This document shows, piece by piece, positions 1 to 34,254 of a DNA stretch of 34,254 bases. How positions within the stretch are numbered: the first letter of the stretch is position 1; every line of letters starts with the position of its first letter. Below the pieces are notes generated by a model that was not told the origin of the DNA, did no database searches, and saw only the letters and a program-made list of their open reading frames with translations. The DNA lies in NCBI RefSeq assembly GCF_024655565.1, contig NZ_JANKOF010000049.1, forward strand, positions 1-34,254. Reading direction: 5' to 3'. Position numbers and translations under genes: made by a program. The DNA is from Nitratireductor sp. ZSWI3. Its GTDB lineage: Bacteria > Pseudomonadota > Alphaproteobacteria > Rhizobiales > Rhizobiaceae.

Positions 1-324
1 GCCTCCGCTCCCGTCCAGGCGCCAGCGCCCGTCGCCCAGCAGCCGGCCGCTCCGGCGCCGGTCGCCCCCAGCGCGGCGGCGGATGGCTGGTCGGTGCAGA
101 TATCCTCGCAGCCGACCGTGGAGAGCGCGCAGAAGTCCTATCAGGACATGGCGCAGCGCTACGGTAACCTCTTGACCGGCAAGGGCGTGAACATCGTCAA
201 GGCCGAGATCGCCGGCAAGGGCACCTATTACCGGGTGCGTGTGCCGTCGAGCTCGAAGGACGACGCCATCAGGCTCTGCTCGCAGCTCAAGGCGGCCGGC
301 GGGAGCTGTTTCGTCTCGAAATAA
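1..324 (+). CDS. SPOR-domain protein, 3' end only
   Basis: The window opens inside this gene. Frame 1 is open from the first base to TAA at 322-324 and gives 107 residues. The first ~27 visible residues are an Ala/Pro/Val/Gln-rich linker. The rest looks like a SPOR domain: it starts at DGWSVQISSQPT, has the central YYRVRV strand and ends in a short Cys-containing strand at FVSK. SPOR domains bind denuded peptidoglycan glycans, usually at division sites, and the linker normally follows a single N-terminal membrane segment, which here would lie upstream of the window. In alphaproteobacteria a gene of this kind often precedes nagZ, as here. The family assignment rests on domain pattern only. A hairpin terminator at 346-376 separates it from nagZ. 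Confidence 0.8.
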   Translation, partial: ASAPVQAPAPVAQQPAAPAPVAPSAAADGWSVQISSQPTVESAQKSYQDMAQRYGNLLTGKGVNIVKAEIAGKGTYYRVRVPSSSKDDAIRLCSQLKAAGGSCFVSK

Positions 325-345
325 CCTTCCGGACCGGGTCCTGTG

Positions 346-376
346 AAGCCGCCGCCCTCCGCGGCGGCTTTCGTTT
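346..376 (+). terminator. Intrinsic terminator after the SPOR gene
   Basis: A perfect 10-bp stem (346-355 with 361-370) closes a 5-nt loop and is followed by TTTCGTTT. It lies 22 nt downstream of the SPOR stop codon and 42 nt before the chosen nagZ start. Confidence 0.75.
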
Positions 377-417
377 GGGTGCTTTCCGGTGCCGATCGAG
401 GGAGGTATCCTCGTTTC

Positions 418-1437
418 ATGAACGAATCAAAAGCAATGATCCTCGGCGCCGCCGGCACACGCCTGACGGCGGATGAAATCGCCTTCTACCGGGACGAGCG
501 CCCCTGGGGCTTCATCCTCTTTGCGCGCAACGTCGCCGAGCCGGCGCAGCTCTGTGACCTCGTCGCGTCGATGCGCGACAGCGTCGGACGGGCGGATGCG
601 CCTGTGTTCATCGATCAGGAGGGGGGCAGGGTGCAGCGGCTGCGCCCGCCCATGGCGCCCGATTACCCGAATGCTGCCGAGCTTGGCGCGATCTATGCGC
701 GCGACCGGGAAGCGGGGCTGAGGGCAGCCTGGTTGATGTCGCGCCTGCACGCGATGGATCTGGCGCGCTACGGGATTACGGCCGATTGCCTGCCGGTGCT
801 CGACGCGCCGGTGGCCGGCGCGCACGACGTGATCGGCAACCGCGCCTATGCGAAGGATCCCGAGGTGGTGATCGAGCTCGGCCGGGCGGCGAGCGACGGC
901 CTCATGGCGGGCGGCGTGCTGCCCGTCATGAAGCACATGCCTGGGCATGGCCGGGCCTTCGCCGACAGCCACAAGGCGCTGCCGGAAGTGTCGGCCACGC
1001 TCGATGAGCTCAGGGCGCATGATTTCGTGCCCTTCAAGGCGCTGCGCGACCTGCCGATGGCGATGACGGCGCACATCGTCTATCGGGCGATCGACCCGGA
1101 CCGGCCGGCAACGACCTCGCCGACCGTGATCGGCAAGATCATTCGCGGGGAGATCGGCTTCGACGGTCTTCTGATGAGCGACGACGTGTCGATGCACGCA
1201 CTTTCTGGGGATTTCGCCTCCCGCGCCGAAGCAATCCTTGCGGCGGGGTGCGATCTCGTCCTTCACTGTCATGGTATCATGCCGGAAATGCAGGCGGTGG
1301 CCGAAAAGGCGCCCGAATTGTCGGGCAAGAGCCTGGAACGGGCGCGGCGCGCATTGTCGCTGCTGGCGCCACGAGATGATATGGAGGAGACGGTGGCACG
1401 CGCGGAGTTCGCGCGATGCTTCGAGGCCGTCGCCTGA
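418..1437 (+). CDS. nagZ: Beta-N-acetylhexosaminidase NagZ (GH3)
   Basis: NagZ is a cytoplasmic GH3 enzyme that removes N-acetylglucosamine from 1,6-anhydro-muropeptides during peptidoglycan recycling. The 339-aa product has the family signatures: DQEGGRVQRL in the N-terminal half, the catalytic loop KHMPGHGRAFADSH (with the His/Asp pair used as general acid/base) and SDDVSMHAL, which contains the nucleophilic Asp. I chose ATG 418 because GGGAGG lies about 8 nt upstream and family members begin near here. The reading frame is open back to 343, but that start would put the terminator hairpin inside the gene. In cells with AmpR/AmpC the product of NagZ activity induces beta-lactamase; no such genes are visible here. 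Confidence 0.93.
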   Translation: MNESKAMILGAAGTRLTADEIAFYRDERPWGFILFARNVAEPAQLCDLVASMRDSVGRADAPVFIDQEGGRVQRLRPPMAPDYPNAAELGAIYARDREAGLRAAWLMSRLHAMDLARYGITADCLPVLDAPVAGAHDVIGNRAYAKDPEVVIELGRAASDGLMAGGVLPVMKHMPGHGRAFADSHKALPEVSATLDELRAHDFVPFKALRDLPMAMTAHIVYRAIDPDRPATTSPTVIGKIIRGEIGFDGLLMSDDVSMHALSGDFASRAEAILAAGCDLVLHCHGIMPEMQAVAEKAPELSGKSLERARRALSLLAPRDDMEETVARAEFARCFEAVA

Positions 1438-1456
1438 TGACAAGGGTTGGTGAGGC

Positions 1457-2308
1457 TTGGCCCAGAACGTCGAGAAAAAGACCGTCAAGCCCATTCCCAT
1501 GGACAAGCTGTGGGATGAGGGCGCCCAGGAAGAGCGTGGTGTTTCCGAACCCGCGCTGACGGTCGACGTCGCCGGTTTCGAAGGGCCGCTCGATCTACTC
1601 CTGCATCTGGCGCGCACCCAGAAGGTGGATCTGGCGCGCATCTCGGTTCTCGCCTTGGCCGAGCAATACATCGCCTTCATCGAGCGGGTGCGCGAGATGC
1701 GGCTCGAGCTTGCCGCCGACTATCTCGTCATGGCCGCCTGGCTCGCCTATCTCAAGTCGCGCCTGCTGATCCCTAAGAAGAGCGAGGACCAGGAACCGTC
1801 GGGCGAGGAGATGGCGGCCCTTCTGCAGTTCCGCCTGAAGCGGCTCGAGGCGATGCGCGATGCGGCGGCGCGGCTCGTCAACCGCAACCGGCTGGGGCGC
1901 GACGTTTTCGCGCGTGGCATGCCGGAGCCGATCATCGTGGCCAAGCAGAGCGCCTTCAGCGCCTCGCTCTACGATCTCCTCACCGCCTATGCGGCGCAGC
2001 GGCAGCGGCGCGCCGTCACCAATGTGCGCATCGCCAAGCGCGGCGTGTGGTCGCTGAAACAGGCGCGCGAGATCCTGGTGCGCATGATCGGCGAGTTTGG
2101 CGACTGGACGGTGCTTGACCAGTTTCTCATCCGCTACATGACGAGCGGCGAGGAACGGGCGACGGCGATCGCCAGCTCCTTCGCAGCCTCGCTGGAGCTG
2201 GTGCGCGAGGGGGCGCTCGAGATCCGCCAGCAGGAGGCTTTCGCCCCCATCTACATGCGCAAGGGCAAGGCGGTGCCGGCCAATCTGTTCGAGGCGGCGG
2301 ATGAGTGA
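1457..2308 (+). CDS. scpA: Segregation and condensation protein A
   Basis: ScpA is the kleisin subunit that bridges SMC heads and, with ScpB, forms the chromosome-condensing Smc-ScpAB complex. The kleisin N-terminal signature VAGFEGPLDLLLHLA is present, followed by LAADYLVMAAWLAYLKSRLL and a C-terminal winged-helix region. The 283-aa length suits the family. The start is uncertain. TTG 1457 has GGTGAGG just upstream; ATG 1499 (MDKLWDEG) also fits alphaproteobacterial homologues but has no clear ribosome binding site. The gene overlaps scpB by 8 nt and lies 19 nt after nagZ, so the three are probably one operon. Confidence 0.92.
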   Translation: MAQNVEKKTVKPIPMDKLWDEGAQEERGVSEPALTVDVAGFEGPLDLLLHLARTQKVDLARISVLALAEQYIAFIERVREMRLELAADYLVMAAWLAYLKSRLLIPKKSEDQEPSGEEMAALLQFRLKRLEAMRDAAARLVNRNRLGRDVFARGMPEPIIVAKQSAFSASLYDLLTAYAAQRQRRAVTNVRIAKRGVWSLKQAREILVRMIGEFGDWTVLDQFLIRYMTSGEERATAIASSFAASLELVREGALEIRQQEAFAPIYMRKGKAVPANLFEAADE

Positions 2309-3038
2309 AGGCGGCAACGTGATTTCCTTCGTCAACGGCGAGGGCGACGAAGGCATCAAGGCGGCACCTGTGCCGACCGGGCGTCTTTCGCTCGACGAGG
2401 TGAAGCGGATGGCCGAGGCGATCGTCTTCGCCAGCGCCGAGCCGGTGTCCGAGAAGGCCCTTGCCGCGCGGCTGCCCGACGGCGTCGACGTGGGCGAAAC
2501 CATGGAGGCGCTGCGCTCCGATTACGAAATGCGCGGCGTCAACCTCGTCCGGATCGCCGATTGCTGGGCTTTCCGGACGGCGAGCGACCTGTCCTTCCTG
2601 ATGAACCGCCATGCCGTCCAGCAGCGCAAATTGTCGCGGGCGGCCCTCGAAATGCTGGCCGTGGTCGCCTATCACCAGCCCGTCACGCGGGCCGAGATCG
2701 AGGAAATCCGCGGCGTGGAGACCTCCAAGGGCACGCTCGACATCCTGCTGGAAACCGGCTGGGTGAAGATGCGCGGCCGTCGCCGCACGCCCGGACGCCC
2801 CGTCACCTACGGCACAAGCACCGAGTTTCTCGACCATTTCGGCCTTGAGGAGCTGCGCGATCTGCCGGGCATCGAGGAGTTGAAGGGAGCCGGGCTCCTG
2901 TCGCCGCGCATGCCCTCCAACTTCGCCGTGCCGCAGCCGATGACCGATCCCGATGTCCTGACGGAGGACGAGGATCCGCTGACGGATATCGATCTGGAGG
3001 AACTCGGTCTGTTGACACCGCTCGCCCAGGATGATTGA
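2301..3038 (+). CDS. scpB: Segregation and condensation protein B
   Basis: ScpB (245 aa) dimerises and binds the middle of the ScpA kleisin through paired winged-helix domains. Family hallmarks are the first winged-helix region around KRMAEAIVFASAEPVSEKAL and the second with LEMLAVVAYHQPVTRAEIE, IRGVETSKGTLDILLETGW and the GRPVTYGTS wing. An acidic C-terminal tail (DPDVLTEDEDPLTDIDLEEL) follows, as in many ScpB proteins. The start ATG 2301 lies inside the end of scpA, indicating translational coupling. Confidence 0.93.
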   Translation: MSEGGNVISFVNGEGDEGIKAAPVPTGRLSLDEVKRMAEAIVFASAEPVSEKALAARLPDGVDVGETMEALRSDYEMRGVNLVRIADCWAFRTASDLSFLMNRHAVQQRKLSRAALEMLAVVAYHQPVTRAEIEEIRGVETSKGTLDILLETGWVKMRGRRRTPGRPVTYGTSTEFLDHFGLEELRDLPGIEELKGAGLLSPRMPSNFAVPQPMTDPDVLTEDEDPLTDIDLEELGLLTPLAQDD

Positions 3039-3089
3039 CGAGACCGTGGCCACGCGGAGCGTCCGCGATCCATCCAGGGAAATCGGTGA

Positions 3090-4181
3090 ATGAACGGTCA
3101 GAAGCAGAGTTCGGCACGGGTGACGGCCGGCGTCAGCTTCGCAGCGCGCTTGTCCTTCGAGGACATCGGCCACAGCTATGCTTCCGGTGCCGAAACGCTG
3201 CGCGGCGTGTCGCTGGCTGCCGAGCCGGGCGAGGTGCTGTGCCTGCTCGGCCCGTCCGGGTCCGGCAAGACGACCCTGCTGCGGATCGCCGCCGGCATCG
3301 AGACGCAGCGCGCCGGGCGGGTGCTCCTCAACGACCGGGTGATCGCCGGTCCCGGCGTCTTCCTGCCGCCCGAGCAGCGCTCGATCGGCCTCGTCTTCCA
3401 GGATTTCGCGCTCTTTCCCCATCTGACGATCCTCGACAATGTCCGCTTCGGCCTCACGGCGCTGTCGCCGCAGGAGGCGCGACACGAGGCGATGATCGCG
3501 CTGGAGCGGGTCGGGCTCGAGGCATATGCGGGCGCCTATCCGCATGTTCTGTCGGGCGGCGAGCAGCAGCGCGTGGCGCTGGCGCGGGCGCTCGCTCCGC
3601 GTCCGGCGGTGCTCTTGATGGACGAGCCCTTCTCGGGGCTCGATTCACGGCTCAAGGACACCGTGCGCGCCGAGACGCTCGACATCCTGCGGCAGAGCCG
3701 GGCGACGGCGATCGTCGTCACGCATGATGCCGAGGAGGCGATGCGCATGGGCGACCGCATCGCCCTTTTGAAGGACGGGCGGCTGGTGCAGGCGGGAACG
3801 GCCGAGGATCTTTACCAGAGCCCGGCCGATCTGTTCGTCGCCGGCTTCTTCTCCGAGCTCAACGAATTTCCCGGAAAAGTGTCGGGCGGGGCGGTGGAAA
3901 CGCCGCTCGGCCGCTTCGCGGCGCGCGGGCTTGCCGACGGGCAGGAGGTGACCGTCGCCGTGCGCCTTTCCGGCTTCCTGGTCAACCAGCAGGCCGGCGC
4001 CATTCCCGCCCGTGTCGTCTCGCGTCGCTTTCTCGGCGTGGTGGAGCATTTAGAGCTTGCGGTTCCCGGCGCGGACAGGCATGTCCGGGCGCGGGTGCGC
4101 TGTGGCCATCTGGCGCCGAGGGTGAGGGATATCTGGATCGACATCGTGCCGTCGGACGTGCTGGTGTTCGCGCGACGCTGA
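3090..4181 (+). CDS. Orphan ABC transporter ATP-binding protein (FbpC/PotA type)
   Basis: This 363-aa protein has a complete nucleotide-binding domain: Walker A GPSGSGKTTLL (about residues 54-64), Q-loop FQDFALFPHL, signature LSGGEQQRVALARALAP, Walker B VLLMDEPFSGLD and the H-loop VVTHDAEEA. About 120 further residues form a TOBE-like region, as in importer ATPases for iron(III), spermidine/putrescine, sulfate or thiamine. The Q-loop and spacing resemble the FbpC (ferric iron) subgroup, but the substrate cannot be read from sequence. No permease or binding-protein gene is adjacent: scpB precedes it and tatA follows. It must pair with components encoded elsewhere or be a lone ATPase. ATG 3090 has only a weak AGGGA upstream. 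Confidence 0.85.
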   Translation: MNGQKQSSARVTAGVSFAARLSFEDIGHSYASGAETLRGVSLAAEPGEVLCLLGPSGSGKTTLLRIAAGIETQRAGRVLLNDRVIAGPGVFLPPEQRSIGLVFQDFALFPHLTILDNVRFGLTALSPQEARHEAMIALERVGLEAYAGAYPHVLSGGEQQRVALARALAPRPAVLLMDEPFSGLDSRLKDTVRAETLDILRQSRATAIVVTHDAEEAMRMGDRIALLKDGRLVQAGTAEDLYQSPADLFVAGFFSELNEFPGKVSGGAVETPLGRFAARGLADGQEVTVAVRLSGFLVNQQAGAIPARVVSRRFLGVVEHLELAVPGADRHVRARVRCGHLAPRVRDIWIDIVPSDVLVFARR

Positions 4182-4213
4182 TTTGAAGCATCGGGCGTTT
4201 GAAACATCGGGCG
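4182..4213 (+). repeat. 16-bp tandem duplication upstream of tatA
   Basis: Two adjacent 16-nt copies, 4182-4197 and 4198-4213, read TTTGAAGCATCGGGCG and TTTGAAACATCGGGCG (15 of 16 identical). They begin directly at the stop of the ABC ATPase gene and supply two copies of a TTGAA(G/A) element. Confidence 0.8.
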
Positions 4214-4227
4214 AAAGCGCATAAATC
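4199..4227 (+). promoter_or_regulatory. Candidate tatA promoter
   Basis: TTGAAA (4199-4204), a 17-bp spacer and TAAATC (4222-4227) lie about 36 bp before the tatA ATG. The -35 is good and the -10 is poor. The upstream repeat copy carries a second TTGAAG 16 bp earlier. Confidence 0.35.
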
Positions 4228-4262
4228 ACTTCTCAATGGCAACTGGCAAAAGAGACTGACCA

Positions 4263-4490
4263 ATGGGTTCCTTTTCAATCTGGCACTGGCTTATCGTGCT
4301 CGTCGTCGTGCTGCTCCTGTTCGGGCGCGGCAAGATCCCCGAGTTGATGGGCGACATGGCCAAGGGCATCAAGAGCTTCAAGAAGGGCATGTCGGACGAC
4401 GACGAGGATGCGGCGGCAAAGACCGTCGAGCACAAGTCCGACGAGCCGGTCAACAGCACGACCAAGTCGAACAAGAAGAAGGCCGGCTGA
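4263..4490 (+). CDS. tatA: Twin-arginine translocase subunit TatA
   Basis: TatA oligomerises to form the passage for folded proteins in Tat export. The 75-aa product has the canonical plan: a short N-terminal membrane helix ([16 protein letters not shown]), the FGRGKIPEL hinge, an amphipathic helix with [14 protein letters not shown], then an acidic/lysine-rich soluble tail ending KKKAG. Length is typical. It is followed 49 nt later by tatB, then tatC, giving the complete tatABC operon in the usual order. Confidence 0.95.
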
Positions 4491-4539
4491 TCCGTTCCCG
4501 CACGGTTTGCCGCGTTCCTTGTCCCTCATTCGGTGACCC

Positions 4540-5085
4540 ATGTTTGACATCGGCTGGCCAGAAATGCTGGTGATCGCCATCGTCCTGATCGTCGTGGTCG
4601 GGCCGAAGGACCTGCCGCGCATGCTGCGCAGCTTCGGGCGCACGACCTCGAAGCTGCGCGCCATGGCGGGCGATTTTCGCAAGCAGTTCGACGAAGCGCT
4701 GAAGGAAGCCGAGCTCGACGATGTGAAGAGCCTGGTGGACGACGCACGCAAGCTCGACCCGCGCAACGAGATCAAGAAACACCTCAACCCGATCGAGAAG
4801 GTCGGGCAGGAGATCCGCGCCGGGCTCGACGCGGCGATGAAGCCGGATGCGGCCAAGGGCGGTGAGCCTGCCACGAGCGAGACGCACGCGGCGGCACCCG
4901 TGAAGGGTGGGGCGACGCAGATGCCGGGCGAGACGCCGGCCGAGGCGGCCAAGCCCGCCGCCAAGGCGAAGGCGCCGGCCAAGCGGAAGGCGCCGCCGGC
5001 CAAGAGCAGCTCAGTGAAGACTCCGGCCGCCAAGGGCGGTGCCGCGCGGCCGGCCGGCAAGAAGAGCAGCGGAGCCGCATCGTGA
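4540..5085 (+). CDS. tatB: Twin-arginine translocase subunit TatB
   Basis: TatB partners TatC in the receptor complex that recognises twin-arginine signal peptides. The N-terminus MFDIGWPEMLVIAIVLIVVV is the single membrane helix with the conserved Glu at residue 8, followed by GPKDLPRMLRSFGR and the amphipathic helix. At 181 aa it has a long tail: from about residue 110 on, an Ala/Lys/Pro-rich low-complexity segment (repeated PAAKAKAPA-like units). Such tails are common in alphaproteobacterial TatB. The stop overlaps the GTG start of tatC. Confidence 0.93.
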   Translation: MFDIGWPEMLVIAIVLIVVVGPKDLPRMLRSFGRTTSKLRAMAGDFRKQFDEALKEAELDDVKSLVDDARKLDPRNEIKKHLNPIEKVGQEIRAGLDAAMKPDAAKGGEPATSETHAAAPVKGGATQMPGETPAEAAKPAAKAKAPAKRKAPPAKSSSVKTPAAKGGAARPAGKKSSGAAS

Positions 5086-5912
5086 GCGCCGACGACAAAG
5101 ACGACATCGACCAGTCCTCGGCGCCCCTGATCGATCACCTGATCGAGCTGCGCTCGCGTTTGATGTGGGCGATCGGCGGGTTCTTCGTCGCCTTCCTGGT
5201 CTGCTTCTTCTTCGCCAAGCAGATCTTCAATCTCCTGGTGATCCCCTTCCAGTGGGCGACGCAATGGGCGGGGCTCGACGCGAGCAAGGTCGACCTGATC
5301 TACACCGCGCCGCAGGAGTTCTTCTTCACGCAGATCAAGCTCGCCATGTTCGGCGGCCTGGTGCTGGCCTTCCCGATGATCGCCATGCAGGTCTACAAAT
5401 TCGTCGCGCCGGGGCTCTACCGGAACGAGCGGCGCGCCTTCCTGCCGTTCCTGATCGCCTCGCCGATCCTGTTCCTGATGGGCGCGGCGCTCGTCTACTT
5501 CTTCTTCACGCCGATGGTGATGTGGTTCTTCCTGTCGATGCAGCAGGTGGGGCCGGACAATGCGGTGCAGATCTCGCTGCTGCCGAAGGTCTCCGAGTAT
5601 CTCGGCCTGATCATGACGCTGATCCTGTCCTTCGGCCTCGTCTTCCAGCTGCCGGTGGTGACGACGCTGATGGCGCGGGTGGGGCTGCTCACCTCGCAGG
5701 GGCTCGCCGACAAGCGCAAATATGCGATCGTCGCTGCCTTCATCGCCGCCGCCATCCTCACGCCGCCGGATCCGGTCAGCCAGATCGGTCTTGCGCTTCC
5801 CACCATCCTTCTCTACGAGATTGCCATCTGGGCCGCCCGCATGGTGGAGCGCAAACGCCGCGAGGAAGAGGCTGCGCGCGACGCCGACGAAGCGGACCAG
5901 CCGACCGCCTAG
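5082..5912 (+). CDS. tatC: Twin-arginine translocase subunit TatC
   Basis: TatC (276 aa) is the six-helix core of the Tat receptor. Visible hallmarks are LIDHLIELRSRLMWAI before helix 1 (with the conserved Glu of HLxELR), the periplasmic YTAPQEFFFTQIK segment and KFVAPGLYRNERR, which carries the invariant Phe/Pro-Gly-Leu and Glu. Six hydrophobic stretches can be counted. The GTG start at 5082 overlaps the tatB stop (GTGA), implying translational coupling. The C-terminus is cytosolic, charged and Glu/Arg-rich. Confidence 0.95.
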   Translation: MSADDKDDIDQSSAPLIDHLIELRSRLMWAIGGFFVAFLVCFFFAKQIFNLLVIPFQWATQWAGLDASKVDLIYTAPQEFFFTQIKLAMFGGLVLAFPMIAMQVYKFVAPGLYRNERRAFLPFLIASPILFLMGAALVYFFFTPMVMWFFLSMQQVGPDNAVQISLLPKVSEYLGLIMTLILSFGLVFQLPVVTTLMARVGLLTSQGLADKRKYAIVAAFIAAAILTPPDPVSQIGLALPTILLYEIAIWAARMVERKRREEEAARDADEADQPTA

Positions 5913-5977
5913 GCTGAAGGCAATTCCTGTCGCTGTCGGGCGGTTGTTCGCAATCTCTCCGCGATTGGAAACCTGCC

Positions 5978-7444
5978 ATGCTCGACATCAAATGGATTCG
6001 CGAGAACAGCCAGGCGCTTGACGCGGCGCTGGAAAAGCGCGGCGCGGATCCTGAAAGCCAAAAGCTCCTGGCGCTCGACGAGGCGCGCCGCCAGCATCTC
6101 ACCGGGCTGCAGGAGGCGCAGGAGCGCCGCAACGCCGCCTCCAGGGAGATCGGCAAGGCGATGGCCTCCGGCGACAAGGATCTGGCCGAGAAGCTGAAAG
6201 CCGAGGTGGCGGCGCTGAAGGGCTTCGTTCAGGACGGCGAGGCCGAGGAGCGGCGGCTCGACGCTGAATTGCGCGACGCGCTGGCGCGCCTTCCCAACAT
6301 CCCGCTCGACGACGTGCCCGTCGGCGCCGACGAGAACGACAATGTCGAATTGCGCAAGGTCGGGCGGCCGAGCCGCGCCAACTGGTCGAAGGAGCATTTC
6401 GAGATCGGCGAAGCGCTCGGGATGATGGATTTCGAGCGCGCCGCAAAGCTCTCCGGCGCCCGCTTCACGGTGCTTTCGGGCGGGCTCGCCCGGCTGGAGC
6501 GCGCGCTCGGCCAGTTCATGCTCGACCTGCACACCACCGAGCACGGCTACACGGAAGTGCAGCCGCCGCTGCTGGTGCGCGACGATGCCATGTTCGGCAC
6601 CGGGCAGTTGCCGAAGTTTGAGGAGGATTTGTTCCAGACACTTCGTCCTGCTTCTGTTGGCGAACGATTCGCAAGTCACTTCGTTAAGCTTGGTGGAATG
6701 GAGCTTGCACGAGGAATAACGCAGAAGGTTGAGAGTGGCACATCTATTGTTGAGATCAACAAATGGTTGGCTACTTCCTCCTTTGTAGCCGATTTGGTTC
6801 AGCAGGCTGGAGAGCAAGCTGCTTTAGATCCATTTGAGCGGCATTGGCTGATCCCAACCGCCGAGGTCTCGCTCACCAATCTCGTGCGCGAGGAAATACT
6901 CGATGGCGAGAAGCTGCCGCTGCGCTTCACCGCGCTCACGCCGTGCTTCCGCTCGGAGGCGGGATCGGCCGGGCGCGACACGCGCGGCATGCTGCGCCAG
7001 CATCAGTTCTACAAGGTGGAGCTCGTGTCGATTACCGATGCCGAGACCTCCATCGCCGAACACGAGCGCATGACCGAGTGCGCCGAGACGGTTCTGAAGA
7101 AGCTCGACCTGCCGTTCCGCACCGTGGTGCTGTGCACCGGCGACATGGGGTTTGGCGCGCGCAAGACCTACGACATCGAGGTCTGGCTGCCGGGGCAGAA
7201 CGCCTATCGGGAGATCTCGTCCTGCTCGGTCTGCGGCGATTTCCAGGGCCGGCGCATGAATGCGCGCTACCGGGTCGCCGGCGAGAAGCAGCCGCGTTTC
7301 GTACACACGCTGAACGGCTCCGGCACGGCCGTCGGCCGGGCACTGATCGCGGTCATGGAGAATTATCAGAACGAGGACGGCAGCATCACCGTGCCGGATG
7401 TGCTGCGTCCTTATATGGGAGGCGCGGAGAAGATCGGCGGATAG
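5978..7444 (+). CDS. serS: Seryl-tRNA synthetase with an extra catalytic-domain insertion
   Basis: SerS charges tRNA-Ser and tRNA-Sec with serine. The N-terminal part (about residues 1-105) is the long antiparallel coiled-coil arm. The class II core follows with [13 protein letters not shown], the TAE serine loop in [15 protein letters not shown], motif 2 [20 protein letters not shown] and motif 3 [19 protein letters not shown]. The product is 488 aa, whereas bacterial homologues are usually about 425-430. The excess lies between LFQT (residue 221) and HWLIPTAEV (residue 289), where a typical homologue has only a short turn. The insert is in frame, lacks stops and has low GC with atypical codons (see separate entry). 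Everything else looks intact, so the enzyme is probably functional. E. coli SerS also has a longer loop at this point, so the site may tolerate insertion. Confidence 0.95.
6641..6841 (+). other. Low-GC in-frame insertion within serS
   Basis: This segment encodes about 67 residues (222-288 of SerS) with no counterpart in ordinary SerS proteins. My count gives 97 G+C in the 200 bases 6641-6840 (48.5%), against visibly GC-rich flanks. Codons such as GGA, ACA, TTT, GTT, TCT and TTA are frequent here and rare nearby. The peptide looks mostly helical (for example [33 protein letters not shown]) and matches no domain I can name. There is a 5-bp hairpin (GCGAA/TTCGC, 6660-6672) and an 8-nt repeat CACTTCGT at 6639-6646 and 6678-6685, but no convincing terminal inverted repeats or target duplication. 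Low-GC codon choice starts slightly upstream, from about 6617, so the exact boundaries are uncertain. Confidence 0.8.
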
Positions 7445-7520
7445 GGGGGCTCGCCCCCGCTCTCCCGGCGGCGATGCCGGATGGCGATTTGATTGAACGA
7501 GACGGTTGAAGGACAAGACA

Positions 7521-8279
7521 TTGCGCATTCTCTTGACGAACGACGACGGCATCCATGCGGAGGGGCTGGCGGCGCTCGAGCGGATCGCCCGGACGCTTTC
7601 TGACGACGTCTGGGTGGTGGCGCCCGAAACCGACCAGTCCGGTTTCGCCCATTCCCTGTCGCTCTCCGAGCCGTTGCGGATGCGCAAGATCGACGATCGC
7701 CACTTCGCGCTGCGCGGCACGCCGACGGATTGCGTGATCATGGGCGTGCGGCGGGTCATGGACACGCCGCCGGATCTGATCCTGTCGGGCGTCAACAACG
7801 GCACCAACATCGCCGACGACGTGACCTATTCTGGCACGGTGGCCGGCGCCATGGAGGGGACGCTGCTCGGCATCCGCTCGATCGCCTTGAGCCAGGCCTA
7901 CGACGTGTCCGACGAGGGCCGCTACGTTCCCTATGCGACGGCCGAAGCGCTCGCTCCGCCCTTATTGAAGAGGCTGCTCGAGACCGCGCTGCCGGAAGGC
8001 GTGTTCCTCAACATCAACTTTCCCAACTGCGCGCCGGAAGAGGCCAAGGGGACGCGCGTGACCGTGCAGGGCAAGCTGGTCCATGGCCTGTGGGTGGAAG
8101 AGCGCCACGACGGGCGCAATTTTCCTTATTACTGGCTGCGTTTCGGGCGCAAGCAGCCCGACATTCGCGCCGGCAGCGACCAGGCCGCCATCCGCGACGG
8201 CTATGTCTCGGTGACGCCGCTGCATCTCGACCTCACCGCGCACGAGGTGCGCGACCGGCTGACCAAGGCGCTCGCATGA
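7521..8279 (+). CDS. surE: 5'/3'-nucleotidase SurE
   Basis: SurE is a metal-dependent nucleoside monophosphate phosphatase active in stationary-phase survival. The N-terminus [16 protein letters not shown] carries the Asp-Asp metal ligands. [24 protein letters not shown] and the late [12 protein letters not shown] segment are also typical. I start at TTG 7521 because GAAGGA lies 7 nt upstream and the product (252 aa) then begins exactly as family members do. A TTG at 7506 would add five residues but has no ribosome binding site. The stop overlaps the ATG of pcm (ATGA), the classic surE-pcm pair. Confidence 0.95.
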
Positions 8280-8929
8280 CGGGCAGCGAGCAGGAGCGCG
8301 AGGGCTTCGCCGCGTTCATGCTGCGCATGCGTGCACGCGGGCTCGTCAGCAAGGAATTGTTCGCGGCGATGGAGGCGACGCCGCGCGGCGACTTCGTCCC
8401 GCCCGAGTGGCGCAGCCTCGCCTGGTCCGAACGCATGTTGCCGATCGCCTGCGGCGAGAGCATCGAAGGGTGCGATCTGCAGGCGCAGGTGATCGAGGCG
8501 CTGGAACTGTCCGCCGGGCACCGGGTGCTGGAAGTGGGCGTCGGCTCGGGCTTCACCGCGGCGGTGATCGCGCGGCTCGCCGGCCGCGTGCTGACGCTCG
8601 ACCGTTACAAGACGCTTTGCGCGCAGGCGCAGTCGCGCTGGGAGCATCTGGGCCTTTCCAACGCCGTCGCCCGGCAGGCCGACGGCCTCGAAGGTGCCGC
8701 CGCGGACGGTCCGTTCGATCGCATCGTGGTGTGGGCGGCCTTCGACGAACTTCCGCGCCGCTTCGTCGACCAGCTGGCGACCGGCGGCATCATGATCGCG
8801 CCGATCGGTCCCGGCGAGGAGGTGCAGACCATGGTGAAGCTCACCAAGGTCGGCAGCCGATTCGAGCGGGTGGATCTTGCCTCCGTGCGCCTGCAGCCGC
8901 TGACGAAGGGCGTTGCCGAGGCGATCTGA
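8276..8929 (+). CDS. pcm: Protein-L-isoaspartate O-methyltransferase
   Basis: Pcm methylates isoaspartyl residues in aged proteins with S-adenosylmethionine and so starts their repair. The 217-aa product has the pre-domain [12 protein letters not shown], the SAM-binding motif [18 protein letters not shown], and later [12 protein letters not shown] and [17 protein letters not shown]. The start ATG 8276 overlaps surE by four bases. The open frame extends much further upstream through surE, but that extension is a shadow of GC-rich coding sequence. Confidence 0.93.
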
Positions 8930-9095
8930 GCGGTGGTTTCGCCGCGGCATTCTGCAGTCGGGTGAGACCGCTTTTCCCCGCGCCCCTGGGGCATGCGACA
9001 GGGATTCCAACAATTTCCGGTCGGCTCTTAACCGCTGAGTAACATTAACGCGATCTAATTGTCCGTGTTCAGGTATCGGGTACGCGGGTAGTCAC

Positions 9096-10619
9096 ATGCG
9101 TTGCATCACACGGAAATTCGAGCGCGCGCTGGTGCGCGGGGCGGCGGTCATCCTTGTCGGCGGCGTGGCGGCGGGCTGCAGTTCCGATGTCTCCCGCTTC
9201 AAGGCCAGCGATTTCGCCAACGGGCGTTCCACCAACCGCGCGGTCGCGATGGCGCCGGCGAGCCAGCCCTATCCGGGCGACACGGGCTATCAGTCGGGCG
9301 GTCTCGACACCACCTATACGGGATCGGTCAACCGGCAGGCAGTGCGGCCGGGCGGCCTGGTCGGCGGCGTCCAGCCGCAGCCGCTGCCGGCGCCGGGCAC
9401 CTATGGAACGCAGCAACCCCTGGCGTCGACGCCGGCGGCCTCCGCCGCGCCGATCCAGCGCCAGCCGATCGCCGCCCCCACCAGCAGCGCTGCCGCTCCG
9501 GCGGCGGTGCAGCGTCCTCCTCTCGACCAAAGCTCCACCGGCTCGGTGGCGCAGCAGAAGCAGAGGGGAACCGTCATCACCGTTCAGGAAGGGGAGACGG
9601 CCTACAATCTGTCGCGCCGCTTCAGCGTGCCGGTCTCGGCGATCCTCAGCGCCAACGGCATGAGCAGCGCCGCCGAGCTGAAGGCCGGCCAGCAGATCGT
9701 CATCCCAACCTATGTGTATTCGCGTCCGGCACCCGCTTCGTCTTCCGGCGGTCAGACGCAGACGGCAGCGCGCGAAACGGCCCCCAAGGCGCCGGCGCCG
9801 CAGCCCCAGCAGCAGGAGCGCCTCGCCGTGCTGCCGCAGACGCCCAAGCCGCGTTCGCGGCCGGCTCCGGCCGAAACCAACACGGCGGCGAGCAACACCA
9901 ATGCGGGCCAGGTCGGCGCGGGTGGCAGCTACACCGTCGTGTCCGGCGACACGCTCTACGGCATCGCCCGCAAGACCGGCGTCAGCGCGGCCAACATCAA
10001 GGCGGCCAACAGCCTCGGCGACGGATACCTCCAGGTCGGCCAGAAACTCGTCATTCCGGCGGGCCAGGTCAGCCAGCCGGTCCAGGTGGCCGCGGCGCCG
10101 AAGCGGGTCGACACGACGACGACGAGCGCCACCACGCGTGCGCCCGAACCCGCCGCCGCGACGGCGCAGGCCCCTTCCAGCGGTGGAACGCAGGTCGCCG
10201 CCGTCGCCAGCGACAACAGCGCCGTGGCGCCCGATTCGACGGGCATCGGCAAGCTGCGCTGGCCGGTGCGCGGGCGGATCGTTTCCGAGTTCGGCAGCGC
10301 CGCCGGTTCGGCACGCAACGACGGCATCGACATCGCGGTACCTGCCGGAACGCCGGTCAAATCGGCGGAGAACGGCGTGGTGATCTATGCCGGCGACGGG
10401 CTGAAGGAGTTCGGCAACACGGTGCTGGTGCGTCACGACGACGGCATGGTGACGGTCTATGGTCACGCCAGCGCGTTGCGCGTCAAGCGCGGCGACAAGG
10501 TCAAGCGCGGGCAAGAGATCGCCCTGTCCGGCATGAGCGGCAATGCGGACAGCCCGAAGCTGCACTTCGAGGTGCGCAAGGACGCCACGCCGGTCAATCC
10601 GACCGGCTATCTCGAATAG
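9096..10619 (+). CDS. DipM/NlpD-like LysM-LytM lipoprotein, probable amidase activator
   Basis: The N-terminus ends in the lipobox GGVAAGC (Cys about residue 28), so this is an exported lipoprotein. Order: a Pro/Gln/Ala-rich linker, LysM 1 (about residues 150-207, TVITVQEGETAYNLSRRF), a second linker, LysM 2 (about 275-323, SYTVVSGDTLYGIARKTG) and a C-terminal LytM/M23 domain (about 380-507). In active M23 peptidases the first zinc ligand is a His before GxD. Here it is Asn408 in RNDGIDIAVP, while YGHAS and KLHFEVR keep their His residues. E. coli NlpD and Caulobacter DipM share this kind of loss and act by activating cell-wall amidases at division, so the same role is inferred. Alternative: a structural peptidoglycan binder. 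It lies 166 nt after pcm and ends at a strong terminator. Confidence 0.88.
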   Translation: MRCITRKFERALVRGAAVILVGGVAAGCSSDVSRFKASDFANGRSTNRAVAMAPASQPYPGDTGYQSGGLDTTYTGSVNRQAVRPGGLVGGVQPQPLPAPGTYGTQQPLASTPAASAAPIQRQPIAAPTSSAAAPAAVQRPPLDQSSTGSVAQQKQRGTVITVQEGETAYNLSRRFSVPVSAILSANGMSSAAELKAGQQIVIPTYVYSRPAPASSSGGQTQTAARETAPKAPAPQPQQQERLAVLPQTPKPRSRPAPAETNTAASNTNAGQVGAGGSYTVVSGDTLYGIARKTGVSAANIKAANSLGDGYLQVGQKLVIPAGQVSQPVQVAAAPKRVDTTTTSATTRAPEPAAATAQAPSSGGTQVAAVASDNSAVAPDSTGIGKLRWPVRGRIVSEFGSAAGSARNDGIDIAVPAGTPVKSAENGVVIYAGDGLKEFGNTVLVRHDDGMVTVYGHASALRVKRGDKVKRGQEIALSGMSGNADSPKLHFEVRKDATPVNPTGYLE

Positions 10620-10678
10620 GGTTTCGAATAACGAAAAAGAGAAGCGGCCCGCCAGACCTCCGGTCGGACCGCCCCTTT

Positions 10679-10709
10679 AACCCGCCCTTCGGGGCGGGTT
10701 CTTTATTTT
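10679..10709 (+). terminator. UUCG-loop intrinsic terminator
   Basis: A perfect 9-bp GC-rich stem (10679-10687 with 10692-10700) with a TTCG tetraloop is followed by CTTTATTTT. It sits between the convergent dipM-like gene and the DUF815 ATPase gene; the T-rich side serves the plus strand. Confidence 0.9.
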
Positions 10710-10740
10710 GCCTGCAGCGTCTCTGAAGCTGTGCATCGGG

Positions 10741-11619
10741 TCAGTCGTCCAGCCGCTGGCCGAGCCGGCCGGCGAGATCCTGGATGTATTGCCAGGCGAC
10801 GCGGCCCGAACGGCTGCCGCGCGTCGTCGCCCATTCCAGGGCATCGGCCTTGAGCGCATCGGCCTCCATGACGAGGCCGTAGTGATGCACATAGCCGTCG
10901 ATCATCGCCAGATAGTCGTCCTGCGAACATTTGTGGAAGCCGAGCCAGAGGCCGAAACGGTCCGACAGCGACACCTTCTCCTCAACGGCCTCGGACGGGT
11001 TGATCGCCGTCGAACGCTCGTTTTCGATCATGTCGCGCGGCAGGAGATGGCGGCGGTTGGAGGTGGCGTAGAGAATGACGTTTTCCGGCCGGCCCTCGAC
11101 GCCGCCGTCGAGCGCCGCCTTCAGCGACTTATAGGACGTGTCGTCGTGATCGAAGGACAGATCGTCGCAGAAGAGGACGAAATGGAACGGCGCCGGCTTG
11201 AGAAGCGCCATGAGACGGGGCAGGGTCTCGATGTCCTCGCGATGGATCTCGACCAGCTTCAGCGGCTGCCCGTCCTTGCCGGCCCTGCGGTTCACGTCGG
11301 CGTGGACGGCCTTCACCAGAGAGGACTTGCCCATGCCGCGCGCGCCCCACAGGAGCACGTTGTTGGCCGGCAGAGCGCGCGCGAAGCGGTCGGTGTTGTC
11401 GGCCAGGATGTCGCGCACCCGGTCGACGCCGCGGATCAGCGCGAGCTCGACGCGGTTGACCCTTGCCACCGGCTGCAGGACCCCGCTCTCGGCCTGCCAG
11501 ACGAAGCAATCGGCCGCATCGAAGGCCGGAGGAGGGGGGCTCACAGGCGTCAGGCGCTCCACGGCGGCGATCAGGCGGTCGAGCTTTTCGGACAGCGCTT
11601 CGATGCTTTTGTCGGGCAT
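10741..11619 (-). CDS. DUF815 family AAA ATPase
   Basis: The 292-aa product contains the DUF815 form of Walker A, NVLLWGARGMGKSSLVKA, and a Walker B-like hydrophobic strand FHFVLFCDDLSFD. Later LYATSNRRHLLPRDM resembles a sensor 1 region, and SLSDRFGLWLGFH is also family-typical. The biological role of DUF815 proteins is not established; they look like AAA+ ATPases related to clamp-loader or DnaA-like modules. I chose the ATG at 11619 (MPDKSIEALSEKL) because GAGGA lies upstream and homologues start with such a short helix. The frame stays open to 11688. It is monocistronic and divergent from yajC. Confidence 0.88.
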   Translation of the reverse strand: MPDKSIEALSEKLDRLIAAVERLTPVSPPPPAFDAADCFVWQAESGVLQPVARVNRVELALIRGVDRVRDILADNTDRFARALPANNVLLWGARGMGKSSLVKAVHADVNRRAGKDGQPLKLVEIHREDIETLPRLMALLKPAPFHFVLFCDDLSFDHDDTSYKSLKAALDGGVEGRPENVILYATSNRRHLLPRDMIENERSTAINPSEAVEEKVSLSDRFGLWLGFHKCSQDDYLAMIDGYVHHYGLVMEADALKADALEWATTRGSRSGRVAWQYIQDLAGRLGQRLDD

Positions 11620-11743
11620 GATACGTCCTCGGTCTTTGACTGCAGCGCCATGCGTCCGTTCGGCGCTCAATCTCATTGTTTTCCGCATTTATGCGGAGGT
11701 CGGGTGAGTCCACCTGATTGCAAAATGCCATAGCGGTATTGCG

Positions 11744-11755
11744 TACCGTACGGTA
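11744..11755. promoter_or_regulatory. 12-bp perfect palindrome, possible operator
   Basis: TACCGTACGGTA is self-complementary, and the phrase TACGGT recurs immediately (to 11759) and again near 11806. It lies about 125 bp upstream of the DUF815 start and 170 bp upstream of yajC. No regulator can be assigned. Confidence 0.4.
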
Positions 11756-11846
11756 CGGTTCTGTCACACAGCCCGTCGATTTGCAAGCCGCCGGCGATGC
11801 AAAGCGGTACGGTGTGCGAAGTGCGGTGCAACACGCCCGCGAATGG

Positions 11847-11874
11847 TTGCAATGAAGGGGCGAAAGTCTATATT
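11847..11874 (+). promoter_or_regulatory. Sigma-70-type promoter for yajC-secDF
   Basis: TTGCAA (11847-11852), 16-bp spacer, TATATT (11869-11874). Transcription would begin near 11881, leaving a leader of about 45 nt before the yajC ATG at 11926. This is one of the best promoter matches in the window. Confidence 0.65.
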
Positions 11875-11925
11875 CCGGCCACATTTGTGACGAGCCGGCC
11901 CGCCGGCGCATTTCAGGAGTTTGTG

Positions 11926-12270
11926 ATGTTCATAACCCCGGCATACGCCCAGGTTGGCGGCGGCGCGACGCCCGATATTTTTGTCAGCATCCTGCCGTTC
12001 GTGCTGATTTTCGTGATCATGTACTTCCTCATCATCCGGCCGCAGCGCCAGCAGATGAAGAAGCGCACGGAGATGCTCTCTGCCGTCCGCCGTGGCGATA
12101 CGGTGGTCACAGGCGGCGGTCTGGTCGGCAAGGTCACCAAGGTGATCAACGACACGGAAATCGAGATTGACCTCGGCGGCGGCAACAAGGTGACGGCCGT
12201 TCGCTCCATGCTCGCCGATGTGCGCGTGAAGGGCGAACCGGTGGCGGACAACACCTCCGCCAAGAAATAA
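11926..12270 (+). CDS. yajC: Preprotein translocase accessory subunit YajC
   Basis: YajC (114 aa) is a small membrane partner of SecDF-YidC. The sequence has a short N-terminus (MFITPAYAQVGGG), one membrane helix (ILPFVLIFVIMYFLIIRPQ) ending in the signature IIRPQRQQMKKR, and a small cytosolic beta domain with GDTVVTGGGLVGKVTKV. ATG 11926 is preceded by CAGGAG at 7 nt. An upstream ATG at 11797 is in frame but lies before the predicted transcription start. secDF follows 63 nt later. Confidence 0.95.
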   Translation: MFITPAYAQVGGGATPDIFVSILPFVLIFVIMYFLIIRPQRQQMKKRTEMLSAVRRGDTVVTGGGLVGKVTKVINDTEIEIDLGGGNKVTAVRSMLADVRVKGEPVADNTSAKK

Positions 12271-12333
12271 CCGTAATATGACGTGATTGCGGGACGGGCC
12301 GTTCGTCGGCCCGACCCCAACCGACGAGGCCCC

Positions 12334-14901
12334 ATGCTACATTTCTCGCGCTGGCAAACGATCCTCATCTGGCTGGCCGTGGCGCTCGGCGTCGCCTATG
12401 CGGCGCCGAACATCATTCCGGCTTCCTACCTTTCCTCCATGCCGAGCTGGGCGCCCTCGCGGCCGATGACGCTGGGCCTCGACCTGCAGGGCGGCTCGCA
12501 CATCCTGCTGCAGATCGAGAAGAAGGAGCTGGTCGACGAGCGCATCGTCGCCACGCGCGACGATATCCGGCGGCTCCTGCGCGACAAGAGGATCGGCTAT
12601 ACGGGGCTCACCGGTTCCGGCCGGAGCGTGCAGGTGCGTGTCCGCGACACCGCGCAGGTCGAGGCCGCCAGGGAGGCCCTGCGCGAGCTGACGCAGCCGA
12701 TCGCCTCGGGCCTGTTCAGCGGCGGCTCGGTCACCGAGCTGGAGCTGACCGAGCCTGAGCCGGGCCTGCTGCGCTTCACGCTCACCGAGGAAGGCATCAA
12801 TTACCGCGTTTCGGCTGCGCTGTCGCAGTCGATCGAGGTGGTCAGCCGCCGCGTCAACGAACTCGGCACGACGGAGCCCGTCATCCAGCGCCAGGGCGAC
12901 GACCGCATCCTGGTGCAGGTGCCGGGCCTTGAGGATCCGCAGCGCCTGAAGGACATTCTCGGCCAGACGGCCAAGCTGACCTTCCAGATGGTCGACCAGT
13001 CGGTTCCGGTGCAGGAGGCGATCAACGGGCGCCCGCCGATCGGCACCACCGTGATGTATTCGACCGACGATCCGCCGGTTCCCTATCTCATCGAGGACCG
13101 CGTCATCGTCTCGGGCGAGAACCTGGTCGACGCCCAGGCCACCTTCGACCAGCGCACCAACGAGCCGGTCGTCAGCTTCCGTTTCGACACCAAGGGTGCC
13201 ACGCGCTTCGGCCAGGCGACCCAGCAGAATGTCGGCCGGCTGTTCGCCATCATTCTCGACGACCAGGTGATCTCGGCGCCGCAGATCCGCGAGCCGATCC
13301 TCGGCGGCACCGGGCAGATCTCGGGAAGTTTCAGCGTCCAGAGCGCCAACGACCTTGCCGTCCTGCTGCGCGCCGGCGCTCTGCCGGCGACGCTGACGGT
13401 GATCGAGGAACGCACCGTGGGTCCCGGCCTCGGGCAGGACTCGATCGATGCGGGCAAGGTCGCCTCGCTGATCGGCGCCGCGCTCGTCATCGCCTTCATG
13501 GTCGCCGCCTATGGCCTGCTCGGCGTGTTCGCCGTCGTGGCGCTCGCCGCCAATGTGACGATGATCATCGCCATCCTGTCGGCGCTCGGCGCCACGCTGA
13601 CCTTGCCCGGCATCGCCGGCATCGTGCTGACCATCGGCATGGCGGTCGATTCCAGCGTCCTGATCTTCGAGCGCATCCGCGAGGAGAGGGCCGGCGGCCG
13701 CTCCCTGGTGCAGGCGGTCGACACGGGTTTCTCCAAGGCGCTGGCGACCATCATCGACGCCAATGTGACGACGCTGATCGCCGCCATCATCCTCTTCTAC
13801 CTGGGATCCGGGCCCGTGCGCGGCTTTGCCGTCACGCTCGCCATCGGCATCGCGACCACGGTCTTCACCGCCTATACGCTGACCCGCTGGATCGTCGCCG
13901 ACTGGGTGCGCCGCCGCCGACCGAAGAACCTGCCGCGCGCGCCCATCAAGCTGGTGCCGGACGAGACGCGCATCGGCTTCATGAAGCTGCGCCGCATCAC
14001 CTTCACCCTGTCCGCCCTTGCCTCCATCGCGGCGGTGGTCCTGTTCATGACGTTGAACATGAACTATGGCATCGATTTCCGCGGCGGTTCCTCGATCGAG
14101 GTGCAGTCGCGCCAGGGGCCGGCGGATCTGGCCGACATCCGGGCACGCCTGTCCGGCCTCAATCTGGGCGAGGTGCAGGTGCAGGAGTTCGGCGATCCGC
14201 GCGAGGTGCTGATCCGCATCCAGGCACAGGACGGCGGCGAGAACGCCGAGCAGTCCGCCATCACCAAGGTGCGCGGCGAGCTTGAGGAGGCATACGACTT
14301 CCGTCGTGTCGAGGTGGTCGGACCGACCGTTTCCAGCGAGTTGGCGCGGGCCGGCACGATCGCCGTTCTGGTCTCGCTGCTGGCGATCCTCATCTACATC
14401 TGGCTGCGCTTCGAGTGGCAATTCGCCGTCGGCGCCATCCTCGCCACGCTGCACGACGTGATCATGACGGTCGGGTTCTTCGTCATCACGGGGATCGAGT
14501 TCAACCTGACCAGCATTGCGGCCATCCTGACCATCGTCGGCTATTCGCTCAACGACACGGTGGTGGTGTATGACCGCGTGCGCGAGAACCTGCGGCGCTT
14601 CAAGAAGATGCCGCTGCCGCAACTGCTCGATCTGTCGATGAACCAGACGCTGTCGCGCACGACGATGACCTCGCTGACGACGCTGCTGGCGCTCGCCGCG
14701 CTGTTCATCTTCGGCGGCGAGGTCATCCGCTCCTTCACCGCGGCGATGATCTTCGGCGTCGTGATCGGCACCTACTCGTCGATCTTCATCGCCGGCCCCC
14801 TGCTGATCCTGTTCCGCATGCGCGCCACCGGCACGCAGGCGGACACGACCGGCGAGGACGAGACCGGCGGGGAGAACGCCGGGCAATTGCCGGCCAAGTG
14901 A
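12334..14901 (+). CDS. secDF: Fused protein translocase subunit SecDF
   Basis: SecD and SecF use the proton gradient to pull secreted proteins through SecYEG. Here they are one 855-aa polypeptide. The SecD half has an N-terminal membrane helix, LGLDLQGGSHILLQIE, a large periplasmic domain and a membrane block with GMAVDSSVLIFERIREE. The SecF half starts around residue 550 with its own helix, MNYGIDFRGGSSIEVQ, and the second membrane block with GYSLNDTVVVYDRVREN. Both halves keep the RND-type conserved Asp. The start ATG 12334 is preceded by GACGAGG. The stop overlaps the ATG of the next gene (TGATG), so translation is coupled to the NDUFAF3-like gene. Confidence 0.95.
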   Translation: MLHFSRWQTILIWLAVALGVAYAAPNIIPASYLSSMPSWAPSRPMTLGLDLQGGSHILLQIEKKELVDERIVATRDDIRRLLRDKRIGYTGLTGSGRSVQVRVRDTAQVEAAREALRELTQPIASGLFSGGSVTELELTEPEPGLLRFTLTEEGINYRVSAALSQSIEVVSRRVNELGTTEPVIQRQGDDRILVQVPGLEDPQRLKDILGQTAKLTFQMVDQSVPVQEAINGRPPIGTTVMYSTDDPPVPYLIEDRVIVSGENLVDAQATFDQRTNEPVVSFRFDTKGATRFGQATQQNVGRLFAIILDDQVISAPQIREPILGGTGQISGSFSVQSANDLAVLLRAGALPATLTVIEERTVGPGLGQDSIDAGKVASLIGAALVIAFMVAAYGLLGVFAVVALAANVTMIIAILSALGATLTLPGIAGIVLTIGMAVDSSVLIFERIREERAGGRSLVQAVDTGFSKALATIIDANVTTLIAAIILFYLGSGPVRGFAVTLAIGIATTVFTAYTLTRWIVADWVRRRRPKNLPRAPIKLVPDETRIGFMKLRRITFTLSALASIAAVVLFMTLNMNYGIDFRGGSSIEVQSRQGPADLADIRARLSGLNLGEVQVQEFGDPREVLIRIQAQDGGENAEQSAITKVRGELEEAYDFRRVEVVGPTVSSELARAGTIAVLVSLLAILIYIWLRFEWQFAVGAILATLHDVIMTVGFFVITGIEFNLTSIAAILTIVGYSLNDTVVVYDRVRENLRRFKKMPLPQLLDLSMNQTLSRTTMTSLTTLLALAALFIFGGEVIRSFTAAMIFGVVIGTYSSIFIAGPLLILFRMRATGTQADTTGEDETGGENAGQLPAK

Positions 14902-15290
14902 TGGCGGCCGGCCTGCAGATCCGCGCGGCCCACTTTCCCGGCCGCGCGCCCATCGATGCCTATGGCAATGGCGGCTTCCGCTTTGCCGACATGTCGCATC
15001 GCGGCTCTATCCTGTGCCTGCCGTCAGGCATTCACGGCTGGGATGCGACGGCGTTCGACGGCTTGGGCGAGGGCGATTTCGCAAGGGTGCTCGACGAGGC
15101 AGGCTCCTTCGACATCCTGCTGGTCGGCACCGGCCCCTCGCTTCTTCCGATGCCGGCGCCCCTGCGCAAGCGGCTTCGGGAGGCCGGGGTCGCGGTGGAG
15201 ACCATGTCGACCGGGGCGGCCGTGCGCACCTACAACGTGCTTCTGGCGGAAGACCGCAGCGTGGCTGCGGCGCTGATCGCCGTCGACTGA
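14901..15290 (+). CDS. Mth938-like (DUF498) protein, NDUFAF3 homologue
   Basis: The 129-aa product is a single Mth938-like domain: IDAYGNGGFRFADMSHRGSI, then FDILLVGTGPSLLPMPAPLR (the conserved loop) and VETMSTGAAVRTYNVLLAE. The eukaryotic member of this family is NDUFAF3, an assembly factor for respiratory complex I. Bacterial members are uncharacterised. The gene overlaps the end of secDF and is followed one base later by the squalene/phytoene-synthase-like gene, whose mitochondrial relative NDUFAF6 is also a complex I assembly factor. A role in inserting or assembling NADH dehydrogenase is a context inference. GTG 14898 is an alternative start. Confidence 0.88.
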   Translation: MAAGLQIRAAHFPGRAPIDAYGNGGFRFADMSHRGSILCLPSGIHGWDATAFDGLGEGDFARVLDEAGSFDILLVGTGPSLLPMPAPLRKRLREAGVAVETMSTGAAVRTYNVLLAEDRSVAAALIAVD

Positions 15291-15291
15291 T

Positions 15292-16134
15292 ATGGAAAGC
15301 GATCCGCATTACGCGATGTCGGTGGTGCGCGAGGCGGACGCGGATCGCTATATCTCGGTCCTCTACGCGCCGCAGGACAAGCGCGCGGCGCTGTTTGCCC
15401 TTTATGCCTTCAATGCCGAGCTTGCGGGTATCCGCGACCGGGTCAGCGAGCCGCTGCCGGGTGCCGTGCGGCTGCAGTTCTGGCGCGACGTGCTGACCGC
15501 CGGGGCAGCCTCCGAAACCATCGAGGGCGCGCCGATCGCGGTCGCCTTGCTGGAGGCGGTCCGTGCGTTCCGGCTGCCGGTGCAGCCGTTGCTCGACCTC
15601 ATCGACGCGCGCGAATTCGATCTCTACGACGACCCGATGCCGAGCCGCAACGACCTTGAAGGGTATTGCGGGGAGACTGCTTCGGCTCTCATCCAGATGG
15701 CCGGGCTGGTGCTGGATGCGCCGGCGGCCATGCGCATGGCGGAGCTTGCCGGGCATGCCGGTTGCGCGCAGGCGATCGCCGGCCTGCTGCGGCTCTTGCC
15801 CATCCACCGCCGGCGCGGCCAGTGCTATGTGCCGGCCGATCTTCTGCAGGCTGCCGGCACAAGCCGCGAGGCACTCCTGGTGGGTGAGGAGGGTGCGGCG
15901 CGCGCGGTGGCGGCGATGGTGGCGCTGGGGCGCGATCATGCCAGCCGTTTCGAGGAGGGGGCGAGGGGCCTGCCGGCCGCGCTGCGCCCGGCTTTCCTGC
16001 CGGCGGGGCTGGCGCGCGCCTATCTCGATCGCATCACCGGCAAGGAGGCGAAGGCGCTAGACAAAAGCCTGACCATCCCCCAATGGCGCAAACATTGGCT
16101 GATGTTCAACCGGGCCATGCGCGGCTGGAATTGA
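15292..16134 (+). CDS. Squalene/phytoene synthase family protein, NDUFAF6-like
   Basis: The 280-aa product has the all-helical squalene/phytoene synthase fold signatures: DKRAALFALYAFNAELAGI near residues 30-48, RLQFWRDVL, YCGETASALIQMAG and AGLLRLLPIHRRRGQCYVP. The Asp-rich diphosphate-binding motifs of active synthases are degraded. The first site reads NAELAGIRDRV in place of a DDxxD-type motif, and the second lacks its paired Asp. This matches the NDUFAF6 (complex I assembly) branch better than carotenoid or hopanoid enzymes. No other terpenoid genes are nearby. ATG 15292 follows the previous stop at once, so the two are an operon. Confidence 0.85.
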   Translation: MESDPHYAMSVVREADADRYISVLYAPQDKRAALFALYAFNAELAGIRDRVSEPLPGAVRLQFWRDVLTAGAASETIEGAPIAVALLEAVRAFRLPVQPLLDLIDAREFDLYDDPMPSRNDLEGYCGETASALIQMAGLVLDAPAAMRMAELAGHAGCAQAIAGLLRLLPIHRRRGQCYVPADLLQAAGTSREALLVGEEGAARAVAAMVALGRDHASRFEEGARGLPAALRPAFLPAGLARAYLDRITGKEAKALDKSLTIPQWRKHWLMFNRAMRGWN

Positions 16135-16212
16135 CGGCTGAGCCGGCGCCACATTCACGCCCGGTTCGCAGTGCCTGCGGCGATGGCCGCTCGATCTTGA
16201 AGGAGCAGGACC

Positions 16213-17970
16213 TTGGCTTCACCGATGCAACAGGGGATCGAACCGTCGGGCTGGCGCACGGCGCTCGGGGAGATGATCGCCGCCGCCGCCGACGCCCTGC
16301 AGCGTTTCCCGCTCACCGCGCTCTTTCTCGTCCTCGCCGCTCTCGATGCCAATCTGCTGGTGGCGAATCTCGATCCGTTCCCGCCCGAATTCCTGAGCCG
16401 ATCCCGCCAGGAGGAGCTCGTCCTTGCCTTGATCGCGGCGGCGCTCGCCTCCTACGCAGCCACTCTTTTCGTCGAAGCCAGGCGCGGCGCTCCGTGGCTG
16501 CGGCTGGCGCTTGCGCTGGGGGCGGGGATCGCCGCTTTCGCGATCATGTGGCCGTCGGGCGGCAGCCACACCATCGAATGGGCTTTCCTGGCCGCGCTCG
16601 CCGGCCTGGTGCCTGTCGCTCCCTTCATCGGGCGCGGCGGCAGCGGCTCCTTCTGGATGTTCGGCGCCCGGCTCGTCTTCGCGGCGGCGCTCTCGGTGGC
16701 AGCCCTGCTGCTGTTCGGTGGCGGCATCTCGGCGATCCTGGCAAGCCTGACCTATCTGTTCGGCATTCCTGTGCCGGACGACCTTTACCAGCATACCTGG
16801 ATATCGATCGGCCTGTTCGTGGCGCCGCTCTTCGGCCTGGGGCAGACGCCGCGCGAATTCGACACGACGCCGGGCGATCTGGAGGCCGGTTTCATGAACC
16901 GCGGCATGCGGGCGCTCGGCGATTTCGCTGCCGCGCCGCTGCTGCTCGTCTATGCGATCATCCTGCACTTCTACGCGCTCAAGATCGTCGTCACGCAGAG
17001 CGTGCCGCAGGGCCAGATCGGCTGGCTGGTGCTCACCTACGGCTCCTGCATCTTCGGCACGCTGATCCTGTGCCGGCCCTTCCTCGATAGGGCGAGGGCA
17101 CCGACGCGGCTCTTCATGCGGCTGTGGCCGCTGCTGCTTCCCGTGCCGCTGGCGCTGCTCTTCTACGCTTTGACGCTGCGCGTTGCCGCCTACGGCATCA
17201 CGCCCGAGCGCTTTCTCCTCGGCCTGTTCGCGGCGGTGACAGCGGTGCTGGTGCTGGCGCAGCTCTTTCCGCGCCTGCGCGGCGACACGCGGCTGATCGC
17301 CGGGCTGCCGGTCGCGGCGCTGCTGTTTGCGAGCTTCGGTCCGCAGGGGGCCGAGCAAAGGGCGATCGTCAGCCAGTCACAGCGTTTCCTGGCGCTGATG
17401 AAGGAGCAGCCCGTCGACGAGGAGAGGAAGCGGCAGGCTCTCGATGCATTGCGCTTCCTGTCCGGACGGCAGGCGTTCGACAGGGTGCGGCCCGACGGGA
17501 TCGAGCGTGGGGGCGCAAAGGACACCTATCACGACATTGCACGCGCCTGGGGCCTCGATCCCGACCTGACCCCGGTATCGGCCGACAGGATCGTCCTGTT
17601 CAATGCCCAGCAGCCGAATGCATTTGCGTTCTCGGGCTTCGATCTGGGCATCCAAGGGGTGCAGCTAAATGCGGCGGGCAGGCAACCCGTGATGGTCGCA
17701 CTTGACGATGGCCGTAATCTGACGCTGGCGCTCGGGAACGATGCCTTCGAGATCGGTATCGGCGACGAGTCGGCGGTTGCCTTCCCGATCTCCGAAGAGA
17801 TGATCAGGTCCTATTCCGTCGGCAATGGCGGGAAAGGCGGGGTCCTGAGGCTGGAGGCGGAAGGCCGCGCCGTCCTCGTGGTGCCTTACTATCTCTATGC
17901 GGACATGAACCAGGAACCGCGCCTGAAGACGGTCTCCGGCGCGCTTCTTCTGCGCCGCGCGGACTGGTGA
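16213..17970 (+). CDS. DUF4153 multi-spanning membrane protein
   Basis: The 585-aa product has about 12 hydrophobic segments in residues 25-390, then a soluble C-terminal domain of about 190 residues. The membrane part resembles DUF4153 proteins: PVPDDLYQHTWISIGLFVAP, then YAIILHFYALKIVVTQSVPQG and GRVAAYGI-type segments. The family's function is unknown. The soluble tail begins around QRAIVSQSQRFLALM and contains no motif I recognise. TTG 16213 is chosen because GAAGGAG lies about 9 nt upstream; ATG 16225 is the alternative. It follows the NDUFAF6-like gene by 78 nt on the same strand and converges on trmFO with only 30 nt between them. Confidence 0.8.
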   Translation: MASPMQQGIEPSGWRTALGEMIAAAADALQRFPLTALFLVLAALDANLLVANLDPFPPEFLSRSRQEELVLALIAAALASYAATLFVEARRGAPWLRLALALGAGIAAFAIMWPSGGSHTIEWAFLAALAGLVPVAPFIGRGGSGSFWMFGARLVFAAALSVAALLLFGGGISAILASLTYLFGIPVPDDLYQHTWISIGLFVAPLFGLGQTPREFDTTPGDLEAGFMNRGMRALGDFAAAPLLLVYAIILHFYALKIVVTQSVPQGQIGWLVLTYGSCIFGTLILCRPFLDRARAPTRLFMRLWPLLLPVPLALLFYALTLRVAAYGITPERFLLGLFAAVTAVLVLAQLFPRLRGDTRLIAGLPVAALLFASFGPQGAEQRAIVSQSQRFLALMKEQPVDEERKRQALDALRFLSGRQAFDRVRPDGIERGGAKDTYHDIARAWGLDPDLTPVSADRIVLFNAQQPNAFAFSGFDLGIQGVQLNAAGRQPVMVALDDGRNLTLALGNDAFEIGIGDESAVAFPISEEMIRSYSVGNGGKGGVLRLEAEGRAVLVVPYYLYADMNQEPRLKTVSGALLLRRADW

Positions 17971-18000
17971 CGGCAGGTTCCGCGGCGCCGATCATGCGCC

Positions 18001-19404
18001 TCATTCGGCGGCGATGCCCACGGCCTCTCCGGCAAGCCAGCGCTTGCAGTCGGCCAGGGCGCGGGCGCTCATCGCCCGCTTCTTGGCCAGCGTCTTCTCC
18101 TTGCCGCGCAGGCGCTTTCCTTCCTGCTTCGGCGCTTCGATGGGCGGGAACAGGCCGAAATTGACGTTCATCGGCTGGAAGGACCGCTTGCCCGGCTCGT
18201 CGTCGGAGAGGAGGTGGCCGCCGGTGATGTGGTTGAGCAGAGCGCCGAAGGCGGTGGTCGCCGGCGGCGGGGCGAGGGGGTGGCCAAGGCGCGCGGCGGC
18301 GGCGAAGCGGCCGGCGACAAGCCCCATCGCGGCGCTCTCCACATAGCCCTCGCAACCGGTGATCTGGCCGGCAAAGCGCAGGCCGGGGCGAGCCTTGAGC
18401 TGCAACGTGCCGTCGAGCAGGGCCGGCGAGTTCAGATAGGTGTTGCGGTGCAGGCCGCCGAGCCGCGCGAATTCAGCGTTCTCGAGGCCCGGGATCATGC
18501 GGAAGATGGCCGTCTGTGCGCCGTATTTCAGCTTCGTCTGAAAGCCGACCATGTTGTAGAGCGTGCCGAGCGCGTTGTCCTGGCGGAGCTGGACGACGGC
18601 GTAGGGCTTCTCGTCCGGCTTGTGCGCGTTGGTGAGCCCCATCGGCTTCATCGGTCCGTGGCGCAGCGTCTCGGGCCCGCGTTCGGCCATCACCTCGATC
18701 GGCAGGCAACCGTCGAAATAGGGCGTGCCCTCCCATTCCTTGAACTCGGTCTTGTCGCCGTCGAGCAGGGCCTGGATGAAGGCCTCGTACTCGGGTTTGT
18801 TCATCGGGCAGTTGATGTAGTCCTTGCCCGTGCCGCCGGGGCCGACCTTGTCGTAGCGCGACTGGAACCACGCCACGTCGAGGTTGATCGTGTCGAAATG
18901 GACGATGGGGGCGATGGCGTCGAAGAAGGCGAGCGATTGCGAGCCGGTGGCTGCCGAGATGGCCTCCGCCAGCGACGGCGCCGTCAGCGGGCCCGTGGCG
19001 ATGATCGTCTGGTCCCAGTCCTCGGGCGGCAGGCCGGTGATCTCGCCGCGCTCGATGGCGATCAGGGGGTGCGCCTCGAGGGCCTCGGTCACCGCTTGCG
19101 AAAAGCCTTCGCGGTCGACGGCGAGCGCTCCGCCGGCCGGCACCTGGTTGGCATCGCCGGCGCGCATGATCAGCGAAGCGGCAAGCCGCATCTCGGCATG
19201 CAGAACGCCGACGGCGTTCGTCTCGGCGTCGTCGGAGCGGAAGGAGTTGGAGCAGACGAGCTCCGCCAGCCCGTCCGTCTTGTGCGCGTCGGTGCCGCGC
19301 ACGGGGCGCATCTCGTGCAGGACGACCGGCACGCCGGCTTCGGCCGCCTGCCAGGCGGCCTCGGAACCGGCGAGCCCGCCGCCAATGATGTGGATCGGTT
19401 TCAT
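18001..19404 (-). CDS. trmFO: tRNA (uracil-54-C5)-methyltransferase TrmFO
   Basis: TrmFO makes ribothymidine at position 54 of tRNAs, using methylenetetrahydrofolate and FAD. The 467-aa product opens with the FAD-binding [19 protein letters not shown]. It carries [34 protein letters not shown] and [14 protein letters not shown], and near the C-terminus [20 protein letters not shown] and [16 protein letters not shown]. All are family hallmarks. The start is uncertain: ATG 19404 and ATG 19416 both lack a clear ribosome binding site. The gene lies on the same strand as, and just downstream of, the DUF1127/small RNA block, separated by its terminator. Confidence 0.94.
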
Positions 19405-19497
19405 GGCAAGGGACATAGGCCGCGGCGGGTTGGAATGCAACGTCTCGCCTGCCGACGAGGGCACCCATTCCGGGCACGCGGGCGGGTGTGGAAAGGC

Positions 19498-19539
19498 AAA
19501 AAAAACAACACCCGCCGAGGGAGGAGGTTCGGCGGGTGT
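19498..19539 (-). terminator. Intrinsic terminator of the small RNA array
   Basis: Read on the minus strand, the 11-bp stem (19529-19539 with 19508-19518) is followed by TTG and then eight T (19498-19505). The same hairpin in the two upstream units is followed only by TTGTTTTCC or GTTTCCCC. This copy is therefore the strongest stop, and it fixes the direction of transcription as minus. Confidence 0.85.
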
Positions 19540-19617
19540 CGTTTTGGGTGACCGGCACTTTGGGAGGAGGAGGTTGCCGGTCTTCTCCGTCAGGATCGGG
19601 AGGAGGTAATCCTGACG
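19508..19617 (-). ncRNA. Cuckoo/CcsR-like small RNA, unit 3 (distal)
   Basis: On the minus strand this unit folds into three hairpins: 19588-19617 (9-bp stem), 19551-19581 (7 bp) and 19508-19539 (11 bp). Each loop contains CCTCCTCCC, complementary to a Shine-Dalgarno core. It closely resembles units 1 and 2; many stem changes between units are compensated, so structure is conserved. It ends the array at the eight-T terminator. Known members of the family in Rhodobacter are stress-induced, processed RNAs cotranscribed with a DUF1127 gene, which matches this layout. Confidence 0.85.
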
Positions 19618-19675
19618 AAACTCTCAAATCTGTCTCGCGACAGCACTCCATGTAGGAAGCCACCGCTGGAAAACA

Positions 19676-19786
19676 ACACCCGCCGAGGGAGGAGGTTCGG
19701 CGGGTGTCGTTTTGGGTGACCGGCACTTTGGGAGGAGGAGGATGCCGGTCCTCTCCGTCGGGATTGGGAGGAGGTAATCCCGACGG
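19676..19786 (-). ncRNA. Cuckoo/CcsR-like small RNA, unit 2 (middle)
   Basis: Three hairpins on the minus strand: 19755-19786 (10-bp stem CCGTCGGGAT/ATCCCGACGG), 19719-19749 (7 bp) and 19676-19707 (11 bp), each with CCTCCTCCC in the loop. Compared with unit 3, the first stem has changed on both arms (CAGGAT/ATCCTG versus CGGGAT/ATCCCG), a compensated substitution that supports selection on RNA structure. The third hairpin has only a weak T tract (TTGTTTTCC). Confidence 0.85.
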
Positions 19787-19840
19787 AAACTCTGAAACTC
19801 ATGTCCGGGATGCGCCTTGAGGCTGCTTCACCGGGGAAAC

Positions 19841-19952
19841 GACACCCGCCGAGGGAGGAGGTTCGGCGGGTGTCATTTGAGTTGGTCGGCAATTGGGAGG
19901 AGGAGGATGCCGACCGTATCCGCGAGAATTGGGAGGAGGTAATCCTCGCGGA
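19841..19952 (-). ncRNA. Cuckoo/CcsR-like small RNA, unit 1 (next to DUF1127)
   Basis: Three hairpins on the minus strand: 19919-19952 (TCCGCGAG/CTCGCGGA), 19884-19915 (8 bp, GGTCGGCA/TGCCGACC) and 19841-19874 (12 bp), each exposing CCTCCTCCC. The unit begins 12 nt after the DUF1127 stop codon, so it is almost certainly cotranscribed with it. Its first two stems differ most in sequence from the other units while remaining fully paired. Confidence 0.85.
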
Positions 19953-19964
19953 ATTCCTGAAACC

Positions 19965-20105
19965 TTAGAGCGACTTGCGCGCCACGAAGGGGATGTCGCC
20001 GCGCGAGATGCCGAGATCGTTCAGCTCGCGGTTGGACAGGCGGCTCAGCTCGGTGACCGTCTGACGGTAACGGCGCCAGTTGCGGTAGTTGCGGATGATG
20101 TTCAT
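19965..20105 (-). CDS. DUF1127 small protein (46 aa)
   Basis: The 46-aa product MNIIRNYRNWRRYRQ...ARKSL is a typical short, Arg-rich DUF1127 protein, with LSRLSNRELNDLGISRGDI as the family core. Members are probably RNA-binding or regulatory; in Rhodobacter the one encoded upstream of the CcsR RNAs (CcaF1) affects processing of those RNAs. The frame is open to 20201, but the homologous part begins at the ATG at 20103-20105. Only a weak AAGCGAG lies upstream as ribosome binding site. The small RNA units follow directly. Upstream, 20185-20223 carries two overlapping inverted repeats that may bind a regulator. Confidence 0.9.
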   Translation of the reverse strand: MNIIRNYRNWRRYRQTVTELSRLSNRELNDLGISRGDIPFVARKSL

Positions 20106-20184
20106 GTCAGTGCTCGCTTCGTTAAATCGTGAATTCGTCTTGCGACGAGGAGATAGTCTCATCGCGGGGTGCTTTGAAGTGCCA

Positions 20185-20223
20185 ATGTTGCATGCCAGCA
20201 TTGCGTTTTGTGCAATGCAACAT
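20185..20223. promoter_or_regulatory. Overlapping inverted repeats upstream of DUF1127
   Basis: A 9-bp perfect inverted repeat, ATGTTGCAT (20185-20193) and ATGCAACAT (20215-20223), encloses a 7-bp one, GCATTGC (20198-20204) and GCAATGC (20212-20218), whose arms overlap the outer right arm. The pair can form alternative structures or serve as a dyad operator. The distance to the DUF1127 ATG is about 80 bp. A LysR-type site is one possibility, since DUF1127 genes in Brucella are controlled by the LysR protein VtlR, but I cannot verify a match. Confidence 0.5.
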
Positions 20224-20376
20224 GACCTTTTTGCGGCTGCAGCATGGCGAGCCGATCAAGCCGGCTTGCGGGCGGAGCACAGCCCCTCGGCGGGGAGCGG
20301 GAATGCCGTGCGCCGGCCGTGCCGGCCACTCCCGCCCGCAGGCAGCAAAAAAGCCCTGAAATTTGCCAATTTCTCT

Positions 20377-20404
20377 TTGATAGAGTGGGTGCAGGTGATA
20401 TAGA
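20377..20404 (+). promoter_or_regulatory. Promoter of tRNA-Leu
   Basis: TTGATA (20377-20382), 16-bp spacer, TATAGA (20399-20404). Transcription would start near 20411, about 39 nt before the mature tRNA. Confidence 0.6.
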
Positions 20405-20449
20405 ACCCCGCGCTTTCGGAAGCTTGAGGCATTTCTCCGGTTTCTCGAG

Positions 20450-20534
20450 GCGGGTGTGGTGGAATTGGTAGACACGCAGGATTTAGGTTCCTGTGGCGCA
20501 AGCCGTGGGGGTTCAAGTCCCTCCACCCGCACCA
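20450..20534 (+). tRNA. tRNA-Leu (UAG)
   Basis: 85 nt including an encoded CCA. The acceptor stem pairs GCGGGTG with CACCCGC. The anticodon stem CAGGA/TCCTG holds loop TTTAGGT, anticodon TAG. A long variable arm with stem GGC/GCC marks it as a class II tRNA. The TPsiC arm has GGTTCAAGTCC. Confidence 0.97.
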
Positions 20535-20623
20535 GAAGGGCCAATTCCCGGCACGAATTCCCCGACAGGTGAGCGTTGGGCGCCGTGAAAGCGGCGATGC
20601 AAGCGAATACAAAGGTTTGATGG

Positions 20624-22060
20624 ATGCAGGTAACCGAGACTCTTAATTCAGGGCTCAAGCGCGAACTGAAGGTCACCGTCCCGGCGAAGGACATGGAGGC
20701 GCGCCTCGCGCAGCGTCTCGACGATGCCAAGGGCAAGGTGAACCTCAAGGGCTTCCGGCCGGGCAAGGTGCCGGTCCAGCATCTGCGCCGGGTCTACGGC
20801 AAGTCGTTCATGGCCGAAGTGGTCAATGAGATCCTTTCCGACACGCAGAAGCTTCTTTCGGAGCGCGGCGAGAAGCCGGCCATGCAGCCGGAAATCTCGA
20901 TGACCGAGGACGAGAAGGAAGCCGAGAAGGTTCTGGCCGGCGACGCCGACTTCGAATTCTCCATGTCCTACGAGGTCATTCCGCCGATCGAGCTGAAGGC
21001 CTTCTCCGACATCAAGATCACGCGCCAGGTCTACGACGTGCCGGACGACGAGGTCGAGGAGCAGGTCAAGCGCGTTGCCGACTCCGCCCGCACCTACGAG
21101 GTGAAGAAGGGCAAGGCGGCAGAGGGCGACAAGGTCAAGATCGACTATCTCGGCAAGATCGACGGCGAAGCCTTCGCCGGCGGCGCCGCCGAGGATTCCG
21201 AAGTGGTGATAGGCCTCAACCAGTTCATCGCCGGCTTCGAGGAGCAACTCGTCGGTCTGAAGGCCGGCGACGAGACGACCATCAAGGTCACGTTCCCCGA
21301 GGAGTATGCCGCCGAGCATCTGGCCGGCAAGGAAGCCGCGTTCGACATCAAGGTCAAGGAAGTCTCCAAGCCCAACGAGCTGGAGATCAACGACGAGACC
21401 GCCAAGATGCTCGGCCTCGAATCGGCCGAGAAGCTGCGCGAGATCGTGCGCGGCCAGCTTGAGAACCAGTTCGGCCAGGTGACCCGCCAGAAGGCGAAGC
21501 GCCAGATCCTCGACGCACTCGACGAAGCCTATAAGTTCGAGGCGCCCTCGCGTCTGGTCGAGGCGGAGTTCAACAACATCTGGGGCCAGGTCACCCGCGA
21601 CCTCGAGAGCGCCGGCCGCAGCTTCGAGGATGAGGAGACGACCGAGGAGGAGGCGCGCGAAGAGTATCAGCGTCTCGCCGAGCGCCGTGTCCGTCTCGGC
21701 CTCGTGCTCTCCGAGATCGGCGAGAAGGCCGGCGTGCAGGTGAGCGACGAGGAGATGCAGCGCGGGCTGATCGAATCGATCCGCCGCTACCCGCCCCACC
21801 AGCAGCAGGAGATCTACGAGTTCTACCGCCAGAACCCGCAGGCCATGGCCAACATCCGTGCACCGCTGTTCGAGGAGAAGGTCATCGACCATCTGCTCGG
21901 GGAGATCTCGGTCGACGACCAGAAGGTGTCGCGCGACGAACTGATGGCCGACGACGAGGACGAGGCAGCGGAGAAGCCGGCAAAGGCCGAGAAGGCCGCA
22001 GCCAAGAAGAAGGCGGCGCCGAAGAAGGCCGCCGCCAAGAAGAAGGAAGAGGGCGCGTAA
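20624..22060 (+). CDS. tig: Trigger factor (ribosome-associated chaperone and prolyl isomerase)
   Basis: Trigger factor binds nascent chains at the ribosome exit tunnel. The 478-aa product begins [20 protein letters not shown] and carries the ribosome-docking signature [21 protein letters not shown] (FRxGKxP). The FKBP-type domain follows (around residues 150-250, [36 protein letters not shown]), then the helical C-terminal arms. The last ~40 residues are a low-complexity Lys/Ala tail, longer than in E. coli (432 aa) but usual in alphaproteobacteria. It lies 89 nt after tRNA-Leu and is closed by a bidirectional terminator. Confidence 0.96.
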
Positions 22061-22086
22061 GCCGCTGCTTCCTCATGACAGGAGTC

Positions 22087-22120
22087 AAAAGGCCGCCCAT
22101 CTGGCGGCCTTTTTCATTTC
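22087..22120. terminator. Bidirectional terminator between tig and radC
   Basis: A perfect 11-bp stem (22087-22097 with 22103-22113) with a 5-nt loop has A and T runs on both sides. It can therefore stop tig on the plus strand and radC on the minus strand. Confidence 0.9.
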
Positions 22121-22161
22121 CATAGCGCCATGTGTCTCGTTGCCGGGAATCCCGACAAGGC

Positions 22162-22914
22162 TCAGAAGAGCTGCAGGCCCTTGAAGCTCACATGGCCGCT
22201 CTTGCCGACGATGATGTGATCATGGACCGTGATGCCGAGCGGCGTCGCGGTCTCGACGATGGTCTTGGTCATCTCGATGTCGGCCCGCGAAGGCGTTGGG
22301 TCGCCCGAGGGGTGGTTGTGCACCAGGATGACGGCGCTCGCCGAGAGCTCCAGGGCCCGTCGCACGATCTCGCGTGGATAGACCGGAGTGTGGTCCACCG
22401 TTCCGGTCTGCTGCACCTCGTCGGCGATGAGCTGGTTCTTCTTGTCGAGAAAGAGAATGCGGAACTGCTCGCGTGTCTCGAAGGCCATCGCGGCGTGGCA
22501 GTAGTCGATCACCTGCGACCACGAGGACAGGATCTGGCGCCCATGCAGCCCGCTCTTGAGCATGCGCTGGGCGAGGGCAGCCACAAGCTTGAGGTCGCGC
22601 GCGGCCGCGTCGCCGATCCCCTTCACTTCGCTCAACAGGTGTTCCGGCGCGCCCAGAACCTCGGCGAGCGAACCGAAGCGCTTGATGAGCGTCTTGGCGG
22701 GCTCCTTCGTGTCGGCGCGGGGTATAGCGCGGAACAGGAAGAGTTCCAGGAGCTCGTAATCGGAGAGCGCTGCAGCGCCGGCCTCCGCGAAACGCTGCCG
22801 CAGGCGATCCCTGTGGCCGTGATAATGCGGTTTTTCCCTGCTTTCCCGCTCCGGAACCGATGGCGCCTCACCGAAAAAGCCGCGCTCGTCCCTGTCCTCG
22901 TCGTTCTTGTCCAT
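22162..22914 (-). CDS. radC: RadC-family JAMM/MPN+ protein
   Basis: The 250-aa product has an N-terminal helix-hairpin-helix region ([34 protein letters not shown]) and a C-terminal JAB/MPN+ domain with the metal motif [16 protein letters not shown] (HxH and Asp). RadC was once linked to DNA repair, but its biochemical role remains unsettled. I start at ATG 22914 ([12 protein letters not shown]). The frame is open to 23019, and an in-frame ATG further upstream adds a short non-conserved stretch. It is the last gene of the minus-strand run sfsA-map-radC, 150 nt after map. Confidence 0.9.
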
Positions 22915-23064
22915 GTCGTCCGCCCGCCCTGGACGGCCTTGCAGCCGTTCCCCCCGCTGCATCGCGCAAAGACTGCAAGGGATTCTTGCAGGCGCGATGA
23001 GCAATTGCATACCCCGCAACGGCCCCGGCCATCCGACCGGCGGCGCGATGCCGCAGGGAAAATA

Positions 23065-23892
23065 TTATGCGGGCAAGCCCGGCCGGTCGAGCCCTGTCGG
23101 CGAGAGGGTGAAGATTTCGCAGCCGCTCTCCGTCACGCCCACCGTGTGCTCATATTGTGCCGAGAGCGAGCGGTCACGCGTGACGGCGGTCCAGCCGTCC
23201 GACAGGACCTTCACATGCGGCTTTCCCAGATTGATCATCGGCTCGATGGTGAAGATCATGCCGGGGCGCATTTCCACGCCCTCGTTGGAACTGCCGTAAT
23301 GCAGGATGTTGGGCGCGTCGTGGAACAGGCGTCCGACGCCATGGCCGCAGAAATCGCGCACGACGGAGCAGCGCTCTCCCTCAGCATAGCTCTGGATCGC
23401 CGCACCGATCGCCCCGGTGCGAGCGCCCGGCTTGACCGCGGCGATGCCGAGCATCAGGCATTCGTGGGTCACTTCGAGAAGCCGCTCGGCGGCCCGCTTG
23501 ATGGTCCCGACGGGATACATGCGGCTCGAATCGCCGTGCCAGCCGTCGAGGATGTAGGTCACGTCGATGTTGACGATATCGCCTTCGCGCAACGGCTTCT
23601 GGTCGGGAATGCCGTGGCAGACGACGTGGTTGATCGAGGTGCAGGAGGACTTGGTGTAACCGCGATAGTTCAGCGTCGCCGGGATTGCGCCGTGGTCCAT
23701 GCCGAACTCGAAGACGAAACGGTCGAGCGCCGCGGTCGTCACGCCCGGCGCGACCATCGCGGCCAGTTCGTCGAGGCAGCGTGCCGTAAGGTTGCAGGCC
23801 TTGCGCATCCCTTCGAAGGCGGCTTCGTCGTAGAGGCGAATCTGTCCGGTGTTGCGCAGCGGGGCGGTGTCGGCGTCGAGATAGGTGACCAT
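23065..23892 (-). CDS. map: Type I methionine aminopeptidase
   Basis: Map removes the initiator methionine from nascent proteins and is normally essential. The 275-aa product keeps the metal ligands in their contexts: NIDVTYILDGWHGDSSRMY (two Asp), FCGHGVGRLFHDAPNI (His), FTIEPMINLG (Glu) and QYEHTVGVTESG with the final Glu. The substrate-site His is in INHVVCHGIPDQKPL. It starts at ATG 23892, 52 nt after sfsA, and length is typical. Confidence 0.96.
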   Translation of the reverse strand: MVTYLDADTAPLRNTGQIRLYDEAAFEGMRKACNLTARCLDELAAMVAPGVTTAALDRFVFEFGMDHGAIPATLNYRGYTKSSCTSINHVVCHGIPDQKPLREGDIVNIDVTYILDGWHGDSSRMYPVGTIKRAAERLLEVTHECLMLGIAAVKPGARTGAIGAAIQSYAEGERCSVVRDFCGHGVGRLFHDAPNILHYGSSNEGVEMRPGMIFTIEPMINLGKPHVKVLSDGWTAVTRDRSLSAQYEHTVGVTESGCEIFTLSPTGLDRPGLPA

Positions 23893-23944
23893 CGTTTCAG
23901 TCGTCTAGCGTGTCGTTGTGGAGCGATGCGTGATCTTGCTGGTT

Positions 23945-24646
23945 TCAGGCGACAATGTCTATCGCGCTGTGCGGCACGATCGCCGTCGGGCTGATGTGGC
24001 ATTTGACGGCGCAGGCTTCAACCCCCGCGTCGCGGGCGCGGCGAAAGGCTGCCTCATAAGTGGGGTCCAGATCATCGCACAGGCGGAAGCGGTCGCAGTC
24101 GCTTCGCTGGACGAGGTAGATCATGATCGCCCGGTGGCCGGCAGCGCACATCCTTGCCAGTTCCTCCAGATGCCGGGTGCCGCGCGCCGTTACCGTGTCC
24201 GGGAATTCCGCCAGCCCGGCCTGGCGCATGAAGTGGACGTTCTTCACCTCCACATAGGCCGAAGGCCGCCCGGGATGCTCCAGCAGCATGTCGATGCGCG
24301 AGCGTTCGCCGTAGCGCTGCTCGCGCCTGATGGTCGCGTAATCGGCCAGGTCCGCGACGAGGCCGGCGCCGATCGCCTCCTCGGCGAGGCGGTTGGGCAG
24401 ACCGGTGTTGATGCCGACCAGCGTGTCGTCCGCTTCGACGATCTCCAGCCGGTGGGCATATTTGCGCTTGGGGTCGTCGGAGCGCGACAGATAGACCCGC
24501 GAGCCGGTCTGCGTCAGGCCGAGCATCGAGCCGGTGTTGGGCACGGACACGGTGATGTGGCTGCCGTCCGCCAGCACGACGTCGGCCAGGAAGCGCTTGT
24601 AACGGCGGATCAGTCGGGCTTCGATCAGCGGTTCGGAAAACTGCAT
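23945..24646 (-). CDS. sfsA: SfsA family protein (sugar fermentation stimulation homologue)
   Basis: The 233-aa product shows the SfsA pattern: [41 protein letters not shown] and [15 protein letters not shown]. The nuclease-like core Glu/Lys is in EVKN. SfsA has been described as a DNA-binding protein affecting maltose genes in E. coli, and its fold suggests a nuclease; its function here is unknown. ATG 24646 is preceded by GAGAG. In alphaproteobacteria sfsA commonly precedes map and radC, as here. Confidence 0.93.
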
Positions 24647-24708
24647 GCGGGCTCTCGTGTTGCGTGAGTCTTTTCAGTCGGTTGCGGCTGCATTCCTGAG
24701 GCGGCGAA

Positions 24709-25683
24709 TCAACTGGCGGAGCGGTGCGGGACGGCGGCCGGCGCCCGTTTGCGATAGAACCGGCCGAGGATGAGTGGCGTCAGATATATGGGAATTTGGT
24801 AGCAGCCGATGAAGAGCAGCAGCGGGTCAGTGACGGCGGCCGGCAGGGCGGTCAGGAACAGGCCGATGTTGCGGTTGCCGGCAGCGATGCCGAGCGGCGC
24901 TGCGACGGCGCGGTCGCCGCGACCTTCGAGCACGGTGGTCACAGCCAGCTGCAGGGCGAAGTTGGCCGCAAAGGCGACGCCGAGGTTGAGCGCCACCCGC
25001 CCGGGATCGGTCCACAGGGTTTCGCCCACGGCCGACATCAGGCCGATCACCACCACGCCCATCACGATGGCGGAAATGCCGTCCAGCGACCGTATGGTCG
25101 CGGGGCCGGGGGATTTGAGGACGAACCGGCGAAGGGCGAAGGCGGCGAGCACGGCGACGGCGATGACCGTCAGCAGCCGCGCGGCGGCCGACAGGATGAC
25201 CGCCGGTTCGCCGAGCGCCGGCGTCAGCCAGAAGACGGGAATCACCGTCAGCGGCAGGAGCGCGGTTCCCATCGTCATGACGCGCAGGACCGGCGCGGGG
25301 TCGTTGCCCGTCATGATCGCCAGGTGCGGACTGCCGGAGATCGGCGCCGCCGCCGCCATCAGCACCAGCGCGGTCGCCAGCGGGCCGTTCCAGCCGGCGA
25401 GAAGGAAAGCGAGCGTGAGCAGGAGCGGCAGGACGAGCTGGAATGCGATGCAGGCGGTCAGCGCGTGCCTGAAATCGCGCACCGCGCCGATGAGCTGTTT
25501 CGGCCCGACGCGCAGGGCGGAGAGGAACAGCAGGGCGGCGATCATCTCGGCGATAAAGGGCTTGGCCGCCTGTGCGGCGCCGGGCATGGCGACACCCACC
25601 GCCAGGCCGGCGATGAGGAACAGGCGCGCATGCCCCGCGGCAAAACCGAGGATCGCTTCGAATGCATTTCCGGCACGCGCCAT
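24709..25683 (-). CDS. Bile acid:sodium symporter (BASS) family membrane protein
   Basis: The 324-aa product has about nine or ten hydrophobic segments and the BASS/arsenite-permease-like arrangement. LVLMAAAAPISGSPHLAIMTG and GIAAGNRNIGLFLTAL match the conserved crossover helices that bind Na+ and substrate. Family members carry organic anions such as bile acids, pantothenate or pyruvate-type acids; the substrate here is unknown. The gene lies 62 nt upstream of sfsA on the same strand. It may share transcription with sfsA-map-radC, though the functions are unrelated. Confidence 0.82.
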   Translation of the reverse strand: MARAGNAFEAILGFAAGHARLFLIAGLAVGVAMPGAAQAAKPFIAEMIAALLFLSALRVGPKQLIGAVRDFRHALTACIAFQLVLPLLLTLAFLLAGWNGPLATALVLMAAAAPISGSPHLAIMTGNDPAPVLRVMTMGTALLPLTVIPVFWLTPALGEPAVILSAAARLLTVIAVAVLAAFALRRFVLKSPGPATIRSLDGISAIVMGVVVIGLMSAVGETLWTDPGRVALNLGVAFAANFALQLAVTTVLEGRGDRAVAAPLGIAAGNRNIGLFLTALPAAVTDPLLLFIGCYQIPIYLTPLILGRFYRKRAPAAVPHRSAS

Positions 25684-25845
25684 CCTGTCCCGCCTTCAGT
25701 TCAGCGCCATGTCTTGCCGGGGCCTGCGGCGCGCGCTGTCTCCAAGGTGCGAGCCCCACCATTTTCTGCATCCGGCGAGGGCGGGGCCGTCTCGTAGGGG
25801 AATGGCTTACGCAGCTTGTCTCGCAGGGTCAAACGCGGATGGAGC

Positions 25846-25870
25846 GGAACTCAATTTTTGCTTTCACGTT
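25846..25870 (+). promoter_or_regulatory. EcfG-type general stress promoter
   Basis: GGAAC (25846-25850), a 16-bp spacer and CGTT (25867-25870) match the alphaproteobacterial EcfG (sigma-EcfG/PhyR pathway) consensus GGAAC-N16/17-CGTT exactly. It lies 35 bp before the ATG of the small membrane protein. Confidence 0.7.
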
Positions 25871-25905
25871 ATTCAGGCAGAAGAACTTCGAAAGGAGTAT
25901 CTGCC

Positions 25906-26202
25906 ATGCCTGAACGTGAACGTGAAACGATAGTCACTGGTGGCGGCGGAGGCGGCGGAGGGATGATCGCTGCGATAGTTGCCGTGGTTGCGGTCGTCGC
26001 GATTGTGCTGTTCGTCTTTGGCGGAGAATGGTTCGGCTCTGACTCTGGTCCGGCAAGTGTCACAATGGATAGTCCCGACGTGAACGTCGAGACACCCGCA
26101 CCGGATGTCAACGTTCAAGCGCCTGAGGCGCCCGATGTGGAGATTGAGACCGGCTCGACCAGACCGTCCGGTGGTACAAATCAGACGGATACCAGCGAAT
26201 AG
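25906..26202 (+). CDS. Small Gly-rich single-span membrane protein
   Basis: ATG 25906 has AAAGGAG about 8 nt upstream and yields 98 aa. Residues 1-11 are charged (MPERERETIVT), then comes a run of eight Gly, one membrane helix (about 20-42, MIAAIVAVVAVVAIVLFVFG) and an acidic exported tail with imperfect repeats of DVNVxxPxPDVNV type. GC content is lower than in neighbouring genes. Similar Gly-run/membrane/acidic-tail proteins occur in rhizobia, but I know of no function. The upstream EcfG promoter suggests expression under general stress. An in-frame ATG at 25816 would place the promoter inside the gene and is rejected. Confidence 0.75.
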   Translation: MPERERETIVTGGGGGGGGMIAAIVAVVAVVAIVLFVFGGEWFGSDSGPASVTMDSPDVNVETPAPDVNVQAPEAPDVEIETGSTRPSGGTNQTDTSE

Positions 26203-26392
26203 CGGTCGCCTCGGTCATGGCGACGAGCTTCAACTCGCGCCATGACGATCGATATCCAAGTCGCCGGGCATGGTCCGAAGCATGGTCATTGTGTCGGCGC
26301 GGTATTGACGCACCCATTCTGCAAAATTCACCGACATTCGCCGATGTTTATTCGGCGATTTTGCCGATCTCTGCGAAAGTGCTTGATCTTCT

Positions 26393-26468
26393 TGGTACGC
26401 CCAAGGGGAATCGAACCCCTGTTTCCGCCGTGAAAGGGCGGCGTCCTAGACCGCTAGACGATGGGCGC
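26393..26468 (-). tRNA. tRNA-Glu (UUC)
   Basis: 76 nt on the minus strand with encoded CCA. The acceptor stem pairs GCGCCCA with TGGGCGT. The anticodon stem CCGCC/GGCGG holds loop CTTTCAC, anticodon TTC. The T arm reads AGGGGTTCGATTCCCCT. Confidence 0.97.
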
Positions 26469-26484
26469 GCTCAAGACGAGCCGC

Positions 26485-26513
26485 CTTATAGTGAGCTTCG
26501 CGGCGACCGGCAA
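26485..26513 (-). promoter_or_regulatory. Promoter of tRNA-Glu
   Basis: On the minus strand TTGCCG (26513-26508), 17-bp spacer, TATAAG (26490-26485). The start would be about 10 nt before the mature tRNA. Confidence 0.6.
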
Positions 26514-26548
26514 CCCATCTTGTGATGGTTTGATACGTTTTTTGGCAA

Positions 26549-27664
26549 TTATTTGCGGCGGCGGCAGCGCCAGTTCCAGTCGCGCTCGGGACCGACGTCG
26601 ACGTGGACGGAATTGGTGTGGCAATAAGTGCCCACGCCACCGCGCCCGGCCATCGACCGTGCGTATCGCGCCAGTTCCCATTTGCTGATGCCGGGAATCT
26701 GGATGTCGGCGGCCGCGCAATACATGTGCAGGGAGTTGCGGGCGCCGCGCACCCGCTGATTGTAGCTCGGGCTGCGATAGCCGGAGGTGACGATGATCTG
26801 CTTGCCGTAGTGACGCTCGATCTTTTTCAGCACGCTGACGAGCGCCGGCTTGAGGCATGCCGTGTCGACGCTCTCGCGCTGCTTCAGCAGACCGTTGGGC
26901 GCGAGCCGCGCAAGCCCGGCGGCGGAAGCCACCTGATAGCCTTCGGGCTCATCCTCGTAGAGGTCCACGTCGGCATCGCCGGTGCCGGACTTGCGCGAGA
27001 ATTCGAACAGGCTCTCGCCCTGGCGCACACCGGGCAACGCGTCGCCGGTGGCAAGGGCGGCCCGAACGGGCTTGGCATCCGCCGTGGCGGCGGCAAGCAC
27101 CACCTTGGGCTTCTCTTCGGTGGCGGCCGGCTTGGTGATCTTCTCGGCCGCGGCGGCAGCGTTCGGCTGGCGGGCGGAGAAGAAGGCGGACAGGAAGTCC
27201 CGCTTCTTCGCGCTGGCGTCTTCGGCGGTCTCCGTCGCGTCAGGAGCGGCATCCGTCGCCGCCGTGGCTGCCTCGGTCGGCTGCTCGGCGGCCGGCTTTT
27301 CCTCGGCACTTGCCGTCGTCGTTGCCTCTTCGTTCGAAGAGGCAGGTTCCGGGGGCTGCGTCTCGGCGGCCGCGGTGCTGGCGGCTTCATCGTTTTCGGG
27401 GTCCCCGGCTGCTGCCTGTTCAGGACGCGTCGTCGGGGCGGGGACGGTCGCTTCGCCGGAGGCTGCCGCGAGCGTGCCGCCGTCCTCCGTCATCTGCAGG
27501 CTCGCCGCATCCATGTCGGTCGGCGCAAGGCCGAGCTGCGCGACCGGATCGGTCGCGGTGGAGCAGGAGGCGAGGAGGAGCGACAGGAACGCCGCGGCTA
27601 TGCCGCCACGACCATAAGACCGTCCTTCCCTCGGGCGACCTGCGCCACGATGCCGGAAAACCAA
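26549..27664 (-). CDS. Lipoprotein with C-terminal M15-type (DUF882/YcbK) peptidase domain
   Basis: The 371-aa product has a basic N-terminus and a lipobox LLLASC (Cys about residue 34), so it should be an exported lipoprotein. Residues ~60-230 are a low-complexity Ala/Glu/Thr/Pro stretch. The C-terminal ~110 residues form a peptidase M15A/DUF882 domain: VTSGYRSPSYNQRVRGARNS, then HMYCAAADI (His and Asp zinc ligands) and NSVHVDVG (final His). Relatives include YcbK/MepK, a murein endopeptidase, so cutting peptidoglycan crosslinks is likely. The start is TTG 27664, with GAGGGG about 8 nt upstream. It lies downstream of phaC on the same strand, 220 nt away, probably with its own promoter. Confidence 0.85.
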   Translation of the reverse strand: MVFRHRGAGRPREGRSYGRGGIAAAFLSLLLASCSTATDPVAQLGLAPTDMDAASLQMTEDGGTLAAASGEATVPAPTTRPEQAAAGDPENDEAASTAAAETQPPEPASSNEEATTTASAEEKPAAEQPTEAATAATDAAPDATETAEDASAKKRDFLSAFFSARQPNAAAAAEKITKPAATEEKPKVVLAAATADAKPVRAALATGDALPGVRQGESLFEFSRKSGTGDADVDLYEDEPEGYQVASAAGLARLAPNGLLKQRESVDTACLKPALVSVLKKIERHYGKQIIVTSGYRSPSYNQRVRGARNSLHMYCAAADIQIPGISKWELARYARSMAGRGGVGTYCHTNSVHVDVGPERDWNWRCRRRK

Positions 27665-27825
27665 CAGTAAACCCCCTCAGTCAGATGTTTTCGAATAAGC
27701 TGCGAATACCGGACTCTGAAAACTCCAAAGTTCCCGCACATCTGCGAATCGATAAAACGATCTATTCCCACGGGATACCAGACTATGCCGGTAGGTAGGG
27801 AATGAGGCAAGAACATGTTTGATAC

Positions 27826-27855
27826 TTGTTATTCTTCATGACTTCGGTTTGTCAA
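27826..27855 (-). promoter_or_regulatory. Possible promoter for the M15 peptidase gene
   Basis: On the minus strand a perfect TTGACA (27855-27850) is followed after 18 bp by TAACAA (27831-27826). It lies in the gap between phaC and the peptidase gene, about 160 nt upstream of the latter's start. The -10 is only fair. Confidence 0.35.
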
Positions 27856-27884
27856 GAAAACCGCCGGCGCCGGCCCCCGTGCCT

Positions 27885-29714
27885 TCAGGAGCGCATGCGC
27901 ACATATTCGCCCGGCGCCTCGCCCAAGGTCTTCCTCCTTCCGCCCGGTTTGCGCGCCTTGACGCGGCGGCCGTCCTGCTTCTCGATCCATGCATGCCAAT
28001 AGGGCCACCAGGAGCCTTCGCCCTCCTTGGCGCCGGCGAGCCAGTTTTCCAGCAGCCCCTCGGGCCGGGTGCCGGTCCAGTACTGGTATTTGTGCATCGC
28101 CGGCGGGTTGATGACACCGGCGATGTGCCCGGAGCCGGCCAGCACGAACTCCACCGGTCCGCCGAAGAAGCGGCTGCCGAGGAACACCGACTTGGCGGGA
28201 GCGATGTGATCCTCCCGGGTCGCCAGGTTGAAGATCGGGATCTTCACGTCCTCGAGGTGGATCGTCCTGTCGCCCAGCACGGCGCGCCCGTGCGACAGGT
28301 TGTTCTCCAGATAGCAGTTGCGCAGATAGTAGGAGTGGTTGGCCGCCCCGAGCCGGGTCGAATCGGAGTTCCAGTAGAGCAGGTCGAAGGGCAGGGGCGC
28401 CTGGCCGCGCAGGTAGTTGTTGACGACATAGGGCCAGATCAGATCGCCGGCGCGCAGCATGTTGAAGGCGGTCGCCATGCGGTTGGCGTCGAGATAGCCC
28501 TTGCCGCGCATCGCCTTGTCGAGGGCCGCGACCTGCTCCTCGTCGACGAACACCTTGAGATCGCCCGCATGGGTGAAGTCGACCTGCGTGGTGAGCAGGG
28601 TGGCCGAGGCGATGCGGGTATCGCCCTCGGCGGCGAACAGGGCGAGGGCGGCCGCCAGGAGGGTGCCGCCGACGCAGTAGCCCATGGCGTTGACCTCCTT
28701 CTCGCCGGTCGCCTTCTCGACCGCGTCGAGGGCGAACCTTATGCCTTCGTCGATGTAGTCGGCCCAGTCGAGCGTGCCGTGGCGTTCGTCGGGGTTCACC
28801 CAGGAGACGACGAAGACCGTGTGGCCCTGTTCGACCGCCCAGCGAACGAACGACCGCTTCGGGTTGAGGTCGAGGATGTAGAACTTGTTGATCCAGGGCG
28901 GCACGACGAGCAGCGGCCGCTTGAGCACCTCCTGCGTTGCCGGCTCGTATTGCAGCACCTCCACCAGCCGGCTGCGGGCGATCACCTTGCCGGGCGTTGT
29001 GGCGATGTTCTCGCCGATCCGGAACTTCGAGGCATCCGACTGGCGCAGCTTCACATCGCCCTTGCCGGCGGCGATGTCCTCGGCGAGCATGCGCATGCCG
29101 CGCACCAGGTTCTCGCCGTCGCTGGCCATGGTTTCCCGGAACAGCTCCGGATTGGTCAGTAGAAAGTTCGACGGCGACAGAGCCTGGCTCACCTGCTCCA
29201 CATAGAAGCGCGCCTTTTGCCGTGTCGCCTCGTCCAGGCTGTCGGCGCCCTCGACCAGGTCGAGCGCCCAGCGCGAGGTGACGACATAGGCCTGCTTCAA
29301 GAAGCTGAAGAAGGCGTTGCGTCCCCATTCGGGATCCTGGAAGCGCCGGTCCGAGCTCGGCGGGGCGGCGTAGTCGACCGCCGTGTCCTCGCTCATGCGG
29401 CGGATGGCGTTCGCCCATATGCCCATGAATTCGGCGAAGAGCCGCGTCTGCGCCTCTAGCGCCCGGGTGGGGTCGCCCAGCCAGTATTCGCTGACGCGCG
29501 AGAAGGTGCGCACCATGTCGGCCAGCGGCGCCGCGGTGACGTCGCTCGCCTCTCCTTGTTCGCGCGCCTGTGTCCAGGCGGCGGCTGCCTTGCCGAGCTC
29601 TTCGAGAGCGCGGGCGAGGTTGCGGGCAAGGCGTTCGGGATCCTTCGCCAGGTACTGGTCGATCGAGGCGCCGGCGTGTCCCTCTTTTCCGTTCAGTTGC
29701 TTTTCCTGAGCCAT
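27885..29714 (-). CDS. phaC: Class I poly(3-hydroxyalkanoate) synthase PhaC
   Basis: PhaC polymerises (R)-3-hydroxyacyl-CoA, mainly hydroxybutyryl-CoA, into storage granules. The 609-aa product has an N-terminal PhaC_N region and the alpha/beta-hydrolase core with the lipase-like box AMGYCVGGTLL (nucleophile Cys347). Asp502 lies in ATREDHIAPAKS and His530 in AGSGHIAGVINPP, giving the complete triad. SFVRWAVEQGHTVFVVSWVNPD is also diagnostic. Length fits class I enzymes, which work without PhaE or PhaR subunits. The start ATG 29714 lacks a clear ribosome binding site. An 8-bp inverted repeat lies 18-46 bp upstream, overlapping the likely promoter. No phaA/phaB are nearby. Confidence 0.96.
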   Translation of the reverse strand: MAQEKQLNGKEGHAGASIDQYLAKDPERLARNLARALEELGKAAAAWTQAREQGEASDVTAAPLADMVRTFSRVSEYWLGDPTRALEAQTRLFAEFMGIWANAIRRMSEDTAVDYAAPPSSDRRFQDPEWGRNAFFSFLKQAYVVTSRWALDLVEGADSLDEATRQKARFYVEQVSQALSPSNFLLTNPELFRETMASDGENLVRGMRMLAEDIAAGKGDVKLRQSDASKFRIGENIATTPGKVIARSRLVEVLQYEPATQEVLKRPLLVVPPWINKFYILDLNPKRSFVRWAVEQGHTVFVVSWVNPDERHGTLDWADYIDEGIRFALDAVEKATGEKEVNAMGYCVGGTLLAAALALFAAEGDTRIASATLLTTQVDFTHAGDLKVFVDEEQVAALDKAMRGKGYLDANRMATAFNMLRAGDLIWPYVVNNYLRGQAPLPFDLLYWNSDSTRLGAANHSYYLRNCYLENNLSHGRAVLGDRTIHLEDVKIPIFNLATREDHIAPAKSVFLGSRFFGGPVEFVLAGSGHIAGVINPPAMHKYQYWTGTRPEGLLENWLAGAKEGEGSWWPYWHAWIEKQDGRRVKARKPGGRRKTLGEAPGEYVRMRS

Positions 29715-29731
29715 GATTTACGCCCGCATTC

Positions 29732-29760
29732 TAGGGTCATATTCATAGATTCTGACCCTA
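29732..29760. promoter_or_regulatory. Inverted repeat in the phaC upstream region
   Basis: TAGGGTCA (29732-29739) and TGACCCTA (29753-29760) are perfect 8-bp arms separated by 13 bp. On the minus strand a TTGAAA (29774-29769) lies just upstream, so the dyad would cover the -10 region of a phaC promoter. The spacing fits a dimeric repressor or a leader hairpin. No regulator is assigned. Confidence 0.5.
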
Positions 29761-29856
29761 CACGCGTCTTTCAACCGACGCGCTGTTAACATAGTCTGCC
29801 GGGAGGCTCCCCCCGACCACCATGATGCATGGTAGCGGCTTGAATCGGAAGAGAAT

Positions 29857-30231
29857 ATGAAATTCAAACCTCAAGACAGGATTTTTCACGTCGCGGCGGC
29901 CTGGGGGGCAGTATGGGGGCTGGCAGCCGTCGCGCTGACCGGCTGCGTCTCGCCCAGCCTGGAGGATGCCGCGCCCACCGCCGCCCAGGCGGCGGCGCCC
30001 GGGCCGATCGTCACCGGCGAATATCCCAACCTCAACGTGCCGCCGGCCAGCGCCGCCACGCCGATCAGCGATGCGGAGAAGGCGGCGCTCACCCGCGACC
30101 TGGCGGCGACGCGCAGCCGGGTCAATGCCGGCCCCTCGGCGGCCAATGCGGAAAACGAGGCCGAGCGGCTGAGGCGCCTGGCCAGGACGCATGCCCAGCA
30201 GCGGCTCGAGGAGCTCGAGAAGGGCGAGTAG
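29857..30231 (+). CDS. Small hypothetical lipoprotein
   Basis: The 124-aa product begins with a basic N-terminus and a hydrophobic stretch ending in the lipobox ALTGC (Cys about residue 30). The mature part has an Ala/Pro-rich linker, VTGEYPNLNVPPASAATPIS, and a helical charged C-terminus (ENEAERLRRLARTHAQQRLEELEKGE) that may form a coiled coil. I recognise no domain. It is divergent from phaC and lies 88 nt before the aminotransferase gene. Confidence 0.7.
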   Translation: MKFKPQDRIFHVAAAWGAVWGLAAVALTGCVSPSLEDAAPTAAQAAAPGPIVTGEYPNLNVPPASAATPISDAEKAALTRDLAATRSRVNAGPSAANAENEAERLRRLARTHAQQRLEELEKGE

Positions 30232-30319
30232 CCGTGCGTCCCTCATCGCTCTCGACCGGTCGGGGGTTTGGGTATATGAGAGCCGGGCGCGCGGTGCGCA
30301 TGCGTGTTGAGGAACCCCT

Positions 30320-31537
30320 ATGGAAGAATTCCATAAAATCCGCCGGCTTCCGCCCTATGTCTTCGAGCAGGTCAATCGCCTGAAGGCGAGCGCCCGGTCG
30401 CGGGGCGCCGACATCATCGATCTCGGCATGGGCAATCCCGACCTGCCGACGCCGCAGGCCATCGTCGACAAATTGTGCGACGTGGTGCGCGATCCGCGCA
30501 CGCACCGCTATTCCTCCTCGCGCGGCATTCCCGGCCTGCGCCGCGCCCAGGCCGCCTATTATGCGCGTCGATTCGGCGTGAAGCTCGATCCGGAGACGCA
30601 GGTCGTCGCCACCCTCGGCTCGAAGGAGGGCTTTGCCAACATGGCGCAGGCCATCACCGCGCCGGGCGATGTGGTGCTGTGCCCCAATCCGACCTATCCG
30701 ATCCACGCCTTCGGCTTCATCATGTCGGGCGGCGTCATCCGCGCCATCCAGGCCGAGCCGAACGACGATTTCATTCCGGCCCTCGAGCGCTCGGTGCGCT
30801 ATTCGACGCCGAAGCCGCTGGCGCTGATCCTCAACTATCCGGCAAACCCGACCGCCTTCACCGCGACGCTCGACTTCTACAAGGACGTCGTGGCCTTTGC
30901 GCGCAAGAACGATCTGATCATCCTGTCGGACCTTGCCTATTCGGAGATCTATTTCGATGGCAATCCGCCGCCCTCGGTGCTCGAGGTGCCGGGAGCCATG
31001 GATGTCACGGTCGAGTTCACCTCCATGTCGAAGACCTTCTCCATGCCGGGCTGGCGCATGGGGTTCGCGGTCGGCAACGAAAGGCTGATCGCCGCCCTGT
31101 CGCGGGTCAAATCCTATCTCGACTACGGTGCCTTCACGCCGATCCAGGTGGCGGCCGCGGCGGCGCTCAATTCAGACGGTGCCGAGATCGAGGAGGTCCG
31201 GTCGGTCTATCACCGCCGCCGCGACGTGCTCGTCGAATCCTTCGCCCGTGCCGGCTGGCAGGTGCCGCCGCCGCCGGCCACGATGTTCGCCTGGGCGCCG
31301 ATCCCGGAGGCCTACCGGTCGCTCGGCTCGCTCGAATTCTCCAAGCTCCTGGTGGAAAAGGCGGATGTCGCCGTTGCGCCGGGCATCGGTTTCGGCGAGT
31401 TCGGCGACGATCACGTGCGCATCGCGCTGGTCGAGAACGAACACCGCATCCGCCAGGCGGCGCGCAACATCAAGCGCTTCCTCGCATCGGCGCCGCAAAA
31501 CACCGACAACGTCATCCCGCTCGGCGCTCGGCGCTGA
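30320..31537 (+). CDS. AlaC-like class I/II PLP aminotransferase
   Basis: The 405-aa product is a fold-type I aminotransferase. GMGNPDLPTPQAIV and HRYSSSRGIPGLRRAQAAYY are typical of the AlaC/LL-diaminopimelate-aminotransferase-like group. YPANPTA is in the PLP pocket, SDLAYSEIYFDG carries the Asp and Tyr that contact the cofactor, and TSMSKTFSMPGWRMGFAVGN carries the PLP lysine. The C-terminal VRIALVENEHRIRQA holds the carboxylate-binding Arg. AlaC makes alanine from pyruvate and glutamate; a related aspartate or other specificity cannot be excluded. hom follows 44 nt later on the same strand, a pairing common in alphaproteobacteria. Confidence 0.88.
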   Translation: MEEFHKIRRLPPYVFEQVNRLKASARSRGADIIDLGMGNPDLPTPQAIVDKLCDVVRDPRTHRYSSSRGIPGLRRAQAAYYARRFGVKLDPETQVVATLGSKEGFANMAQAITAPGDVVLCPNPTYPIHAFGFIMSGGVIRAIQAEPNDDFIPALERSVRYSTPKPLALILNYPANPTAFTATLDFYKDVVAFARKNDLIILSDLAYSEIYFDGNPPPSVLEVPGAMDVTVEFTSMSKTFSMPGWRMGFAVGNERLIAALSRVKSYLDYGAFTPIQVAAAAALNSDGAEIEEVRSVYHRRRDVLVESFARAGWQVPPPPATMFAWAPIPEAYRSLGSLEFSKLLVEKADVAVAPGIGFGEFGDDHVRIALVENEHRIRQAARNIKRFLASAPQNTDNVIPLGARR

Positions 31538-31581
31538 GCGGTTCAACCCAAAAAAGCATACGAGAAGGAGCACGGCGCGAC

Positions 31582-32895
31582 ATGGCCGAAGCGTTGCGTA
31601 TTGGAATTGCGGGTCTTGGAACCGTTGGAGCGTCCGTCGTGCGCTGCATGACGGAGAAGGAAGCGGAACTGACCCGGCAATGCGGACGCGCGATCGCCCT
31701 GACGGCCGTCTCGGCACGCGACCGCAACCGCGACCGCGGCATTGACATCGGCAATGCGCACTGGTTCGACGATCCGGTCGATCTGGCGCGCACGGCGGGA
31801 ATCGACGTTTTCGTCGAGCTGATCGGCGGCGACAGCGGTGCGGCCTTCGACGCGGTGAAGGCGGCGCTGCAGGCGGGGCGCCACGTGGTGACGGCCAACA
31901 AGGCGCTTTTGTCGAAACACGGCGTCGAACTGGCGGCGATCGCCGAGGAGAAGGGCGTGCTCCTCAATTACGAGGCCGCCGTCGCCGGCGGCATCCCGGT
32001 TATCAAGACGATGCGCGAATCGCTCGCCGGCAACACGGTCAGCCGGGTCTTCGGCATCATGAACGGCACGGCCAACTACATCCTCACCCGCATGGAGGCG
32101 GAGGGCCTGTCCTTCGAGGATTGCCTGAGGGAGGCCCAGCGGCTCGGCTATGCCGAAGCCGACCCGACCTTCGACATCGAGGGGCATGACACGGCACACA
32201 AGCTGTCGATCCTGACGAGCCTTGCCTTTGGCTGCCGCATCTCGGCCGACGACATCTACCTGGAAGGCATCTCCAACATCACCCAGGCCGACATCCGCGC
32301 CGCGAGCGAGCTCGGCTACCGCATCAAGCTGCTCGGCGTTGCCCAGCGCACCGAGAGCGGCATCGAGCAGCGCGTGCACCCGACCATGGTGCCCACCCAG
32401 TCGGTCATCGCGCAGGTGCACGGGGTGACCAACGCGGTGGCGATCGAGACGGACATTCTGGGCGAGCTCCTGCTGTCGGGGCCTGGTGCCGGAGGCAATG
32501 CGACGGCTTCAGCCGTGATCGGCGACATCGCCGACATCGCCAAGAGCCGCCCGGGCTTCCAGCACGGGCCGGTGTTCGGCCGGCCGGCCAAGAAGCTGGT
32601 TCCCTACAAGAGGGCGCGCATGCGGGCCCATGCCGGCGGCTATTTCATCCGCATGACGGTGCACGACCGGGCCGGCGTCTTCGCGGCCATCGCCAAGCGC
32701 ATGGCCAACAACGACATTTCGCTGGAATCCATCGTCCAGCATGCCGATGGCGGGCTGCCGGAGGACCAGAAGAACGTCATCCTCGTCACCCACGAAACCA
32801 CCGAGGCCGCCGTGCGCAAGGCCGTCGACGGCGTCATGCAGGACGGGCACCTGGTCGACAAGCCGCAGGTCATCCGCATCGAGCGGGCGGCATGA
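31582..32895 (+). CDS. hom: Homoserine dehydrogenase
   Basis: Hom reduces aspartate semialdehyde to homoserine, the branch point to threonine and methionine. The 437-aa product has the nucleotide-binding IGIAGLGTVGASVVR and then TANKALLSKHG. GIMNGTANYILTRME and GYAEADPTFDIEGHDTAHKL follow, the latter with the active-site Asp and Lys. A C-terminal ACT domain (about residues 350-430, FIRMTVHDRAGVFAAIAKRM) usually mediates threonine feedback. ATG 31582 follows AAGGAG at 11 nt. The frame is open far upstream through the aminotransferase gene, but that is a shadow. Confidence 0.96.
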   Translation: MAEALRIGIAGLGTVGASVVRCMTEKEAELTRQCGRAIALTAVSARDRNRDRGIDIGNAHWFDDPVDLARTAGIDVFVELIGGDSGAAFDAVKAALQAGRHVVTANKALLSKHGVELAAIAEEKGVLLNYEAAVAGGIPVIKTMRESLAGNTVSRVFGIMNGTANYILTRMEAEGLSFEDCLREAQRLGYAEADPTFDIEGHDTAHKLSILTSLAFGCRISADDIYLEGISNITQADIRAASELGYRIKLLGVAQRTESGIEQRVHPTMVPTQSVIAQVHGVTNAVAIETDILGELLLSGPGAGGNATASAVIGDIADIAKSRPGFQHGPVFGRPAKKLVPYKRARMRAHAGGYFIRMTVHDRAGVFAAIAKRMANNDISLESIVQHADGGLPEDQKNVILVTHETTEAAVRKAVDGVMQDGHLVDKPQVIRIERAA

Positions 32896-32900
32896 AGGAA

Positions 32901-32972
32901 GCGAATGGGGAATAGCGAGTAGGGTAAAAACGGCCGATTACCCCTATTCCCTATTCGCTACTCCCTATTCGC
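32901..32972. repeat. Hairpin made of heptanucleotide repeats
   Basis: Downstream of hom, the left arm 32901-32927 reads as 7-nt units (GCGAATG, GGGAATA, GCGAGTA, then GGGTAA). The right arm 32938-32972, read on the complementary strand, gives GCGAATA, GGGAGTA, GCGAATA, GGGAATA, GGGGTAA. The arms are thus inverted copies of the same G(C/G)GA(A/G)TA heptad series, the right one longer by about one heptad, around a 10-nt centre. It may be a dispersed intergenic palindrome. Confidence 0.75.
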
Positions 32973-33102
32973 TCTCTTTGTCACATATATTCAATCGATT
33001 CATGTTCTTGACGGTGCGGCGAGGGCCTTGCCGTGCCGCGCGCTCTTTGCCACAAGAAGCCGGCCGCTCATGGGGAGCGGGCGAAAGATCAGGAATTTAT
33101 TC

Positions 33103-34080
33103 ATGTTGAAAGTCCCCCAGGCCGGTCTCGATCGCATTCTCACGCTGGAGCTCGTTCGTGTGACGGAGCGCGCCGCGGTGGCTGCCGCCAGGCTGCGGGG
33201 CCGGGGCGACGAGAAGGCCGCCGATCAGGTCGCCGTGGATGCCATGCGCTCGGAGCTGAACCGTCTGCCCATTCGCGGCACGGTGGTGATCGGCGAGGGC
33301 GAGCGCGACGAGGCGCCGATGCTCTATATCGGCGAGGAGGTCGGTGTCGGCGAAGGGCCGGAGGTCGATATCGCGCTCGATCCGCTCGAAGGCACGACCA
33401 TCTGCGCCAAGAACCTGCCCAACTCGTTGGCGGTCATCGCCATCGCCGAGCGCGGCAGCCTGCTTTACGCGCCGGACGTCTACATGGAGAAGATCGCCGT
33501 CGGGCCCGGTTATCCGGAAGGCATCGTCGATCTCGACGCGCCGGCGGTGGAGAATATCGAGGCGCTCGCCAAGGCGAAGGGCGTTCCGGTCAACGAGATC
33601 ACGGCCTGCATTCTCGACCGTCCGCGCCATGCCCGCCTGATCGAGGAAGTGCGCGGCACCGGTGCCGCCATCCGGCTGATCGGCGACGGCGACGTGGCCG
33701 GCGTGATCCACACGACCGATCCGGACGAAACGGGCATCGACATCTATCTCGGCATCGGCGGCGCCCCGGAAGGCGTGCTCGCCGCCGCGGCGCTGCGCTG
33801 CATCGGCGGCCAGATGCAGGGCCGTCTGCAGCTCAACACCGAGGAAAAGATCGCGCGGGCCGCCAAGATGGGCATTTCCGATCCCGGCAAGGTCTATCGC
33901 ATGGACGAGATGGCAAAGGGCGACGTGCTGTTTGCCGCCACCGGCGTCACGGACGGCAATCTGCTCTCGGGCGTCAAGTTCGGCCGCGAGCAGATCTCCA
34001 CCCACACCATCGTCATGCGGTCCTCCTCGCAGACCGTGCGAGAGATCATCGCCCGCCATCAGGACCTGGAGAAGTTCTGA
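33103..34080 (+). CDS. glpX: Class II fructose-1,6-bisphosphatase GlpX
   Basis: GlpX hydrolyses fructose 1,6-bisphosphate in gluconeogenesis. The 325-aa product carries the class II signatures: ADQVAVDAMRSELNRLPIRG, then VVIGEGERDEAPMLYIGE (metal-binding Glu), IALDPLEGTTICAKN (Asp/Glu metal site), GDGDVAGVI and GIGGAPEGVLAAAALR. It starts at ATG 33103 with CAGGA about 10 nt upstream; the open frame from 33028 has no homologous extension. The gap of 207 nt after hom contains the heptad-repeat hairpin, so the two may be transcribed separately. hom and glpX adjacency is frequent in rhizobia. Confidence 0.95.
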   Translation: MLKVPQAGLDRILTLELVRVTERAAVAAARLRGRGDEKAADQVAVDAMRSELNRLPIRGTVVIGEGERDEAPMLYIGEEVGVGEGPEVDIALDPLEGTTICAKNLPNSLAVIAIAERGSLLYAPDVYMEKIAVGPGYPEGIVDLDAPAVENIEALAKAKGVPVNEITACILDRPRHARLIEEVRGTGAAIRLIGDGDVAGVIHTTDPDETGIDIYLGIGGAPEGVLAAAALRCIGGQMQGRLQLNTEEKIARAAKMGISDPGKVYRMDEMAKGDVLFAATGVTDGNLLSGVKFGREQISTHTIVMRSSSQTVREIIARHQDLEKF

Positions 34081-34134
34081 GCAGGCGCGAAGTCGTGTAT
34101 TTGCGCCTGTCGCCGGCGGGATTAAGCTCCCGGC

Positions 34135-34254
34135 ATGACCGGCTACGTGTACATGACGGCGAGCCAGAAGCGCGGCACGATCTATATCGGCGTCACGAAC
34201 GACCTCGGCCGTCGCGTCGTCGAGCACAAATCCGGCAATGGCTCGGGCTTTGCT
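34135..34254 (+). CDS. GIY-YIG domain protein, 5' part only
   Basis: ATG 34135 opens a frame that runs off the window end after 40 codons. The visible start MTGYVYMTASQKRGTIYIGV is the GIY-YIG nuclease core in the small single-domain form common in rhizobia (UPF0213/YhbQ-like): the YVYM and YIGV elements are followed by TNDLGRRVVEHKSG, which contains the conserved Arg. Function of these standalone proteins is unknown. A 7-bp hairpin without a T tract (34082-34109) separates it from glpX. Confidence 0.8.
   Translation, partial: MTGYVYMTASQKRGTIYIGVTNDLGRRVVEHKSGNGSGFA

Follow-up and report, generated by a model that had tools for sequence, protein, structure and literature searches.

The window analysed here, a 34,254-nucleotide stretch of Nitratireductor sp. 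ZSWI3 (contig NZ_JANKOF010000049.1), carries serS between tatC and surE, the same order as in Sinorhizobium. The locus has the following features:

5082..5912, forward strand: tatC, the upstream neighbour of serS, of constant length in relatives (control)
5978..7444, forward strand: serS, encoding seryl-tRNA synthetase (SerS, SerRS) of 488 aa; an open frame with Pfam Seryl_tRNA_N and tRNA-synt_2b and with PDB alignments
6608..6640, forward strand: 5′ border of the insert (11 residues); third positions are AT-rich from the codon after LPKF, as read from 60 low-GC inserts
6641..6838, forward strand: variable insert (cassette) of 66 aa, or 66 codons, with GC 0.48, GC3 0.38 and an amphipathic helical pattern
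6839..6868, forward strand: 3′ border of the insert (10 residues), leading into the TAE motif, placed by serS comparison and PDB alignments
7506..8279, forward strand: surE, the downstream neighbour of serS, of constant length in relatives (control)

The excess length of this SerS sits at one place, between the 11-residue 5′ border and WLIPTAEV in the 10-residue 3′ border, and the three best PDB alignments are broken there and nowhere else. The TAE motif that follows is the serine-binding motif. With a GC content of 0.480, against a window mean of 0.659, the insert has a composition that is equally low in 0.2% of 198-nt windows, and its GC3 of 0.38 compares with 0.87 across the remaining serS. 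Its amphipathic helical pattern is unlikely to be due to chance (P = 0.005 versus shuffles). These data bear out the first-pass annotation in its core, which was that a foreign-looking, low-GC, protein-coding and probably helical segment with atypical codons had been inserted in frame into the catalytic domain of an essential gene. Pfam and PDB gave no convincing identity for the insert, and no Rfam family matched positions 5900-7500. The lowest-GC stretch of the window is found elsewhere (27605-27917, down to 0.434 over 198 nt). Searching the assembly (212 contigs, completeness 99.99) with the full SerS returned one match and no second serS. An assembly error is very unlikely, since many other genomes, including those of isolates on long contigs, carry analogous inserts.

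The insert had also been likened to a Rickettsia palindromic element, and this part of the earlier interpretation is not supported. A published account (PMC10969869) describes ten families of such elements, of about 150 bp, with 44 of them in Rickettsia conorii and many inside unrelated genes. The serS insert resembles them as an in-frame addition of similar size, about 200 nt, inside a housekeeping gene, as a dispersed selfish element would be. The resemblance ends there: no palindrome spans the insert (the longest inverted pair is 20 nt with 70% complementarity), a search of the same genome found only serS above chance (other matches at E 0.31 and 1.19) rather than similar copies in several unrelated genes, and, as set out below, one fixed site in one gene carries unrelated sequences of variable length. 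We regard an element of this type as extremely improbable.

Across the Alphaproteobacteria, the loop from LPKF to IPTAEV proved to be a hypervariable insertion site, a property that lies beyond the view afforded by a single sequence. Without an insert it usually has 13-16 residues; the 118 distinct long loops that we read measure 31-123 residues from LPKF to IPTAEV. Comparison of 109 inserts (families defined at E < 1e-3) placed 36 in 14 families and left 73 singletons, among them that of the window. In the genus of the window, inserts are present in three of ten genomes, all three unrelated, and the other seven genomes have the short form (a string of 16 residues), so that the segment is not common to the clade. 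Several inserts without likeness to that of the window were found at the same place among its first 60 relatives. One of the seven short-form genomes, G004, has a serS whose frame is broken beyond the loop and which reads as two overlapping frames (G004:C2:1964828-1966109), perhaps through a sequencing error.

Three overlapping samples gave insert counts that are lower bounds, as small inserts do not split the SerS match and not all genomes with several matches were opened. For the family (394 genomes, 388 matched), more than one match was obtained in 35 genomes, of which 32 were opened together with G175 and G398 (one partial match each), G010, G283 and G360 being left out. At least 30 genomes had a long loop, among the 33 of 34 with a locus or window (including G386, with a loop of 78 residues); G088 and G398 had a short turn, G175 was not readable to the end and G238 was unread. 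From the order (347 genomes), 51 were re-searched and yielded 50 loci and 46 long loops, or at least 50 when G000, G048, G050 and G059 are added; G050 also encodes, besides its inserted serS, a second, distant SerRS-like frame (G050:C28:4118-5413, open frame 612 aa). From the class (385 genomes), 17 of 20 picked genomes had a long loop, and G000, G476 and G510 are in this sample as well. Carriers include Chelativorans alearense UJN715, Mesorhizobium tianshanense CGMCC 1.2546, Kaistia hirudinis DSM 25966, Methylocystis sp. H62 and Bosea sp. BK604. That at least 30 of the 394 family genomes have an insert implies that it is not generally needed.

Among named loci, 79 of 80 were readable, with a loop of at least 30 residues in 25 and of 13-16 residues in 51. 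In 78 SerS, the loop was at least 30 residues above its median in 24 and the remainder behind it in none, and the neighbours SurE and TatC exceeded their medians by 30 residues in 0 of 57 and 0 of 33, respectively. Outside the class, no split SerS match was seen in 28 genomes of other proteobacterial classes, where ten loops that we read have 13-19 residues. In E. coli, serS was matched over at least 80% of its length in 5374 of 5426 genomes, the match runs from end to end in 19 of 20 listed records, and the loop has 21 residues. The E. coli collection also counts seven plasmid places with serS, and in one 88-kb circular record labelled as a plasmid (L366, NZ_CP134387.1) serS stands beside rarA.

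Such a distribution might reflect no more than a neutral, permissive loop, a turn that tolerates added protein, into which fragments recombine and from which they are later lost, with no conflict involved and harmless folding as the sole requirement. The turn varies elsewhere too, as the 21 residues of E. coli show against 13-16 in most insert-less alphaproteobacteria read, most family genomes sampled have an unsplit SerS match, 73 of 109 inserts are singletons, and no partner was found. Nothing similar is shown, however, by SurE and TatC, and turnover at the loop is fast for neutral change in an essential enzyme.

GC is below 0.58 in 79 of the 109 inserts compared. Taking the 60 low-GC inserts with GC-rich flanks, loop GC3 is 0.52 versus about 0.85 on both sides, the drop starting after LPKF and ending at WL, which gives the inserts an imported appearance with abrupt borders. 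The pooled GC1/2/3 of 0.595/0.401/0.509 follows the pattern of real genes, unlike that of the other frames; that these inserts, pooled, read as in-frame protein speaks against a neutral loop. Hydrophobic periodicity across the 109 inserts is helical (z 8.6 versus shuffles; z -2.3 at the strand angle), and the composition is acidic (D+E 17.1%, K+R 13.1%). In 19 of 19 insert pairs (four of the 36 within family F1, plus all 15 that the remaining 13 families offer) pN was lower than pS, with pN 0.20-0.54 and pS 0.43-0.93, the latter saturated in eight pairs, for which no ratio is given. In every one of the 19 pairs, pN was higher in the insert than in the 150 codons after it, by a bare margin in two (0.20/0.19 and 0.33/0.29). 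The inserts thus read as real protein, and with pN below pS positive selection is not demonstrated. Cysteine is almost absent from them (5 of 6393 residues; the figure for 23 long window frames is 1.09%), but we rejected this as an insert-specific trait because the preceding 200 SerS residues are equally poor (0.06%).

Base composition differs between families. If F1, F12 and F14 are set aside, all members have GC below 0.58 in seven of the remaining 11 families (F2, F4, F6, F8, F9, F11 and F13), and so consistently low a GC would need either a donor lineage with an intermediate GC content or amelioration at a slow pace. The nine members of F1, by contrast, stay within 0.05 of the GC of their host flanks (0.43 in 0.48; 0.67 in 0.67), and this family looks like an old resident domain. 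Insertion domains stable within a lineage are known from aminoacyl-tRNA synthetases, vertebrate SerRS being an example, and the serS insert likewise adds a segment to the SerRS catalytic domain. A lineage-specific SerRS domain for regulation or tRNA recognition, evolving fast in place, would accommodate the widespread, GC-matched F1, the single insert family common to three species of genus g23 (G031, G156 and G224) and pN below pS within families; genus g55 also has one insert type common to two species. For the most part, sister species carry different inserts, and related inserts turn up in distant species. Similar backbones bear inserts that differ in length and have no detectable similarity, or bear none, which does not suit the lineage-specific regulatory loop suggested by the first-pass annotation, and presence and absence within one genus, with unrelated inserts in the three carriers of the window's genus, are unlike divergence in place. 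We consider a domain of this sort to have a rather poor chance of being the explanation.

Exchange of inserts between bacteria is well supported by comparing them with the enzyme that carries them. We built a backbone tree (fasttree; 60 of 177 forks drawn open) from 180 SerS with the loop taken out, 110 of them long and 68 short; on it, presence or absence of an insert changes at least 22 times. Unrelated inserts lie on similar serS flanks, with DNA differences of 4.0% (L079/L083), 4.7% (L131/L135) and 9.0% (L005/L006), and L005, which has an insert, differs by 5.7-7.0% from the insert-less L011-L013. A single clade was rejected by the AU test for all nine families tested of the 14 (F2, F3, F4, F5, F6, F7, F9, F11 and F13; quick tree, simple model, 53 rows), with p-AU from 6e-4 to 5e-55. 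Inheritance suffices for F14, whose members are a sister pair, and for F12, which lies within one unresolved trio. Discordance between backbone and insert phylogenies in nine of nine tested families is what an exchangeable allelic cassette would produce, and the recurrence of families with the same borders on distant backbones is not expected from random capture into a neutral loop. We think the neutral account somewhat unlikely, if still one to be taken seriously.

The flanks say less about how the exchange takes place. Related inserts have nearly equal loop lengths in several cases (61/61, 74/74, 69/68) and unequal lengths in others (67/57, 47/31). Some pairs show an upstream footprint, with a difference of 0.20-0.37 in 60 nt versus 0.05-0.09 further out, and other close pairs show none (L079/L083; L005 versus L011-L013). 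The bin means for the 60 nt upstream were 0.16-0.21 for different inserts (13 pairs), 0.13-0.19 for insert versus none (12) and 0.10-0.12 for insert-less serS (14), in pairs that share genes. An insert-less pair (L055/L059) is raised upstream too (27, 20 and 27%, versus about 7-15% further out), and downstream of the loop the same comparison gave no clear rise in difference. With footprints mixed and L055/L059 raised as well, the flanks point to no one route of exchange; that inserts travel as serS cassettes fits best.

To look for a donor or partner, we sought four inserts (those of the window, of the sister species L005 and L006, and of L094, which belongs to a shared family) outside serS by sequence, and compared 72 with profile libraries. 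For the window's insert, no relative was found by a pattern-based scan of GTDB representative genomes, in phages or, at an acceptable level, elsewhere in 327 genomes of the order, and the best plasmid match had E 3; an E 0.006 match in the 327 genomes lies opposite an unrelated open frame and was taken as chance. A phage-like end protein on an IMG/VR contig (3300032011_000421, L112:4998-5057) shares a string of 11 residues and a few others with the start of the insert, over a span of 19-20 residues. The last 219 residues of this protein found only themselves, phage records gave nothing, and 19 relatives of its front part gave no comparable match to the insert; judged by sequence, we take the match as probably due to chance. 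No relatives of the L005, L006 and L094 inserts were found in plasmids or phages, nor of the L005 and L006 inserts in viral contigs. The profile of family F6 gave one weak match in the 327 genomes (E 0.006), neither F6 member genome being among the matches listed, and a PDB search with the window's insert and F1 gave weak matches only (best E 0.0038, over 27 residues of an actin-like protein). A relative of SerS is encoded on 51 IMG/VR viral contigs (L243-L293), nine of them above 400 kb, but we rejected phage-borne serS as the insert source because the 16 readable viral loops have only 12-25 residues. The searches made in profiles, plasmids, phages and genomes thus yielded no captured fragment of a known gene, as the first-pass annotation had also considered, and no antagonist, partner gene or donor.

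One weak likeness is to the antitoxin VbhA (PF18495), whose N-terminal half is the inhibitory one. It involves the C-terminal half of the F1 inserts L008, L113, L118 and L122, four of the 72 inserts scanned at E up to 0.05, with a best E of 0.00043 at 20.7 bits, below the curated cut-off of 25.9 bits, and covers profile positions 24-47 of 47 only, so that the N-terminal half is outside the match. The window's insert did not match this profile, and the other Pfam, PADLOC and NCBIfam matches at E up to 0.05 were weak and involved one member each (best E 0.0055, 0.0066 and 0.01). Small inhibitors are of comparable size, with a helical pattern and an acidic composition, and one could imagine that the cassettes are immunity or antitoxin modules joined to SerRS by fusion, each neutralising one particular toxin, with the synthetase as a constantly expressed scaffold. 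Size, helicity, acidity and the F1 likeness speak for this idea; a match under its cut-off, confined to half a profile and drawn from 72 inserts, and the single-member nature of the other matches speak against it, and we hold it to be improbable.

Other systems of variable protein segments differ from the serS site in telling ways. Inteins are over about 130 aa and have splicing motifs; this insert has 66 aa and no end Cys, and no intein family is among the Pfam matches. The target of a diversity-generating retroelement has a near-identical template copy in the genome, but we found no second copy, and the inserts vary in length and are mostly without similarity. The exchange of a variable segment within an otherwise unchanging backbone is familiar from hsdS, mosaic PBPs and pilins, which are defence, drug-target or surface proteins. 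The hsdS-type regions resemble serS in this manner of working, a comparison that does not extend to homology, whereas the serS cassette lies within a tRNA synthetase, in its catalytic domain. The open-access literature covered gave no report of such a SerRS insert site. There is no system of this kind that we can name, unless any swapped protein segment is counted.

A fixed site receives many unrelated, protein-like, in-frame cassettes with discordant histories. We propose that alphaproteobacterial SerRS has an exchangeable cassette site in the loop running into its TAE motif, and that an antagonist acting near the active site probably keeps this part of an essential enzyme in turnover; we give this reading a probability of roughly 0.45. 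Bacteria would pass cassettes to one another as serS fragments, with the conserved flanks serving for homologous recombination, and many cassettes would be drawn from an unsampled pool of about 50% GC. Less surely, each may form a small, helical mini-domain next to the active site, the placing of the insert relative to tRNA and substrate being judged from sequence and general knowledge of the enzyme. Diversifying selection may then keep the cassettes in turnover, the most likely driver being a phage or competitor protein that binds SerRS beside the TAE motif, and a new cassette may hide the enzyme from it while leaving aminoacylation unharmed. We count against this conflict reading that the searches found neither antagonist nor donor, that footprints are mixed, that pN is below pS, that F1 looks resident, that inserts are shared in g23 and g55 and that most family genomes appear to do without one. 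A more speculative extension, which we think unlikely, is that SerRS serves as a polymorphic recognition module of a conflict system not yet described, in which the cassette decides recognition by matching effectors. These effectors, equally diverse, would be phage inhibitors or contact-delivered toxins, and serS alleles would circulate in a common gene pool, as immune-type genes do, even though the enzyme is essential.

As markers, aminoacyl-tRNA synthetases are taken to be conserved and slow to evolve. The exchangeable cassette calls for caution where uncut serS is used in phylogenies, and it illustrates that a low-GC patch in a core gene can be real biology rather than an error of assembly. 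Natural SerRS enzymes that tolerate insertions are usable for engineering, and a cassette swap offers a direct genetic handle on sensitivity to phages or competitors. For the bacteria themselves, our findings suggest an evolutionary conflict, so far unrecognised, in which SerRS is involved, and a hypervariable, exchanged segment beside its active site points to strong selection by an unknown agent.
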